In this document: in pieces, positions 1 through 64,000 of the stretch
How the letters are laid out: each line of letters begins with the position of its first letter
Position numbering within the stretch: the stretch's first letter is position 1
Source: Phormidium tenue FACHB-886
GTDB taxonomy: Bacteria > Cyanobacteriota > Cyanobacteriia > Elainellales > Elainellaceae
DNA: 64,000 nt
Direction: 5' to 3'
Assembly: GCF_014764505.1 (NCBI RefSeq)
Contig: NZ_JACXWX010000007.1
Location: forward strand, 1 to 64,000
Made by a program: the position numbers and the translations under genes
Notes under the pieces: generated by a model
Seen by the model: only the letters and a program-made list of their open reading frames with translations
What the model was told of the DNA's origin: nothing
The model's database searches: none

Positions 1-19
1 GGGCGAGCGAAGCTCGCCC
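1..19. terminator. Short perfect palindrome at window edge
   Basis: An 8-bp perfect stem (GGGCGAGC / GCTCGCCC) closes a GAA loop. It lies downstream of the histidine kinase gene that ends at 113, so it may be that gene's terminator or belong to an unseen gene to the left. There is no T-tract. It shares the GC-NNN-GC apex seen in several other intergenic hairpins of this window. Confidence 0.45.
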
Positions 20-112
20 CACCTCTCACAAACTATTTCGGATCGTGACACGACTGGCATAACCCACCCTGAGCTATAGCTAGAGAATGCACGACTGCTG
101 TTACTCAAACGC

Positions 113-2683
113 TCACTGGATCGGCACCCTTGTCTCATAGCGCCACTGCAGCTGTAGCTGCTGCTTCAACACCACCAGCAACTGTTCCAAATCCACTGGC
201 TTGGGCACAAACGCATCGCATCCTAAACTAATAGAATGCTGCCGCACTAGCTCACTATGATTAGCAGACAGCAAAATAATTGGGATATTTCGATACTTTG
301 GATTACGCCGCAATTCTGGTATCAATGTCACTGCTGATTTGACCGGCATCAGCAGATCCGTCATAATCACGTCCGGCTCGAATTTCTCCACCATTTCCAA
401 GGCTTGCTGTCCATTTTCTGCCATCACTACTGCAAAGCCCAGCGGCTCCAGCATATTTAGCAGCACCAAGCGGTTGATCTGGTTATCATCAACCACTAAC
501 ACCGTCCGTTGCTCCCCCTCATACCCAACTACTTGCAACAGCATCTCCGGCTGTATCTCCTCCTCGATCGCCCTTTGCTTCGCCTCAGGCAATCTCAGAG
601 TGAACCAGAAGTTGGAGCCTTTGCCAATCTCACTGCTTACTTGCAGCTGTCCCCCCATCAATGCCACGATCTGCTGGCTAATTGGCAACCCTAAACCCGT
701 CCCTCCAGTTCGCGCTTCGGGGTCGCCTACTTGCTCAAAAGGACGAAAAATCTTTTCAAGATCTTTCGGGGAGATACCCACACCCGTGTCGATCACCTCA
801 AACTTGATGTGATGCTGCGGCAATGAGGTACTCGCATCCATGCCAGTCTCTCCCTGCTGGCTCACCCTTAGAGTCACTTTGCCGTGTTCAGTGAACTTCA
901 CAGCATTGCTGAGCAGGTTGAGTAGCACTTGGCGCAAGCGCTTATCGTCGGTATATACATAAGTCGGGAGGTTGCCTCGCGTTTCGAAGCCAGGGGCTAA
1001 GCCCTTTTCTTCGGCTCGCATCTGCACAATGCTCACCACCTCTTGTAGAAATGCGTGGAAATCAAACTCTTTGGGATACAGCTCCAGTTTTTGGGCTTCC
1101 ACCTTGGCAAAGTCAAGAATATCGTTAATCAGCGTCAATAGATGTGTACCGCTTTGTTCAATGATGCGCAGTCCTAGCAGTTGTCGCTCTTTGGCTGATT
1201 GATCTGAGGTGGCGATCGTTTTCGGATAGTCCCGTTGCAAAACTTTGGCATAGCCGAGAATGCCATTCAGGGGAGTCCGTAGCTCATGGCTCATGTTGGC
1301 TAGAAATTCACTCTTGGTTTGATTAGCTAACTCAGCTTCTTCTTTAGCCACAGAGAGTTCAGCCGTGCGTTCTTCAACTCTTTGCTCCAAGGTTTCAAAG
1401 GATTCCTTAAGTTGCTCCGCCATACTGCTAAAGGATTTAGCGAGTTCCCCAATTTCATCACTGCGTCCAGTTTCAACTGCATAATTCCAGTTGCCTTGAG
1501 CGATGTCTTTAGCTGCAACATTCAGCCGCAATATAGGGCGTGTAATCCATTTTGATGTCAGTATGCCAATGAGAATAGCTCCAACCAAAGCAACAAGACA
1601 AAGCAGAAGGGTAATGCGAGTGTTGGCATCAATTCGACTCATGAAATCGGATTCTGGAAGCACTACCACCGTCAACCAATTCAGTCCAAATTCATCTTTA
1701 AAGGGAGTGACCTGAACAAAATGTGGTTCTTCTTCCCACATCAAAGTAAGCTGCCGAGGCTCAGTTATCTGATCCAACTGACCATATTGCCCATTCAATT
1801 GATTTGCTATAAAACCGAATAGCGTATTGGCATCTTTTGAAGCATTAATGCGGACAATTTCCTGACCCTGCTCTTGGTCTTGATTTTTCAGCAGAAAAGG
1901 TTGTTCAAGCTCGGAGCTAGCGATGAGATCGCCATTTACTTCTAAAATGAAGGCTTGTCCTCTAGGGCTAATTTCTAGATTACGTAGAAAATCATTGATT
2001 AAAGACAAAGAAACATCCACATAGAAAACTCCTCGTAGTTTCCCACTGCCTGAATCATAAAATGGACGAACAGCAGTCAAGTCTAACCGTTTTTGAAGCA
2101 CTGAACCCTCAATTTGTGTCCAAGCCGGATCAGCAACTTCTACTGCTGTCTTATACCAGGTGCGCTCTCGAGGATCATAGTTTTTCCGCTCTGAAATCAG
2201 AAAATCAGTTCGATTTCCTTTGGCATCTGGTCGATACCGTTGGATGACCCGCTTAACTGGATCTGCGGTAAAGATATAACGTTGGGAAGGGTTGGCTCCA
2301 ACCAAATAGCCTTCAGATGTTGCTAGAGCAGATGAAGATATTCCTTCTGACCACTGCGCTTGCCCCCAAAAATAGGAATCTAGTCCTCTCAGATTGCTCA
2401 AGTCCAAACGTCCCTGAGTATAGGCTAAAGCATTGATTCGATTAATTGCATGGGGAGCTTCTAAATAAGAATCTAAGCGTTGATTGATTCGATTACTGAC
2501 TTCAGCTCTCAGTTGACTTGCAACATCATTAACAGCTTTTTGTCCATTTTGTAAGGAAAGCCAACCTGTGATTCCTACTGCTACAAAAACTTGCAGGGCA
2601 AAAGGCACGATTAGAGCCGCTTGCAAGGGAGTTTTATTCCGTAATTTGGAAACAATGCGGGCTGGAAAATGGGTTGATACCAT
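113..2683 (-). CDS. Hybrid sensor histidine kinase with dCache-like sensor and C-terminal receiver
   Basis: Membrane sensor of a phosphorelay. After a first membrane segment (about residues 22-45) comes a roughly 300-residue extracytoplasmic region with dCache-like features (a YDPRERTWY motif and a later FYVDVSL strand). A second membrane segment (about 355-380), HAMP, a short coiled coil, HisKA with the phospho-accepting His near 467 (SHELRTP), HATPase_c with the GTGLGL box, and a receiver domain with phospho-Asp near 777 (MTDLLMP) follow. The receiver has MPVKSA where MPxMDG is usual. I chose ATG 2683, which has AGGAG 7 nt upstream, over the TTG just before it. The ligand is unknown and no partner regulator is adjacent. 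Confidence 0.93.
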   Translation of the reverse strand: MVSTHFPARIVSKLRNKTPLQAALIVPFALQVFVAVGITGWLSLQNGQKAVNDVASQLRAEVSNRINQRLDSYLEAPHAINRINALAYTQGRLDLSNLRGLDSYFWGQAQWSEGISSSALATSEGYLVGANPSQRYIFTADPVKRVIQRYRPDAKGNRTDFLISERKNYDPRERTWYKTAVEVADPAWTQIEGSVLQKRLDLTAVRPFYDSGSGKLRGVFYVDVSLSLINDFLRNLEISPRGQAFILEVNGDLIASSELEQPFLLKNQDQEQGQEIVRINASKDANTLFGFIANQLNGQYGQLDQITEPRQLTLMWEEEPHFVQVTPFKDEFGLNWLTVVVLPESDFMSRIDANTRITLLLCLVALVGAILIGILTSKWITRPILRLNVAAKDIAQGNWNYAVETGRSDEIGELAKSFSSMAEQLKESFETLEQRVEERTAELSVAKEEAELANQTKSEFLANMSHELRTPLNGILGYAKVLQRDYPKTIATSDQSAKERQLLGLRIIEQSGTHLLTLINDILDFAKVEAQKLELYPKEFDFHAFLQEVVSIVQMRAEEKGLAPGFETRGNLPTYVYTDDKRLRQVLLNLLSNAVKFTEHGKVTLRVSQQGETGMDASTSLPQHHIKFEVIDTGVGISPKDLEKIFRPFEQVGDPEARTGGTGLGLPISQQIVALMGGQLQVSSEIGKGSNFWFTLRLPEAKQRAIEEEIQPEMLLQVVGYEGEQRTVLVVDDNQINRLVLLNMLEPLGFAVVMAENGQQALEMVEKFEPDVIMTDLLMPVKSAVTLIPELRRNPKYRNIPIILLSANHSELVRQHSISLGCDAFVPKPVDLEQLLVVLKQQLQLQWRYETRVPIQ

Positions 2684-3342
2684 CAATTTGCTCCTGAGCT
2701 TATAAGCAGTTCTGATTCACGTGAGGTGTGAGAAAGAGAAACGAAGCACAAGCAATCAACACTTTTGCACCCATCAGTTTGTAGCTCACATTATCGAAAA
2801 AGATACAATCGGCGATCTTGTGTGGGTGGAGTTTAATGTGGAGAACTAAAGGCTATTTAACATAACCTGGTTTAGCCAAAATCAAAGGGAGAATCTCAAG
2901 CCAAGAAATGTGAGTTAATTTACAAATTATTCATTAGAAACAACAGGAACTTTTGTCTATCTCTTCGGGTATCAGGGCAAAAAACAGGAAAAGTAGCAGA
3001 AAATTTGTTTGTTATTTCAATGAACTTGAAAAGTTATAGCGTTAGCCAGGTAAGTAAGGGCAGTAGGAAAGGACATGTAAGTCTTACCTCAAATAGGAAA
3101 ATGCCTGGAGCCTACAGCTACGATCTACGTCAAGAAAGTGTCGCTGCGTTAAACAACGGCATGAAGAAATGTAACTGAAACCATTGGCTACTAATAGCGT
3201 TCAATTTCAAGAGATGAGAACGATAAAGTAGATCAATGTCTGTAGCACCAAAGTTAATAACCACTTCAGAAGCCTGGGTGAACTAGACAGTTTTTACCAA
3301 TATTCCACTTTTGCTTAGCTGTGTAGCAGTTGTTACCGAACG
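2684..3342. other. Gene-free stretch upstream of the kinase
   Basis: About 660 AT-rich bases with no credible reading frame. It must hold the promoter of the leftward kinase gene at 2683 and the 3' end of the leftward STAND gene that stops at 3343. I recognise no hairpin, riboswitch or RNA gene here. Confidence 0.5.
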
Positions 3343-5709
3343 CTAATCATAGAAAGATATTGACTGTATTCGCTCAATTTGTCTGGTTGCTTGCATTTGC
3401 CGAAATAGTTTTAGTGCCTGTTCTAATGTTTCCTGCCACAGTTGAGCTTGACCGATCGCTCGATAGGTTAATCCTAATTGGAACCGGGCATTTGCCAAAT
3501 CGCAAACAGCTCCAATGGTATCAAGCAGCGCGATCGCTTCTCTGTGATATATCAGGGCAGTATCCAAAGCCTGTTGCTGGCGATGTAATTCCGCCAGCCC
3601 ATTGAGAGTTTTCGCTTTGACCTGGGTGTAATGACTTTCCTCTGCAAATTCTAGGGCGCGGCTATACATTGCCTGTGCTCGCTCAAAATCTCCTAGATTG
3701 GTGTAGGTCTGTCCCAAAACTTGAATGAAATAGGCGAATCGTCCAGTTCGTTCAACCAACTTCTGATTCAGGATGGATTGATAGGTTTTCTCTGCCAATG
3801 CATAGGCAGCATCGGATAAGCCCAGGTAAGAATTGACCAAAGCCAAACAGACAGACGCTTTTTCTGCCCAGGGATGGTGGGCGGTGTTCTGTGCCAGATC
3901 GATCACCTGCTGGAATAACCGGGCAGCCGTTTTCAGTTCCCATAAATCTATCTGGTATAGCCCAATGCTTAGAAGAGAATCGACTTCCAACATGCGTAGA
4001 TAGTAAAGCGTGTGCTTGCTTACAGTGGTGGCAGAAAGCTTTTGCTGGGCAACGTTAACCAGAAAAATTGTTTTTTCCTGACAGGCGATCGCCTCTTGGA
4101 TTCGACCCGTAATCCAATACAAATCTCCCAGGATATTGTAGAGTTCACTTAGTTTAGGGGGAGATTGGATATTGGAAATGACTTGAGTAATGGCAGCCAG
4201 GACGGGTTGCAGCAATCCCATGCGGTAGAGAGTGCTGCCCAGGGGTAGAAATTGGCGCCACTGATTCGTGCGACTTTTGAGAATAACATTCCCCGCTGCC
4301 TCAAAGTCCTGAATTTCGATGTAGTGATAATGGGCTTCCAGAGCTTGCAGGGCATCCCGAACGGTTTCGATTGTCGATACCTGAGTTGTCCAAAATTCTG
4401 CTGCTTTGCGGTGGGTCACTTCCCAGTCTTCACTGGTACGCAACCGGGCGATCGCTTCCGCTTGAATTGCCGGATGCAACCAGTATTTACCCTGTTCACA
4501 TTCCACCAGCGATCGATTCCGTAAGGAAGTCATCACTTGCCGTCGCTGGGCGGAGGGAACATCCCAGAGGAGACAGAGCAACCCGTCTGAGGGAACGGTT
4601 GAAATTTCTTGATAGCGGTAGCATCCCAGACGACAGAGCAACCGGTAGGCAGCAGGATCTAGGGCTTGCAGACGATTGATCTGACTGACAATGAGATTTC
4701 TCAGATCTTGCGTTGCCAGCAAATTCTGCTGATTTTCTTGCCAATAGGCTGCCATCTCTCCATCAAAGTCTTCTTGAACGGCGCCGCGTAAAATCCCCAT
4801 AGCTTTGGCATTGCCGCCATAGGCGCGGTGCATTTGTTGCAAGGTTGGAGCATCCGTTGCCAGCCGGCGGCTGAAAAAGGTTTGCCATGCGGTCAGCTCT
4901 AGCCGGGGTAGGCGATAGTGTTCCACTGCCAAGTCGGGTTCACACAGGCGATCGCGGCTCGTAATCAGCGTGACCGACTGCACCCTGGCATCTGCGAGCA
5001 CTCGTAGAAGTTCAACATAAGAACGATGGAGTGGAATCAGCCGACCTTCTAAGTCAAGAGCAGGCTCCAGATTATCGATCAGAATGCCGATGCGTCGCTG
5101 ATGGAGCTGGCGTTTCAAACGCCCCAAAGAAACCCCCAATTCCGATCCTGGCTCTTGCCCGAAGTCTTGTTTCAGCCATTCTTCCACAACCTGTTCGACC
5201 GAGGTAATATTTTGAGTCTCCTTCGCCATCAACAATTCCAGCACCCCCTCAAATCCCTGGGTCTGAAGGTAGTGTTGTGCCAGAGTGGTTTTGCCCAAAC
5301 CGCCTTCTCCCTGAATGACAATCGCTTTGCACCCTTGCTGCACCAGAGTGTTGAGATGGGCGATCGCCGCTTCCCGACCCAGTAACGTTTCGGGCATGGT
5401 GCGATCGTCGGTCGCTGGCAATGGGGGAAGGGAGGATGCCGTCCCAGACAGGGGGAGATATCGCTCTAGAACTGCCCGACAGGTGCTTTTGGTAATACGC
5501 TCTCCCAATAATCGAGACAGTACCTTCCACAGGTGAGAACTAACATCCCTGATGTGCCCCTCGGTATAGCCAGAATGCGCCGCAATTTCTAAATACTTCT
5601 GTCCGCGTAACACCTTACGCAAAATCTCTTTCTGTAGGGCACTGAGGCGTGCCCCGGTTTTACGAACGAGTAGCTGATCAACCCACACCAGTGCAGTTTC
5701 AGCTTCCAT
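3343..5709 (-). CDS. STAND NTPase: HTH-like N-terminus, NB-ARC ATPase, TPR sensor
   Basis: Signal-transducing ATPase of the NB-ARC class. The first ~85 residues match the helical N-terminal domain found on many cyanobacterial NB-ARC/WD40 proteins (key pieces LSALQ, GQKYLEIA, GYTEGHIRD, VLERY). The NB-ARC has a P-loop GEGGLGKTT around residues 134-142 (Lys about 140) and a Walker B with Asp about 212 (ILIDNLEP). From about residue 510 to the end there are TPR-like helical pairs. The family acts as a ligand-triggered switch, often in conflict or regulatory systems; no effector domain is visible and no effector gene adjoins it. A longer frame begins at GTG 5817, but ATG 5709 matches the normal family start. 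About 788 residues. Confidence 0.85.
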   Translation of the reverse strand: MEAETALVWVDQLLVRKTGARLSALQKEILRKVLRGQKYLEIAAHSGYTEGHIRDVSSHLWKVLSRLLGERITKSTCRAVLERYLPLSGTASSLPPLPATDDRTMPETLLGREAAIAHLNTLVQQGCKAIVIQGEGGLGKTTLAQHYLQTQGFEGVLELLMAKETQNITSVEQVVEEWLKQDFGQEPGSELGVSLGRLKRQLHQRRIGILIDNLEPALDLEGRLIPLHRSYVELLRVLADARVQSVTLITSRDRLCEPDLAVEHYRLPRLELTAWQTFFSRRLATDAPTLQQMHRAYGGNAKAMGILRGAVQEDFDGEMAAYWQENQQNLLATQDLRNLIVSQINRLQALDPAAYRLLCRLGCYRYQEISTVPSDGLLCLLWDVPSAQRRQVMTSLRNRSLVECEQGKYWLHPAIQAEAIARLRTSEDWEVTHRKAAEFWTTQVSTIETVRDALQALEAHYHYIEIQDFEAAGNVILKSRTNQWRQFLPLGSTLYRMGLLQPVLAAITQVISNIQSPPKLSELYNILGDLYWITGRIQEAIACQEKTIFLVNVAQQKLSATTVSKHTLYYLRMLEVDSLLSIGLYQIDLWELKTAARLFQQVIDLAQNTAHHPWAEKASVCLALVNSYLGLSDAAYALAEKTYQSILNQKLVERTGRFAYFIQVLGQTYTNLGDFERAQAMYSRALEFAEESHYTQVKAKTLNGLAELHRQQQALDTALIYHREAIALLDTIGAVCDLANARFQLGLTYRAIGQAQLWQETLEQALKLFRQMQATRQIERIQSISFYD

Positions 5710-5773
5710 TGCGGAATGACCAATGACGTTTTTTATACATTCTACTCGGTCAACCAGGTCAGTGTCTTCACCC

Positions 5774-5800
5774 CCGACTTTTCCGACTTTTCCGACTTTT
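5774..5800. repeat. Three perfect 9-bp tandem repeats upstream of the STAND gene
   Basis: CCGACTTTT occurs three times without a mismatch, 65-91 bp upstream of the chosen STAND start. If translation began at GTG 5817 it would encode a KVG repeat, which is not typical of the family, so it is more likely leader or promoter DNA. Copy-number slippage could change expression; that is inference. Confidence 0.6.
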
Positions 5801-5895
5801 GCCCCTGAACCAATCACCGACTTGCCCCGACTGACGCTAAGAAGAGGGATTGCTTAGGCTGTTGGCGATAGAAACTAGATCTCTTACAAGCATCT

Positions 5896-6843
5896 ATGAC
5901 GATCGACTCTCCACTGCTGGATTTTAACGAATCAGCTTCTTCCCATTCCTATGTTCAAACTCAGCACCGTTTGAAAGAACTGCTCAACTATTACTTTTCC
6001 ACTGCCCATTTGAACGATCGCCTTCAGGATTTACCCCATCAGTTCCACCACCCCCAGCCTCGTCCCTGGAAACCGATTAACTGGCGGGCGATTGCGCTGG
6101 ATCAAATTGTCGGGATGCATCCTCAGGTGTTTTTAGCAATTTTGCAGGGGGCGATCGATACAGAAGCTCCGATTCGGGGTTACACCCAAACTAGCCGTCA
6201 ATATCTAGAGCCACTCGATCCGCGTATGGCACGTTTTGTGGGAGGAGTGGTTGGCGCAGATGGCAACCTGCTGGAACCGGGACTCTGGGAGAAAGAAGAA
6301 CGGCAACACACGCCAGCGTTGCTCAAAGTGTATACCCAACTCACTCAGCAAAAAGTGATCCCCCAATCCCATCCGGTTCGCCCTTACCACTCTTCGGCTG
6401 ATCCAGTAGGTGCGCTTTATCGTCATGGCTTGCATCGGGTTGCCACTGAATATGGTGCTGCCTGTCTCTACCTCTGGTTAATGGCACACACAACTGGACC
6501 TTTGCAAGCGCTGCTGGAAGAACTGGTATTGGATGAAATTAACCACATGGCAAAGTTTTGGGGGTTTGGCGTTTGGGCATACGCTGATTCATCACTTTCT
6601 CGCATTGGCTGGACTTTGCTACGAATGATGAAGGGACGCATGACTTACCAGCCCGATCGCAGCAGCCTTATCGGCACGCTCCACCGCATGACCACCGTAC
6701 TGAGATGGCAAACTTGGTCTGCCATCAATCGATGGACTTTTGCCTTTACCTGCATCCATGCTCTCCGGCTCCTAAACCGTTGGAACCAAAATCTCACCCC
6801 GGCATTTCTACAGGAGTTGTTGGGTGAATCTCCCTGTCATTGA
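5896..6843 (+). CDS. Ferritin-like di-iron protein (acyl-ACP desaturase-like), first gene of uppS unit
   Basis: A 315-residue mostly helical soluble protein with two ExxH motifs at residues 135-138 (EERQH) and 214-217 (DEINH). This is the spacing and form of di-iron carboxylate proteins such as the acyl-ACP desaturase/ferritin-like superfamily. The uncharged first half (residues 1-100) resembles nothing I can name. It starts 186 bp from the divergent STAND gene and ends 29 nt before the likely ATG of uppS, so the two are probably co-transcribed, which hints at a role in lipid or isoprenoid oxidation. Substrate and reaction are unknown. Start ATG 5896. Confidence 0.7.
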
Positions 6844-6872
6844 AGGAAATTTTTAATCGTAATATCGTAATT

Positions 6873-7658
6873 ATGACTTGTCGAAATTTTTCAACCTTAC
6901 CAGACGATCTCGACCCGCAACGGCTACCCTCCCATATTGCTGTCATCATGGATGGGAATGGACGCTGGGCAACCCGACGGGGGCTACCTCGCTTCGCCGG
7001 ACATCGCCAGGGAGCCAAAGCATTAAAGGAACTGTTGCGCTGCTGCAAAGATTGGGGAATTTCTACATTAACTGCCTATGCTTTTTCCACCGAGAACTGG
7101 CAGCGTCCCTTGCAGGAAGTTCATTTCCTGATGACTTTGTTTGAACAATTGCTCCAGCGCGAATTGGCAGAAATGCAGCAGGAAGGAGTCAAGATTTCCT
7201 TTATTGGCGATACATCAGTTCTTTCCCCGTCCCTACATCAGGAGATGCAGCGTGCCATGGAAGAAACTGCCTATAATGACGGAGTTCGTTTCAATGTCGC
7301 GATTAATTATGGCAGCCGTAACGAATTGGTCAATGCTTGTCGCCAACTAGCAGAACAAGTACAGCAGGGAACGCTACTTCCCTCAGAAATTGATGCTACA
7401 CGATTTGAGCAGCAGCTCTACACAGTAGGAAACCCTGACCCAGATTTGCTAATTCGCACCAGTGGCGAAATGCGTTTAAGTAACTATTTACTCTGGCAGA
7501 TGGCGTATACGGAATTGTATTTTACTGATGTTTTGTTTCCTAATTTCGATCGAGAGGCATTGTATAAAGCTCTGGTGCATTATCAGGGACGAGATCGCCG
7601 CTTCGGAAAAATCCCTCTTAAGGATTGTTCCAACCCTCTAGAATATGCAGTGTCTTAG
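6873..7658 (+). CDS. uppS: Isoprenyl transferase (undecaprenyl diphosphate synthase)
   Basis: Cis-prenyltransferase that condenses isopentenyl diphosphate onto an allylic diphosphate to make the long-chain carrier lipid for cell-wall and polysaccharide synthesis. The signature IMDGNGRWA gives the catalytic Asp27; the later [10 protein letters not shown] motif, the hydrophobic [11 protein letters not shown] stretch and the closing GRDRRFG are all family hallmarks. The frame is open upstream to a TTG at 6840 that overlaps the stop of the di-iron gene, but ATG 6873 gives the usual N-terminus just ahead of the first conserved strand. About 261 residues, normal length. Confidence 0.95.
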
Positions 7659-7849
7659 CTCGACTTTATCCAATTCAACAAACAAGTATTTCCCCCAACA
7701 TTCTCCATCCTGTTGGCAATAGACTTGCGCTCAACAATTAGAGACAACCAATGGCATTGCCAGACACCTAACCAGACGGTAGCACCACAGAGAGAATAAG
7801 TTTGGCAAGATGTGCGAAAGGTGGCTAATTAAATGGAAGACTCAAAAGC

Positions 7850-8016
7850 AACACTGATTCGCGAATAGAGTGAAGTTGATTATTGACGGCACTAATTTGC
7901 GAATCGAACTCTAAAGAGACTAGAACGATGCTAATTTGCGAATAGCGATATCCAATGCGCAAACACACCTCAATGGCAGTAGTTTGTCACCAATGACGTT
8001 AATTAGGTACTGTGCA
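7850..8016 (-). mobile_element. Remnant transposon end, Tn7/type V-K CAST-like, with repeated transposase-binding-like sites
   Basis: Read on the minus strand from 8016, the sequence begins TGCACAGT and then carries at least five same-orientation imperfect repeats: around 7991-8007, 7971-7990 (GTGACAAACTACTGCCATTG), 7930-7945, 7891-7906 and 7853-7868. The last three share the core ATTCGCAAATTAG and sit 38-39 bp apart. From memory, type V-K CAST ends start TGTACAGT and hold arrays of very similar TnsB sites, so I call this a degenerate end. It abuts a broken gene at 8006-8366. No transposase or second convincing end is present; TGTGCG at 7811 is a weak candidate. Confidence 0.5.
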
Positions 8017-8366
8017 GTATTTTAGTCAGTGTGCAGTATTTCTCCGATTTACCAATGTAAAGGGGAATGACTTGCTGACCGTTGCACCAAAACATCATGT
8101 AGATTAGTCCCTCATACTCGTCGGTGCCAGCTTGGAAGTCCCAAAGAACTTTGTTTACTTCCTGAACGACCAGAGATTCCATCAGGCGGGAGCGACAGAC
8201 GTACGTCTTTGAAGTTAGAGTGCCAGCTCCACTGACGCGACTGAATTGCTGAGCAGATTAAGTTCTGAAGTTGCTGGAGGGCGATCGCTGTCATTCCAAG
8301 GTTTGCAATATCTGGAGGAGAAAGCAGCCCTGTTGCAAATGCTACAATTCTGAAGGAATTAGTTAT
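8006..8366 (-). pseudogene. Broken gene fragment with a GIY-YIG-like motif
   Basis: Two overlapping minus-strand frames join into one protein. Frame one (open from 8366) reads ...FATGLLSPPDIANLG...LQQLQNLICSAIQ; a frameshift near 8240 moves to frame two, ...SGAGTLTSKTYVCRSRLMES...GLIYMMFW...PLYIGKSEKY. The spacing of LIY and YIGKS resembles the GIY-YIG nuclease core, but I cannot name the family with certainty. Protein-like sequence stops at 'SEKY' (about 8036), next to the transposon-like end, after which only about 11 unrelated residues precede a stop. It therefore has no proper start, one frameshift and a truncated 3' end. Confidence 0.55.
8011..8041. repeat. Direct repeat TGTGCAGTATTT, two copies at the transposon/gene junction
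   Basis: Identical 12-mers lie at 8011-8022 and 8030-8041, 19 bp apart. The inner copy contains the presumed transposon terminus; the outer copy falls where the coding similarity of the broken gene ends. A target-site duplication for this class would be about 5 bp, so the 12-bp identity is either an extended junction duplication or a slippage product. Confidence 0.6.
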
Positions 8367-8382
8367 TTATTGACGTCGTACA

Positions 8383-8787
8383 TTGAACCAGAAACGCTCA
8401 AAATCTTTGTTGTTAGCCCTACTAAATTCCTTAGCTGATTTCGATGGGGAGCTATCTGAAGAAGCTGTAGGGCTATTGGAGGAGTTGAAAACCCGATCGC
8501 ACATTATTGCTCCTCTGTATGCCGATGTATTTGCCCTGCCTCATTCCGCAACCTGTGCGGATTTGGTCGATCGCATTACCTCTCTTTCCCAGGAGCAGGT
8601 GGCGATCGCTAGCTATGCGTTCCAAATTTTTCGCTATTATGAGCAGATTTTGAGAGCAAACCCAAGTGATGCATCGCTACAACAGAAGGCAGCTTATGAA
8701 TCTCAGGTGGAGCGAGTTCGACTTTCAGTAGACCGAACGAGAGCTGTTTTGGCAGAGTCTATGGGAGAAAAGCCAGATATGAAATAG
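8383..8787 (+). CDS. Small hypothetical protein
   Basis: A 134-residue acidic helical protein that I do not recognise. The only start available is TTG at 8383, because an in-frame stop lies just upstream at 8371 and no ATG occurs near the beginning; there is no clear ribosome binding site. Residues 20-60 (DGELSEEAVGLLEELK) and 80-134 look amphipathic and possibly coiled-coil. It lies between a broken gene and a tRNA in a scarred segment, so it may be the remaining part of a longer protein. Composition looks coding, but function is unknown. Confidence 0.45.
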   Translation: MNQKRSKSLLLALLNSLADFDGELSEEAVGLLEELKTRSHIIAPLYADVFALPHSATCADLVDRITSLSQEQVAIASYAFQIFRYYEQILRANPSDASLQQKAAYESQVERVRLSVDRTRAVLAESMGEKPDMK

Positions 8788-8821
8788 TAAAAACATAAAC
8801 TTTCCAGAATCAAGCTTTGGC

Positions 8822-9070
8822 TTACAGCCTAGAAGTCCGAGCGATCTTATCAAGCCAGTCTTGAGCAATGAGCTGGATGGTGGTGAGTGGCTCGTTGTAA
8901 GGATATCTTGTGGGGTGCTCTAGCCGTTCTCTATTATTAGAGCCTTCTTTAAAGGGGATTTGAAGTTTGTTGAAGAGCGACCGCGCTCCTTCAAGATCCC
9001 CAACTTTGTTATATGCCAGAATCTTCCAACCTTCTGCTGTAAGTACAGAAACTAACGAAGCTGGTGACAA
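8822..9070 (-). CDS. Possible small protein or gene remnant beside tRNA-Thr
   Basis: An 82-codon frame whose nominal start lies inside the 3' end of tRNA-Thr (9060-9131, same strand), with stop at 8822. The interior (ILAYNKVGDLEGARSLFNKL) reads like a TPR-type helix pair. Because the start overlaps the tRNA, it could be a remnant of a gene cut by integration at the tRNA 3' end, or spurious. I could not find a better internal start. Confidence 0.25.
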   Translation of the reverse strand: MSPASLVSVLTAEGWKILAYNKVGDLEGARSLFNKLQIPFKEGSNNRERLEHPTRYPYNEPLTTIQLIAQDWLDKIARTSRL

Positions 9071-9131
9071 GACTCGAACTTGCGACCGGCTGATTACAAA
9101 TCAGCTGCTCTACCAACTGAGCTACACCAGC
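9060..9131 (-). tRNA. tRNA-Thr (anticodon UGU)
   Basis: The minus strand folds into a standard cloverleaf of 72 nt: acceptor GCTGGTG / CACCAGC, D-arm GCTCAGTTGGTAGAGC, anticodon stem GCTGA / TCAGC with loop TTTGTAA, and T-arm containing GTTCGAGTC. The anticodon TGT reads threonine ACA. CCA is not encoded. Confidence 0.95.
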
Positions 9132-9271
9132 ATGAGACCTCTGTCAGTATAACTCAGGACAATCTCACTCTCAAGTAAACGTTTACATCCTTTTGTACGA
9201 TTTGGGCGATCGTTCTAGAACCCTCAGCAAGCTAGCATTGAGCTAGGGAAACAGCAGAGCAGGAAGACACA

Positions 9272-10519
9272 ATGTCCCATGTGGCGATCGTTGGTGCCGG
9301 GCCCGCAGGCGCAACGCTGGCATATCTGCTAGCACAGCAAGGAATAGAGGTAACCTTGATTGAAGCCGCATCTAGCTTCGATCGTATCTTCCGAGGGGAA
9401 GGATTGATGCCGGGTGGGATATATGCACTGGAGCAAATGGGATTGCTCAGCCTGCTGCAACAGATTCCCCACCGGCAAATTCACGCTTGGGAGTTTGTGG
9501 TAGACGATCGCACGGTGCTGCACGTTAAAGAACCTGAAGCTTTGGGCGTTTACCGCCCTACCATTATTCCGCAGCCGGCATTTCTACAGGCAGTAGTTAC
9601 TCAGGCAAAGGTGTTTCCTTCCTTCCAGTTTTTGCAAGGGACAGTGCAGGAGCTAGTGCGCGATCGCGATCCCTCAGGAACACTGCCTGACCGCATCCGT
9701 GGTGTTGTTGTGAAGCAAGCTGGACGAGAAACAATTTTGCCTGCCACGCTGGTAATTGGCGCAGACGGACGCGGCTCGACCGTACGACGGCTGGCAAACT
9801 TGCCGCTGAAAAAACTGGACTACGATACAGACGTGCTGTGGCTGCGCTTGCCCGCGCCCTTGCCGGAAGCCGATCGTTCCACCTTCTATGGATTTATCCG
9901 GGGGGCTGAAAGCCTGGGAGTTTATACCGCTTGGGATGACAGCCTCAAGTTTGCCTACATTCTGCCGCGTGGACAGCAGCTGGACTGGAAAACGATCGAC
10001 TGGGCAGAGCGCATTGCCAGCATCGCGCCCGCTAAACTTGCTGAGCATGTGCAGGCAAACGCAGACGCATTAGAGCCACCTGTTTTGCTGAACGTGATAT
10101 TGGGGCGTTGTCCTGCATGGCATCGACCGGGCGTGCTGCTTCTGGGTGATGCTGCACACCCAATGGCTCCCATTCGTGCTCAGGGGATTAATTTGGCACT
10201 GCGAGATGTGATTGTAGCGGCAAATCATCTGACGCCGCTGTTGCAGCGAGCGGCTGGAGAAGCGGAGATCGATGTGGCGCTGTCAGCCATTCAAGCTGAG
10301 CGAGAGCCTGAGATCAGGCGTTGCCAAATGCTGCAGCGGGCTGAACAAGCCCAAGCCACTCGGCTCTGCCAATTTGCACTGCTACGTAAAGGGCTGACGC
10401 TCGTTGCGCCAGCCCTGCGTCCGTTGATTGAAAAACGTTGGTTGGCTCGGCAGCAGGATTTGCGCTTTGGCATTCATCCTATAGCGCTTCGCGCTCATAG
10501 CGACCCTCACAGCAGTTAG
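9272..10519 (+). CDS. FAD-dependent monooxygenase (PHBH/UbiH-type)
   Basis: Class A flavoprotein hydroxylase that uses FAD and NAD(P)H to oxygenate an aromatic or polyene substrate. It has the N-terminal dinucleotide fold GAGPAGATLAYLLAQQG (residues 7-23), the middle GADGRGS motif (around 169), and the C-terminal GDAAHPMAPIRAQGINLALRD motif (about 290-310) that binds the FAD ribityl. It could belong to quinone or tocopherol-type ring hydroxylation, but the substrate cannot be read from sequence. ATG 9272 has an AGGAAG upstream. The last codons run into a small palindrome (10480-10500), so the extreme C-terminus is probably not conserved. Monocistronic, closed by a hairpin. Confidence 0.85.
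   Translation: MSHVAIVGAGPAGATLAYLLAQQGIEVTLIEAASSFDRIFRGEGLMPGGIYALEQMGLLSLLQQIPHRQIHAWEFVVDDRTVLHVKEPEALGVYRPTIIPQPAFLQAVVTQAKVFPSFQFLQGTVQELVRDRDPSGTLPDRIRGVVVKQAGRETILPATLVIGADGRGSTVRRLANLPLKKLDYDTDVLWLRLPAPLPEADRSTFYGFIRGAESLGVYTAWDDSLKFAYILPRGQQLDWKTIDWAERIASIAPAKLAEHVQANADALEPPVLLNVILGRCPAWHRPGVLLLGDAAHPMAPIRAQGINLALRDVIVAANHLTPLLQRAAGEAEIDVALSAIQAEREPEIRRCQMLQRAEQAQATRLCQFALLRKGLTLVAPALRPLIEKRWLARQQDLRFGIHPIALRAHSDPHSS
10480..10500. repeat. GCGC-TTC-GCGC palindrome inside the monooxygenase 3' end
   Basis: CTAT-AGCGC-TTC-GCGCT-C-ATAG forms a near-perfect hairpin inside the last coding codons of the monooxygenase. It belongs to the window's GC-NNN-GC hairpin group. Confidence 0.5.
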
Positions 10520-10522
10520 AGC

Positions 10523-10565
10523 AGAGATTTTTGTGAATGTGCAAAGCGCATCCACAAAAATCTCT
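10523..10565. terminator. Bidirectional hairpin between convergent genes
   Basis: Thirteen perfectly paired bases (AGAGATTTTTGTG at 10523-10535 with 10553-10565), extended to about 20 with one mismatch and one G-U pair to an AAA loop. The A and T runs within the arms supply a T-rich tail in either direction. It separates the rightward monooxygenase from the leftward universal stress gene. Confidence 0.8.
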
Positions 10566-10603
10566 CAAGCATAAAGGCTACAGCTTTCCAAAGATAATAC
10601 GCC

Positions 10604-11452
10604 TTATCCTGCCGATCGCACTAGCAGCACCGGGCAGTTGGCATATACGCGCACATAATCCGAGAGGGATTGTCCTAAAAGGCGATCGAGGTCGGGAAGT
10701 CCTTTGGCGATCGAGGGACGGCGATCGGGAGAGCCGAGGATGAGCAGGTCTACATTCAGGTCTTCGGCAATTTGGCAGATTCGCTCGCCTGGTTTGCCTT
10801 CGGGCGCAATGCACTTGTAGTTAATTCCCCATTTTTTGGCTTCGTTGATTGCCGGAATCAGCACTGGATCTTCGTTGGGATTGGCAGCAATTTCACCGGG
10901 CTTCAGCTTTAGATCGGGATTGGTATGAACGAGAATGAGCTGGCTGTTTTTTAGATCGCGCAGCAGCCGGACCGCCAAATTGAGGGACTGTTGCGCCGAA
11001 GGAGATTTATCCATCGCCACCATGACCCGATTAATTTTGCGGACGTTGATATCGTCTTTGACTAGCAGCATCGGGCGGGAGGCGAGCTGAAACACATACT
11101 GACTGACCGAGTTCTCCAAAATCGATTGGATGCGCTTCAGCCCCCGCGATCCCATGATGATGAGATCGGTGTCTATTTCTTCAGCAACGCGGCACACAAT
11201 GTCTTTGGGATCGCCTTCCCGCAGCACAGCGGTGACTTGGCTAGGGTTGAGGCTTAGCTTTTGAATGGCGCTTGCCAATATTTTGCCGCCTTCTTCCCAC
11301 TTTGCCGTCATGCCGTCTGCAGTGACTTGGGGCGGCACAACGTGGAGGACGGTTACATTAGCCCGTTGAATCAAAGGGACTTCCATCAGCACTTTCAGCA
11401 TTTCTTCGGTGTGTCCAGTGCCGGAATTCGCAAGCAAAATTTTTTCTATCAT
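10604..11452 (-). CDS. Tandem-domain universal stress protein (UspA family)
   Basis: Two UspA domains in one chain of about 282 residues. The first (1-140) ends with LIIMGSRGLKRIQSILENSVSQYV and the second with LLILGSPDRRP...LGQSLSDYV; each carries a version of the GxxG(x9)G(S/T) nucleotide-binding signature, degenerate in the second. Family members are cytosolic stress-responsive proteins, some ATP-binding. I chose ATG 11452 because AGGAG sits six bases upstream; a TTG at 11479 would add an atypical nine residues. Transcribed on its own, divergent from the P450. Confidence 0.88.
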   Translation of the reverse strand: MIEKILLANSGTGHTEEMLKVLMEVPLIQRANVTVLHVVPPQVTADGMTAKWEEGGKILASAIQKLSLNPSQVTAVLREGDPKDIVCRVAEEIDTDLIIMGSRGLKRIQSILENSVSQYVFQLASRPMLLVKDDINVRKINRVMVAMDKSPSAQQSLNLAVRLLRDLKNSQLILVHTNPDLKLKPGEIAANPNEDPVLIPAINEAKKWGINYKCIAPEGKPGERICQIAEDLNVDLLILGSPDRRPSIAKGLPDLDRLLGQSLSDYVRVYANCPVLLVRSAG

Positions 11453-11725
11453 GATGTCTCCTGGAACCCAGTTATTCAAATCGAAGATAAGTCGTTCTAG
11501 AATCGCCTTCTAATTTCCCAGAGGAACTTTCGACCCAAATTCTGCTCAAAGTTTCAATTTGGAAATTAAAAGGGCGATGCAGAGCCTTTTATACTTTTCA
11601 AACGCCGTCTGTATCTGCAAGGCAGCACAGGCAGGCGACATATACGAGTGATCCAAAAGAAAGCTTAAATTCAAAGGGGCTTCTAGACTACCCTGTTGCA
11701 ACCAAGCGTCACGATCGATCGCCCC

Positions 11726-11741
11726 GAATGGTATACCATTC
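11726..11741. promoter_or_regulatory. Perfect 16-bp palindrome upstream of the P450 gene
   Basis: GAATGGTATACCATTC is a perfect dyad 28 bp upstream of the P450 ATG, in the region between the divergent stress-protein and P450 genes. Its size and symmetry suit a dimeric repressor or activator. No regulator is adjacent. Confidence 0.4.
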
Positions 11742-11769
11742 AAAGTGCAATTGCCCGTGCCCCCACCTC

Positions 11770-13092
11770 ATGCCTCCCCACCTCAGCAAACCCATTCCAG
11801 GCAGCTTTGGCTTGCCGATCGTTGGCGAAACCCTCAGCTTTTTCCGCGATTCTCAGTTCGCCCAGAAGCGACATCAGAAGTACGGCGCCGTCTTCAAAAC
11901 TCGACTGTTAGGTAGCCCAACCCTATTTATGCAGGGCGTTGAGGCAAATCGATTTGTGCTAACCCATGAGAACCAGTTTTTTGAGGTGGCATGGCCCCCC
12001 AGCACAGAAGCGCTCTTGGGCAATCTATCGCTGGCGCTGCAAACGGGAGACGTGCATCAAAACCGCCGCAAGCTGCTAGCGCAGGCATTTTTGCCAAGGG
12101 CGCTGTCTGGCTACATCGCAGCCATGGAAGAATTGACCGATCGCTATCTGCAGCGCTGGCAGCAGCAGAGGGAGTTTAGCTGGTATCCGGAACTGCGACG
12201 CTATACGTTTGATGTTGCCTGCAAGCTGCTGGTGGGGCTAGATGCCGGATTTGAAACCCAACTAGGGCACGAATTTGAAACTTGGTCCGAGGGGCTATTC
12301 TCAATCCCGGTGAATCTACCCTGGACACGCTTCGGCAAAGCCAAACGCAGCCGCGATCGCCTCCTGCGGGAAATCGAGCAGCTCATCCGTCAGCGGCAGC
12401 AGCAAGAGCTAGGCAACGATGCCCTGAGTTTGCTGCTTCAGGCAGAGGATGAAGATGGCAATCGCTTAAGCCTGGAAGAGCTGAAAGATCAAATTTTGCT
12501 GCTGCTGTTTGCCGGACATGAAACCTTGACCTCGGCGATCGCTTCTTTTTGTCTGCTGGTGGCGCAGCATCCCGCCGTCTTAACCGCCCTCCGCACTGAA
12601 CAGCAGCAGTTCCCTACCGAGCAACCCATGACGCTAGACCAGCTCAAACAAATGGCTTACCTAGAGCAAGTTTTACGCGAAGTGATGCGGCTAATTCCAC
12701 CCGTGGGCGGCGGCTTCCGCAAAGTGATTGCTGCCTGCGAGTATGAGGGCTACCAAATTCCTAAAGGCTGGGCTGTATTATATCAAATTGGCTCAACCCA
12801 CACTAATGCTAATCTCTATCCCCAGCCCAACCAGTTTGATCCTGATCGCTTCAGCCCCGCTCAGCTCCAGTCGCAGTCAGTCGATCGGCAGAAGTACGGC
12901 TATCTGCCGTTTGGCGGCGGCATTCGGGAATGCTTGGGCAAAGAATTTGCTCGACTAGAGATGAAGCTCTTTGCCGCACGGCTAATTCGAGGCTATGACT
13001 GGAGGCTACTACCCAACCAAAATTTGGAGATGGTCACTGTGCCCACTCCCCATCCCCGCGATCAGCTTAAAGTAGAATTTTGGAAAATTTAG
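11770..13092 (+). CDS. Cytochrome P450, CYP120 family
   Basis: Soluble haem-thiolate monooxygenase. It follows the Synechocystis CYP120A1 pattern closely as I remember that protein: PIPGSFGLPIVGETLSFF at the N-terminus, the I-helix LLLLFAGHETLTSA, the ExxR motif (EVMR), VGGGFR, and the haem loop FGGGIRECLG with axial Cys about residue 388. CYP120A1 hydroxylates retinoids, so an apocarotenoid or retinoic-acid-like substrate is the best guess. An upstream ATG (11728) lies within a palindrome and adds an unlikely cysteine-rich leader, so ATG 11770 is preferred (about 440 residues). A redox partner is not encoded nearby. Confidence 0.9.
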   Translation: MPPHLSKPIPGSFGLPIVGETLSFFRDSQFAQKRHQKYGAVFKTRLLGSPTLFMQGVEANRFVLTHENQFFEVAWPPSTEALLGNLSLALQTGDVHQNRRKLLAQAFLPRALSGYIAAMEELTDRYLQRWQQQREFSWYPELRRYTFDVACKLLVGLDAGFETQLGHEFETWSEGLFSIPVNLPWTRFGKAKRSRDRLLREIEQLIRQRQQQELGNDALSLLLQAEDEDGNRLSLEELKDQILLLLFAGHETLTSAIASFCLLVAQHPAVLTALRTEQQQFPTEQPMTLDQLKQMAYLEQVLREVMRLIPPVGGGFRKVIAACEYEGYQIPKGWAVLYQIGSTHTNANLYPQPNQFDPDRFSPAQLQSQSVDRQKYGYLPFGGGIRECLGKEFARLEMKLFAARLIRGYDWRLLPNQNLEMVTVPTPHPRDQLKVEFWKI

Positions 13093-13097
13093 CCCCT

Positions 13098-13126
13098 GTT
13101 AAAGTTGTGCTTCGCGCAGCTTCAAC
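13098..13126 (+). terminator. Hairpin directly after the P450 gene
   Basis: A 13-bp stem with a few G-U or mismatched pairs (13098-13110 with 13114-13126) closes a TTC loop, starting six bases after the P450 stop. There is no long T-tract. It fits a terminator between convergent genes. Confidence 0.5.
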
Positions 13127-13139
13127 CGCCATAACGTAT

Positions 13140-13700
13140 TTATTCCTCGTTCCACAGCCGCTCTAGCTGATACCGCCATGCACCTAACACCTCGCTGCGG
13201 GCAGCACTTCCGGCATCAATATCACCCATTACGCCTTCCTCATAAAAGCGCTCTAGCGACTGCAGCGTTGTCTCCATCGATTGCCCCTGCAGCTTGGCAG
13301 CGCGAATAATTTGCCGGATTTGCTGTTCTGCAAATTGGCTAAAGCTTTCGTTCAGTCCTTTTTGGTGGAGAGTCAAAAGACGAGCGATCGCCGCCTGCAG
13401 ATCCTCTGGCGTTAGCGTGGACAGGCTATGTTGAAACACTCCCCAAAGCAAGTCCTGAAACAAGGCATAGCGGGTTTCTTGCGTTTCATCGAAGTTGGCT
13501 TCTAGAAGTTGGCTCAGGAAAGGAGTAGCTTCTTGGGCAGGGGCGACTGTAATTAACACCCGTAGCCAAGTTTGATCTTCTGAGAGCAGCACGAGTAGCC
13601 GTAAGTTGTCTCCTCCTATTTGCCAGGATTCAGGTTCGTTAGCAGTGAGGGATGCACCAAATAAATCAGTGAGCAGGCGAGTAATCTCTTGGGGAGTCAT
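13140..13700 (-). CDS. Conserved cyanobacterial protein of unknown function
   Basis: A 186-residue acidic soluble protein. The first 110 residues alternate strands and helices and include a hydrophobic core (LRLLVLLSEDQTWLRVLITVAP), a layout reminiscent of type III secretion chaperone/YbjN folds. The second half is helical (TLHQKGLNESFSQFAEQQIRQIIRAAKLQG). I know of similar proteins in cyanobacteria but no assigned function. ATG start; convergent with the P450, and followed upstream by an inverted repeat. Confidence 0.65.
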   Translation of the reverse strand: MTPQEITRLLTDLFGASLTANEPESWQIGGDNLRLLVLLSEDQTWLRVLITVAPAQEATPFLSQLLEANFDETQETRYALFQDLLWGVFQHSLSTLTPEDLQAAIARLLTLHQKGLNESFSQFAEQQIRQIIRAAKLQGQSMETTLQSLERFYEEGVMGDIDAGSAARSEVLGAWRYQLERLWNEE

Positions 13701-13775
13701 TGAAAGAAACTGTGCAGTACTGAAATTGAGCTGATTTTACTATTTCAGGACAAGCGAAGTCGTGAGCATTTCGAT

Positions 13776-13856
13776 AGGCGATCTGCCTGCTCGCTCCCCT
13801 GCTTTAGTTCAACGTTCAGAAAAAAGCTGACCGCAAGGGCGAGCGGCAGATCGCCT
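13776..13856. repeat. Inverted repeat with 44-bp spacer downstream of the Mn exporter gene
   Basis: AGGCGATCTGCC-T-GCTCGC (13776-13794) pairs with 13839-13856 apart from one bulged T. It lies beyond the stop of the leftward UPF0016 gene, so it may serve as its terminator, although the long loop is unusual. Confidence 0.45.
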
Positions 13857-13892
13857 GCATACTTCTTTGCAAAATCGGCATTGCGCTCAGGC

Positions 13893-14510
13893 TTACCACA
13901 GCACTTCTACAAGTCCCACCAGCGCAAACAGCAGAAATAAACCGCCGCCGACGCGAGTCAGAAGCCGTTCAGAGAGGCGGCTGCAGGCATATCGTCCGCA
14001 CTGTACTGCGATCGCTGCACACACGGCATGTCCCAAAATTGCTCCTACGGTAACAGCAACCGGACTGTTCGCAGCCGCTAGGGCGATCGTTGTGAACTGA
14101 GTTCGATCGCCCCACTCGGCTACAAAAGTTAGTCCAAATGATTGCCCCAGCACTGCCCATATGCCGCGCCGCTTCAGCTTTGCCTCAACTTGATCAACGG
14201 CTGCTTCGGCTTCTTTACAGCCGACAATGGGCTGAGCGGGCATTTTGCTAGCATCACGAAGCAGCTTCACGCCAAATGCCAGAAACAGCAGAACTTCTGC
14301 CCACTTGACGTAGCCATTCGGCAGCAGCGCCACTGCCTGCCCCAGCAGCACCGAAATGATGGTCATTAGGGCTAACGCCGCGATCGCCCCCGCAAACACA
14401 ACCCGCCGCGAGTGGCGCATAGACAAAATCGCGGAAATAAAGAAAGTCTTATCGCCCAGTTCTGAAACAGTGATCAGCAACAAGCTCGTTGTAAACGCAA
14501 CCAACATCAT
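13893..14510 (-). CDS. mnx: UPF0016 (GDT1/TMEM165) family manganese exporter
   Basis: Inner-membrane cation transporter that exports Mn2+, as shown for the Synechocystis Mnx protein and related GDT1 proteins. Two inverted halves each carry the E-x-G-D-[KR]-T signature: E17-LGDKT near the start and EWGDRT in the second half. Six to seven hydrophobic helices are visible, with a polar loop rich in K/E between the halves. About 205 residues. Two adjacent ATGs (14510, 14507) sit behind GAGAGG; the TTG at 14522 is less likely. The manganese riboswitch immediately upstream is strong support for the substrate. Confidence 0.9.
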   Translation of the reverse strand: MMLVAFTTSLLLITVSELGDKTFFISAILSMRHSRRVVFAGAIAALALMTIISVLLGQAVALLPNGYVKWAEVLLFLAFGVKLLRDASKMPAQPIVGCKEAEAAVDQVEAKLKRRGIWAVLGQSFGLTFVAEWGDRTQFTTIALAAANSPVAVTVGAILGHAVCAAIAVQCGRYACSRLSERLLTRVGGGLFLLFALVGLVEVLW

Positions 14511-14539
14511 CAAGCCTCTCAAGGGATCGTAGGGGTTGA

Positions 14540-14591
14540 GTGGGCTTGATGAGAAGTGAAATGTTTACACACAGCACTCCACCAAGCCCAC
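14540..14591 (-). promoter_or_regulatory. Possible expression-platform stem between riboswitch and exporter gene
   Basis: GTGGGCTTG (14540-14548) pairs perfectly with CAAGCCCAC (14583-14591) in the leader between the aptamer and the exporter start. No T-tract follows, so if it is the expression platform it may act on translation or through an alternative pairing rather than as a simple intrinsic terminator. Confidence 0.35.
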
Positions 14592-14629
14592 ATCTTTGTG
14601 GACTCAGTGAAGGTCTTGCTGTGCAAAAA

Positions 14630-14745
14630 AACTTTGCCGCCTCAGCCAGGTTCATCACCAGCATGTTGACTAAGGCGTACCAATGATGCAGTATGCCAGC
14701 CAGAACCGGCAACAGGACTGCTTCGATCGGCAGCTACTCCCCTTC
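14630..14745 (-). ncRNA. yybP-ykoY manganese riboswitch
   Basis: On the minus strand the leader contains the conserved blocks of the yybP-ykoY aptamer in order: GGGGAGTAGC (14733-14742), then the central loop block GTCAACATGC, then CCTGGCTGAGGCGGC (about 14635-14650). This RNA binds Mn2+ and turns on exporters of the UPF0016, P-type ATPase and related families. It lies between a consensus promoter and the UPF0016 gene, the usual arrangement in cyanobacteria. Confidence 0.88.
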
Positions 14746-14758
14746 AATACAGTTAAAC

Positions 14759-14786
14759 AATATACCTTTGGAAGGAGGGGTGTCAA
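14759..14786 (-). promoter_or_regulatory. Sigma-70-type promoter of the riboswitch-exporter transcript
   Basis: Minus-strand TTGACA (14786-14781) and TATATT (14764-14759) are 16 bp apart, near-consensus. The predicted start would fall about 10 nt before the aptamer. Confidence 0.7.
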
Positions 14787-14798
14787 TCCCTAGCCGCA

Positions 14799-15881
14799 TC
14801 AAAGTGAGTCAAAATACTCAACTACTGCCCGCGCGATCGTCTCGTTTCCGTCTGTTGCCAGCGGCTCTGCAATTCTAGGTGGCTGCATCGGCTCCTGCAA
14901 AAACTGCCAGTCGCTTTGGAAAAATTCTTCCGGGGTCAAAATCCGGTGCATGGCATGATCCTGGATGCCGCGGACCAGAACGGGACCTTCAGCAAAATCA
15001 TCCCGCACAATCGAGATGACCGGAACTCCAATCCGGCAGGCTTCTGCAAACGTACTGTATCCTGGCTTTGACATCAGCCGACCACAAAGCGGCATGAAAT
15101 CCACCGGACGGAATTGGCGATCGACCACCCGCACAAGATTAGGGGCATCGGCAATTTGCCGATCGAACGTGATGAACTGCCAGTCTGGGAAGCGCTCTAA
15201 ATTCTGCACGGGCACTTGATCCACCCCCAAGCCGCCAAAGGTGAGCAGCACTGTTTGCTCAGGTGGAGCCGTTAGCCCAAACTGCTGCCGCAGCTCGGCT
15301 TCTGAAAACCAGGGAGAACCGCCCGTTAAGCCAACATCTTCCACCTGGGAAAATGCACCCATTTCTTCGTGAAACGGCAGCCGGAATAGTCGATCGCAAA
15401 AGCCGAACTGCTCGCTGATCCAGTCTGCCATCTCCAGAAATTCACCACCCCAGGGGCGGTAGATGAAATCCCATCCAAAGTTGCTCATCATCCAGCAAGG
15501 CACTCCGGCTGCCCGGGCGATCGGCGCAGCCAGCGGCGGAATATCTGCCAGCACCAACCCCACCCGATTCTGCCGAATAAAGTTAACTTCTGCTGCAATG
15601 ATGGAGCGGGCACGCTTGCGAATTTGTCTGAGTTTTTCCAGCGTTGCTGCTTTGTCCATCGTCAGGCTGTCCCCCTGCACCACGCCAATATCCAGCCCGA
15701 TCGGGCGATGGATAAAATCGTCAGAGATATAGGCTTCTAGCAGCGAGCGGGTCGCAGCAGTCACTAAGATAATCAACACATCCGGGTAAAGTCGCTGAAT
15801 CTCTGCAACCACTGAACAAGTACGAGTCGCGTGACCATAACCATGATTTGTAATCGCAACGTAGAGGATAGGTTGAGGCAT
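14799..15881 (-). CDS. GT-B fold glycosyltransferase-like protein
   Basis: A 360-residue cytosolic protein with the MurG/UDP-glycosyltransferase layout: an N-terminal Rossmann half starting ILYVAITNHGYGHATR, with the loop glycine/histidine motif of GT-B enzymes, and a C-terminal half with TFGGLG (around 216) and KPGYSTFAEACRIGVPVI (around 275), which matches the donor-binding part. Similar proteins occur next to or fused with sugar kinases. Donor and acceptor are unknown. ATG start at 15881; divergent from the TetR gene, with a short palindrome between them. Confidence 0.75.
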   Translation of the reverse strand: MPQPILYVAITNHGYGHATRTCSVVAEIQRLYPDVLIILVTAATRSLLEAYISDDFIHRPIGLDIGVVQGDSLTMDKAATLEKLRQIRKRARSIIAAEVNFIRQNRVGLVLADIPPLAAPIARAAGVPCWMMSNFGWDFIYRPWGGEFLEMADWISEQFGFCDRLFRLPFHEEMGAFSQVEDVGLTGGSPWFSEAELRQQFGLTAPPEQTVLLTFGGLGVDQVPVQNLERFPDWQFITFDRQIADAPNLVRVVDRQFRPVDFMPLCGRLMSKPGYSTFAEACRIGVPVISIVRDDFAEGPVLVRGIQDHAMHRILTPEEFFQSDWQFLQEPMQPPRIAEPLATDGNETIARAVVEYFDSL

Positions 15882-15972
15882 AAATTTAACGGTTAGTTTT
15901 TGGGCAGGGTTATAAAGCTACCCCACCCAAAAATTAACCTGCCGCCCTTGTAATGTTCTGTAAATTTTTGCG

Positions 15973-15984
15973 GATTAGCTAATC
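15973..15984. promoter_or_regulatory. Palindrome between divergent glycosyltransferase and TetR genes
   Basis: GATTAGCTAATC is a perfect 12-bp dyad 55 bp upstream of the TetR start and 92 bp upstream of the glycosyltransferase start. A TetR autorepressor site is a reasonable reading, but no binding data are visible. Confidence 0.35.
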
Positions 15985-16038
15985 ATTCTCCGGGCAGAGT
16001 CGCTAGTATCGCTACAGTCCTTTCATCCCCTGTTGGCT

Positions 16039-16653
16039 ATGCGCCCGTTTCATAGTCCGCCTTCTACGGAAGTGGAAACTCAAACCCGTATCTTGAACGC
16101 AGCACGTAAGCTGTTCGCGCGGCGGGGCTACGATGGCACTACAACGCGGGATTTGGCGCAGGAGGCAGGCGTTGCGGAAGGCACTATCTTTCGCCACTTT
16201 GAAAACAAAAAAGCCATCTTGATCGAAGTGGCGACTCAGGGATGGATTGAGATTTTGACTGATTTGCTGACAGAACTCAGCGAAATGGGCAGCTACAAAG
16301 CGATCGCCCAGGTGATGCGGCGGCGAATGCTCAACCTGCACAAAAACGCTGATCTGCTGCGGGTTTGCTTCATGGAAGCGCAGTTTCACCCGGATTTGCG
16401 CGATCGTATTCAAACTGAAGTGATTGTCAAAATGACGGATGTTGCCGAAGCTTTCTTCCAAACGGCAATGGATCAAGGCATCTACCGCCCCATGAATCCG
16501 CGCATTGTGGCACAGGTGTTTCTAGGCATGTTCACCGTTGCCGGATTCAGCCGTGACACCATCATGCCAGATAACGCTTCGCCGCAGGCCACACTGGAAA
16601 TGGCAGAAGGGATGGCAGATATTTTTCTAAATGGTGTTTTGCCCTCGGCTTAG
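16039..16653 (+). CDS. TetR/AcrR-family transcriptional regulator
   Basis: A 204-residue dimeric repressor. The DNA-binding part is clear: RILNAARKLFARRGYDGTTTRDLAQEAGVAEGTIFRHFENKK (residues about 18-60). The remaining helices form the ligand/dimer domain, with several cysteines and hydrophobic residues. ATG 16039 is preferred to the TTG two codons earlier. It is divergent from the glycosyltransferase-like gene, a possible target. The ligand is unknown. Confidence 0.88.
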   Translation: MRPFHSPPSTEVETQTRILNAARKLFARRGYDGTTTRDLAQEAGVAEGTIFRHFENKKAILIEVATQGWIEILTDLLTELSEMGSYKAIAQVMRRRMLNLHKNADLLRVCFMEAQFHPDLRDRIQTEVIVKMTDVAEAFFQTAMDQGIYRPMNPRIVAQVFLGMFTVAGFSRDTIMPDNASPQATLEMAEGMADIFLNGVLPSA

Positions 16654-16664
16654 CTACCTAAAGA

Positions 16665-16713
16665 ATTAAGACATTTTATGGGTGCGCGGAGCGCACCCAT
16701 AAAATGTCTTAAT
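16665..16713. terminator. Perfect 23-bp hairpin between convergent genes
   Basis: Positions 16665-16687 pair without a mismatch with 16691-16713 around a GGA loop. The foot of the stem is A/T-rich, so it can end transcription from both the TetR gene (plus) and the MoxR operon (minus). Confidence 0.85.
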
Positions 16714-16743
16714 CTTAATCACCGTGGCAGTTTCTACGAAGCC

Positions 16744-17688
16744 CTACCGAGGAACAGGCACTTGTCCCAGCAGTGAGCCAATCACGCTATCGATCTTCAG
16801 CCCGTCTAACTGGGCTTCTGGACGCAGAATCAACCGATGCCGCAGCAGGGGCGGCGCGATCGTCTTGACGTCATCCGGTGTCACGTAGTCCCGACCTGAC
16901 AGCCAGGCATTCGCCTTGCTTGCCTGCAGCCAGGCAACTGCCGAGCGCGGCGAAGATCCCAATGCCAAATCCGGATGCTGGCGGGTGCGCTGAACGAGTG
17001 CCAGCAGGTAGTCCAGCAGTGCCTCCGAAACTTCCACTGCCCGCACCTGCTGCCGCGCCGACAGCACTTCAGCAACCGAGGCGATCGGCTTCAGCTTTGA
17101 TAGATTGAGCCGTTTGGTTTGCAGACCCGCTTGGGCATTGACTAGCATCTGCCGTTCGGCTTTGGGATCGGGGTAATCCACAATCAGTTTGAACAGGAAG
17201 CGATCGAGCTGGGCTTCTGGTAATGGATAGGTGCCTTCAAACTCCAGCGAGTTTTGCGTGGCGATCACCCAAAACAGCTCTGGCAGCGCCATGCTTTCGC
17301 CGTCTAACGTCACCTGCTGCTCTTCCATAGCTTCCAGCAGGGCTGACTGCGTTTTAGGCGGGGTGCGGTTGATTTCATCTGCCAGCAAGATTTCCGTGAA
17401 TACAGGCCCTTGCTTCAGCGTAAAACTGCGCGTATTGAAGTCAAAAATATTCGTGCCTAAAATATCCGAGGGCAGCACGTCCGGCGTTAGCTGAATTCGC
17501 CGAAACTCCGCCTGCACCAGCTGCGCCAATGCCTTCACGGTCAGCGTTTTACCCGTTCCCGGCACGCCTTCCAAGATCACATGCCCCCCTGACAGCAACG
17601 CCACCATCAGCTGATGCACCAGTTCTGGCTGACCTACCACAATTTGACTGAGAGATTGAGCAAGTTGAGCGAAGAGGGAAGTGTTCAC
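16744..17688 (-). CDS. MoxR-type AAA+ ATPase
   Basis: A 314-residue AAA+ chaperone-like ATPase. Walker A is GVPGTGKT at residues 41-48, Walker B LLADEINRTPP with D104/E105, sensor 1 near WVIATQN, and the C-terminal lid is present. MoxR proteins help mature or insert cofactors into partner complexes, often with von Willebrand A-domain proteins. It is the last gene of a minus-strand run with DUF4129 and DUF4350 membrane proteins. The start is GTG 17688; no strong ribosome binding site is seen. No DUF58 (VWA-like) gene, the usual companion, is adjacent. Confidence 0.9.
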   Translation of the reverse strand: MNTSLFAQLAQSLSQIVVGQPELVHQLMVALLSGGHVILEGVPGTGKTLTVKALAQLVQAEFRRIQLTPDVLPSDILGTNIFDFNTRSFTLKQGPVFTEILLADEINRTPPKTQSALLEAMEEQQVTLDGESMALPELFWVIATQNSLEFEGTYPLPEAQLDRFLFKLIVDYPDPKAERQMLVNAQAGLQTKRLNLSKLKPIASVAEVLSARQQVRAVEVSEALLDYLLALVQRTRQHPDLALGSSPRSAVAWLQASKANAWLSGRDYVTPDDVKTIAPPLLRHRLILRPEAQLDGLKIDSVIGSLLGQVPVPR

Positions 17689-17720
17689 GCGGGGAGGGGA
17701 ATGAGGGATGAGAGGGAAGA

Positions 17721-18854
17721 TTACAGATGGCGGCGAATTGCTTCGATATTCCTCACCCAGGTTAGCAACTCTTCGTCGCTCAAATGTCGCTTATCTGTTC
17801 GTAATGCCAAAATTGCCGATAATTCTGCTGCAGATCGCCCCGTTTGCTGTTCCCAAGCGGCAAGCACTACCGAAGGCTCTAGTAGATCTGTTCCCAAGCC
17901 GAGCGATCGCTGCACGTTAAGCTGCTCTGCTTTGCCAATGGTTTCCACTACAAAGTCGCTGCTGTTAGCTTTGTGCAGAACGCTGGCAAGGGCTTGGATA
18001 TAGGCTTGGCTGTTGTCCGGCTGCGGCTCAGTAATTTTGAGGGGAGCACCAAGGCGCTGGTTCTGCCCCCAGACCAACACCAGCAGCATGACGATCGCCT
18101 GCACCACCACGACGGCGATCGGTGTTCTAGCCAGGTATGCCAGGACACCGCCTGAGGCTTCTTGGGTGATGGTTTCTTCGTCTTTGTAGCCGTGCAGGTA
18201 TTCATCCACAAAGATGGGATGTCCGGGCGCGGTGACAAGCTCTTGGAGGAACTTGAAGTTTCCTGGCTCATCCTGGTAGGCGTTGGCTGCGAGATGGGGC
18301 GTGGCAGCAGAAATAATTTGCCCTTTGCCGATCGCCTCGCGCCAAACGACAGCACCATACTGGTCTTGCAACAATGCCTGTTGAGGCGGCAAGCGGCGGC
18401 TCGTTTCGATTTTGACTTTACCCACGGGACTGTCTAGCGTTGAGCGAAAGGGGGCTTTGGTGGGAGGTGGATTTTCGCCCAGCCGCACCAGCACATTGCC
18501 TTGTTTAAACCAGTCCTCTGAAGGAGTGCCCGTCCACCAACCCACGCCAGGATTGACCTGCACCAGCGTCAGCGGGGTTTGCGCCTGTGCCACCGGAAAC
18601 CGAACCGAAGTTGCGCCATCTGGGTCGCGATTCTGAGCGGGTTCAGTGAGCTGCTCTAGCGGCTTGCGCCATTGCTGAATCGAGATGCCTTGCTGCTGCA
18701 TGAAGGCATACCAGGCACCATAGCCGTCTGGGAACCGACTATAAGTAGAGCCAGACTGTAGAGGAGCCGTGCGGGGAGCAGCAACCAAGCTGAGCAGAAT
18801 CAGCACCAAAAGGGCGATCGCCCCGACCCAAACCCAGCGCTTCTTCAAGTTCAC
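17721..18854 (-). CDS. DUF4350 membrane-anchored protein
   Basis: A 377-residue protein with an N-terminal membrane segment (residues 9-27), an extracytoplasmic domain that begins YSRFPDGYGAWYAFMQQQGI, which is the hallmark start of DUF4350, a second membrane segment near 245-265, and a cytoplasmic helical tail. DUF4350 has a GATase-like fold without a known activity and normally travels with MoxR and DUF4129. The GTG start overlaps the stop of the DUF4129 gene by four bases (GTGA), so translation is probably coupled; MoxR follows after 32 nt. Confidence 0.8.
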   Translation of the reverse strand: MNLKKRWVWVGAIALLVLILLSLVAAPRTAPLQSGSTYSRFPDGYGAWYAFMQQQGISIQQWRKPLEQLTEPAQNRDPDGATSVRFPVAQAQTPLTLVQVNPGVGWWTGTPSEDWFKQGNVLVRLGENPPPTKAPFRSTLDSPVGKVKIETSRRLPPQQALLQDQYGAVVWREAIGKGQIISAATPHLAANAYQDEPGNFKFLQELVTAPGHPIFVDEYLHGYKDEETITQEASGGVLAYLARTPIAVVVVQAIVMLLVLVWGQNQRLGAPLKITEPQPDNSQAYIQALASVLHKANSSDFVVETIGKAEQLNVQRSLGLGTDLLEPSVVLAAWEQQTGRSAAELSAILALRTDKRHLSDEELLTWVRNIEAIRRHL

Positions 18855-19432
18855 GAGGTTGGCTCCTGGCTGAGCTGCTGAAACGCTTGCCAGCAGCGAT
18901 CGAACTGTTCCGCTGAGATGGTTGCTTGACTAAAACACAGCCGTTCGTGCGTTTGGATCAGCACTTGGTAAGGCTGGGGACGATCGAGCGTGGGCAACAG
19001 CCGCAGATATTCGCCGTCCGTACGGCTAACAGCTTGATCAATAAGGTGGCGATCGTTTAGCTGCTGCAGGGTTGCCATGTAGAGGGCACGGCAGGCTTCG
19101 CGGTAATTGCTCTGCTGTTGAGCAGTGCGCGACTGCTGCAGCCAGTCTGTGACCGAGCGTTGCTCAGCCTGGGGAACGGGATGGGTCTGCCGTCTGCTCC
19201 AGGAAGCGGCAACCAGCGGACGGAAACGCCGATAGAGCCACCAGCCCAAGAAAGCAGCTAGACCCAGCACCAGCAGCCAAAACAGCCCGCGCAGCAGCCA
19301 CTCAGGGGGCTGAAAATTGTTGGGTTGAGCATCAGACGAACCGGCAAACAGCCGCTCCAGCCATTCTCCAAACTGCTGCTGGAGCTGGCGAATTTGCCAG
19401 TCGGGGTTAGTTTTCTCAAACGATCCAGCCAC
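18851..19432 (-). CDS. DUF4129 membrane protein
   Basis: A 193-residue protein with one strong membrane segment (about residues 47-67, LLRGLFWLLVLGLAAFLGWWLY) and a cytoplasmic C-terminal helical domain (YREACRALYMATLQQLNDR ... DGEYLRLL) that defines DUF4129, related to transglutaminase-associated C-termini. It starts with GTG 19432, 15 nt after the response regulator stop, and overlaps the DUF4350 gene. Its job is not known; linkage to MoxR suggests it belongs to an ATP-dependent envelope maturation complex. Confidence 0.8.
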   Translation of the reverse strand: MAGSFEKTNPDWQIRQLQQQFGEWLERLFAGSSDAQPNNFQPPEWLLRGLFWLLVLGLAAFLGWWLYRRFRPLVAASWSRRQTHPVPQAEQRSVTDWLQQSRTAQQQSNYREACRALYMATLQQLNDRHLIDQAVSRTDGEYLRLLPTLDRPQPYQVLIQTHERLCFSQATISAEQFDRCWQAFQQLSQEPTS

Positions 19433-19447
19433 GGTGTAGAAAGAGGA

Positions 19448-20098
19448 TTATGCCATACTGTTTTCGATCGCCCAACGTGCAAGCTCAGTGCGGTTGTGTA
19501 GGCCCGTTTTGCCCAGCATGTTGCTGACGTGGCTTTCGATCGTCCGCTGGCTGACGTTGAGTTCGTCGGCAATTTCGCGGTTTGCCATGCCGCGTGCCAC
19601 AAACTGCACTACCCGCAGCTCGGTCGGCGTTAGCTCCACATCAAACGGCACCTGGATTTTGGGAGCACTGTCGGTATTTTTGTCCTGTCGCTGAATCAGA
19701 CGAGAGGCTTGCTTCAAGGAAGACTCCACCTGCGCCACGAGTTCCTCTGGTTCGAACGGCTTCACCATGTACACATCTGCACCCGTGTTTAGCCCCTTGA
19801 CTCGATCCTGACTTTGCCCCTTTGCCGACAGAAACAACACCGGAATCCAGTTAGTGCGCGGATTTTTGCGGACATGCTCCACCAGCGAATAGCCATCCAT
19901 CTGAGGCATCATCACATCGCAAATGATCATGTCTGGGGTTTCTTTGTCTAGAACCTCCAGCGCTTCTTGACCATTCTCTGCAGTGATCACCTCGTATCCC
20001 CGGAATTCCAGATAGTCTTTGACCAGCAAAATCAAGTTAGGGTCATCATCAATCAGCAAAAGCCGTTTGTGTTCGCTCACACTGTTATCCTTGCTCAT
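19448..20098 (-). CDS. NarL/FixJ-type response regulator (Ycf29/Rre1-like)
   Basis: A 216-residue two-domain regulator. The receiver has the acidic pair D17/D18/D19, phospho-Asp61 (IICDVMMPQMDG) and the KPFEPEEL signature. A linker leads to a LuxR-type HTH (about 150-210: LTPTELRVVQFVARGMANREIADELNVS in pieces, followed by the recognition helix). The form resembles plastid Ycf29 and cyanobacterial Rre1. No kinase is adjacent. It is the first gene of a tight minus-strand run with DUF4129, DUF4350 and MoxR (15-nt gap, then an overlap), which is unusual and suggests shared expression. Confidence 0.88.
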   Translation of the reverse strand: MSKDNSVSEHKRLLLIDDDPNLILLVKDYLEFRGYEVITAENGQEALEVLDKETPDMIICDVMMPQMDGYSLVEHVRKNPRTNWIPVLFLSAKGQSQDRVKGLNTGADVYMVKPFEPEELVAQVESSLKQASRLIQRQDKNTDSAPKIQVPFDVELTPTELRVVQFVARGMANREIADELNVSQRTIESHVSNMLGKTGLHNRTELARWAIENSMA

Positions 20099-20279
20099 GC
20101 TTGTTTACTCGCCACGCTTGTTATCCGATCTGCTGAGTCGATGCAAATTCTAGCCGAATGAGATCCAGTCCAGTACATGATATCCAGTATTTCCACATAA
20201 CACTAAAATTACCCAGAAAATCTTCAGTGATCTCAATGATGTGAAAATTTCTAGCGTGGGCACAAAGAATCGCCAGAAT

Positions 20280-20762
20280 TCAGCGCTTCAGCTCCTGTTC
20301 GATCGCCGCCTTCAGCTCAGGTGAGTCGGGGGCGATGCTGCTGCGGTAGCGAGCTACCACTTCTCCTGCTTTGCTAATCAAGAATTTTTCAAAGTTCCAA
20401 GCCACATCCGTTATGGGGGGCAGGGCGTGGGTGAGGCGCTCATATAGCGGGTGCTGCTGGCTGCCCTTGGCGTGAACTTTGTCAAATAGCTCGAAGGTAA
20501 CGCCGTAGTTGCGATCGCAAAATTGGGCGATCTCGGCATTCGTATCTGGTTCCTGTGCACCAAAGTCATTGCAAGGAAAGCCCAACACGCGCAGTCCAGC
20601 ATTGCGATACGTTTGATTAAGCTGTTCCAAGCCCCGATACTGTGGGGTATAGCCGCAGTAGGAAGCCACATTCACGACTAGCAAAACTTTGCCCGCATAG
20701 TCGCTCAAGGGTTTGTCTTGCCCATCGATCGTTTTCACAGTGAGATCAGAAATTGTAGCCAT
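20280..20762 (-). CDS. gpx: Glutathione peroxidase-type thiol peroxidase
   Basis: About 160 residues. Reduces hydroperoxides with a cysteine (not selenocysteine) active site. Peroxidatic C36 is in NVASYCGYTPQY; the FPCNDFGAQEP motif (with a second Cys likely to resolve) and WNFEKFL complete the conserved tetrad. Cyanobacterial homologues use NADPH or thioredoxin and act on lipid peroxides. ATG 20762 gives the usual N-terminus; an upstream TTG (20801) adds 13 atypical residues. It is followed downstream by the response-regulator run after a gap of about 180 nt. Confidence 0.92.
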   Translation of the reverse strand: MATISDLTVKTIDGQDKPLSDYAGKVLLVVNVASYCGYTPQYRGLEQLNQTYRNAGLRVLGFPCNDFGAQEPDTNAEIAQFCDRNYGVTFELFDKVHAKGSQQHPLYERLTHALPPITDVAWNFEKFLISKAGEVVARYRSSIAPDSPELKAAIEQELKR

Positions 20763-20814
20763 AGAAGAAATCGAATCAGCTAAAACAATTGTATTGCTCA
20801 AGTCCTACTCAGGT

Positions 20815-21243
20815 TTATTCCTGGCTCAGTTCGGCTGTAGGTTCAAGCTTCGTTTCAGGAAGTGGATGAACTAGAAAAGCATACTCCTGTACGATTTGAT
20901 TCCTGATCACATGTTCATTAATAATTCGCTCAATGACTTCTGGGGTTGCGCTATGGTACCAGACGCCATCAGGATAAACGACTAGAATAGGTCCTTTCTG
21001 ACAGACGCGTAGACAGTTGGCTTTAGTGCGAAATACGCAAGTCGGGCGAGCGATCGTCGGCTGATCCAACCCCAACTGCTTCAGCCGTTTTTTCAGATAA
21101 TCCCAAGCTTCTAAGGTGGCTTGCTTATCACAGCACTTTGGCAGGGTTTGATCGGCGCAGATGAAGAGATGTCGTTGAATCTGCGGCAAACCAAGAGCTT
21201 GGACACAGGCATTTAGATCAGAAGCACCGTTATCAGGGGACAT
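20815..21243 (-). CDS. Thioredoxin-like [2Fe-2S] ferredoxin
   Basis: A 142-residue electron carrier of the thioredoxin-like 2Fe-2S family. The four cluster cysteines appear in the expected order: C in HLFICADQ, C(C) in LPKCC about ten residues later, then C..C in KANCLRVCQKGP. The typical VVYPDGVWY and the helix PEVIERIINEHV follow. A short acidic tail is present. It lies 52 nt upstream of the Gpx start on the same strand, so the two may be co-transcribed. The partner enzyme is unknown; it also faces the nitrite reductase gene across a shared regulatory region. Confidence 0.88.
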   Translation of the reverse strand: MSPDNGASDLNACVQALGLPQIQRHLFICADQTLPKCCDKQATLEAWDYLKKRLKQLGLDQPTIARPTCVFRTKANCLRVCQKGPILVVYPDGVWYHSATPEVIERIINEHVIRNQIVQEYAFLVHPLPETKLEPTAELSQE

Positions 21244-21464
21244 GAGAAAGCGGGGAGAAAGGGCGAATGAGCAAGGCTCGCTTCTGATCCTAGTTCACTC
21301 CTAGTCCACAGTGTCATCTTTCGCATCTGCTGCTAGCTAGAAACAAAACCTGAGAGTTTAAATGCTGACAAGCACCAAATTCAAGCAAAGAGCTTAGCTA
21401 AAGCTGTGTTTATGCGAAGATCGCATTGATTTCATACACGATTGATATCGAGCGGCAAGCTTTT

Positions 21465-21478
21465 GTAGCAAAATTTAC
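21465..21478. promoter_or_regulatory. NtcA-type box GTA-N8-TAC
   Basis: GTAGCAAAATTTAC fits the consensus of the cyanobacterial nitrogen regulator NtcA exactly. It is 175 bp upstream of nirB and about 220 bp upstream of the divergent ferredoxin gene. A clear TAN3T box at the usual 20-24 bp distance is not obvious on the plus strand; TATCAA occurs at 17 bp on the minus strand. So the direction of control is uncertain. Confidence 0.5.
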
Positions 21479-21579
21479 AATTTTGCCTTGAGATCTCTCC
21501 GAGGATGCTTTTGGGCCAAACGAGGGCGGGCTGGGCTGGGTTTCCAAAACGGGGTTGACCAGAGCAATTACCACCCCAA

Positions 21580-21609
21580 ACAGCGTTTCAGACAGCGTTT
21601 CAGACAGCG
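21580..21609. repeat. 12-bp tandem repeat in the nirB leader
   Basis: ACAGCGTTTCAG occurs two and a half times in a row, 45-74 bp upstream of the nirB ATG. Confidence 0.6.
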
Positions 21610-21653
21610 CCACAGCATTGCCCTCCACTCGCGACTAGAAGAGAATTCAGATA

Positions 21654-24206
21654 ATGCCGAAACATGATTCGCCTCGAAAAAACCTGATCGTAGTTGGCAA
21701 CGGGATGGTGGGGCACAAGTTTTTGGAGCAGATGATCGCCAAAGCCGCTCCAGACTGGAATTTAATTACATTTTGCGAAGAACCGCGCGTGGCATACGAT
21801 CGCGTTAACCTAAGCGGCTTCTTTACCGGCAAAACGGCAGGCGATCTATCCCTGGTGGAGCCAGGGTTTTACCAAGACCACAACATTCGGATTTATATTG
21901 GCGATAGAGCCGCTACTATCGATCGCGTCCAGAAGACCGTTACCTCTGCGAATGGTGTGACGCTGCCCTACGACAAGCTAGTGCTGGCAACTGGCTCTTA
22001 CCCTTTTGTGCCGCCGATTAAAGGCAACGATGCAGCAGGCACGTTTGTTTACCGGACGATCGAAGATTTGGAAGCAATGTCTGCTTACGCCAAGCGCTGC
22101 AAAGTAGGCGTGGTGATCGGCGGAGGCTTGCTGGGGTTGGAATGCGCCAACGCGCTCAGGAGCATGGGCTTGCAAACGCATGTGGTTGAATTTGCCTCCC
22201 GCTTGATGCCGGTTCAAGTAGATGACGTCGGTGGCGCAGTGCTGAAGCGCAAAATCGAAGAATTGGGAGTTAGCGTCCACACTAGCACAGCCACTACTGA
22301 GATCAGCGCAGACGAAAGCGGTGCGGTTCACAAGATGCTGTTTGCCGACGGCAGTGAACTCCAGACCGATATGATCGTCTTCTCGGCGGGCATCCGTCCG
22401 CGTGATGAACTGGCGCGGTCTTGCGGACTGGCGATCGGCGAGCGCGGCGGCATTGTGATCAACGACTCCTGCCAAACTTCTGACCCGGATATCTATGCGA
22501 TCGGCGAGTGCGCTCTTTACCAGAACCGTATCTATGGGCTGGTTGCTCCTGGCTACACGATGGCAAGCGTTGCGGCTGACCACCTCTGCGGAGGCAGCGC
22601 TACCTTTACCGGGGCAGATATGTCGACCAAGCTGAAGTTGCTGGGCGTGGATGTCGCTAGCTTTGGGGATGCATTCGGCAAAACGGCGGACGCGAAAGAG
22701 ATTGTTATCAGCGATACTATTCAGGGAACTTACAAGAAGCTCGTCATCGACGGGGCGAATAAACTGCTGCTGGGTGGAATTCTAATTGGAGATGCCGCTG
22801 CTTACGGCAACTTGCTGCAGCTTGTGCAGAACGCGATTCCGCTGCCGCCTCATCCCGAAGATCTGCTGATGCCGCCCCGCGAAGGCAAAGCAACCGTGGG
22901 CATCGATAGTTTCCCTGACACGGCGCAGATCTGCTCTTGCAACAACGTCACCAAAGGCGATCTCTGCCAAGCCATTCAAGCCAACAGCCTCACGGACATT
23001 GGCAGTGTTAAGCAATGCACCAAGGCGGGAACGGGCTGCGGTGGCTGCGTTCCCCTCGTCACGGACATCCTCAAGTCCGAGATGAAAAAAGCCGGATTAG
23101 AAGTTAAAAACCACCTATGCGAACACTTCCCCTACTCGCGCCAAGAGCTATTTCACCTGATCCGCACACAGGGTATCCAGACTTTCGAAGATCTGATCGC
23201 CCAACACGGTACAGGTCGCGGCTGCGAAATCTGCAAACCCGCCGTTGCCTCGATCCTGGCTTCGACCTGGAACGACTACATCCTCAACGCCCCTCTCGTG
23301 GGTTTACAAGACACGAATGATGCCTTCCTCGCCAACATCCAGCGCGACGGCACCTATTCTGTGATTCCGCGAATTCCTGGCGGCGAAATTACCCCAGACA
23401 GCCTGATTGTGCTGGGTCAAGTTGCCAAAGATTTTGGGCTCTACACTAAAATCACGGGCGGTCAGCGGATCGATCTACTCGGTGCTCGGGTCGATCAGCT
23501 GCCGCACATTTGGAAGCGCCTAGTGGATGCGGGCTTTGAGTCGGGGCATGCCTATGGCAAAGCCCTGCGGACGGTGAAATCTTGTGTGGGCAGCACTTGG
23601 TGCCGGTTTGGGGTGCAAGACTCGGTGGGGCTGGCGATCGAACTAGAGCTACGCTATCGCGGCTTACGTGCCCCTCACAAAATTAAATGTGCCGTCTCTG
23701 GCTGCACCCGCGAATGCGCCGAAGCGCAAAGCAAAGACATCGGGGTGATTGCCACTGAAAACGGCTGGAACCTCTATATCTGCGGCAATGGCGGCATGAA
23801 GCCGCAGCACGCCGTCTTGCTGGCTGCCGACATCGACAAAGAAACGTTGATCAAATACTGCGATCGCGTCTTGATGTTCTACATCCGCACTGCCAACCGC
23901 CTAGAGCGTACCGCAACCTGGCTCAACAAGCTAGAAGGCGGCATCGATTATCTAAAACAGGTTGTGATTGAAGACTCGCTGGGCATCTGCGAGCAGCTCG
24001 AAGCTGAAATGGCATACCAAGTCGCTACCTACGCCTGCGAATGGAAAGCGACGATCGAAGATCCACAGAAGCTAGAGCGCTTCACGCACTTTGTCAACTC
24101 TGACCAGCCCGATCCTCACCTGCTTCAGGTTGAAGAACGCGGACAAATCCGCCCTGCCTACGAGCATGAGCGGCCCGCCTTGGCGATCGGCAATGGACAC
24201 GGTTAA
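21654..24206 (+). CDS. nirB: NAD(P)H-dependent nitrite reductase, large subunit
   Basis: Cytosolic enzyme that reduces nitrite to ammonium with NAD(P)H. The 850-residue chain has the NirB order: FAD/NAD-binding pyridine nucleotide oxidoreductase (1-310), a first BFD-type [2Fe-2S] domain with CSCN at about 427 and CTKAGTGCGGC, a second BFD-like helical segment (GRGCEICKP), and the sirohaem/[4Fe-4S] reductase half with C644-x5-C650 (CVGSTWC) and C683-x3-C687 (CTREC). Most cyanobacteria use ferredoxin-dependent NirA instead, so this is notable. nirD follows after 105 nt, and an NtcA-like box lies upstream. ATG 21654. Confidence 0.95.
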   Translation: MPKHDSPRKNLIVVGNGMVGHKFLEQMIAKAAPDWNLITFCEEPRVAYDRVNLSGFFTGKTAGDLSLVEPGFYQDHNIRIYIGDRAATIDRVQKTVTSANGVTLPYDKLVLATGSYPFVPPIKGNDAAGTFVYRTIEDLEAMSAYAKRCKVGVVIGGGLLGLECANALRSMGLQTHVVEFASRLMPVQVDDVGGAVLKRKIEELGVSVHTSTATTEISADESGAVHKMLFADGSELQTDMIVFSAGIRPRDELARSCGLAIGERGGIVINDSCQTSDPDIYAIGECALYQNRIYGLVAPGYTMASVAADHLCGGSATFTGADMSTKLKLLGVDVASFGDAFGKTADAKEIVISDTIQGTYKKLVIDGANKLLLGGILIGDAAAYGNLLQLVQNAIPLPPHPEDLLMPPREGKATVGIDSFPDTAQICSCNNVTKGDLCQAIQANSLTDIGSVKQCTKAGTGCGGCVPLVTDILKSEMKKAGLEVKNHLCEHFPYSRQELFHLIRTQGIQTFEDLIAQHGTGRGCEICKPAVASILASTWNDYILNAPLVGLQDTNDAFLANIQRDGTYSVIPRIPGGEITPDSLIVLGQVAKDFGLYTKITGGQRIDLLGARVDQLPHIWKRLVDAGFESGHAYGKALRTVKSCVGSTWCRFGVQDSVGLAIELELRYRGLRAPHKIKCAVSGCTRECAEAQSKDIGVIATENGWNLYICGNGGMKPQHAVLLAADIDKETLIKYCDRVLMFYIRTANRLERTATWLNKLEGGIDYLKQVVIEDSLGICEQLEAEMAYQVATYACEWKATIEDPQKLERFTHFVNSDQPDPHLLQVEERGQIRPAYEHERPALAIGNGHG

Positions 24207-24311
24207 TCGAGCAGCAATGCGAGAGGTTGAATGCTGCGCTGGTCCACATGTTTTGCAATAGGCAAGCAGCCTCTCGCCCTTACATCTTTATGGTTTTTCT
24301 TACCCAACACT

Positions 24312-24668
24312 ATGGTTCAATCTCTTTCTAATCCGCAAACGATTACGACCTGGACAACTGTTTGTGCGCTCGATCGTATCCTGCCTAATGCGGGCGTTTG
24401 TGCATTGGTCAATGGGCAGCAGGTGGCGATTTTTCGAGTAGGTGATGGCGATCAGCTTTATGCGATCGCTAACTACGATCCGTTTAGCAAGGCTTATGTA
24501 CTGTCACGAGGAATTGTGGGCGATCGAAACGGTATTCCCAAAGTAGCATCGCCGATTTATAAGCAAAATTTTGACTTGACGAACGGCCAGTGCCTCGATG
24601 ATGCAACAGTGAGTGTGCCAACGTTTTCCGTTAGGGTGATTGAGCAGCAGGTGCAAGTTTGCGTTTAA
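24312..24668 (+). CDS. nirD: Nitrite reductase small subunit (Rieske-like fold)
   Basis: A 118-residue Rieske-fold partner of NirB. TTVCALDRILPNAGVCALVNGQQVAIFRV and the closing strand QCLDDATVSVPTFSVRV are family features. As in other NirD proteins the Cys/His ligands of a real Rieske cluster are absent, so it is structural. The frame is open further upstream to 24231, but ATG 24312 gives the normal start. It ends 26 bp from the convergent OmpR-type regulator gene. Confidence 0.92.
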   Translation: MVQSLSNPQTITTWTTVCALDRILPNAGVCALVNGQQVAIFRVGDGDQLYAIANYDPFSKAYVLSRGIVGDRNGIPKVASPIYKQNFDLTNGQCLDDATVSVPTFSVRVIEQQVQVCV

Positions 24669-24694
24669 TCCGCTGAACCAAAGTTTTTCTACAG

Positions 24695-25390
24695 TCACGA
24701 GCTTTGTTCGCTTGCTGTGCCAAACCGATAGCCTTTTCCGTACACCGTGTGGATTAGAATAGATTCGCCTTCTGCTTCAATCTTGCGTCGGAGTAGACGA
24801 ATTTGAGCAGCCAAAACATTACTACTGGGTTTTTCGCCTTCGTTCCAGAGATGAGCGTATATTTGCTCATGGGTCAGCAGTTGGTTGGGGTGCTGCATTA
24901 AATAAGCCAAAAGCTGGCTCTCTTTTTCAGAAAGCTCGATTAGGCGACCTTGGCGAGAAGCGAGCTGGCTCTCCAGATTTAACTCCAGCCCCTCTACAGA
25001 TAATCGCTGTGGAGCAGCAGGTTCCAGCGTTGGTGGACGGCGAAGGAGCGCCCGCACCCGTGCCAGCAGCTCTCGCAGCTCGAACGGCTTAATTAGATAA
25101 TCATCCGCGCCTGCGTCCAAGCCATCCACCCGATCGTCTAGCGTATCTTTTGCGGTTAAGAACAAAACGGGAGTGGTGTCCCCCTGCGATCGCAAATCTT
25201 GGCAAATCTCCAGTCCGGTTTTGTGTGGCAGCATCCAGTCCAGAATTAGCAGATCGTATTGTTTTTGGTCGGCAAGCTGCTTGCCTTGAAGCCCATTATG
25301 CGCGATATCCACCTCATATCCCTGCCGCTGTAGAATGCGGCTCAGGGGTTCGGTCAGTTCGGCTTCATCATCCACCAATAGGATCTGCAT
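24695..25390 (-). CDS. OmpR/PhoB-type response regulator (RppA-like)
   Basis: A 231-residue regulator. The receiver has D7/D8, phospho-Asp51 (LLILDWMLPHKTG), the conserved T and K (FLTAKD ... LIKPFE). The winged-helix domain spans about 125-225 (LSEKESQLLAYLMQHPNQLLTHEQIYAHLW ... TVYGKGYRF in pieces). Overall form matches cyanobacterial RppA/NrsR-type regulators, which respond to redox or metals, but this is family-level inference. No kinase is adjacent; the kinase at 54085-55518 is a conceivable partner elsewhere in the window. Confidence 0.88.
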   Translation of the reverse strand: MQILLVDDEAELTEPLSRILQRQGYEVDIAHNGLQGKQLADQKQYDLLILDWMLPHKTGLEICQDLRSQGDTTPVLFLTAKDTLDDRVDGLDAGADDYLIKPFELRELLARVRALLRRPPTLEPAAPQRLSVEGLELNLESQLASRQGRLIELSEKESQLLAYLMQHPNQLLTHEQIYAHLWNEGEKPSSNVLAAQIRLLRRKIEAEGESILIHTVYGKGYRFGTASEQSS

Positions 25391-25539
25391 CAGCTAGGCT
25401 CAAAGAGTTGCCGGAATAGGACTGGCACAGCCGCAGACAACGTTTGTGCTGCCTTCTAGATTATCATCGGTCAGTGTTTCAGGGGCTGCGGGAGGGTTAT
25501 GATAACGGTGCAGGCAAAGGGATACAGTTGGCGATTGCT

Positions 25540-26250
25540 ATGGTGCTCAAGGCGGTTTTGTTTGACTTTAATGGCGTAATAATCAACGATGAGCCGCTGC
25601 ACCAGAAGCTGATCGAAGATCTGCTGCTTGCAGAAAATTTACGCCCAAAGCCAGAAGAATATCGCCAAATTTGCCTGGGACGCAGCGATCGCGCCTGCCT
25701 TAGAGATTTGTTTGAGCGACGCGGGCGAATTCTTTCTGAAGAACAATTAACCAAATTAATCGAGCGCAAGTCGCAAGCCTACCAGCAGCAGCTTGCCCAG
25801 CTCGAAAAACTGCCTGTTTATGTGGGACTTAGCGATTTGATCTTCCAAATTCGCGCGGCTCAGCTGCCGATGGGTGTAGTCAGCGGCGCGGTGCGAGCGG
25901 AGATTGAACTGGTGTTGAATCGGGTAGATCTGGCGCAGCACTTCACAGTCATTGTGGCAGGCGATGAGATTGCTACTAGCAAGCCCGATCCAACGGGCTA
26001 TCTGCTGGCGGTCGATCGGCTCAATCAGCAGCTTCCTGACCTGCACCTGCAGCCGCACGAGTGTTTGGCGATCGAAGACACGCCTGCAGGCATCCAAGCT
26101 GCCAAAAGAGCCGGCATGCAGGTCGTCGGGGTTGCCAACACCTACCCCTACCATATGATGCAGCGCCAATCGAACTGGGCAGTTGATTATCTATCAGAGC
26201 TAGAGCTCGATCGCGTCCGGGCCGTATACGAGCAGCGACAGGCGGCATAG
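25540..26250 (+). CDS. HAD-superfamily hydrolase-like protein with Asn in motif I
   Basis: A 236-residue protein of the beta-phosphoglucomutase/phosphatase-like HAD subfamily: motif I at residues 8-13, motif II VVSGA, motif III Lys in ATSKPDPTGY, and motif IV IEDTPAGIQAAKRAGM. In motif I the sequence is D9-F-N11-G-V instead of DxDG(T/V), so the general acid/base Asp is Asn. My recollection is that cyanobacterial relatives share FDFNGVIIND, so it is probably not decay. Phosphatase or mutase activity may be altered. ATG 25540 is chosen; the open frame upstream (25444) is not family-like. Confidence 0.85.
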   Translation: MVLKAVLFDFNGVIINDEPLHQKLIEDLLLAENLRPKPEEYRQICLGRSDRACLRDLFERRGRILSEEQLTKLIERKSQAYQQQLAQLEKLPVYVGLSDLIFQIRAAQLPMGVVSGAVRAEIELVLNRVDLAQHFTVIVAGDEIATSKPDPTGYLLAVDRLNQQLPDLHLQPHECLAIEDTPAGIQAAKRAGMQVVGVANTYPYHMMQRQSNWAVDYLSELELDRVRAVYEQRQAA

Positions 26251-26419
26251 CCACGACTGCAAGCCGATCGCCCTCCCTACGCTAGTCGGCTAAGGCAAAT
26301 CTCGCCGTGCCATTTTGTCTGCTGCATAAAACAGCATCAATCCGCTTGAGTACAAGTCAGTTCGCCGAGGCGATCCAGCTCATGTTGAGCTGTGAAGATT
26401 CTATAAATAGGAGTTCCAG

Positions 26420-27136
26420 ATGCAACGTGACTTCAAGCAACCTCTTCTTTCGGCAATTGCCACTGCTTCTCTGATGCTGTTAGCTAGCTGCGGCAGTGGC
26501 TCAACTCTAACTGCATCTCCAGCCACTCCTACCGCTCCAGCCACCACTACCGCTCCAGCCACTCCTCCTACTCAGTCCACCGCACTGAACCAGTCCGCTT
26601 CAGCGCCAGCCACTGCTCAGCCCACAGCCCAGCCTGCTGCTTCAACCGGAACAAGTTCAGAGTCCTCTAGAAGAGTCTCCCTGGAGAATGGGCGGGTGTC
26701 GTTTGTGCTGCCGCCCGGATTCACGCCCATGACTGCCGACGAAATTGCCCTCAAATTTCCCCGTCGTGGAGGCAACCAGCCACAATATGCCTATGCCAAC
26801 GATCGCCGCAGTGTAGCGATCGCCGTCACTTTCTCATCCTCAGCAGTTTCTCCTGAACAGCTACCAGAACTCAAAGACGTGCTGCAAAGATCGATCCAGC
26901 AGGCAATCCCAGAGACACAATGGCTGAACCAGGAAATCATCCAGATCAACAGCACGCCTTGGGCGCATTTAGAATTCGTCAGCCCGGCGATCGACACGAA
27001 TATTCACAACGACACTTATTTCACCTCGTTTGATGGCAAAATGCTCGGCTTCAACTTCAACGCCACCGTAGAGCAATACGAGGCGTTTGAAGCAGCCCTG
27101 CGGCAAACCCGTGACTCAATTTCGATTCAACAATGA
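26420..27136 (+). CDS. Secreted lipoprotein with Pro/Thr/Ala linker
   Basis: A 238-residue exported protein. A hydrophobic signal ends in the lipobox LLAS-C24. Residues 25-80 are a repetitive A/T/P/S-rich linker (runs of TAPATPT type). The folded C-terminal part (about 90-238: GRVSFVLPPGFTPMTADE ... YTFTSFDGK-like strands) resembles the DcrB/PsbP-like fold of lipoproteins. AGGAG precedes ATG 26420. It is monocistronic, 110 nt ahead of glgP on the same strand. Function is unknown. Confidence 0.75.
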   Translation: MQRDFKQPLLSAIATASLMLLASCGSGSTLTASPATPTAPATTTAPATPPTQSTALNQSASAPATAQPTAQPAASTGTSSESSRRVSLENGRVSFVLPPGFTPMTADEIALKFPRRGGNQPQYAYANDRRSVAIAVTFSSSAVSPEQLPELKDVLQRSIQQAIPETQWLNQEIIQINSTPWAHLEFVSPAIDTNIHNDTYFTSFDGKMLGFNFNATVEQYEAFEAALRQTRDSISIQQ

Positions 27137-27248
27137 GGCTGATCCCCACTTCTTGATGTAATCTTAAGCACTTCTCCCTTGTCATTCTCAATTGTATGGT
27201 GCATAAGTTTAGTTGAACCCTCAACCACTTCATATCGAAACTGCGCTT

Positions 27249-29789
27249 ATGACTAGCCAGCCCATTAGCCAGCCGATCGACTGTCCCGTAACGATCGAAG
27301 ACGATCGCACTGGAACATCAGTTGAAACGCTGAAGCGTGCCCTTGCCGATAACCTGTATTATCTGCAGGGCAAAGACGAAACGTTTGCAACGCTCACCGA
27401 CTATTTCATGGCGCTGGCGTACACAGTGCGCGATCGCCTGGTGCATCGTCGTATCAAAACCGCCCAAGCCTACCATTCCAAAGACGTAAAGCTGGTTTAC
27501 TACCTGTCTGCTGAGTTCCTGATCGGGCGTCTGCTGATCAACAACCTGATCAACCTCGGCATCTATGACCAGATGAAAGCTGCCCTCCAGGAATCTGGGC
27601 TGAACCTGGATGACCTGATGGAGCGCGAAGAAGAGCCGGGTCTGGGCAACGGCGGTCTAGGAAGGCTGGCAGCTTGCTTCTTAGACTCAATGGCAGCGCT
27701 AGAAATTCCGGCGATCGGCTATGGAATTCGCTACGAGTTTGGCATTTTTGACCAGCTAATTGCCGACGGCTGGCAAACCGAACGCCCCGACAACTGGCTG
27801 CAATTTGGCAACCCCTGGGAGCTACATCGCCCCGAATATACGGTAGAAGTCAACTTTGGTGGGCATACCGAAGGCTATACCGACGAAAAAGGCAGATTCC
27901 GCGTCCGTTGGGTTCCCCAGATCAAAGTGCTGGGCATGCCCTACGACACGCCGATCCCCGGCTACGGCAACAACACCGTCAACACACTGCGCCTCTGGTC
28001 TGCCAAAGCAGGCGAAGATTTTGACCTCAACACCTTTAACGCCGGCGACTACATCCAAGCTGTTGCCGCCAAAACCTTTTCAGAGAACATCTCCAAAGTT
28101 CTCTACCCCAATGACAACACCCCGCAGGGGAAGGAACTCCGCCTGCAGCAGCAGTATTTCTTTGTCTCCTGCTCGCTGCAGGACATCGTGCGGCTACACC
28201 TCCGCAAGCACAGCTCGTTTGACAATTTTGCGGATAAGGCAGCAATTCAGCTCAACGATACCCACCCGACGATCGGCGTGGCAGAGCTGATGCGGCTGCT
28301 GGTGGATGAACATGGTTTGGAGTGGAACAAAGCCTGGGATCTCACCCGCCGCACCTTCGCCTTTACCAACCACACCCTGCTGTCGGAGGCGCTGGAGCGC
28401 TGGTCGGTTAGCTTGTTTGGTCGGCTGCTGCCGCGCCATCTAGAAATTATTTATGAGATCAATCGGCAATTTCTGGAGGAAGTGCGGCTAAGGTATCCCA
28501 ACGATGCCGGCAAGCTGACTCGCATGTCGCTGATCGAAGAAGGGGAAGATAAAAAGATTCGCATGGCGCATTTGGCTTGCGTCGGTAGCTCCGCAATTAA
28601 CGGCGTTGCCGCACTGCATACCGAGCTGGTCAAACAAGACCTCTTCCGCGATTTCTATGAGCTGTGGCCCGAAAAGTTCCAGAACAAAACCAATGGCATT
28701 ACACCCCGCCGCTGGCTGCTGATGAGCAACCCAGAGCTGTCGGCATTGATCACTGAAAAAATTGGCAACGGCTGGATCAAAGACTTAGATGAGCTAAAGG
28801 GACTGGAAACGTTTGTAGACGACTGGGACTTCCGGCAGCGCTGGCGGCAGATCAAGCAGGAGCGCAAAGCCAAATTTGCAGACTATATTCTCCGCAGCAA
28901 TGGCATTGAGATCGATCCCAACTCGCTGTTTGATGTGCAAATCAAGCGGATTCATGAATACAAGCGGCAGTTGCTCAACATCATGCATGTGATCGCCCTG
29001 TACAACCGTATTAAGGACAATCCCAACCTTGATATGGTGCCACGTACGGTCATCTTTGGCGGCAAAGCGGCTCCGGGCTACTTCATGGCGAAGATGGTGA
29101 TCAAGTTGATTAACTCGGTCGCAGATGTGGTCAACAATGATCCAGAGGTGCGTGACCGACTCAAAGTGGTGTTTGTGGCAAACTACTCGGTGTCGCTGGG
29201 TCAGTTTGCTTATCCTGCAGCCGATCTGTCGGAGCAAATCTCCACGGCGGGCAAAGAAGCCTCTGGAACAGGCAACATGAAGTTTGCGCTAAACGGAGCG
29301 CTGACGATCGGCACCTTGGACGGAGCCAACGTGGAGATCCGCGAAGAGGTAGGAGCCGAAAACTTCTTCCTGTTTGGCTTAACGGCGCAGGAAGTGGTAG
29401 ATGTGAAGGCAAAAGGCTATAAGCCATTGGAATACTACAACGCCAACCCAGAGCTAAAGCGGGTGATCGACCAGCTCACGGCTGGCTTCTTCTCGCCCAA
29501 AGAGCCGGGGCTGTTCATGCCGATCGTCAGCTCATTGCTCAGCTCGGATGAGTACATGCTGCTGGCAGATTTCCAGGCGTATGCAGACTGCCAAACCCGT
29601 GCAGCGGATGCCTACCGCGACCAAGACGGCTGGACGCGCATGTCGATCCTCAACGTTGCCAACATGGGCAAATTTTCCTCCGACCGGACGATCGCCGACT
29701 ACTGCAAAGAAATTTGGCGTGTGGAGCCGGTTCCAGTCGATCTAGGTGAATACTCCCAGTCTGCGGCAGGCTTAAAAGTGCGGCCGTAG
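27249..29789 (+). CDS. glgP: Glycogen phosphorylase
   Basis: Cytosolic PLP enzyme that releases glucose-1-phosphate from glycogen. The 846-residue chain is full length and has the conserved LVYYLSAEFLIGRLL start region, GNGGLGRLAACFLDS, the RRIHEYKRQ-type segment (IKRIHEYKRQLLN) and the PLP-lysine motif EASGTGNMKFALNGALTIG. ATG 27249 is chosen over a TTG 12 codons earlier. In cyanobacteria it supports night-time or stress use of glycogen. A strong hairpin closes the gene. Confidence 0.96.
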   Translation: MTSQPISQPIDCPVTIEDDRTGTSVETLKRALADNLYYLQGKDETFATLTDYFMALAYTVRDRLVHRRIKTAQAYHSKDVKLVYYLSAEFLIGRLLINNLINLGIYDQMKAALQESGLNLDDLMEREEEPGLGNGGLGRLAACFLDSMAALEIPAIGYGIRYEFGIFDQLIADGWQTERPDNWLQFGNPWELHRPEYTVEVNFGGHTEGYTDEKGRFRVRWVPQIKVLGMPYDTPIPGYGNNTVNTLRLWSAKAGEDFDLNTFNAGDYIQAVAAKTFSENISKVLYPNDNTPQGKELRLQQQYFFVSCSLQDIVRLHLRKHSSFDNFADKAAIQLNDTHPTIGVAELMRLLVDEHGLEWNKAWDLTRRTFAFTNHTLLSEALERWSVSLFGRLLPRHLEIIYEINRQFLEEVRLRYPNDAGKLTRMSLIEEGEDKKIRMAHLACVGSSAINGVAALHTELVKQDLFRDFYELWPEKFQNKTNGITPRRWLLMSNPELSALITEKIGNGWIKDLDELKGLETFVDDWDFRQRWRQIKQERKAKFADYILRSNGIEIDPNSLFDVQIKRIHEYKRQLLNIMHVIALYNRIKDNPNLDMVPRTVIFGGKAAPGYFMAKMVIKLINSVADVVNNDPEVRDRLKVVFVANYSVSLGQFAYPAADLSEQISTAGKEASGTGNMKFALNGALTIGTLDGANVEIREEVGAENFFLFGLTAQEVVDVKAKGYKPLEYYNANPELKRVIDQLTAGFFSPKEPGLFMPIVSSLLSSDEYMLLADFQAYADCQTRAADAYRDQDGWTRMSILNVANMGKFSSDRTIADYCKEIWRVEPVPVDLGEYSQSAAGLKVRP

Positions 29790-29797
29790 CTGTTCTA

Positions 29798-29841
29798 TTA
29801 CTAAGAAAAAAGCGTCCAATCGGACGCTTTTTTCTTAGTAA
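29798..29841 (+). terminator. Intrinsic terminator of glgP
   Basis: A 20-bp perfect stem (29798-29817 with 29822-29841) closes an AATC loop; the GC-rich top GCGTCC/GGACGC is followed by TTTTTT. It is the most canonical terminator in the window. Confidence 0.92.
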
Positions 29842-29864
29842 TACTGATTTCTTAGTAATACTGA
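29831..29864. repeat. 17-bp tandem duplication in the glgP terminator foot
   Basis: TTTCTTAGTAATACTGA is present twice back to back (29831-29847, 29848-29864); the first copy overlaps the terminator's descending arm. Confidence 0.7.
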
Positions 29865-29949
29865 GCGATAGAAGAGAGCCATCACTGCTTTTATTCTTTG
29901 GATAGTATGCGATCGCTTTCTCTAGGTCTCGTTACGACTTCTAGCTAAG

Positions 29950-30345
29950 TTAAGCCCCAAATGGCTTCAGCCATCCCCGTCGCATCGCCATCTCTATTCC
30001 AAAAGCCGCGATTGCTATCATTCCCACGCTTTCCACCACTGCAACGCCAGCCGGCAGCGGCTGAGCCAGAGTTGCTCCCTCAACTTGCGCCAGTCCCCGC
30101 ACCAGCCCAAACGCCAGCACTGCTCCCTGCCGCAGATGCGAGTTGTTATCTTGCCGGACGATGTAGCGGTAAGTCACGCCAAACAGAAAACCAGTTACCA
30201 GCGCGATTGCACCTCGAATCAGCAAGAGGGGAACCGCGATCGGCTGCACCGGAACCAGCGCAAAGCAAACAAAGGCGATCGTTGTAGCGGTTGCACCCAG
30301 ACTGCCTGCTTTCACCGACTCGATCCGTTCTGCTGCCAGATTCAT
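29950..30345 (-). CDS. Small conserved membrane protein
   Basis: A 131-residue protein with three or four hydrophobic segments (about 15-35, 38-58, 74-90 weaker, 100-120) separated by short basic loops such as YRYIVRQDNN. It resembles cyanobacterial integral membrane proteins of unknown function. It begins 16 nt after the end of the 1327-residue membrane protein, so the two are almost certainly one operon and perhaps one complex. Confidence 0.65.
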   Translation of the reverse strand: MNLAAERIESVKAGSLGATATTIAFVCFALVPVQPIAVPLLLIRGAIALVTGFLFGVTYRYIVRQDNNSHLRQGAVLAFGLVRGLAQVEGATLAQPLPAGVAVVESVGMIAIAAFGIEMAMRRGWLKPFGA

Positions 30346-30361
30346 CGTCCTACTCCCAGCT

Positions 30362-33300
30362 TTATTCCCAGCTTTCCAGCTCCGTCATCCAGTATTGCAG
30401 GAGTGCGTTCATTTGATGACGGCGGGCTTCAAAATTGGCGGCGATCCAGATGAAGAGCAAGCCCAGCACAATTCCGATCGCCCACAGCAGCAGCGAATAA
30501 GTGCTCACGAACAGCCAGAGCAGCCGCAAAACACGCAAAATAAAGGCAGCAGTGCCGATATAGAGAAACGCCCGCACCCGTAGCACAATCCCCAGCAGCA
30601 CAAACACCAGCCCAATTCCCAGTGCAAATAGCCCTACCCAAAAACCACTCGCGCCCGTCTCGATCTCCGCTTGATACAGCGCTGTCAAACAAATTAACCC
30701 GGTGGCAAGCGATCGCAGCCAATGCCGCTGCTCCCGCCCTGGCACCGATCGCAATGCCGGATCGATCTGTGCTGCATACAGCAGTGAGCCACCTAGCGCA
30801 ACGCTAATCCACAGCAAACTGAGCGAATTCTGCTGCCCTAGATAGCGCAGAATTGCCCAATCCAACAGCAACACAGCTAAATAGCTAAGACGAATGTTTC
30901 GAGTCGATTTGGCTAGCCAAGCGTAAAAAGCCGCCACAATCAGCAGACTTTGAATCGCGATCGGCTGCAGCGTCAGCACGACGATCGTCATCGGCAGCAC
31001 CATCGCCGTCTTTTGCCAGGGGTCAAGCAGCCAACCCCAGCGGTCCCACGGCAGAAAATATAGCCCGATCGCCACTACTGCGGCGATTGCCCCTGCCCAG
31101 CCTAGCAGCAGCGGATTGGGAATTAGCCAATCCAGACCACGCCCAGTCAGAAGCAGAAATTCTAGAATTCCTGCATAGGTCCAGCTTGCTCGCAAGAATG
31201 AGGAATTCTTCGTCCAATTTGATTTCCCTGACTGAGCTATTGTCAAGTTATCGCTTAGTTCTGGCGGTCGGTCTTCTCCATCTTGTCGACCGTTCCCCAA
31301 TGCGTATTCCGTCAGTAGCCCAAGGATTCCCAACCAGTACATCCGCCCAAATGCACTGAAGGTCAACGGCAGTGCTACCAGTGCCAAACTGCTTCCGACT
31401 GCCCAATGCAAGTGCGCGATCGCCCTTAGCTCTGGCAGCGACAGACGCAAGTAGGGCAGCAGCCAACGGCAGCCGAGGCGACCGACTACTGCAATCAGGG
31501 CTGCCAACCCAGCCAACAGCGTCATGCCGTCTCCTAAGTTGCCGCCTTTTGCTTGGGCAAGCTGGTAGCCCAGCAGTTCGTAGGCTCCAGCGGTGAAGAA
31601 CAGAACTGACAGGAGAGTCAGCGGTTTTAGGGAAAGCTGACGCCGACCCACCCCTATACCAATCAACGCGGCTGCTAATGTGTAAAGTCCGGTTTGGGCA
31701 GTAAATCCATCTGCTGCTGCCAGTCCGTGGGCAATTAGCCAGCCCAAGCCAGCATACAAGAGTGGAATGAGATGCCAACTGGCGCGGTAGGATGAACGGG
31801 CACGGCTGACCCAAATATCCCCAAGCACCTGACTAACCAGCCCCAAGCCCAGCGTAGCGATCGCCACACCTACAGCCGTACCGCCATTTAGCCGTACCAG
31901 CAGTATCGCCAACAGTTCAATGCTCCACCCAACGCCCAGAAAGCCCAAATCCGTCGGCTGCTGGCTGATGCGAAAGGCGATCGCACCCGTCGTTAAGCCT
32001 GTTGCCAGCAGCATCGCCCCACTCGGCTCAAGCAGACCGACTGTTGTGAGATAAAGCAGCGTCACGACACACAGCGCGATCGCCCAGACGTTTGCAGCAC
32101 TAGCATAGAGCTGGCTCAGGACAGTTTGATGCCGTGCCAGCCAGCTCCGTAGCAGCCACAGAAGCCACAGCGTAGCAGCCAGCAAATTGGCAATAGCAGG
32201 TAGCGAAAGGCGATCAAAGGTTTCGTAGATCGCCACAGCTTCAAACCCTAAGCCAAAGCCGACTGTTAGCAGGGCGGTGGGCAGCGATCGAAGGGTGCCC
32301 GTGTTGACCAGCATCAGGAGCGTCCCAACTCCCAGGCTGATTAACCAAGCATAGGGTTGCGCGACCAGCAGCAGTTGGGCAATGAGGGCAATGCTGCTCA
32401 GTCCTGCTGCGAGGTGAGTCGCCGCACGGCGCGAACGGGACATTACGGTGAGCAGCAAAGGCGTTACTAGCCAGATCAGGTTAGGGTTTAGCGTTTCTCC
32501 ATTCAATGTTGTTTCAAACCACCCCAGCCCCACACGCGAAAGCAACAGCGCATAGCTGACTGCTGCCAGCCCCAAGCCCAGATTCCAAGCACTCTGCCGC
32601 CAGCGCTGATCCTCCAGGAGCGCAGCTCTGCCAAAGTCAAGGCTCAATCCCCATTCGATCGCCATTGCCAGTAGCAGCAGTCGCGCCCAGTCCAGTGCAT
32701 CCCAGTTAGGAAACAGCCAGTCAATCCAAGACAGCACCGCAGCCAAGGCGCAGAGGTGTGTTAGATACAGGAGCGGTAAGGCAGGCACTCGCTTTCGAAA
32801 TACCTCTACCAGCGTTAGCACTGCCAGCGTCAGGTTCAGCGATCGCAGCAGTGGATTTGCCAAACTTAGACACTCCAGCACCAGCCCTAAACTAAGCGCC
32901 ATCAGCTCTGCCTGCTGTGCCAGGTCGAATCGGGCTGCTGGCAGAGTCCGATTTGCGGATTGTTCCCCTGAGCCACTCATCCGCCGCAGCCAAGCTGCCA
33001 GTCCCAGCGTCACCAGCACATAGGGAAAGATGCCCAGCCCCACCAACGCCCATGGCATTCCTCGATCGCCTGCCACCTGCTCTGCCCAACCGACCCAGCC
33101 CTGCCGCAGCGTAGAGGGAACTACCTGCCACAGTAAACAATAAGCCTGTAGCCCAACTAAACCGATCGCTACTAGAATTTGCGAGTCGCGCTGGGTTTGC
33201 AGCTGATCGAGCAGGAGCCACAGCCCCAGTCCGCTCACCGCGATCGCTTGCCAAGGAGAATCAGCTGACACAGATACCAGCCAGCCCAGCAGCAGCAATA

Positions 33301-34345
33301 CCACACCAGCCGAACGCCAAACCGAAGGCAGGCGATCGCGCTGAATCATCCAGCAGAGCAGCCAGCCGCAAACGCCGAATGTCAGCCCCAGCTGACTAAC
33401 AGCAACCCCTGCCCCCAAAATTGCCCGTCCTACCAGCAGCAACGTTGCCAAAGCGACAATCAGGGGTGCAGCAACATATCGACCGCCAGAAGCCGATTCC
33501 GTAGAGGACACAGCCGTGCGCCGACCCACCTGCCGCAGCGTTAACAGCGCCGTGCCGATCGTGCCAACATAGGTTGCAACTAACGGCACAGTTGCCCAAT
33601 GCCAGCCTAGATGTAGCCAGCTTAGCCCGATCGCGTTCACCGCAGTCAAAGCCGCTCGTTCGCCGGTCACCATACCGTTCCGCGGACGCAGCAGAAATAG
33701 GGTGGTTGCAGATAGGCTGAGTGTAGCGATCGCTGCCAGCCCCAAGCCTGCCAAACTGCTGCTTAGCCGCAGCCCATCGATCATCCAAAAATTAACCGGA
33801 ATAATCAACAGCGTGGCAATTTGCAGCATTCGCGCCGTCAGACGAAGCTGCGATCGCCGCCCAATCCAAACGCCGACTGCCGCAAACGCCAGCGTGTAGG
33901 CGAACAAAATCCCATATTGCCCCACCACCGAAAAGTTTTGCCACTGGCTCGCTGCCAGCACCCCGGAAGAAACAACAACTAAAAACACACCCAAGAACAG
34001 CAGCCAGATGACGCTGACTTCTGCCATGAAGGATTGGAGGGTGCGGGTGAGGAAGCTGGAGGGCTGGGGAGCAGTGGTGACTGGCAGGAGAGCCACAGAG
34101 GCTAAAGCAGGTGCGGGCTGAGGGCTGGGCTGATCGATCGTCACAAAGTCATCTGTGAAGCCAGCTGCAGCGGGAATAAAACTGGGAGCAGGACAAATCA
34201 GATATTCTTCAGCAAACTGAAGAATCTGTCGATCGGACAGCAACCCAAGCTGCCGCCATGCGTCTAAGCCAGCTAGCAAATTAGGCTGCGAAAGCTGCTG
34301 TGCCGATAGCCTGAGAATGACGGAGCGATCGTCAGGGGAAGCCAT
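30362..34345 (-). CDS. Very large polytopic membrane protein, unknown function
   Basis: A 1327-residue protein. The first ~75 residues are soluble (LRLSAQQLSQPNLLAGLDAWRQLGLLSD ... FAEEYLICPAP in pieces), followed by a linker and then more than 30 predicted membrane spans in pairs, rich in Leu, Trp and Gly, to the C-terminus (ending with a small cytoplasmic tail). The architecture resembles the DUF2157/DUF2339 class of large bacterial membrane proteins, but no enzymatic motif is visible. ATG 34345. Followed by the small membrane gene at 30345. It could be a transporter-like or envelope polymer-handling protein; that is speculation. Confidence 0.7.
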   Translation of the reverse strand: MASPDDRSVILRLSAQQLSQPNLLAGLDAWRQLGLLSDRQILQFAEEYLICPAPSFIPAAAGFTDDFVTIDQPSPQPAPALASVALLPVTTAPQPSSFLTRTLQSFMAEVSVIWLLFLGVFLVVVSSGVLAASQWQNFSVVGQYGILFAYTLAFAAVGVWIGRRSQLRLTARMLQIATLLIIPVNFWMIDGLRLSSSLAGLGLAAIATLSLSATTLFLLRPRNGMVTGERAALTAVNAIGLSWLHLGWHWATVPLVATYVGTIGTALLTLRQVGRRTAVSSTESASGGRYVAAPLIVALATLLLVGRAILGAGVAVSQLGLTFGVCGWLLCWMIQRDRLPSVWRSAGVVLLLLGWLVSVSADSPWQAIAVSGLGLWLLLDQLQTQRDSQILVAIGLVGLQAYCLLWQVVPSTLRQGWVGWAEQVAGDRGMPWALVGLGIFPYVLVTLGLAAWLRRMSGSGEQSANRTLPAARFDLAQQAELMALSLGLVLECLSLANPLLRSLNLTLAVLTLVEVFRKRVPALPLLYLTHLCALAAVLSWIDWLFPNWDALDWARLLLLAMAIEWGLSLDFGRAALLEDQRWRQSAWNLGLGLAAVSYALLLSRVGLGWFETTLNGETLNPNLIWLVTPLLLTVMSRSRRAATHLAAGLSSIALIAQLLLVAQPYAWLISLGVGTLLMLVNTGTLRSLPTALLTVGFGLGFEAVAIYETFDRLSLPAIANLLAATLWLLWLLRSWLARHQTVLSQLYASAANVWAIALCVVTLLYLTTVGLLEPSGAMLLATGLTTGAIAFRISQQPTDLGFLGVGWSIELLAILLVRLNGGTAVGVAIATLGLGLVSQVLGDIWVSRARSSYRASWHLIPLLYAGLGWLIAHGLAAADGFTAQTGLYTLAAALIGIGVGRRQLSLKPLTLLSVLFFTAGAYELLGYQLAQAKGGNLGDGMTLLAGLAALIAVVGRLGCRWLLPYLRLSLPELRAIAHLHWAVGSSLALVALPLTFSAFGRMYWLGILGLLTEYALGNGRQDGEDRPPELSDNLTIAQSGKSNWTKNSSFLRASWTYAGILEFLLLTGRGLDWLIPNPLLLGWAGAIAAVVAIGLYFLPWDRWGWLLDPWQKTAMVLPMTIVVLTLQPIAIQSLLIVAAFYAWLAKSTRNIRLSYLAVLLLDWAILRYLGQQNSLSLLWISVALGGSLLYAAQIDPALRSVPGREQRHWLRSLATGLICLTALYQAEIETGASGFWVGLFALGIGLVFVLLGIVLRVRAFLYIGTAAFILRVLRLLWLFVSTYSLLLWAIGIVLGLLFIWIAANFEARRHQMNALLQYWMTELESWE

Positions 34346-34929
34346 AGCTGACCTAGCGCTGAAAGGAGTGAATTCAGTTTAGTCTGCCCTAATTCAGAAC
34401 TCGATCGCGGCAGAGCCAGATGTTCTCGTGGCATAGGCGCTCTAGCTAGCGTTTTTAAGGGTTAGCTTCTTGCAGGCTAAACGAGCTGGAGCTGATAAAT
34501 TGCAGCTCTATTCAATCAAAACTTTTATAGGTAGAACGATGTTATTGCGCTACGCCTTAAAGGGAGCTTCTTTTATACAAAAAGAATTGTCCTAACAAAC
34601 GCGCGTAGCGCTATATCAGAGCGACTTTGCTGATCACTACTGATTAAACTTTGGCATTTTTGCCATTGTAAAATTTGTTCTTTATCTGATGCAAAAAGCT
34701 ATAGCCGTCAGCATCACCCTTTGGACATTTCTGAGGAAATATAGAAGCACACCTACAAGGATATCTTTGTCCCAGCCGCCACAGCAGCTACTATATTCCT
34801 AACAATTCAAAAATGAGTGGCTCAACTGCTGCAAAACGAGTTAAGCAATTTATCTTAAATAACCGATCGCCAACCGGCGGGAAGCTGCAGCACTCGTCTG
34901 AAGCTATCTAAGAAGCTATCTAAAATGAT
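34346..34929. other. Gene-free stretch with short repeats
   Basis: About 580 bp with no credible gene. It contains the promoter region of the leftward membrane-protein gene, a partial palindrome at about 34547, GCGC-GTA-GCGC at 34601-34611, and a 12-bp tandem repeat at 34901-34924. I see no RNA gene. Confidence 0.5.
34901..34924. repeat. 12-bp tandem repeat after plsY
   Basis: AAGCTATCTAAG followed by AAGCTATCTAAA, just beyond the plsY stop. Confidence 0.6.
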
Positions 34930-35598
34930 TTACGGTTCCACATGCTGCTGCGATTGCCCAATCCGAGGTTCTGTACCTGCCAAGAGCCGCTGAATATTCG
35001 CTTTGTGCCGCAAAACAACATAGATTGCACCTGCGATCGCCATCAGCAAGAAAGCGACTGGCTGCTGAAACAGCCACATACAAACAATTGCTGCCAGTGC
35101 CGCTGCAATAGAACCCAGCGAAACAATCCGCGAGGCTGCCAAAACGACCGCAAACACAACCGCCACTGCCAGCCCCACCTGCCAAGACATCGCCAACAGC
35201 ACTCCCAGCCCCGTAGCCGCCGATTTACCGCCCGTAAATTGTATCCAGATCGATCGGCTGTGTCCCAAAATTGCCAGCAGCGCTGAGATTGTTAATGCCC
35301 AAGGAAGCCAGTTGAAATTAATTTCAGCAGGGGTGGTTGCTGCGATTGTAGGCAGTGAATAGAACCAGCGCGTTAAGGCAACTGCCGCAACGCCCTTCAG
35401 CAGATCGACCAACAGCACAATTGCCGCCGGAACCTTGCCCAATGTTCGTAAAACATTCGTCGCTCCGGTAGATTTAGAGCCATGCTCCCGGATGTCAATG
35501 CCCTTTAGCAGCTTGCCCAACCAATAGCCCGTCGGAATCGAGCCACACAGATAAGCGATCGCCCAAATCAAGACGCTATACCCTACCCAAGCTGCCAT
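34930..35598 (-). CDS. plsY: Glycerol-3-phosphate acyltransferase PlsY
   Basis: Inner-membrane enzyme that transfers an acyl group from acyl-phosphate to glycerol-3-phosphate, the first step of phospholipid and galactolipid synthesis. All three PlsY motifs are seen: GSIPTGYWLGK, GSKSTGATNVLRTLG and GHSRSIWIQFTGGKSAATGLG. About 222 residues with five membrane segments and a short Gln-rich tail. The frame is open further upstream (to 35724), but ATG 35598 gives the normal first membrane helix. Confidence 0.95.
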   Translation of the reverse strand: MAAWVGYSVLIWAIAYLCGSIPTGYWLGKLLKGIDIREHGSKSTGATNVLRTLGKVPAAIVLLVDLLKGVAAVALTRWFYSLPTIAATTPAEINFNWLPWALTISALLAILGHSRSIWIQFTGGKSAATGLGVLLAMSWQVGLAVAVVFAVVLAASRIVSLGSIAAALAAIVCMWLFQQPVAFLLMAIAGAIYVVLRHKANIQRLLAGTEPRIGQSQQHVEP

Positions 35599-35751
35599 GC
35601 TGGAACCCTCACTGACAATCGACCCATTTCTCAGTACCCATTTCCTCAGTAACAGTCTACCGCGAGGACATTCCCCTTTATCAGCAGTGTCGGCAGCTAA
35701 AGATGGCAAGATCAAAACTGACACGACGAGAGCAAAATCAGCTTTAGATTA

Positions 35752-37173
35752 ATGCCTGTAGACTATGACCTGGTAATTCTGGGCGGTAGTGCGATCGCCC
35801 GCTATGCTGCTGCCCGTGCTGCCCAAACTTATGCGCGAGTTGCCCTCGTTGAACCTGCTTCCACTCCCACACTACAGTTCCCTTCATATCGCCAAACGCT
35901 GATCCAGACGGCAGCGATCGCCCAGCAGATGCGGCAGGCGAGTCTTTGGGGATTGGGTGATGCCGCTGTCAGTTTGAACTGGCAGGAAACGATCGCCCTA
36001 GCATCAGGCGTGTCTGAGAGCCTGCAGGTGCAGGGTGTGGCGGGGCAATCGCTGGAGCTATTAGCGGCAGCGGGCGTGGATGTGGTGGTGGGGCAGGGAG
36101 AATTTCGTTCGCAGCCGCTCGGACTCAGCGTCGGTGGACGGGTGTTGCGATCGCGTCGCTATCTCCTTGCTCCTGCAGCTCAACCGCTGATTCCGGCGAT
36201 TGAGGGACTCGCATCCATCAACTATCTGACGCTGGAAACTCTCTGGCAGCAATCTGAACTGCCCGATCGGCTAATTATTTTGGGTGGCAATCCGCAGGGG
36301 GTTGAGCTGGCGCAAGCGCTCAATCGGCTAGGGGTGCAGGTGACCTGGGTGAGCGGCGATCGTCTGCTTCCCCAAGAGGATCCAGAAACCGTGGCGTTGC
36401 TCCAGATCCAGCTTCAAACTGAAGGGTTGCATTTGCTGCCGCAATCTCAGGTGCAGCAGGTCAGACAAGTAGGGGATTCGCTAGAAGTCATCACAGATCG
36501 GCAGCGTCTCTCAGCGGATGCCGTGCTGCTGGCAACCACGCCGCAGCTCGATCTGACTCTGCTAAATCTGGCAGCGATTGGGGTACGGTGGCAGCCGCAG
36601 GGCGTTGCAGTCGATCGCCAGCTACGAACCCGCAATAAACAAGTGTATGCGTGTGGCGAAGCGCTGGGTGGCTATCCGTTGTTTTCGCTGGCGCGCTATG
36701 AAGCAGAAGTTGCGCTCCACAACGCCTTGTTTCTGCCCACCGCTAAGGTAAACTATCGCCACACGCCGATCGCCCTCTTCACCCAGCCGGAATGCGTCCG
36801 CATCGGCTTAACCGAAGCGGCTGCTAAACAGCGGTTTCGGGAAGCGCCAGTCGTCTTGCGGCAGTTCAGCAAGACCCTTGCCAAAGCTCAGCTCCAGAAT
36901 GAGACCACTGGATTCTGCAAGCTAATCGTACGGCAAAACGGCGAAATTTTGGGCGCTCAGTGGGTGGGAGCGGGGGCCAGCGAGGGCATCGGCACGATCG
37001 CCTTAGCTATACAGCAGCGCATTAGCGTGAAGGCGATCGCTCAGCTACCGATTCTTTCTCCGACCGCTGCTGAACTGCTCCAGGAAACGGCTCAGCAGTG
37101 GCAGCAGCAACGCCTCACGCAACGGCAAGGCTGGCTGGAAACTTGGTTTAGTCTGCGGCGAGATTGGTTCTAA
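35752..37173 (+). CDS. Flavoprotein of the pyridine nucleotide-disulfide oxidoreductase fold, lacking the redox disulfide
   Basis: A 473-residue protein with the lipoamide dehydrogenase/mercuric reductase layout: degenerate FAD motif GGSAIARYAA at 11-20, NAD-binding GGNPQGVELAQALNRLGV around 180, a second FAD-contact segment VYACGEALGGY near 300, and the dimerisation domain. The helix that normally carries CxxxxC reads ASTPTLQFPSYRQTL, so both cysteines are gone, and the C-terminal His-Glu dyad region reads LPILSPTAAELL without the His. It may act as an NAD(P)H oxidase/quinone-type flavoprotein or be non-catalytic. ATG 35752. Confidence 0.78.
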   Translation: MPVDYDLVILGGSAIARYAAARAAQTYARVALVEPASTPTLQFPSYRQTLIQTAAIAQQMRQASLWGLGDAAVSLNWQETIALASGVSESLQVQGVAGQSLELLAAAGVDVVVGQGEFRSQPLGLSVGGRVLRSRRYLLAPAAQPLIPAIEGLASINYLTLETLWQQSELPDRLIILGGNPQGVELAQALNRLGVQVTWVSGDRLLPQEDPETVALLQIQLQTEGLHLLPQSQVQQVRQVGDSLEVITDRQRLSADAVLLATTPQLDLTLLNLAAIGVRWQPQGVAVDRQLRTRNKQVYACGEALGGYPLFSLARYEAEVALHNALFLPTAKVNYRHTPIALFTQPECVRIGLTEAAAKQRFREAPVVLRQFSKTLAKAQLQNETTGFCKLIVRQNGEILGAQWVGAGASEGIGTIALAIQQRISVKAIAQLPILSPTAAELLQETAQQWQQQRLTQRQGWLETWFSLRRDWF

Positions 37174-37201
37174 GCCGAAGTGTCTCTAGACTCAAGATTT
37201 C

Positions 37202-37801
37202 TCAAACCTTCGCCAGCGTCACCTTCTGCGGCTGATCCTGATATTTGCCAGATCGATCGGCGTAGGTTGTTTCGCAGGGTTCGCCTTCTAGGAATAGGAG
37301 CTGCACAACGCCTTCATTGGCATAGATTCGGCAGTCGGCGCTGGAAGAATTGCTGAACTCCAGCGTCAAATGCCCGCGCCACGAGGCTTCCACGGGGGTG
37401 AGGTTGGCAATCAGCCCGACGCGGGCATAAGAGCTTTTGCCAATGCAGATAACGGTGATATTAGGCGGGATGTGCAGATGCTCCAGCGCCACACCTAGGC
37501 CATAGGAATGGGCAGGAATCACAAAGTAATCGCCGTCTGCGTCTGTGTGCAGCGGCACAGATTCCAGGTTATTGGGGTTGAACCGTTTGGGATTGACGAC
37601 CGTACCCGGAATGTGGCGGAATACCAAAAACTCTGCAGGCGACAGGCGAATATCATAGCCATAAGAAGACATTCCAAAGCTCAGCACCGGACGCAGTAGT
37701 CCGTTGCCATCTGCCGACACCGATCGCACTAGCTTTGGCTCAAACGGCTCGATCATGCCCAACTGGGCTTGTTCATGAATCCAACGATCGTTTTTCAGCA
37801 T
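37202..37801 (-). CDS. dcd: dCTP deaminase
   Basis: Homotrimeric dUTPase-fold enzyme that deaminates dCTP to dUTP for thymidylate synthesis. Conserved pieces are MLKNDRWI at the start, SYGYDIRLS, GKSSYARVGL and the C-terminal KYQDQ tail. About 199 residues. ATG 37801 is chosen; a few extra codons upstream are atypical. It faces dnaK across 208 bp and ends 28 bp from the flavoprotein gene. Confidence 0.93.
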   Translation of the reverse strand: MLKNDRWIHEQAQLGMIEPFEPKLVRSVSADGNGLLRPVLSFGMSSYGYDIRLSPAEFLVFRHIPGTVVNPKRFNPNNLESVPLHTDADGDYFVIPAHSYGLGVALEHLHIPPNITVICIGKSSYARVGLIANLTPVEASWRGHLTLEFSNSSSADCRIYANEGVVQLLFLEGEPCETTYADRSGKYQDQPQKVTLAKV

Positions 37802-38009
37802 CGTTTTATCTCCCTCGGTTGCAGTCAACGGAATTATAGAGGCAGAACCAAGAAATGAACCTGCTCAATTCCCATTTCGATTCGGGTCATATAGGCTGTC
37901 TTTAGCCTAATTGACGGAAATCCCCACCATGAGCAACATCAGTGGCAGGATAGAATGTAACCTAGTAGCCATTCACAAAACTTAGGGCAGGCGAGGAGAA
38001 TCGCGTCGA

Positions 38010-40469
38010 ATGGGAAAAGTCGTCGGCATTGACTTGGGGACAACTAACTCCGTAGTCGCGGTAATGGAAGGCGGAAAACCCGTCGTCATTGCCAATTCTG
38101 AAGGGATGCGGACTACTCCCTCGGTAGTGGCATTCACGAAAGAAGAGGAGCGGCTGGTCGGTCAGATGGCGCGACGGCAGTCCGTCCTCAATCCGCAAAA
38201 CACCTACTACGGGGTCAAACGCTACATTGGACGGCGCTACAGCGAACTGAACGCCGAATCAAAGCGTGTGGCATATACCATCCGGCGCGACGAGATGGAC
38301 AGCATCAGGATTAAGTCGCCCCGGCTCCGGAAAGAGTTTGCGCCCGAAGAAATCTCATCGATGGTGCTGCGAAAGCTAGCAGATGAAGCGACCCGCTATC
38401 TGGGTGAAACGGTAACAGGCGTGGTGATCACGGTTCCCGCCTACTTCAACGATGCCCAGCGGCAGGCGACCCGCGACGCTGGACGGATCGCCGGACTAGA
38501 CGTGCTGCGAATTCTGAATGAACCGACTGCTGCTGCCCTCGCCTATGGACTCGATCGCGCTGATAACCAAACCATTCTCGTCTTTGACTTGGGCGGCGGC
38601 ACCTTTGATGTATCCATTTTGGAGATTGGCGATGGCGTCTTTGAGGTGAAAGCCACTAGCGGTGACACTCAGCTAGGCGGCAACGATTTTGATAAACGCA
38701 TCGTGGACTGGCTTGCCGACCAGTTTATGGATCGAGAAGGAATTGACCTGCGGGGCGATCGTCAATCTCTCCAGCGCTTGATGGAAGCTGCCGAAAAAGC
38801 CAAGATCGAGCTGTCTGGTGTCACAGCAACTGACATCAACCTGCCTTTCATCACGGCTACCGAAGACGGGCCCAAGCATCTAGAAACCCGCCTGACTCGA
38901 TCACAGTTTGAAGAACTCTGCGCCGATTTAGTGAATCGCCTGCGGGCACCTGTGAAGCAAGCGCTCAACGACACCGGACTTAGTCCTGCCGAAATTGACG
39001 ACATCATCCTGGTGGGTGGCTCTAGCCGGATACCGATGGTAAAAGAGCTAGTGCGATCGCTGCTGGGGCAGGAACCTAAAGAAAACATCAACCCCGATGA
39101 AGCCGTAGCGGTGGGTGCGGCGATCCAGGCAGGTATCCTCAACCAGGAAGTCAACGATATTCTGCTGCTGGATGTCACCCCGCTTTCAGTGGGGCTGGAG
39201 ACAATTGGCGGGGTGATGAAGAAGCTAATTCCGCGAAACACTACCATCCCAGTACGCCGCTCGGACACCTTCTCCACGTCTGAGAACAATCAGACGATGG
39301 TAGAAGTCCACGTTGTGCAAGGCGAGCGCGAAATGGCGAACGACAATAAGTCGCTGGGTCGCTTCAAGCTGATGGGCATTCCACCGGCGCCACGCGGCAT
39401 TCCGCAGGTGCAAGTCTCGTTTGACATTGATGCAAACGGGATTCTGCAGGTCACAGCAATGGACAAAACCACCGGACGGGAACAAGGTATCACGATCCAG
39501 GGAGCCTCCAACCTTAACGAAGCTGAGATCACCCGCATGGTGCAGGAAGCAGAGCTATACGCCGATCAGGACCGCCAAAAGCGCGACCGGATCGAGAAGC
39601 GCACCCAAGCCGAAGCGCTCACCTACGAAGCCGAGCGACAGCTGCGCGAAGTAGCGCTTGACTTTGGCATGCAGTTTGCCAGTTCCTACCGCCGCCGCAT
39701 CGAAAATCTGGTGCAAGAACTGCGGGCTGCCCTCAAGCAAGAAGACGATCGCGGCACAGACATCGCCCAAGCGGATCTGCGCGATGCTCTGTATGACCTG
39801 CAGCGGGAAGTCTACAGCCTGACCCAGCAAGACGAAGAAGAAACAGACTTCTTTGGCTCAATTCGCCGGACACTCTCCAGCATTGGTGAAGATTTATTTG
39901 GCGACGATGACGAGGACTACTTCGACGATCGGCGGGGCGACTTCTACGGGCGCGATCCTTACACCCGAGATCGAGACCCTTACGATCGCGGCTCGTATGG
40001 GCGTGACTACACCCGAGATCGAGACCCCTACGATCGCGGCAGTCAGTCCTACGGACGTGACTACCCTAGAGATGCAAATAGCTCAGGCGGCGGCGGTTTG
40101 TCGGGTGGTTCTGCCAGAGATGACTACGCCAAAGACGACTACGCTAGAGACGATTACTCTAGAGACCGCTACCCCAGAGATGGTCGAGACTCCAACCGAG
40201 GGAGCCGGGATGCCGCCGATCGGCGGGACTCCTATAGCGACAGAAGCCGCGAATCCTACGAGCGCGAATTCTACGAGCGCAACAATCGTAGCGATGCCCG
40301 CAACAACGATAGCTGGGATGACTACAACCGCGATCGCCCGCCTGCCAACCGGGGTGGGTCTGAGCGGGACAGCTATGACCGTAGCGATCGCCGTCCCTCT
40401 GAACCGCCGCGCCGTTCTGATAGCCGCTACAATCCTCCTGACGACGACTGGGATGACGATGATTGGTAA
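38010..40469 (+). CDS. dnaK: DnaK (Hsp70) with long charged C-terminal tail, probably DnaK3-type
   Basis: ATP-dependent chaperone. GIDLGTTNS at residue 6, [11 protein letters not shown]-type phosphate-2 motif, and the substrate-binding domain end near residue 610. The remaining ~200 residues are low complexity, rich in D, R, Y, S and G, with repeats like DRDPYDRGS and RDDY, and end in DDDWDDDDW instead of EEVD. Cyanobacterial DnaK3 paralogues have long C-terminal extensions linked to membrane association and sit by a dnaJ, as here. ATG 38010; 208 bp upstream to dcd. DnaJ follows 102 nt after. Confidence 0.92.
39960..40040 (+). repeat. 48-bp-period direct repeat in the dnaK tail
   Basis: Nearly identical 33-bp copies at 39960-39992 and 40008-40040 encode [11 protein letters not shown] twice. 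The HIP1-like GATCGC lies in both copies. Confidence 0.75.
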
Positions 40470-40571
40470 AGCCATCGGCAGCCTGTCTTCTAGCGTTCTT
40501 CTAGGGGCGAGCCTGCCTCGCTCATAGGTTTTTGTTCAGTCCTTCACGTTTAACTCCCCTCTCTCAACTAC

Positions 40572-41492
40572 ATGCAAAACTTTCGGAACTACTACGCCAT
40601 CTTGGGAGTTCCCAAAGAAGCGACGATCGAAGAAATTAAAAAAGCCTATCGACAGCTGGCGCGGCAGTATCACCCGGACCTGAATCCGGGCGACAAAGCA
40701 GCTGAGGAAAAATTCAAAGATGTCGGTGAAGCTTACGAAGTTTTGTCGGACGTCGGCAAGCGATCGCAGTATGACCAGTTCAGCCAGTTCTGGAAACAGA
40801 CTGGCTTTCCGCGCTGGGGTGGACGCGACCGCGGCGAAGACGTCGATTATGGGCAATATCGCGACTTCAACTCGTTTGTCGATCAGCTTTTGAACCGCCG
40901 AGCGCCTGCACCCACTGCCACGGCAGAAGAGGTCTATCGTCCCAAAACCACCAAAACAGCCTACACCGTTTCCCGTCCCAGCCCCCGCAACGCCGAAGCC
41001 CACCTCACCGTACCCCTGGAAAAAGCCTACACAGGTGGACGGGAGCGAGTGCGCTTGGAAGATGGGCGATCGCTTGAAGTCACCATGCCGCCCGGAATGG
41101 TCACGGGTCAGCGGATTCGCCTCCGCGGTCAAGGCATCGCGGGTGGTGATCTTTACCTGACGATCGACGTGCCGCCCCATCCATTTTTCAGAATCGATGG
41201 GGCAGATATCTTCTGTCAGCTCCCTGTGACGCCGCCAGAAGCCGTACTGGGTGGCGCAATCGAAGTACCAACCCTGGACGGGCTGGTGAAGATGATGATT
41301 CCACCGGGCGTGCGATCGGGTCAAAAGCTGCGCTTGGGTGGCAAAGGCTACCCGATCGACGGTGAACGAGGCGATCAGATCGTTGAGGTGCAGATCGTCA
41401 CACCCAGAGAAATCACGCTGCAAGAGCGGGAGCTATACGAAAAGCTGCGGCAGCTAGAAGCATTCAACCCACGTGAAAACTTACCCGTGTAA
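40572..41492 (+). CDS. DnaJ-like co-chaperone (CbpA type)
   Basis: A 306-residue Hsp40 without a zinc finger. J domain 5-70 with HPD at residues 34-36, a short linker, then two C-terminal beta-domains ([55 protein letters not shown] in separate pieces). It stimulates the ATPase of the preceding DnaK. The gap of 102 nt and same strand make an operon likely. ATG 40572. Confidence 0.92.
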
Positions 41493-41517
41493 GGGACGTG
41501 CATCTTAAATAGATGTA

Positions 41518-42213
41518 TTAAGCCCCCTCGCCTAACATCGCAGGGACATCGATCTCTTTAATACAGGTGGCTCGCGACAAGGAAAGAATGCAGTCAATAA
41601 TGCTCAGAAGGTCGGGCAAAGGAATTGCCTTACTGCCTGATAAATTATCTGCCGCGAGATCAGCCAAAACTTCGGCTGTGCCAACATTGCCAGGATTAAT
41701 CACCGTTACCCCGATTTGCTGCGATCGCAGCTCTTCGCGTAATGAATGCACCACACCCCGCAACCCAAACTTAGACGCACCATTGGCAACTTCTCGCCCT
41801 GGGAAATTGTCCCGACCTGAGAGCGCCCCCATGAAAATAATCTTCGGATTGTCCGATCGTCGTAGGGCGGGCAACAAGGCTTTAACCAGCCGAATTGGAG
41901 CCACTAAATTTACGGTAATTACTCGGGCAATGTCTGCATCGGAGCAATCTTCAAAGCTGTAGCGACCGGTAAACGCATGGGTTTCCCAAGTTCCTCCCAT
42001 GTACAACAAGGCATCTAAGCGATCGTTCCCAACCGCGTTTGCCACCGTTTCCACACCCGTCAGATCAGACAAATCTGCCTGAATCCACTCACCGATGGGT
42101 GCTGTCGTGCGAGAAACCGCTAGCAAGCGGTCAGACTGGGATGCTAAATGTTCAGCAACGGCAAGCCCAATACCACGGCTCGCTCCAGCCACAAGAATCG
42201 TCTTAAATGACAT
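41518..42213 (-). CDS. Atypical short-chain dehydrogenase/reductase family protein
   Basis: A 231-residue Rossmann protein with GASRGIG (10-16) for the dinucleotide. Canonical SDR active-site residues look replaced: NNAG is YMGG, the Ser strand reads IIFMGALSG, and the YxxxK position is N144-GAS-K148, so Tyr is Asn while Lys stays. It may bind NAD(P) without the usual hydride chemistry or use another residue. It begins upstream of, and is preceded 13 nt by, the broken GNAT gene on the same strand, opposite a TetR repressor gene. ATG 42213. Confidence 0.8.
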   Translation of the reverse strand: MSFKTILVAGASRGIGLAVAEHLASQSDRLLAVSRTTAPIGEWIQADLSDLTGVETVANAVGNDRLDALLYMGGTWETHAFTGRYSFEDCSDADIARVITVNLVAPIRLVKALLPALRRSDNPKIIFMGALSGRDNFPGREVANGASKFGLRGVVHSLREELRSQQIGVTVINPGNVGTAEVLADLAADNLSGSKAIPLPDLLSIIDCILSLSRATCIKEIDVPAMLGEGA

Positions 42214-42226
42214 CTAGTACTCCTGC

Positions 42227-42654
42227 TTAGTGAAGACGAAGCCCGAATTTGGTAACCCCTGGAAATTCGAGATTAAACTGCTCAGTAAAGTACGTCGCGT
42301 GAAAGGTTTCGTAGGGCTTAAACCCGATCGCCTCATAGGTATGACGAGCCACCTCGTTTCCGTTGATTAGCATGATTCCTGCATGAGAATGCTGTTGCGA
42401 GCGCCCTTCTGCTAACAATGCTCTGAGCAGTACTTTTCCTAAACCACGACCTCGTGCCTCTGGCAATACTGCAACATTTTCAATAATCCAGGGCACTAGA
42501 GGTGTTAGAAAGACCGGTCGGCAATCGCCCCCCAAGACTGCTTATAGCGATCGTAAAAGGCAATTGTGATTTCTTTAGACCAATACTCAATTCTGGCAAG
42601 AAAAGAAATGTCTGCCATCGTTGCTTTGCGGGTACTCAATACGGCTTGCATCAT
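42227..42654 (-). pseudogene. GNAT N-acetyltransferase gene with frameshift and internal deletion
   Basis: An ATG at 42654 behind AAGGAAGG opens a frame (STRKATMADISFLARIEY, then FYDRYKQSWG) that leaves the family reading at a run of six C (42528-42533; G on the coding strand). One extra G would restore GDCRPVFLTPLVPWIIENVAVLP in pieces and the acetyl-CoA loop RGRGLGKVLLRALL. The N-terminal part is also too short for a GNAT fold between FLARIEY and WSKEI, suggesting a deletion of central strands. The 3' two-thirds is intact to the stop at 42227. Confidence 0.75.
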
Positions 42655-42683
42655 ACCTTCCTTGAGGAGAATCCTTATAAAAG

Positions 42684-42696
42684 ATACAATCTGTAT
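42684..42696. promoter_or_regulatory. Dyad ATACA-N3-TGTAT between SDR/GNAT unit and TetR gene
   Basis: ATACAATCTGTAT is a perfect 5-bp dyad about 95 bp upstream of the TetR start and 30 bp upstream of the GNAT start. The half-site AAGATACA recurs at 42731, 50 bp away. Placement between divergent units fits a TetR operator, by inference. Confidence 0.4.
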
Positions 42697-42790
42697 GTAT
42701 TTAACATATAGAGACCTTTTCTCCGCTGTCAAGATACATACTGCCTGAATGTTAAATCGCTGCCGGAATGTTGAATCGAAGTAAGCTGCT

Positions 42791-43378
42791 ATGCCCACCA
42801 AACTAACCAAAGCTGAACAAACCCTGCGCACCCGCCGCGCCATTTTAGATCGGGCGCGTTATCTATTTGCGACAAAAGGGTATGCAGCCACCGGAACCGA
42901 GGAAATTATCAGCGAACTAGGCATTACTCGGGGGGCGTTGTATCACCAATTCAACGATAAGCTGGGAGTTTTTAAGGCTGTGGTTGCCGAAGCCTACGAC
43001 GAGATAACGAACTACATCGGCACTAAGGTACAGCCGCTAGATGCCCCCTGGGAACAGTTGGTAATTGGCTGTCAGGCATTCTTAGAGATCGCACAGCACG
43101 AAGATTTACGGCGTTTACTGTTTATCGAAGCGCCAGCCGTTTTGGCAGCAGATACCTTGGCTGAGTTTGACCAGCATGGATTTGGCTTGCTTCATCAGTC
43201 GATTCAGACGGTCGTCCGTGAAGGAAAACTGAACACGATCGATGCAGAAGGCTTTGCTCATTTGCTGAATGGTTCGCTCAATGAGTTAGCCGCGTGGGTA
43301 GCGCACTCCAACGATCCTGAACGCTTAAAAACGGCTCAGGGGTTAGTCGAAACGCTGCTGATTCGGCATCAGAGCTGA
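42791..43378 (+). CDS. TetR/AcrR-family transcriptional regulator
   Basis: A 195-residue repressor with an N-terminal HTH (RAILDRARYLFATKGYAATGTEEIISELGITRGALYHQFNDK in pieces, residues 15-55) and a C-terminal TetR_C domain of helices with many acidic residues. Divergent from the SDR/GNAT pair, probably its target. ATG 42791. Convergent with the GT39-like gene by nine bases. Confidence 0.88.
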   Translation: MPTKLTKAEQTLRTRRAILDRARYLFATKGYAATGTEEIISELGITRGALYHQFNDKLGVFKAVVAEAYDEITNYIGTKVQPLDAPWEQLVIGCQAFLEIAQHEDLRRLLFIEAPAVLAADTLAEFDQHGFGLLHQSIQTVVREGKLNTIDAEGFAHLLNGSLNELAAWVAHSNDPERLKTAQGLVETLLIRHQS

Positions 43379-43387
43379 GGGTTCCTA

Positions 43388-45160
43388 CTAATTACAGTGA
43401 TAGAGCCGATACCCATAGCCACTTGCATAAGGACGCGCCTGCTCATCCAAGACACAGCGCTTCTCTAAGGCAACAGGCGCATGGAAGTTAACGAGCCACA
43501 GATCGATCGCCTGCTGGTGCTGAGCCACTGCCTGCTGCAGCACAACAGTCGCTGCACAGTCTGCTTCACAAGAATTCTGTCTCTCCCGCGCCAGCAGAAA
43601 TTGCGGGCTCGTTCCAGCCGAGTTCTGCAAAAACTGCCAGCCCAAACCCATCATTTCACCCGTTTGCACTAAGGTTTGGTAGGTTGTGACGATCCACACT
43701 GGGTTCTGAGAGCGGCTCTGCATCAGCGGCACTAGCACATCTGGGCGGTAATACTTGCGATAGCCCAAATTATTGACCACCGTGAAGCTACTCACAAGCG
43801 CAAACAGCAGCACGATCAAAACGGCTGTCTTGCCGCGCTTCCCGGCAATCGCTTCCCCAAGCTTGCTCACCGGCAACCCCTGCCACAGCCCCGCCAAACT
43901 TACCCCCAGCAGCAGCACCACTGCCGGAAAATAGACAAAGCTATAGCGAGCGCCCCGCGTCAAATCTGTTCGCAATCCATAGCTAATCAAAAAGAACAGT
44001 GCGATCGCCCCTATCACCACACTCACAATCGCCTGTACGCTCCAGCCTCCCGCACCTTCCCATTGAGATCGCAACCCGCGATACAGCTTTGGCACTGCCC
44101 AGACGATAAACGCCACCATCACCACGCCTGCCCCGATCGCCACCGCCAAACTGTCAGCTTCCAGCGGCAGCAGCACCAGCATCGTTGCCCAAGCCGCGAT
44201 CGACTGCACAATCGGATTGATCAAATCCAGCCAGCCAAAAGGCTGGTCGTTCTGAATCCACTGCGTAATTTCGCGGCTGCGGACATCTTTCAAAACCGGC
44301 AGCCACACAGCCCCAGCGATCGCCGTACCCAGCATTACCAGTCCGATCCGTCGCCAAGCTGCACTGGTGAAAAGGCTCCACCTTGCCAACCCTGAGAGAT
44401 TTTTCTCTAGTGAATCACTCTGGGCTTGGCGCACCGCAATCACCGCTAGCGCGATCGTCATCGCTGCTAGCGAAATCATAAAAAAGTAGTGCGTGGCGAT
44501 TCCCAGCCCGTTCACCCCAATCCAAACTAGCGCCACACCAAGCGGCAACACCCGCCGCTGCTGCAGCCGCTGTACTGCCACCACAAAACAGCACAGCGAA
44601 GCGATGACCCAAAGAATTCCGATCGTGTAGTGGCGAGCCTCTTGGGCCAAATACACCCCAAACGGCGATAGCGCCATCATCGCTGCGGCCAACTGCGACA
44701 CAACGATCGATCGCAGCAGCAACCAGCTCAACCCAAACATTGCCGGAATGGAGGCAACGCCCAACCAAGCGGGCAGCGATCGCGCCAGCCCCAAAGACAC
44801 CAGCCCGCTATCTGCCGAAAACCAGCGCATCCAGGCATTTGCTACCACAAAATAGAACGGTGGATGCACGTCTTCACTGAGCAAATAACGCAGAACACCT
44901 CCTGCACCCGCTGGCGGCAGCTGCAACGGCTGCATCAGTTCTCCCAGAGAAATTGGGCGATCGAGCGGTACGCTTTCAAAGCTATGTCCCAGGCCAAAGA
45001 CCAGCGTAGCGAATTCATCTGTCCAGGGGGGTTTGGCGGTTAAATGCGTGAAGCGAACGATTGCGCCGATGCCAACCCACAGCAGAAGCAAACTGGGATG
45101 AAACCAGGGATGTTGGGTGAATCGGGTAATTGCCTCTGAGCCAGTTTCCTTTGCAACCAT
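43388..45160 (-). CDS. GT39-like membrane glycosyltransferase
   Basis: About 590 residues with at least eleven hydrophobic spans. The first outside loop holds TDEFATLVFG and later EDVHPPFYF, the Asp/Glu and HPP signatures of GT-C enzymes (ArnT/PMT-like, GT39) that use polyprenyl-phosphate sugars. The last ~100 residues form a soluble periplasmic domain with four cysteines (CEADCAAT, CVLDEQAR, HC). Acceptor unknown. I chose ATG 45160; a TTG start is 7 codons upstream. Confidence 0.8.
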   Translation of the reverse strand: MVAKETGSEAITRFTQHPWFHPSLLLLWVGIGAIVRFTHLTAKPPWTDEFATLVFGLGHSFESVPLDRPISLGELMQPLQLPPAGAGGVLRYLLSEDVHPPFYFVVANAWMRWFSADSGLVSLGLARSLPAWLGVASIPAMFGLSWLLLRSIVVSQLAAAMMALSPFGVYLAQEARHYTIGILWVIASLCCFVVAVQRLQQRRVLPLGVALVWIGVNGLGIATHYFFMISLAAMTIALAVIAVRQAQSDSLEKNLSGLARWSLFTSAAWRRIGLVMLGTAIAGAVWLPVLKDVRSREITQWIQNDQPFGWLDLINPIVQSIAAWATMLVLLPLEADSLAVAIGAGVVMVAFIVWAVPKLYRGLRSQWEGAGGWSVQAIVSVVIGAIALFFLISYGLRTDLTRGARYSFVYFPAVVLLLGVSLAGLWQGLPVSKLGEAIAGKRGKTAVLIVLLFALVSSFTVVNNLGYRKYYRPDVLVPLMQSRSQNPVWIVTTYQTLVQTGEMMGLGWQFLQNSAGTSPQFLLARERQNSCEADCAATVVLQQAVAQHQQAIDLWLVNFHAPVALEKRCVLDEQARPYASGYGYRLYHCN

Positions 45161-45290
45161 TGCAGGCTTATTCGTAACCAAAACGACTCTTCTTATCTTC
45201 CCTCACGGCTTGCAGGTTGCTGCGATCGGCTCCACAAAAGCCACGACTTTTCGCTTATCAGTTTTCAGTTTTCAGTTGAATAGCTTATCA

Positions 45291-45335
45291 AGCATTTCCT
45301 GTAAGCTGCACTTGGCACAGCTTACAGGAAATGCT
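45291..45335. terminator. Perfect 18-bp hairpin upstream of the GT39-like gene
   Basis: AGCATTTCCTGTAAGCTG (45291-45308) pairs perfectly with 45318-45335 around a 9-nt loop. It has no T-tract. It sits between two leftward genes, so it could end the upstream secreted-protein transcript or be part of the next leader. A TCAGTTT triple repeat precedes it (about 45258-45278). Confidence 0.6.
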
Positions 45336-45395
45336 CTAATTTTGTTGCAACGCAAAGCGCTGTAGAATTGCAAATTTCATAGAGGCAAAGATTAT

Positions 45396-45430
45396 TTGTG
45401 AAGAAAACGGCTAGGCCGTTTTCTTCACAA
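45396..45430 (-). terminator. Perfect 16-bp hairpin downstream of the secreted beta-helix gene
   Basis: TTGTGAAGAAAACGGC (45396-45411) pairs perfectly with 45415-45430 around TAG. GC-rich at the top, T-rich in the falling arm on either strand. Lies 48 bp beyond the stop of the gene at 45478. Confidence 0.75.
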
Positions 45431-45477
45431 GAGTATTAAAAATGCGGGACTGAGGCTGGTAGTTTTGCCGCCGTTGG

Positions 45478-47616
45478 CTAGCTCGATCGCTCCACGGCGA
45501 GGGCGAGAAGTCGAGCGGCAACAGGATCGGCATTTTTAGGAGAGAACTCTTTTCTAACGCCATTTCGCTGAGCGCTCATAAAATCCATGAATGGGCTGCC
45601 GCCAAAAATCCATATTCCTGTAGCGCTGAACCGAGCATTATCGGCTTCTCCGTAGAAATAGTAGCCATCATTAGCATTGGCATGGAAGTGCCCGCTGATC
45701 GACACGGTGGCATTGGCGTCTGCGTAAACAAATCCCTGAGAAGATTCAGTTTTGATAAAGTTTACGTATACCTGGGCGTTCTTTCCTGCATAAATTCTGG
45801 CGCGGCTTTCTTGCCCATTGGGCTTCAGAATTGGCTTAGTTCTTTGTTCCAGATCCAAATTTTGCGCGTATACACGCCAGCCGTCTCCCACCGTAATAGA
45901 TTGAGCGACAAGATGGTTGATCAGGCAGATTCCTGGAGTACCCGTTAGCATCAATCCATCTGCCATCCAGCTATTGACGATCAGCGTTCTACCGCCTCGA
46001 TTGCGAATAATAAAGTACCGCATCTTTCCATCGCCCCTATACCCATCAAAAGAGATCAGGTCTCTAATTTCTAGCGGCGGATCCGCCGGAGAGCCTAAAA
46101 CTTCTAGCAGGTAAACATCGTTTGAATCAGCCATGCTGTCTGCATAAAAAATGCCCGTCCGGTTTGGATTAAAAAGACGGACTGAAGCGGGAATCGAAAT
46201 CGGCTCATTCCAGATTACGCTAGCTCCTTGCAAAGCGATGCAGGGCTTCCCAGAGTTGAAGGTTGCCTGCAGCTGCGCTGCTGTTGGCTTTTCGGGTGCT
46301 ACTGCCCAGCTGTTTGGGTTAGGGTCTGAGTAGTAGCGGATTTCGTCATGTGGGAAAGGGATAGCAGATTTAACTTGAGGCGTGAAATCCGGGTTGAACA
46401 CTTGAGGAACTGTAATTCCGCCCCAGCGGGTGTCTCCCTGGTAATACTCAGCGATCGTTCCTTTGGGCTGCAGCTCTCTCTCATTGAAAACCAAGCCTTT
46501 ACTATACTTCAAGTCGATCGAAGTATTTTGCACGTATAGAGACGGTATATTGTCATTGCCCGCAATTAAGTTAATTGCGGGTACATTTGTCGCACTATTA
46601 ACGCTGCAGTTGAACTTGCAGTTGACAATGCTAGTTGCTCTGGCACCGTTGTCACTCTTTTGGAAAAATCCAATTGTATTTGGGTTACTTTGATTGCTAA
46701 CCACGTTATACAGCAGCCTTGCTCCGGCTGCTTCAGCATAAATCCCATAGGAGCGCTGATTGTTGACCGTGAGATTGACAAAGCCCTGTCCAGAGCCAAG
46801 GTTCACCTCTTTAAAGCGAAGACCAATCGCAAATCCTTCGATCACTACGTCGGCAAAGCCAAAAATACCAACCGCCACATTTACCACAGAATCCGTCGGC
46901 ATGGGATGCTTACCGATGCTAAGACCCACCAATGCAGTGTTGGCTAGATCTTTGATCTTGAGATTGTGGATCGCGCTGTTGTTATGCCCGGTGTAAGCTA
47001 GCGCAACTGCACCTGGGTTGCCGCTGTCTATCTCGATCGTGAAATCAGCTAAATAGTTCCGGTAGGTATCATGGTTGCCGTGCCCAAAATGAAACAAGGC
47101 TTTCGGCGTGGCTGCATCTCCGTAGCCCGGACTGTTGGCTTTCAAGCGAAAGATCGTGCGGTCTCTCGATTGCCCCTTAATCATTACCGCAGAATCACCC
47201 AGAACTGTATCTGAAATTAAATACACCCCGTCTGGGAAAAACAGCATTTCAGGTTTGCTGTTGTTTCCAGGCTGCCCGTTTGTCACGTTGGCATCAATTT
47301 CGGCAATTTTTGCAGCGATCGTGGCTGTGCAATCCACCCGCCCTGTATTATCCAGCCCCAAATCTGTTACTGCGTTGATTGTGTTGGCAGTCTTGGGATA
47401 GTAGTTGGTTTTATTGGCAGCAGCCGTGTGATTTGCTGTCCAAGGAATGTTCCAGCGTGCGTTAGAGACAGGCATAGAAGCAGAAGCTGAGGCTATTGAA
47501 TCTGTTTTTGGTATGGACGCAGCTTCGCTTGATGAAAGCCTGCGGCAAGTCGTTGTGAGGAGCAACATGGACAGGGAAGAAGCCGTCCTCGCCATAAATT
47601 TTCTTCTTGAAGACAT
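45478..47616 (-). CDS. Secreted right-handed beta-helix protein (pectate lyase 3/GH55-like)
   Basis: A 712-residue exported protein. The N-terminus has a twin-arginine motif SRRKFM then a hydrophobic stretch, so Tat export is likely. Residues 75-230 contain the pectate-lyase-3/GH55 pattern (VTDLGLDNTGRVDCTATIAAKI, MLFFPDGVYLISDTV, DYRNYLADFTIEID-type turns in pieces); the remainder alternates short strands (SIVNCKF, VYVNFIKT) typical of beta-solenoids. Glucan or pectin binding or cleavage is plausible but unproven. The ATG overlaps a small minus-strand frame upstream (47462-47851). Confidence 0.75.
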   Translation of the reverse strand: MSSRRKFMARTASSLSMLLLTTTCRRLSSSEAASIPKTDSIASASASMPVSNARWNIPWTANHTAAANKTNYYPKTANTINAVTDLGLDNTGRVDCTATIAAKIAEIDANVTNGQPGNNSKPEMLFFPDGVYLISDTVLGDSAVMIKGQSRDRTIFRLKANSPGYGDAATPKALFHFGHGNHDTYRNYLADFTIEIDSGNPGAVALAYTGHNNSAIHNLKIKDLANTALVGLSIGKHPMPTDSVVNVAVGIFGFADVVIEGFAIGLRFKEVNLGSGQGFVNLTVNNQRSYGIYAEAAGARLLYNVVSNQSNPNTIGFFQKSDNGARATSIVNCKFNCSVNSATNVPAINLIAGNDNIPSLYVQNTSIDLKYSKGLVFNERELQPKGTIAEYYQGDTRWGGITVPQVFNPDFTPQVKSAIPFPHDEIRYYSDPNPNSWAVAPEKPTAAQLQATFNSGKPCIALQGASVIWNEPISIPASVRLFNPNRTGIFYADSMADSNDVYLLEVLGSPADPPLEIRDLISFDGYRGDGKMRYFIIRNRGGRTLIVNSWMADGLMLTGTPGICLINHLVAQSITVGDGWRVYAQNLDLEQRTKPILKPNGQESRARIYAGKNAQVYVNFIKTESSQGFVYADANATVSISGHFHANANDGYYFYGEADNARFSATGIWIFGGSPFMDFMSAQRNGVRKEFSPKNADPVAARLLALAVERSS

Positions 47617-47851
47617 GGAGCCCTATCCTCATGCTGAATATACCGAATCTATTAAACTTACAAGCCAGCTTTCGATCGCTCCGGTATACTTTCACCGCGG
47701 ATTGGGGGTAACAGCACTGCTCGATCAGAATTTGTACCTGTTGCCATTCCGCCTGGGACATTCTTCGGACGCTCCGCAACTCCAAAAAATTCTTATCCCA
47801 ATCACTGCGGTAAATGCGATATCTAGCGTTCATAGAATTAAGCCAGGGCAA
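47462..47851 (-). CDS. Possible small protein overlapping the beta-helix gene start
   Basis: A 129-codon minus-strand frame that overlaps the first 155 bp of the beta-helix gene in another phase. Residues 6-60 (ARYRIYRSDWDKNFLEL ... MSQAEWQQVQIL) look protein-like, but the overlapped C-terminal part does not. An opposite-strand frame (47447-47893) is equally long, so at most one is real. I cannot decide from sequence alone. Confidence 0.2.
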   Translation of the reverse strand: MPWLNSMNARYRIYRSDWDKNFLELRSVRRMSQAEWQQVQILIEQCCYPQSAVKVYRSDRKLACKFNRFGIFSMRIGLHVFKKKIYGEDGFFPVHVAPHNDLPQAFIKRSCVHTKNRFNSLSFCFYACL

Positions 47852-48021
47852 TTCAACAGCGCTGATCCACCTTTAGACAGATTTTGCGGCTAAGAAGTAT
47901 AGACGATTGCTCTACAAAGCTTGCAATGGCTTAAAAAAAAGTAAATCTATTCCTTGAACCGTTAGACTGCTAATAAACTGACCAATAACAGCCCTGCTTG
48001 ATCCTGACACTCTGAAAACCT

Positions 48022-48522
48022 GTGTTTAACTATCTTCCACCGCTGAACGAGCACAACCTTCCCTACCCAGACACTATCCACCCGATCGTGGTTCATTTTG
48101 TGATCGCGATGGTGTTATTTGCGGTTTTTTGCGATCTTGTTGGATATTTCACTAAGAATTCGCGGCTCAATGAGGTGAGCTGGTGGAACTTGGCATTTGC
48201 TACCGTATCCATCTTCATTGCGGTTATTTTTGGACAAATTGAAGCGGGGTTGTCAGAACCCTACGATGCAGCAGAGTCTACGCTCAACCTGCACACTATT
48301 TTAGGATGGTCATTGTCAGGGCTTTTGGCGGGGATAACCGGCTGGCGATATGTAATTCGATCGCAAAACAAGCCGCGTTTGCCGATCTTCTATCTGGTGC
48401 TAACGGTCTTGCTCGGCGTGTTGGTGCTGGCCCAAACCTACCTGGGCGATCTGCTGGTCTGGGTATATGGATTGCACAGCATTCCCGTTGTTGAAGCAAC
48501 CCGAGGAGGCGGATTGTCATGA
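48022..48522 (+). CDS. DUF2231 membrane protein (first copy)
   Basis: A 166-residue membrane protein with four helices. The first helix carries H20-P-x-x-x-H25, the paired His pattern of DUF2231 that may bind haem b in the membrane. GTG start; stop overlaps the next gene's ATG (ATGA). It opens a six-gene unit with a second DUF2231 and an ARTO-type oxidase, an arrangement I recall from other cyanobacterial alternative oxidase operons. Probably an electron-transfer or assembly partner. Confidence 0.82.
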   Translation: MFNYLPPLNEHNLPYPDTIHPIVVHFVIAMVLFAVFCDLVGYFTKNSRLNEVSWWNLAFATVSIFIAVIFGQIEAGLSEPYDAAESTLNLHTILGWSLSGLLAGITGWRYVIRSQNKPRLPIFYLVLTVLLGVLVLAQTYLGDLLVWVYGLHSIPVVEATRGGGLS

Positions 48523-49118
48523 ACCCAGACCTGATGGAACAGTTGAGCGACCAGCTTGGCGCAAATGGCTTGCCCTACTTGGTTCCCCTTCATCCCAACT
48601 TTGTGCATCTGACGCTAGGACTGTTCATTGCAGCGATTGCCTTCGACATTGTGGGCGTGCTGTTTCCCGTCGAAAAAGCGGTCTTTAAGTATCTGGCGGT
48701 TCCCGTTACCCGCTCTAGCTTATTCGATGTGGGCTGGTACAACCTGCTAGCAGCGGCAGTCATCACGTTTTTGACCGTTGCATCTGGGTTTTATGAGATG
48801 CTGCTGGCAGTGCCACTGGCAGATGTTAAAAGCGCTTGGGGACTGCAAGCCCTGCAAACAATGATTTGGCACGGCTTGGGAGGGGTGCTGCTGCTGACGC
48901 TTATCGTCGGGATGACGGTTTGGCGCGCTTTCCAACGCTACGCTTGGCGCAAGGACATGGCACGGCAGGTGCAGTGGGGCTATTTGGCAGCAGGATTAGC
49001 CATCTTTGTGCTCATGTTTCTGCAGGGCACATTGGGTGCTCATCTGGGCGGTGAGTTCGGCATCCATGTCACGGCTGACCAGCTGATCCACTTGGGCGGA
49101 AATCCTAATCAGCTCTAG
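48519..49118 (+). CDS. DUF2231 membrane protein (second copy)
   Basis: A 199-residue paralogue with H25-P-x-x-x-H30 in helix one and four membrane segments; a basic loop (FQRYAWRKDMARQVQ) separates helices three and four. Overlaps the first DUF2231 gene by four bases and is 62 bp ahead of ctaC. The pairing suggests a heterodimer, perhaps a di-haem unit feeding the oxidase; this is inference. Confidence 0.82.
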   Translation: MNPDLMEQLSDQLGANGLPYLVPLHPNFVHLTLGLFIAAIAFDIVGVLFPVEKAVFKYLAVPVTRSSLFDVGWYNLLAAAVITFLTVASGFYEMLLAVPLADVKSAWGLQALQTMIWHGLGGVLLLTLIVGMTVWRAFQRYAWRKDMARQVQWGYLAAGLAIFVLMFLQGTLGAHLGGEFGIHVTADQLIHLGGNPNQL

Positions 49119-49180
49119 GCATTGCCTCGCCGAGTGTCGCAATCTCAAACCCAAACACCAACCTCCCAAACGGTACGACT

Positions 49181-50161
49181 ATGAAACTCCGTGCGATCCT
49201 CACGCTTGCCGTTATGGCAGTTCTTTTAGCGCTGTTCAGCTTCTGGATGGCAAAAGAGTCTTACAACTGGTTTCCGCCACAGGCGTCGGCTGAGTCAAGG
49301 ATGCTAGACGATCTGTTTGCAATCTTTACAGGGCTGGGGACGTTCATTCTGCTGGGTGTGACGATTCCGGTGATCTATTCGCTGATATTCCATCGAGCCG
49401 GAAAGTATGACTACAGCGACGGGCCGCCGATCGAAGGCAACACGATCCTGGAAATTGTTTGGACGGCAGTGCCGATTTTGCTAGTCGCCGGACTGGTCAC
49501 CGCGAGCTACAACACCTACGTTCGTATGAATCTGCGAGGGCCGATGGAGCTGGTGCATTTACATATGCCTGAGCTAGTAGAGTCAGCTTATGCAGAGCCT
49601 ATCTTAAAACCCGACGAGCGGATTTTAGACCAGGCAAAGCCAGTAGCGGGCGACAAGATCGATGCCTCCCCCGCCACTTATATTGACGTGACAGCAAAAC
49701 AGTGGGCGTGGATATTCCGCTACCCGGATCAGGATATCACCAGCACTGAGCTGCACTTACCGGTCGATCGGCGGGTGCATCTGACGCTGCGCTCTGAAGA
49801 TGTGCTGCATGGCTTTTATGTGCCTGCGTTTCGGGTAAAGCAGGATGTGGTACCAAATCACACGATCGACTTTGAGTTTACGCCGATCCGCACGGGCACC
49901 TATCGCCTGCGCGACTCGATGTTCAGCGGCACCTATTTTGCAGCAAATCAAGCAGATGTCGTGGTGCAGTCGCTCGCCGACTATCAGCAGTGGCTGGCTG
50001 ATGCCGCTGCCCAAACGCCTTCCCCTGCCTTCAATCAGGCTGCTTCCGAATATAACCGCTCAACCAACACCATGGTTCACGGCTGGGCAAGCATTCCACC
50101 CGCCCCACCACCCGTCGTGAACTACGCTCCTAAACAGGAACCCGTCAGCCCCCCTGCTTAA
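49181..50161 (+). CDS. ctaC: ARTO-type cytochrome oxidase subunit II without CuA ligands
   Basis: Membrane-anchored subunit II (326 residues; two helices, about 7-24 and 45-68, third hydrophobic region near 95-110) with a cupredoxin domain. One CuA His remains (VLHGFYVPAF), but the loop that normally reads CxExC..H..M is LRDSMFSGTYFAANQ: Cys to Asp245, Glu to Met, Cys to Ser, His to Phe, Met to Asn. CuA cannot form, which is the known trait of the cyanobacterial alternative oxidase, thought to take electrons from quinol. Pro-rich C-terminus. Confidence 0.93.
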   Translation: MKLRAILTLAVMAVLLALFSFWMAKESYNWFPPQASAESRMLDDLFAIFTGLGTFILLGVTIPVIYSLIFHRAGKYDYSDGPPIEGNTILEIVWTAVPILLVAGLVTASYNTYVRMNLRGPMELVHLHMPELVESAYAEPILKPDERILDQAKPVAGDKIDASPATYIDVTAKQWAWIFRYPDQDITSTELHLPVDRRVHLTLRSEDVLHGFYVPAFRVKQDVVPNHTIDFEFTPIRTGTYRLRDSMFSGTYFAANQADVVVQSLADYQQWLADAAAQTPSPAFNQAASEYNRSTNTMVHGWASIPPAPPPVVNYAPKQEPVSPPA

Positions 50162-50194
50162 TTACGCTCAATTTGCTCATTTAAGGATATCTGT

Positions 50195-51895
50195 ATGACC
50201 AATATCCCCGTCGATATTGCCGTTGAAGACAAGGATGCCGTGCGTGCCCAGCCGTACCCTGGCGCACCCGACAACTGGAAGCGGTTTTTCAGCTTCAGCA
50301 CCGACCATAAAGTCATTGGCATCCAGTACATCGTCACCTCGTTTACCTTTTTTCTGATCGGCGGACTGCTGTCGATGGTGATGCGGGGCGAATTGATTAC
50401 CCCCGATGCGGATGTCGTCGATCGCACGGTCTACAATGCCCTATTCACGATGCACGGCTCGATCATGCTGTTCCTGTGGACGTTTCCAGTGCTGGTGGGG
50501 CTGGGCAATTATCTCGTGCCACTGATGATTGGAGCGCGAGACATGGCGTTTCCTCGGCTCAATGCGATTTCCTTCTGGATGATTCCGGTGGTCGGCATTC
50601 TGATGATCGGCAGCTTTTTTCTGCCGAGTGGTCCTTCCCAGTCGGGCTGGTGGGCCTATCCACCCGTGAGCCTGCAAAATCCTACCGGCAATCTGATCAA
50701 TGGGCAGGTTCTTTGGATTCTGGCAGTGGCAGTTTCTGGCGTGTCCTCAATTATGGGCGGCGTCAACTTTGTGACGACGATCTTCAGGATGCGGGCACCC
50801 GGCATGACTTGGTTTAGAATGCCTGCGTTCTGCTGGTCGGTGCTGGCAGCACAGCTCATTCAGCTCTATGGGTTGCCTGCGCTCACGGGAGGAGCAGTCA
50901 TGCTGCTGCTAGATTTGACGATCGGCACCAGTTTCTTTGCGCCCGAACGCGGCGGCAATCCGATTCTATACCAGCATTATTTCTGGTTTTATTCGCATCC
51001 AGCCGTGTATGTCATGGTGCTGCCGGTGTTTGGTATCTTTTCAGAAGTGCTGCCCGTCCATGCCCGCAAGCCGCTGTTTGGCTATCGAGTCATTGCCGTT
51101 TCGTCGATCCTGATCACGGTAATTAGTGCGACAGTGTGGGTTCACCACATGTTTGCCAGCGCTACACCCGCTTGGATGCGGCTGCTGTTTATGGTGACGA
51201 CGATGCTAGTGGGAATTCCCACAGGTATTAAGGTGTTTGGCTGGGTGGCGACGATCTGGGGCGGTAAAATTCGGCTGACGACGCCGATGCTGTTTGCGCT
51301 CGGTGGAATTGTTAACTTTGTGTTCTCAGGCGTGACGGGTATTATGCTCGGCTCAGTGCCGATCGACATTCACGTCAACAATACCTATTTCGTCGTCGGT
51401 CATTTTCACTATGTGCTGTATGCGACGATCGTTTTCGGTATTTATGCCGGACTCTATCACTGGTTCCCCAAAATCACCGGGCGCATGTATTACGAGGGCT
51501 TGGGCAAGCTACACTTTGTCTTGACCTATGTGGGAACGATCCTCACCTTTCTGCCAATGCACCCCGCCGGACTGATGGGAATGCCGCGTCGGGTTTCGTC
51601 TTATGACCCAGAGTTTGCCTTCTGGAATGTGCTGGCAAGTTTAGGCGGTTTCTTGCTGGGAATCTCGACGCTGCCCTTCATTCTCAATATGGTTAGCTCT
51701 TGGATTCAGGGCGAGAAAGCAGGGAATAACCCTTGGCGGGCGATTGGTTTGGAATGGCTGACCACATCACCACCCCCCGTAGAAAACTTTGAAGAAATTC
51801 CGGTGGTTATCTCTCCTCCTTACGGCTACGGCAGAAATGAGCCACTGGTGGCGGCACCCAATTCAGAACTGGCTGAATCGGCTGAAACTGCTTAA
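50195..51895 (+). CDS. ctaD: ARTO-type haem-copper oxidase subunit I (A2-like)
   Basis: A 566-residue haem-copper oxidase core with twelve helices. Metal ligand motifs are intact: MHGSIM, HPAVY with Y266-S267-H268-P-A270-V-Y272, VHHMF and HFHYVL. The usual proton-loading Glu in HPEVY is Ala, and a Tyr-Ser pair precedes it, the mark of A2-type enzymes. Reduces oxygen to water and pumps protons in the membrane. AAGGATATC precedes ATG 50195; 33 bp after ctaC. Confidence 0.96.
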   Translation: MTNIPVDIAVEDKDAVRAQPYPGAPDNWKRFFSFSTDHKVIGIQYIVTSFTFFLIGGLLSMVMRGELITPDADVVDRTVYNALFTMHGSIMLFLWTFPVLVGLGNYLVPLMIGARDMAFPRLNAISFWMIPVVGILMIGSFFLPSGPSQSGWWAYPPVSLQNPTGNLINGQVLWILAVAVSGVSSIMGGVNFVTTIFRMRAPGMTWFRMPAFCWSVLAAQLIQLYGLPALTGGAVMLLLDLTIGTSFFAPERGGNPILYQHYFWFYSHPAVYVMVLPVFGIFSEVLPVHARKPLFGYRVIAVSSILITVISATVWVHHMFASATPAWMRLLFMVTTMLVGIPTGIKVFGWVATIWGGKIRLTTPMLFALGGIVNFVFSGVTGIMLGSVPIDIHVNNTYFVVGHFHYVLYATIVFGIYAGLYHWFPKITGRMYYEGLGKLHFVLTYVGTILTFLPMHPAGLMGMPRRVSSYDPEFAFWNVLASLGGFLLGISTLPFILNMVSSWIQGEKAGNNPWRAIGLEWLTTSPPPVENFEEIPVVISPPYGYGRNEPLVAAPNSELAESAETA

Positions 51896-51915
51896 ATTCA
51901 CACCCGGAGCAGACT

Positions 51916-52524
51916 ATGACAGCAGAACGAGCGATCGCACAAAACACCGAAGCAGAGGTTCGGCAGGAGCAAGAGCATGACGAGGCAGGTAACAGTAAGT
52001 TCGGCTTTATTGCCTTTCTGCTGTCTGAGAGCGTTATCTTTCTCGCCTTCTTTGTCGGTTACATCATTTACAAAACCACCACGCCAGATTGGTATCCATC
52101 AGGAGTCACCGGACTGGAAACCGAAGCGCCCCGAATTAATACGATCGTGCTGGTTTCCAGTAGCTTTGTCATCTATGTAGCAGAACGGTATCTGCACGAC
52201 AAAAAGCTGTGGGGATTCCGTCTATTCCTGCTTGCAACCATGGCAATGGGTGGCTATTTCCTATTTGGGCAAGCCGTGGAGTGGGCCGGTTTGCCGTTTA
52301 GCTATCAGTCAGGATTGTTTGGCGGCACGTTCTATTTGCTCACGGGATTTCATGGGCTGCATGTCCTTACGGGTATCCTGCTGCAAACCTTGATGCTGGC
52401 GCGATCGTTTTTTCCGGGGAACTACGACAATGGCTATTTTGGTGTAGAAGCAACCTCGCTGTTCTGGCACTTTGTGGATGTGATCTGGATTATTTTGTAT
52501 ATCTTGATTTACGTTTGGCAGTGA
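51916..52524 (+). CDS. ctaE: ARTO-type oxidase subunit III
   Basis: A 202-residue subunit III with five membrane spans. LSESVIFLAFFVGYI, GFHGLHVLTGI and the closing FGVEATSLFWHFVDVIWIILY are family motifs. The first 30 residues are soluble and Gln/Glu-rich. GGAGCAG precedes ATG 51916, 20 bp after ctaD. Stabilises subunit I and oxygen access. Confidence 0.95.
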   Translation: MTAERAIAQNTEAEVRQEQEHDEAGNSKFGFIAFLLSESVIFLAFFVGYIIYKTTTPDWYPSGVTGLETEAPRINTIVLVSSSFVIYVAERYLHDKKLWGFRLFLLATMAMGGYFLFGQAVEWAGLPFSYQSGLFGGTFYLLTGFHGLHVLTGILLQTLMLARSFFPGNYDNGYFGVEATSLFWHFVDVIWIILYILIYVWQ

Positions 52525-52552
52525 GCCTTGTTAACAACTGAGGGGAATCACG

Positions 52553-54058
52553 ATGATTGTTGACGATCAATTCTATGACGTGATCATTATCGGCACGGGT
52601 GCAGGTGGCGGTACATTAGCCCGCAAACTTGCACCCACAGGCAAGAAAATTCTTGTCCTAGAGCGAGGGGACTTTCAAGCGAGAGAAAGCTCAGAGCTGA
52701 TTGATACTGAAGTCTTTAAGAAAGAGCAATATCACGCGCCGGAACAATGGTATGACGAAGCCGGGGAGCCATTTCGTCCGCAGACGAATTATGCAGTAGG
52801 TGGCAACACCAAAACCTATAGCGGTGTGCTGATGCGATTGCGGGAACGGGATTTTGAAGAAGTACAGCACAAAGACGGCATTTCGCCGGCATGGGGGCTG
52901 AAGTATCAAGATTTTGAGCCTTACTACACCGAGGCTGAAAAGCTCTACCAGGTTCACGGCAAATCAGACGACGACCCAACCGAACCGCCGCATAGCGAAG
53001 CCTATCCGTTTACAGAAGTTGCCCATGAATCTCCAGTGCAAGGCATTTGCGAGACGCTGGGCAAACAAGGATTGCACCCCGCTTATCTGCCGCTTGGCTT
53101 GGGCGATCAGGGCCGAACTGATTCTGAGGACACAGGGATTTCGCCCGCGCTCAAGCATGAGAACGTCACCCTGAAATCTTCTGCTCAGGTAGTCTCTCTT
53201 TACACCAATTTATCGGGTTCCGAAATCAAAGCGGTGCAAGCCAGAATCGGTCAACAATCGTATCTGTTTTTGGGCAACATCGTCGTGGTTGCCTGTGGTG
53301 CGATCAATTCAGCGGCGTTGCTGCTGCACTCTGCAAACGAAACGCACCCCAATGGAATTGCCAACCGTTCGGGTCTGGTGGGACGCAACCTGATGAAGCA
53401 ACAGCTCTCGGTTGTGGTACAGCTCACCACCGCAGCCAACTCTGGGCTGTTTCAAAGAACCGTTGGGCTGAACGATTTCTATTGGGGAGACAAAGACTTT
53501 CCGTATCCAATGGGGCATGTGCAAAACGCGGGCGGCATTCTGCAGGATGTGATTTTTTCGGAGGCGCCGCCGCTTTTATCTGTTTTTACAAGAGTCATGC
53601 CTAACTTTGGCTTGCGGCAGTTAGCAACCCGATCGATTGGCTGGTGGCTACAAACCGAAGACCTGCCCGACCCCAACAATCGGGTTCATTTCGTAGGCGA
53701 CAAACTGCGGCTTGAATACAAGACGAATAACTTTGAGGCACACGATCGTCTGGTTTACCGCTGGATTGATGTTTTGAAAGCGGTGGAGGCAGCCCAACCC
53801 TCTGCGTTCAGTCGGGGAGGTGCCCACCCCCGCAGCGATATGCCTGTGCAGGTGGTTGCTCACCAGTGTGGCACCTGTCGCTTTGGAGAAGATCCGGCAA
53901 CCTCAGTGCTTGATCTCAACTGCCGCGCCCACGAGGTCGATAATCTTTATGTCGTAGACAGCAGCTTCTTTCCTTCTAGCGCCAGCGTCAGTCCGGCACT
54001 CACCGTGATTGCCAATGCCCTGCGGGTAGGCGATCACCTGATCGAGCGCTTAGGTTAA
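52553..54058 (+). CDS. GMC-family FAD oxidoreductase in the oxidase unit
   Basis: A 501-residue glucose-methanol-choline-type flavoprotein. FAD motif IIGTGAGGGTLARKLAPTG (residues 12-30) and the C-terminal block HQCGTCRFGEDP ... VDNLYVVDSSFFPSSASVSPALTVIANALRVGDHL in pieces, with the likely catalytic His. It resembles sugar/alcohol dehydrogenases of the fructose/gluconate type. No signal peptide is visible. It begins 28 nt after ctaE with AGGGGAATC, so it is probably in the same operon and could supply electrons to quinone for the oxidase. Substrate unknown. Confidence 0.85.
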   Translation: MIVDDQFYDVIIIGTGAGGGTLARKLAPTGKKILVLERGDFQARESSELIDTEVFKKEQYHAPEQWYDEAGEPFRPQTNYAVGGNTKTYSGVLMRLRERDFEEVQHKDGISPAWGLKYQDFEPYYTEAEKLYQVHGKSDDDPTEPPHSEAYPFTEVAHESPVQGICETLGKQGLHPAYLPLGLGDQGRTDSEDTGISPALKHENVTLKSSAQVVSLYTNLSGSEIKAVQARIGQQSYLFLGNIVVVACGAINSAALLLHSANETHPNGIANRSGLVGRNLMKQQLSVVVQLTTAANSGLFQRTVGLNDFYWGDKDFPYPMGHVQNAGGILQDVIFSEAPPLLSVFTRVMPNFGLRQLATRSIGWWLQTEDLPDPNNRVHFVGDKLRLEYKTNNFEAHDRLVYRWIDVLKAVEAAQPSAFSRGGAHPRSDMPVQVVAHQCGTCRFGEDPATSVLDLNCRAHEVDNLYVVDSSFFPSSASVSPALTVIANALRVGDHLIERLG

Positions 54059-54084
54059 AGATTAAAGGCTTATAGGATAGACGT

Positions 54085-55518
54085 TCAGCCGATCCCTTTT
54101 GCCGCTTCCGTACGCTGGCATGGCAGCATCACCGTAAAAGTTGTCCCTTGCTGCAGTGTACTCTCCACGTGAATCTGCCCCTGATGATTCTCGACGATCG
54201 CTTTCACCAGTGCCAATCCCAACCCAGATCCACTGTCCATTTTGCCCAAATGCTCGCCCGATCTGCGTGCCGGGTCAACTCGGTAGAAGCGATCGAACAA
54301 GTGCTGGACTGCCTCAGCCGGAATACCTACGCCCGTGTCCTGCACTTGCACCTGCAGGACAGGCGTACCCGCCTGTTTCTGCCGCTGCAGCGTCACGGTG
54401 ATGTTTCCGGTGGGTGTATATTGAATAGCGTTGCCGAGCAGATTAGTGAACAAGCGAATCAACTGGTCGCGATCGCCAAACAGGCTGTAGGCTGCATCAG
54501 GAGCTGCAGCCTCGGCAACCGTTAACGTCAACAAAAGTGCTTTTTCAGCGGCGATCGTCTGCTGTTCTTCCACCACTTCTCGCAGCAGCGTCTCTAGCTG
54601 CACCGTCTCTAGCTTCAAGGGTGTAATGCCGCTGTCCTGCCGCGCCAGAAACAAAAGATCATCCACCAGCCGTCCCAACCGCCGCGTCAACCGCTCCACC
54701 ACCCGCAGCTGGTCTTGCTGCCAGTGTGGATCAGGATCGGCAAGTGCCACCTGCACGTTGGTTTGAATCACGGCGATCGGGTTTCGCAGCTCATGGGAAG
54801 CATCAGCGGTGAATTGCTTCAAGCGCTGGTAAGAGTCGCGCACAGGAGCGATCGCCAATCCAGACAGAAACCAGCCGATCGCTGCTACAGCGATCACAAT
54901 CAGGGTAGTCCCTAAAGCCAGATCTCGAATCAACTGACGACTAGGTTTGCTCACCTCAAACCAAGGATGGCTCGCCCGCAGATAGCCCAACACCTGTTGA
55001 CCCACCTGCACCTGCTGAGTGATCTGGCGCAGCACCAGCGGATCAGGCAGCGGAGAAGTTGGCTGGGGCAGATCCAAATCTCTGGTTACTCTACCGTAAA
55101 CGGTTTCGCCGCTGTTATTGAGGTGCAGTGGAACGTTGAGCGGTGCAGAGAAGGTAGACCAGAGCAGTTCGCCTGCAGGACTGAACCACTCTAAGTCAAT
55201 ATGATCGTCCTCAACTGCATCAGCATTGCTGCGAAAGCTAGCTTCCAAATTGACGCGTAATGGCGGGTGAAGCCGATCGCGCCGTGCCTGCAAGCTGTTT
55301 ATGTCTGCAACTATATCTCCAGCTCGATCTAGCTCAGGATCAGGTTCGATTACAAGCGATCGCTGTACCACTTCCACAACATGGTTCAACGTATCATCTA
55401 CTCGCTCCACTAAAGTATCACGCACATAAAGGTAAAAGCCTGTGGCAAACAGCAGCAGCAAAACTGCAGTAGCAGCAGTATACCAAAGGGCTAAGCGGCG
55501 GCGAGTCGCCTGAAACAT
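54085..55518 (-). CDS. Sensor histidine kinase
   Basis: A 477-residue membrane kinase. Two membrane helices (about 11-31 and 190-210) enclose a ~155-residue periplasmic domain; there is no clear HAMP signature beyond a short linker. HisKA has phospho-His242 in DASHELRNP (Asn where LRTP is usual), followed by HATPase_c with N box TNLLGNAIQYTP and the GSGLGLALVKAIV box. No regulator is adjacent; the OmpR-type regulator at 24695-25390 is a conceivable partner. ATG 55518; convergent with the GMC gene. Confidence 0.9.
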   Translation of the reverse strand: MFQATRRRLALWYTAATAVLLLLFATGFYLYVRDTLVERVDDTLNHVVEVVQRSLVIEPDPELDRAGDIVADINSLQARRDRLHPPLRVNLEASFRSNADAVEDDHIDLEWFSPAGELLWSTFSAPLNVPLHLNNSGETVYGRVTRDLDLPQPTSPLPDPLVLRQITQQVQVGQQVLGYLRASHPWFEVSKPSRQLIRDLALGTTLIVIAVAAIGWFLSGLAIAPVRDSYQRLKQFTADASHELRNPIAVIQTNVQVALADPDPHWQQDQLRVVERLTRRLGRLVDDLLFLARQDSGITPLKLETVQLETLLREVVEEQQTIAAEKALLLTLTVAEAAAPDAAYSLFGDRDQLIRLFTNLLGNAIQYTPTGNITVTLQRQKQAGTPVLQVQVQDTGVGIPAEAVQHLFDRFYRVDPARRSGEHLGKMDSGSGLGLALVKAIVENHQGQIHVESTLQQGTTFTVMLPCQRTEAAKGIG

Positions 55519-55628
55519 GCGGTGAAAAGCGATTCGGATAACATTTTAGTGTAGAACATCTTCACTATGTTCTGCTGAATCTTCTTTTGTCAGCTCTTTA
55601 ATTATTGCCTTATGTTTTTATATGGTTT

Positions 55629-55665
55629 GTGGGTGTGTAGTCTATTCTGTCGACTACACACCCAC
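55629..55665. terminator. Perfect 14-bp hairpin
   Basis: GTGGGTGTGTAGTC (55629-55642) pairs perfectly with 55652-55665 around a 9-nt loop. No T-tract. It lies between the kinase and the CsbD-like gene, both minus strand, so it would end the CsbD-like transcript. Confidence 0.6.
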
Positions 55666-55732
55666 TACACCCACGATGCACCCTTCAAAAGCTACTGCTT
55701 TTTTAAGAGATCCACTCTAGCCAACCTATGCC

Positions 55733-55912
55733 TTACAGGGCCTTTTTGACTTCATCTTTCATGTTCTCAACTGAGTGGCGGATCTCAGCCTCGGCTTGCT
55801 TGGCTTGCCCCTCAGCTTTCATCTTTGGATCGCCTGTAACATTACCGGCTGCTTCTTGAATTTTGCCTTCAATATTTTTAGCGGTTGCTTCTACACGATT
55901 TTCGCTGCTCAT
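55733..55912 (-). CDS. CsbD-family small stress protein
   Basis: A 59-residue acidic/basic helical protein: it begins MSSENRVEATAKNIEGKIQE and then AAGNVTGDPKMKAEGQ, the CsbD pattern. These small soluble proteins are made under general stress; their molecular role is not known. GGAGA lies seven bases before ATG 55912. Downstream hairpin at 55629-55665. Short, but the family signature is clear. Confidence 0.88.
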   Translation of the reverse strand: MSSENRVEATAKNIEGKIQEAAGNVTGDPKMKAEGQAKQAEAEIRHSVENMKDEVKKAL

Positions 55913-56206
55913 TCTTATCTCTCCAGATTATTAGTTTTGAATCTAAACTGAACGATGAATCAATTGCACCTTTGGTTCGTATAGATTCAATCTATCGGCA
56001 ACGAATGGCTTTTTCCGTCTGTCCAGAGAGATATCCAATGAGGATTTGCTCTCTATCGCGAGGTCAAATTGTCTTGCCCTTAAGGAGTGAGCTTAAGCAA
56101 TCGAAAGAGGCAAACCTTGCTATTAATACTTGTAATCTAGACAACAAGCTTCTTGCGCTGCTGTGAGCCTATGCTCCCATATTTATGCTTCCATGCCTTT
56201 ATTAAC

Positions 56207-56248
56207 AGCACTGGATTAGCAACACTGGACTGATAACACTGGAGCTAG
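56207..56248. repeat. Three imperfect 14-bp tandem repeats
   Basis: Units AGCACTGGATTAGC, AACACTGGACTGAT and AACACTGGAGCTAG lie end to end in non-coding DNA. Confidence 0.6.
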
Positions 56249-56686
56249 CCAAGCGAAGATAATAAAAAATCTCACCCTATTCACAAACTTAAAGCAGCTT
56301 TTTGGTAGATGCTTATAAGTTTTCATTGATGTAATTTATTTCTACCGCAAAGTTATTTCAGGGCATCAGGGAATAGGGTTAGACGGCAGAGCTGGAAGAA
56401 ATTACGGTGCATCTTTCCAGAAGGCTACTTAGCCATAGGAGCATCTTCAGCAGTGGCAGAGTTGATATCACAAAACCAATACTGTTTTGCGGAGCAACCT
56501 TGCGCCAGCCTCTGTATCGAATATCAAGCTTGATTTCTAGAATCAAGCTGCATTCCTCATCAAGAGCATTGGAAGGGCTACATTGATGAACTGTTGGTAG
56601 GTCTGGTATAGCTGTTCCTGAATCGAGCAGCCTGAATCAAGCTGCTTGGATTGAGAGATTCGTGCTACAAGAGCGCCGTTACCAAG

Positions 56687-56712
56687 TGTTTATAGAGCTA
56701 GTTTATAGAGCT
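56687..56712. repeat. 13-bp tandem repeat inside a CAAGTG/CACTTG hairpin
   Basis: GTTTATAGAGCTA occurs twice in tandem, about 80 bp upstream of the flippase gene. Confidence 0.65.
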
Positions 56713-56790
56713 AGGCACTTGTTCTAATGTTTTGAAATTGAAGTTACAGAATGCAGAAATTCTACGTGGGTTCTCTACTGCTCGAAGACT

Positions 56791-58125
56791 ATGGCTGCAC
56801 TTAAAAAGCTAGTCATCCGGGGAGCATTTTGGACGATCTTGGGATATGGAATCAGCCAAATTCTTCGGTTTGCTGCCAACTTAATTTTGACACGCCTGCT
56901 GTTTCCCGAATTCTTCGGCATCATGGCGCTGGTCAACATTTTCATTGCAGGCTTGATGCTATTCTCGGATGTCGGAATTGGTATTAGTATTGTTCAAAAC
57001 AAGAATGGCGATGAGCCAGAGTTTCTCAACACAGCTTGGACAATTCAGGTGCTTCGAGGATTTGGCTTATGGCTGCTCTGTTTGCTGCTGTCGCAGCAGA
57101 TGGCAGAGCTGTACAGCGAACCTCAGCTAAGATTGCTCATTCCGATCGCTGGCTTTAGTACAGTTATTTCCGGCTTCAACTCCACGGCGCTTTATACCTT
57201 AGAGCGGCAGATGGAAGTCAAGAAGCTGACGCTCTTGGAGCTATGCGCTCAAGTATTTCAAACAGGGGTAATGCTGCTGTGGGCGATTCTTAATCCTAGC
57301 ATTTGGGCATTAGTTGGTGGCAGCATTGCTGGGGCAATGGTCAAAACGATCTGGAGCTATCGGCTCATTCCTGGATACTCCAATCATTTTCATTGGAACC
57401 AAGATGCCACCCAAGCGATCTTCTCGCTGGGACGATGGATCTTCTTTTCCACAGCGCTGATGTTTTTGGCAGAGCAAGTTGATCGACTACTGCTGGGCAA
57501 GCTGTTTACTCTAGAGCTGCTGGGTGTTTACACAGTGGCACTTATGCTAAGCGATGTACCGCGGCAGGTGACGGTGGCGTTAGGAATGCGAGTGGTGCTG
57601 CCTGCGGCTGCCAAGCTGATTGATCTGCCGCGATCGGAGCTGCGAGCCAAAGCGTTACGCAGTCGTCGCTATCTGCTGCTAGCACTGACAGGCGTGATGG
57701 TGCTGCTGGTCGGACTTGGCGATGTTGCCACTACCATTCTCTATGACCAGCGATATGCTGCCGCAGCCTGGATGTTACCGATCTTGGCGATCGGCATTTG
57801 GCCCCGCATTTTATGCTCCACGATTGAACCCGCTCTGTCTGCCTTCGGCAAAGTGCACTACATGACCTTCGGAAATCTAACCCGCTTAGTGTTTACAACG
57901 GTCGGAATTCTGGTTGGCTTTTCGCTCTTGGGAAACCTGGGAGCCGTAATTGCCGTAGCGCTCAACGACCTAGTTTACTACTGCGTCGTTAGCTATGGGC
58001 TGTGTCGGGAAGGCGTGGGCTGCCTCAAGCAGGACGGGGCGATGACGAGTCTGCTGCTGCTAGGAATTGGGGCGATCGTCGCTCTGCGGCTGTCGTTGGG
58101 GATCTACTTCCCGGTTCCAGGGTAG
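56791..58125 (+). CDS. Wzx-like polysaccharide flippase (MOP superfamily)
   Basis: A 444-residue protein with about twelve membrane spans in the pattern of oligosaccharide flippases. The start IRGAFWTILGYGISQILRFAANLILTRLLFPE in pieces and GIGISIVQN are typical of the polysaccharide biosynthesis family. It moves lipid-linked oligosaccharide across the inner membrane. No other polysaccharide cluster genes are adjacent, so its substrate is unknown. ATG 56791. Confidence 0.85.
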   Translation: MAALKKLVIRGAFWTILGYGISQILRFAANLILTRLLFPEFFGIMALVNIFIAGLMLFSDVGIGISIVQNKNGDEPEFLNTAWTIQVLRGFGLWLLCLLLSQQMAELYSEPQLRLLIPIAGFSTVISGFNSTALYTLERQMEVKKLTLLELCAQVFQTGVMLLWAILNPSIWALVGGSIAGAMVKTIWSYRLIPGYSNHFHWNQDATQAIFSLGRWIFFSTALMFLAEQVDRLLLGKLFTLELLGVYTVALMLSDVPRQVTVALGMRVVLPAAAKLIDLPRSELRAKALRSRRYLLLALTGVMVLLVGLGDVATTILYDQRYAAAAWMLPILAIGIWPRILCSTIEPALSAFGKVHYMTFGNLTRLVFTTVGILVGFSLLGNLGAVIAVALNDLVYYCVVSYGLCREGVGCLKQDGAMTSLLLLGIGAIVALRLSLGIYFPVPG

Positions 58126-58183
58126 ATTTGTCAGTCTTTACAGAAGAGTTTTGTGCTGTGTAGCTCATGTGGCGGGGCATACA

Positions 58184-58194
58184 GCGCTAAGCGC
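58184..58194. repeat. GCGC-TAA-GCGC palindrome between flippase and rpmG
   Basis: A short perfect hairpin in the 215-bp gap; same apex type as the hairpins at 10480, 16665 and 34601. Confidence 0.45.
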
Positions 58195-58340
58195 GATTGA
58201 AATTGCTCTAAACTTTTAGAGCGGGCAGCAGTTGAGCGACTGTTGAGAGATGAGAAAATTAACGGTTTCGTTGCCGATTTGCAGACTCCTATGAAATAAT
58301 TGGAGATCGTGTCTTATTGTTGCTCAATCCTTGAATTCCT

Positions 58341-58529
58341 ATGGCTAAAGGTGTACGAATTATCATTACTTTAGAGTGTACTGAGTGCCGCAGCAATCTC
58401 AACAAGCGATCGCCTGGGGTCTCCCGCTACACTACGACTAAGAACCGTCGTAATACAACCGCCCGTCTGGAGCTGAAAAAGTTTTGCACCCACTGCAATC
58501 AGCACACGGTTCATAAGGAGATCAAGTAG
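58341..58529 (+). CDS. rpmG: Ribosomal protein L33
   Basis: A 62-residue 50S protein. It starts [16 protein letters not shown], followed by two Cys pairs (CTEC and CTHC) that make this a zinc-ribbon (C+) form, and ends with the usual HTVHKEIK. Followed after 54 nt by rpsR, a common pairing. Confidence 0.97.
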
Positions 58530-58583
58530 TCTCCAATTCTTTCCCACCACTTAAGTCCACAAGCCAGTTTTAAGAGAATTATC

Positions 58584-58799
58584 ATGTCTTATTTCCGTCG
58601 CCGTATTTCCCCAATCAAGCCTGGAGACCCGATCGACTACAAAGATGTCGATTTGTTACGCAAGTACATCACCGAGCGGGGCAAGATTCTGCCGCGCCGG
58701 ATTACCGGGCTGACTGCCAAGCAGCAGCGTGATCTCACGCAAGCTGTGAAGCGGGCCCGTCTGGTGGCACTACTGCCGTTTGTTAACCAAGAGGGCTAA
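58584..58799 (+). CDS. rpsR: Ribosomal protein S18
   Basis: A 71-residue 30S protein. [12 protein letters not shown], the [19 protein letters not shown]-type core, [14 protein letters not shown] and [11 protein letters not shown] are conserved family segments. Full length for cyanobacteria. Confidence 0.97.
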
Positions 58800-58895
58800 C
58801 GGCACGTTGGGCACGGGGACTTAAACTGGCATCCGGCTCGTCAATGCCGGACCCAGAATGGCGGACAATTGATCCACCCCTACTTGCTAGCACTC

Positions 58896-60914
58896 ATGGA
58901 GAAGGGCACTTTAGTTGAGTTTCGACAGCAGAGCCAGCGCCGATTGGCAGTCATCGATCGCGCAGAAGGCAAAAAACACTGGGTTGTGATAGACGAGCGG
59001 GGGCAGGCGTATACACTGCATCCGCGCGAAATCACCTATACCCTTACCGGGGAGCCCTACCAACCCGCTGATATTCCTAAGTTTTGGCAAGCAATCCAGC
59101 CGTACCTTGATCCGTCTAGTCTGGAGGTTGCCTGGGAGTTTTTGGTAGAGGAGGGCGAATCGGTCGATCCGCGTGCGATGGCGATGTTGCTGTTTTCTGA
59201 GCAGTCGCCGCCTCTGTGCTATGCCGCCTATTACTTGCTGTCCGATGACAAGCTCTACTTCAAGCAGAAGGGCGATCGCTATGAGCCTCGCTCCGTAGGG
59301 CAAGTCTCAGAGTTAAAGCACCAATCTGAGATTGAGGCGCAGCGTCAGCAGGAGTGGCAGGGCGTTTTGGCGCGGATGCAACAGGCATTGGCGGGCGAAC
59401 AGGTAGAATGGCAGAGTAGCGATCGACCCCGTTTGGAAGCGCTAGAACGGTTTGCAACGTTTGGTGAAGAATTACAGCACCGAGCGCCTGCGACAGAAGT
59501 TTTAGCGGCTTTGGGACGGGGAGAAACTGCTTCTGCCGCCTTTCAGCTTTTGGTGGATCTCAGGGTTTGGAGTCCTCACGAAAACTTGTTTTTGCGGCGT
59601 AGTCAGCTTCCTACTCAGTTTCCCCAAAGGGTTCTTGAAATGGCTCACCGCAGCTTTGCCTTCCCGCCGCCCGACCCGGACTCTGCCCGGCTAGATTTAA
59701 CGCATCTCAAAACCTATACGATTGACGACGAAAGCACCCGCGAAATTGACGATGGGCTGAGCGTCGAGTTTTTGGCGGATGGCCGGCAGCGGCTCTGGAT
59801 TCACATTGCTGATCCTACCCGCTGGCTAATGCCCGGAGACGAGCTAGATTTGGAAGCGCGCCGTCGCTGCACCACGGTTTACCTACCGACCGGCATGATT
59901 CCTATGTTTCCGTCGGAGCTGGCAACAGGTCCGATGAGCCTGAACCAGGGGCAGGTTTGCACTGCGCTTAGCTTTGGCGTCATTTTGGATGAAGCGGCAG
60001 CCGTTCAGGAGTTTCAAATCTGCCCTAGCTTAGTCAAGCCAACCTATCGCCTCACCTATGAAGATGTAGACGAAATCCTAGAGCTGGGGGTGAGGGCAGA
60101 GCCAGAGATTGAGGCGATCGCCCGGTGGGCAAAGCGACGCGAAGCTTGGCGGCTCTCACAAGGGGCGATCAGCATCCGGATGCCAGAGTCTTCGATTAAG
60201 GTTTGCAATGATGAAATCACGATTCAAGTCTTAGAAGACTCCCTTTCGCGCAGCCTAGTGGCTGAGATGATGATTTTGGCAGGCGAAGTGGCTGGGCGCT
60301 ACGGTGAGGCGCATAGCTTGGCGCTGCCCTTCCGCGGGCAATCTCAGCCGGAGCTACCGCCCGAAACAGAGCTGATGCAGCTACCAGCGGGACCGGTGCG
60401 CTATTGTGCCATTCGGCGCTGTATGCCCCGGAGTGAGGTCAGCATCACGCCAGTCCGTCATGCCAGTTTGGGTCTCGATACCTACACACAGGTAACTTCT
60501 CCGATCCGGCGCTATGCCGATCTGCTGGCACACTTCCAGCTCAAAGCTCATCTACGCGGCGATCCGCTTCCCTTCTCAATCGAGACGACCAAAGAGCTGA
60601 TTCACGTCGTTAGCAATACTGCTTACGAAGCGACGCTGGTAGAGCGGCAAACTAACCGCTACTGGGGCTTAGAGTATCTGAGGCGGCACCCCGAAGAAGT
60701 TTGGCAGGCGCTAATGCTACGCTGGCTGCGAGAACACGAAAATTTAGGCTTGGTGCTGCTGGAAGACTTAGGGCTGGAAATCGCCATGCGGTTCTCGCGA
60801 TCGGTAAAGGTTGGCGATCGGCTAGATTTAAGAGTTTCCTACGCTGATCCCCGGCAGGACATTATTCAATTTGCTGAGGTCGATCGATCGATGATGCAAC
60901 CTGCCGCAAGCTAG
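58896..60914 (+). CDS. RNase II-family exoribonuclease (RNB)
   Basis: A 672-residue 3'-5' exoribonuclease of the cyanobacterial RNB type. The start MEKGTLVEFR is typical for this family, the RNB domain spans about 250-560 with the Asp cluster in TIDDESTREIDDGLSVEF and later YTQVTSPIRRYADLLAH, and a short C-terminal S1-like segment follows. It degrades RNA processively. ATG 58896 is preferred to TTG 58869. Conserved position after rpmG-rpsR. Confidence 0.92.
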   Translation: MEKGTLVEFRQQSQRRLAVIDRAEGKKHWVVIDERGQAYTLHPREITYTLTGEPYQPADIPKFWQAIQPYLDPSSLEVAWEFLVEEGESVDPRAMAMLLFSEQSPPLCYAAYYLLSDDKLYFKQKGDRYEPRSVGQVSELKHQSEIEAQRQQEWQGVLARMQQALAGEQVEWQSSDRPRLEALERFATFGEELQHRAPATEVLAALGRGETASAAFQLLVDLRVWSPHENLFLRRSQLPTQFPQRVLEMAHRSFAFPPPDPDSARLDLTHLKTYTIDDESTREIDDGLSVEFLADGRQRLWIHIADPTRWLMPGDELDLEARRRCTTVYLPTGMIPMFPSELATGPMSLNQGQVCTALSFGVILDEAAAVQEFQICPSLVKPTYRLTYEDVDEILELGVRAEPEIEAIARWAKRREAWRLSQGAISIRMPESSIKVCNDEITIQVLEDSLSRSLVAEMMILAGEVAGRYGEAHSLALPFRGQSQPELPPETELMQLPAGPVRYCAIRRCMPRSEVSITPVRHASLGLDTYTQVTSPIRRYADLLAHFQLKAHLRGDPLPFSIETTKELIHVVSNTAYEATLVERQTNRYWGLEYLRRHPEEVWQALMLRWLREHENLGLVLLEDLGLEIAMRFSRSVKVGDRLDLRVSYADPRQDIIQFAEVDRSMMQPAAS

Positions 60915-60925
60915 CAAAGTTAGCC

Positions 60926-61453
60926 ATGCGCCAAACTGACCGCCTCCTCCTGCGCGACTGGAATCCTGACACAGATGCTGAAGCCGCCTTTGCGATCTAT
61001 GGCGATCCAGAGGTAATGCGCTATGTCGGGGATGGCAGCTATGCAGAGAGCGTTGAGTCAATGCGCGATCGCCTCCGCAAGCGGGCTGCTCAGATCAACG
61101 AACTCAACGATCGCAGCGTGTTTTGGGCGATCGTCGAGCGGCAGACTGAATTGCCCGTTGGCACGGTGATTGTCAAGCGACTGCCCGATGCCACCGGACA
61201 GCCCACCGCCGATTGGGAAGTGGGCTGGCATTTGCGGAAGTCGGCTTGGGGGAATGGCTATGCAACCGAGGCAGGCAAAACTGCGATCGCCTATGGCTTT
61301 GAGATACTGAAGCTGCCGGTGATCTATGCGGTCGCCTACCCAGAAAATCTTGCCTCTATTCGGGTCATGCAGCGCTTAGGTATGACCCCTTTAGGACGCA
61401 CCGACCGCTACTACGGTATAGAGGGAGTGCTGTTTGAGCGTCAGAATGATTGA
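60926..61453 (+). CDS. GNAT-family N-acetyltransferase (RimJ/RimL-type)
   Basis: A 175-residue acetyltransferase. TDRLLLRDW at the start, the acetyl-CoA segment VGWHLRKSAWGNGYATEAGKTAIAYGF in pieces, and NLASIRVMQRLGM near the C-terminus are the RimJ/RimL family marks. Substrate may be a ribosomal protein N-terminus or a small molecule. It begins 11 nt after the RNase gene, so they may be co-transcribed. Confidence 0.88.
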   Translation: MRQTDRLLLRDWNPDTDAEAAFAIYGDPEVMRYVGDGSYAESVESMRDRLRKRAAQINELNDRSVFWAIVERQTELPVGTVIVKRLPDATGQPTADWEVGWHLRKSAWGNGYATEAGKTAIAYGFEILKLPVIYAVAYPENLASIRVMQRLGMTPLGRTDRYYGIEGVLFERQND

Positions 61454-61491
61454 GCGACACAGAATTTGGGTAACGCCGTCTGTGCTCTGTT

Positions 61492-62634
61492 CTAAGATTC
61501 GATTGCCCCGCCACAAGAGCTGCCTGCCCCAGCTGTGCAGCCAAAGCAATGCCGCCCGGTAACGATCTGCCGCTGTGCCAGCCAGTCAGGATCGAAGCTG
61601 TGAATAGAAGCCTGTCCAGCAGAATGCTGCACTTCTAGATCTAGCATTTGATTAAAATCACAGTCGAACAGCCGCCCATCCCACGAAACCGACAGCGTGT
61701 TGCGGCACATTAGCCCTGCCACCGTTGCCGGATTGAACGAGTTAACCAATAGCTCCATGTATTTTTCCAGATTGCCAGATTGCTCCAGCCACTCCAGAAA
61801 GCGCGAAATCGGCATGTTGTTGAGCGTAATTAGCCGATCGAAGCTCACGCCCTGATGCTTCATCAGCCCTGTTTTCCACTCTTGCTCCATCTTGGCTTGT
61901 CCGTTCGCCAGAAATGCCCCCACCGGATTTGACATCAGCGTTAGCCGTCGCCGTGAATCGCCTTTACCATAGCCCGCTGCATTTAGCCGCCGCAGGGCTT
62001 CGATCGACTTCTCAAAGGTACCGTCTCCGCGCTGGTTATCGGTGTTGAGGCGGCGGTAGTGCGGCAGGGAGCAAACCACCTCTACGCCGCGTTCTGCCAG
62101 CCATTCTGGTAGATCTGCTAATGGCGGCAATAGCAGCACAGTCAAATTACAGCGATCGATCACCTGCTTGCCCCGCGCCACACACTGATCCACCAGATAG
62201 CGAAAGTGCGGGTTTAGCTCTGGCGCACCGCCTGTAATATCTACCGTGTGCGCCTCGGTTTGGTCAAGCGCTTTCAGGCAGGCTTCGATCGTTTCCAAAT
62301 CCATGATTTCGCGGCGATCCGGTCCTGCATCCACATGGCAATGGCGACAGGTCATATTGCAAAGCTTGCCAACGTTGATCTGGAAGATCTCCAGTTTGGC
62401 GGGACGCAGCTCTGCCCAGCCCTGTTGGGCGAGGCGATCGTCAAAATTTGTTTGAGTAGACGGCTGCGGCAACTTCACGGTCTCCAACACAGCCAGCTGA
62501 TGCCGGGGAGATACCAGGGGCGATCGACGGTGCAGCAGAGAAGTGGTGGGCTTTGCGCCTGCCGTACTGCTCTCCAAATCAGTGCCTGCCAGACCAACTG
62601 CCGCCAACCGGGGCGACGGCGTCTCTTCAACCAT
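61492..62634 (-). CDS. arsS: Arsenosugar biosynthesis radical SAM protein
   Basis: A 380-residue radical SAM enzyme. CxxxCxxC ligands are C92, C96 and C99 (LCNMTCRHC), followed by the SAM-binding TGGAPELN motif, and a C-terminal tail with four Cys (CFGCTAGAGSSCGG). In cyanobacteria ArsS is linked to arsenosugar formation from methylated arsenic. The N-terminal ~55 residues are a low-complexity extension. The companion ArsM methyltransferase is not in the window. ATG 62634. Confidence 0.9.
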   Translation of the reverse strand: MVEETPSPRLAAVGLAGTDLESSTAGAKPTTSLLHRRSPLVSPRHQLAVLETVKLPQPSTQTNFDDRLAQQGWAELRPAKLEIFQINVGKLCNMTCRHCHVDAGPDRREIMDLETIEACLKALDQTEAHTVDITGGAPELNPHFRYLVDQCVARGKQVIDRCNLTVLLLPPLADLPEWLAERGVEVVCSLPHYRRLNTDNQRGDGTFEKSIEALRRLNAAGYGKGDSRRRLTLMSNPVGAFLANGQAKMEQEWKTGLMKHQGVSFDRLITLNNMPISRFLEWLEQSGNLEKYMELLVNSFNPATVAGLMCRNTLSVSWDGRLFDCDFNQMLDLEVQHSAGQASIHSFDPDWLAQRQIVTGRHCFGCTAGAGSSCGGAIES

Positions 62635-62743
62635 ACGAACCAGCCTTTCGAGGAGTAAACCTCTTGCATTCTAAAGCTTCTGAGGTGGAGCGGGGTGGCA
62701 GAGGAAAGCTTGCCTCAGCGATCGGCTTCTACACAATTGGCTT

Positions 62744-63076
62744 CTACATCGTGACTTGCTTAACGTGGTCTAGCATTTGCAGCCCGTGAACTAAAGATGC
62801 ACCTCCACGAATAGCAGTGGCAACGTGAATTGCCTCGGTCATCTGCTCTAGATCCGATCCCTGCTGCAGACACTCTTTGCTGTAGGCATCAATGCAGTAA
62901 GGGCACTGCACCGTATGCGAAACCGCCAGCGCAATCAGCGCCTTTTCCCGAGCTGACAAGGCTCCCTCTGCGAACACTGCTCCGTAATAGGCAAAAAACT
63001 TTTCTGCCAGCTCCGGACTTCCCTCTGCCACACTGCCAAATTGCGCCAAATGCTCTGGCTTGTAGTACTGATCCAT
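62744..63076 (-). CDS. Arsenosugar biosynthesis-associated AhpD/CMD-like protein
   Basis: A 110-residue carboxymuconolactone decarboxylase/AhpD-fold protein with the redox pair C58-x-x-C61 (HTVQCPYCIDAYS) and the flanking His. This form is annotated as an arsenosugar biosynthesis-associated peroxidase-like protein because it travels with arsS, as it does here (109 bp upstream, same strand). It probably handles a thiol or peroxide step. ATG 63076. Confidence 0.85.
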   Translation of the reverse strand: MDQYYKPEHLAQFGSVAEGSPELAEKFFAYYGAVFAEGALSAREKALIALAVSHTVQCPYCIDAYSKECLQQGSDLEQMTEAIHVATAIRGGASLVHGLQMLDHVKQVTM

Positions 63077-63462
63077 CTCAATTTCTCTGATTGTGGATAA
63101 GTTAACCCGAAGATTCTTCTACAAAGATCTTTGGTTTTCAGCCTGCGATCCTTAGCAGAATCTAAAGCTCTCGAGGAGTTAGAACTGCTTACCTATAAAA
63201 AGGAAGCGATCGAGTTTACGATCTTAAACTATCAGGACTAACGTAAGTCCTCTTCTACAAAACATTCTCTGCAGTACATTCTGTTGAAGAAGCTAAGATC
63301 GCTATCCACAAACTGCCCCTGTCCTGCCCCTGTCTAGCACCAGAGCGATTGCGGCTTTACCCTATTTTCGTTCTATGGAGGAAAAAGCCAAACGACGCCA
63401 GCAGCCCTTCGTCCCTCCCTCTACAATAGAGATAGGACTGTTAAGAACTGTGTAGGATTTTC
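63077..63462. other. Intergenic region upstream of hslO
   Basis: About 385 bp between divergent genes, with the promoters of the CMD-like gene and of hslO. I recognise no hairpin or RNA motif; AGGA lies eight bases before the hslO ATG. Confidence 0.5.
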
Positions 63463-64000
63463 ATGGCAGATCAACTGGTTCGGGCAACCGCCGCTGATGG
63501 GGGCATTCGCATTGTGGGTGTAATCACCACCCGCCTCACCGAAGAAGCCAAACAGCGTCACCAGCTCTCGTACGTTGCGACGGCTGCCCTTGGTCGGACA
63601 ATGGCTGCAGGACTGCTGCTGGCATCCAGCATGAAGCGAGCAGAGTCCAGAGTAAATATTCGCGTTAAAGGAAATGGACCGCTGCAAGGCATCCTGGCCG
63701 ACGCAGGTTTGGATGGAACAGTGCGGGGGTACGTTGGCGATCCTGGTGTTGAGCTACCGCTAAAGCCCAACGGCAAGCTGGATGTGGGGGGTGTAGTCGG
63801 CAGCGAGGGATATTTGTATGTGGTGCGGGATGTGGGCTATGGCTATCCTTACTCCAGCACAGTCGAGCTAATTTCTGGTGAGATTGGGGATGATATTACG
63901 CACTACTTGGCGACCTCCGAGCAAACGCCTTCGGCGCTGATCGTAGGGGTGTTTGTAAGCGGGGAAGGCGTGACGGCAGCGGGAGGCTTGCTGGTGCAGG
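63463..64000 (+). CDS. hslO: Hsp33 redox-regulated chaperone (cut by window end)
   Basis: The first 179 residues of Hsp33: [31 protein letters not shown] and [12 protein letters not shown] match the N-terminal domain. Cytosolic holdase that is activated by oxidation. The C-terminal CxC...CxxC zinc centre lies beyond 64000 and cannot be checked. ATG 63463. Confidence 0.93.

Follow-up and report, generated by a model that had tools for sequence, protein, structure and literature searches.

The stretch of DNA analysed here, referred to as the window, comprises the first 64 kb of a contig (C223) in the 8.93 Mb genome of the cyanobacterium Phormidium tenue FACHB-886. Undecaprenyl diphosphate synthase (uppS; 6840-7658, plus strand; Pfam PF01255, E 4.8e-87) is an intact host gene that borders a series of transposon remnants. 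The first of these is CTTAGCTCGACTTTATCCAATT (7653-7678, plus strand), a short multicopy sequence that has several 100% matches of 19-23 bases in genomes of the family, occurs in one relative (L036) as two inverted copies some 180 bp apart, and probably marks the end of an insertion sequence or MITE. It is followed by a degraded fragment of an IS1-family transposase gene (7681-7818, plus strand), with 70-78% DNA identity to seven loci of relatives (L021-L024, L026, L046, and L047), among which the gene at L023:1225-1725 matches PF03400 (DDE_Tnp_IS1, E 1.7e-9). The hexamer TGTGCG at 7811, which the initial annotation had proposed as a weak partner end, is present as letters and is accounted for by the transposase DNA in which it sits.

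Beyond this fragment, judging from sequence comparison, 7847-8016 represents the worn outer tips of at least two different type V-K (Cas12k) CASTs, nested and with their bodies gone. On the far side lie the N-terminal part of a truncated gene (8036-8194, minus strand), a conserved ORF of 134 aa (8383-8787, plus strand) and a tRNA-Thr (TGT) gene (9059-9131, minus strand; ARAGORN) that points at the ends. The 134-aa ORF has matches in 18 of the 36 family genomes, own included, and no Pfam match; in one relative (G026) it lies near a CAST end, and in another (G022) a broken cas12k is a few kb away.

A whole type V-K CAST consists of cas12k, tnsB, tnsC, and tniQ between two ends. The window holds no such element: neither TnsB (Mu-transpos_C) nor TniQ has a match at E<=0.001 on its contig, Cas12k has none there at E<=1e-10, no opposite CAST end was found in the window, and no CAST body is recognisable between the ends and uppS. 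This agrees with a solo end or deletion derivative, as first suggested, and leaves the short non-autonomous element with two ends, which had been offered beside it, unsupported. The remnant is unable to move by itself now. Its kind, a V-K CAST left end, is already known, while the nested arrangement is unusual. According to PMC11406308, V-K CASTs are native only to cyanobacteria, and in the naming given in PMC9938897 the left end is the one beside the tRNA and the CRISPR array.

Left-end remnants of two subtypes

A search of 36 genomes of the family (own included) with 7640-8120 found matches to 7917-7973 in two relatives, G011 and G003. In G011 (contig C134) a CRISPR array, a truncated repeat and a short spacer directly precede the match, and a GTACA tip lies just outside it. 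In G003 (contig C67) the match is flanked by CRISPR-like repeats and a tRNA-Thr (TGT) gene and is downstream of a Cas12k gene (NF038191, E 5.4e-256), on a contig that also encodes TnsB (Mu-transpos_C, E 1.9e-13), a short TniQ-like protein (23.9 bits, under the Pfam cut-off of 27) and, between these two, an ORF that is TnsC-like by position only. Recurrence of the repeats next to tnsB, tnsC, tniQ, or cas12k had been named as supporting evidence, and in G003 the homologous end does share one contig with cas12k, TnsB, the TniQ-like protein and the ORF that is TnsC-like by position. Among the matching CAST left ends, L050 carries a CRISPR array and guide. Matching Cas12k open frames of 750-873 aa are present in several relatives, and Cas12k is found in 35 of the 386 genomes of a phylum sample that includes the present one (E<=1e-60).

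For comparison, 43-base left-end tips, 15 gathered by pattern and one (L051) by hand, were split by eye into a GCGAA type (ten tips, one of them GTGAA) and a GTCAC/GTTAC type (six tips); the window is in neither set. The end closer to uppS (7847-7969, minus strand) is assigned to the left (CRISPR/guide side) end of a V-K CAST of GCGAA subtype by its register, PWM score and nhmmer match. The PWM, from which the window was left out, gives 25.7 bits at 7927-7969. This value is above the maxima of 20 random sequences of 128 kb (-9.7 +/- 3.5, highest -1.7) and below that of true GCGAA members left out one at a time (53.9-72.6 bits), and therefore the copy is real but worn. The GCGAA profile, run with nhmmer against the whole window, gives E 1.4e-6 at 7931-7961. 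Alignment with the ends of relatives places the TnsB-like sites at starts 7847, 7885, 7924, and 7945, which corresponds to -122, -84, -45 and, by alignment, -24 relative to the tip at 7969, as compared with -133, -95, -45, and -24 in G003 and -132, -94, -45, and -24 in G011. The window and the ends of G003, G011, and G025 share a common register, with approximately 10 bp less between sites 2 and 3 in the window. The inner tip itself (7964-7969) is worn to CACACC, where relatives have TGTACA (most of them) or AGTACA. The core ATTCGCAAATTAG, for which three copies had been counted on the minus strand, recurs at spacings of 38 and 39; two copies are exact (7931-7943 and 7892-7904), but the third (7854-7866) has two changes.

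A host regulatory array of repeats, or repeats arisen by chance, would agree with the shortness of single sites and with the modest score of the outer tip (described below) when taken alone; the inner end, however, stands far above the 20 random sequences and keeps a register common to CAST left ends over about 120 bp, which leaves such an origin with a negligible probability. The initial assignment to a Tn7-like, type V-K CAST end is borne out by subtype PWM, nhmmer and the register common with the left ends of relatives.

In CASTs, the truncated CRISPR repeat (R*) sits inside the innermost TnsB site. At 7832-7848 (plus strand), 13 of 17 positions agree with the copy in G003, a post hoc comparison in which 32 of 2000 shuffles equal this value, and the stretch is possibly a worn remnant of R*. 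No anchor spacer is seen there, just inside the inner end.

The inner tip is separated from the first outer site by TCAAT (7970-7974). Tn7-like transposons generate a 5-bp target-site duplication, and TCAAT would be the expected duplicate, that is, the interior of the outer element. Its counterpart is TCCAT in a GTCAC-type end (L104) and TGAGC in L134.

The stretch 7975-8016 (minus strand) contains what appear to be the last two TnsB-like sites and the TGTGCA of a second V-K CAST left end, of GTCAC subtype and in the same orientation. With the GTCAC profile, nhmmer gives E 8.6e-4 window-wide (7977-8015) and E 1.2e-6 when only 7970-8060 is searched. The stretch is one base shorter than the profile and the match needs a one-base gap; the ungapped GTCAC matrix scores -8.0 bits at 7975, below chance places elsewhere, and when the two subtypes are combined in one model the E values are 2.9e-4 and 0.48, the latter for the outer tip. 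The gapped profile, together with a place right at the inner tip, makes a modest window-wide case for this end. The sequence TGCACAGT, read on the minus strand from 8016, and the same-orientation repeats behind it are present as first described, but they do not make up one array of five repeats; they divide into the GCGAA-type end with its tip at 7969 and the GTCAC-type tip at 7975-8016.

Proceeding outwards, 7975-8016 is followed by GTATT, by TTAGTCAGTGTGCA (8022-8035, minus strand) and by GTATT again. TTAGTCAGTGTGCA is a third tip-like sequence, identical to the canonical tip TTAGTCACTGTACA at 12 of 14 positions (5 of 20000 shuffles of 8017-8060 are as good), and its TGTGCA (8030-8035) lies at the break of the neighbouring gene. 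It may be the scar of a still older end or one half of a 19-bp tandem duplication together with 8003-8021. In the latter case there would be two tips only, the 14-mer having arisen by duplication of the outer tip and five flanking bases, which is compatible with the explanation preferred below. TTAGGTACTGTGCAGTATT and TTAGTCAGTGTGCAGTATT are 84% alike in tandem, and GTATT and a derived TGTGCA occur in both. However, short extra tips of 5-8 bases adjoin some CAST left ends in the present data, and at TTAGTCA the outer copy is nearer to the canonical tip than the middle copy. On balance, the duplication is slightly favoured. Another match to the tip (11 of 14) at 9055 on the minus strand is the wrong way round and was set aside; the window contains three matches of at least 11 of 14.

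The layout resembles that of V-K CAST left ends (the ShCAST, AcCAST, and AnCAST group) in the overlapping terminal TnsB-like pair, the spaced inner sites and the position of the tip, a likeness established by comparison with CASTs of the same family. It differs in that both terminal hexamers are worn (CACACC at the inner end and TGTGCA at the outer), in that the tRNA gene is 1 kb off instead of next door, and in that the search of the window turned up none of the other CAST parts (CRISPR array, anchor guide, cas12k, tnsB, tniQ, and opposite end). Tn7-like elements that lack CRISPR also bear TnsB-site arrays at their ends, but the matches found for the window are ends of Cas12k-bearing elements. 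A solo V-K left end in G026 (L134) likewise lies on a stretch without Cas12k, in a genome without a Cas12k match at E<=1e-10. In contrast to the window, it consists of one end only, abuts tRNA-Val and keeps remnants resembling a CRISPR repeat and an anchor guide. The anchor-guide-like spacer of this locus (L134:10640-10964) resembles the adjacent tRNA-Val.

Stacked left-end tips at other loci

Tips of different subtype also occur in tandem, and in the same orientation, beside tRNA genes. On contig C199 of the same genome, next to tRNA-Cys, a GCGAA-like tip (E 5.8e-4 in 15 kb) is followed by a GTCAC-like tip (E 3.2e-4) and, by eye, by a third short tip, with two separate GTACA tips in a row. 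A stretch of another genome (G125, L107) has sites of three kinds in a row before tRNA-Lys, seen by eye and matched by the profiles too. When one genome per species was scanned for GCGAA tips with GTCACTGTACA 8-38 bases further on, a single record was retrieved, that of Symplocastrum torsivum CPER-KK1 (L150), which reads GCGAACGTACA, AAATAATTAGTCACTGTACA, GTACA and then tRNA-Val (TAC). Its sequence probably reflects the insertion of a GCGAA end into a GTCAC end that was already there, which would give the two subtypes of the window in the same order. It could also be one altered end: over the whole 42 bases the GTCAC profile gives E 1.1e-6, as against 5e-4 for the GCGAA profile, and one GCGAA site is left. 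The tRNA-side stacks (C199, G125, and probably Symplocastrum) differ from that of the window, which abuts a broken protein gene. Moreover, C199 and G125 carry a Cas12k gene, whereas none is found in the window or in 8 kb of the Symplocastrum locus.

The frequency of such stacks can be estimated from 26 left ends with an annotated tRNA (L095, L109, L086, L089, L060, L050, and L051 have no annotated tRNA and are excluded). A GTACA tip is present in 19 of them, the outermost lying 2-36 bases from the tRNA, and is absent from the other seven. At least two GTACA tips within 40 bases of the tRNA occur in four of the 26 (L097, L107, L087, and L092), and L091 is a possible fifth stack, by eye. In the portions of the literature covered by the search (PMC11406308, PMC9938897, PMC8649781, and PMC10293859 among it), no description of stacked V-K left-end scars was found; a preprint by Hsieh and Peters on tRNA attachment sites, which is cited in that literature, may describe tandem elements.

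These loci bear on whether the window holds two ends or a single chimeric one, in which recombination would have combined inner sites from one subtype with a tip from a second, leaving 8016 (or 8035) as the only working tip. The two types do abut in the same orientation with five bases between them, and the Symplocastrum end is likewise readable as one, the GTCAC profile spanning the whole of it. However, the inner type is complete to the terminal site and the tip position at 7964-7969, which a chimera would not need, and C199 has two separate GTACA tips in a row. A chimeric end appears improbable.

The broken gene and the proposed succession of insertions

The protein encoded from 8194 down to 8036 has 46-48% identity to plasmid proteins of Halobacterium hubeiense and Salinigranum marinum and a weaker match to a protein of Deinococcus peraridilitoris. 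The homologues comprise 228, 248, and 168 aa, respectively, and run on past the break for 124, 147, and 78 aa, which supports a break of the gene where similarity stops, at SEKY. The break is within a codon or two of 8036 and adjoins the outermost tip. As regards the nature of the gene, a GIY-YIG-like motif is present, as first reported, but no Pfam domain is found in the fragment or in two full-length homologues, and the label is based on the motif. A search of the phylum sample (386 genomes) with the fragment gave no match at E<=0.001 besides the window.

Two tblastn alignments of the broken gene cross two stops into the CAST end by way of the letters FAHW of a CAST site. When only the remaining parts of those two homologues are used, 463 of 500 and 313 of 500 shuffles are as good. 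The remaining part of the Salinigranum protein has one short match at 7807-7839 (equalled by 7 of 500 shuffles), which overlaps the IS1 fragment, and a weak piece at 7842-7798 (tblastn E 3.6). The candidate missing half inside the CAST end was taken as chance, as was a 39-base match in one relative (G022, L031) that would have made the broken gene a peptidase fragment. Relatives yielded no empty site; in G029, which retains uppS and the 134-aa ORF, roughly 9 kb separate the two, and the site is not clean.

Upon insertion of a type V-K CAST, the left end comes to lie 46-82 nt from the PAM, usually in a tRNA gene pointing at the left end. The nearest tRNA gene in the window, tRNA-Thr (TGT), has the expected orientation, but it is a protein gene that adjoins the ends, and the distance from the tRNA to the outermost tip is 1.02 kb instead of the 2-36 bases noted above. 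The same tRNA adjoins four of the ten GCGAA-type ends (L052, L100, L105, and L106), and three of the ten have no annotated tRNA. Adjacent deletion or a later insertion might link the proximity of tRNA-Thr with the broken gene. In the former case, replicative intramolecular transposition would have joined the tip to the gene and deleted the intervening DNA, so that the gene would not be the original site. V-K CASTs are without TnsA and transpose replicatively, as stated in PMC11406308; a search of the genome with the Salinigranum protein at E<=10 recovered the known fragment and no other half of the gene; and a tRNA that neighbours four of the ten GCGAA-type ends is 1 kb away. No direct trace of this route is seen, though, and the data are explained just as well by a simple insertion whose body was later deleted; adjacent deletion is rated as rather unlikely.

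The explanation preferred here, with a probability of about 0.78, is that of successive V-K CAST insertions, in which a CAST inserted into the left end of another and both bodies were then lost. First, a CAST of GTCAC type would have inserted in or beside the gene with the GIY-YIG-like motif, with its left tip at 8016 or, should the 14-mer be the tip of that CAST, at 8035. Later, a CAST of GCGAA type would have inserted about 47 bp inside the older left end, and the older tip would thereby have been left as a scar between the inner tip (7969) and the gene. Both bodies would then have been lost, with insertion-sequence remnants now adjoining uppS. The far ends of both elements are absent, and no anchor guide, PAM or protospacer remains in the window. 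The sequence itself shows two types of left end, how they are ordered and oriented, and the break in the gene, with no detectable CAST body in the window; the involvement of guide RNAs, the succession of events and the losses of DNA are inferred.

Possible repeat insertion, and CASTs elsewhere in the genome

As described in PMC11406308, the sequence recognised by the guide stays outside the CAST after insertion, so that the next CAST to insert at much the same distance will enter the end already present or settle next to it. Repeat insertion is normally prevented by target immunity, which V-K CASTs seem to possess (PMC11406308). The typeable stacks (the window, C199, G125, and probably Symplocastrum) all mix end subtypes, in four cases of which one is ambiguous. 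A tentative reading, given somewhat less than even odds, is that stacked tips are a fossil record of repeated V-K CAST insertion at one spot, with target immunity acting within subtypes and not between them. If immunity is limited in this manner, a resident CAST would not protect its site from unrelated CASTs. Should the 14-mer at 8022-8035 represent a third element, it would be of the same subtype as its neighbour, which would count against subtype-limited immunity. If the reading is correct, none of the elements behind the stack in the window survives, and the stack alone is left. V-K CASTs serve as tools for genome writing, and little is known of how repeat insertion at a given site is avoided or permitted. 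Nested tips of different subtype would provide natural evidence on this matter that survives loss of the elements and is countable across genomes. The window also shows that a solo CAST end is recognisable and typeable from about 120 bases.

When the same genome was searched with a 401-bp query for further copies of the end, the query retrieved nothing but itself (E<=0.001). Resident elements were also considered as a source: the stretches fetched from contigs C68, C249, C190, C124, and C211 are without such an array, apart from an AT-rich chance cluster (L019), and the CAST of C68 was discarded on account of its GTTAAC-type sites. Model R1, applied at E<=0.5 to the own genome, retrieved C227, the window and C199 among the 150 of 2547 candidates that were scored.

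On C199 (L092:5954-8485 and 10800-11176), the left end has GTGCCATTAATTTGCGAAT-like sites in addition to the stacked older tips at tRNA-Cys, and the same stretch encodes a Cas12k-like protein of 843 aa, as compared with 641 aa in G003. On C227, a stretch of 199 bp (25331-25529; L147:1501-1699) beside an amidase-like ORF has V-K-type ends in inverted orientation, TGTACAGTGCCAAATTAAATGACAT ... GATGACACTAATTTGGCATCAGGACAAATAAAAATTTACTGTACA; no 5-bp duplicate is seen at it, and by eye it resembles a MITE-like mini-CAST. C68 (L014, L015, and L084) carries a Cas12k gene and a left end at tRNA-Val (CAC), with two tnsB-like genes separated by approximately 3.3 kb and a tRNA-Gln as a further tRNA towards the far side, and possibly contains two CASTs side by side.
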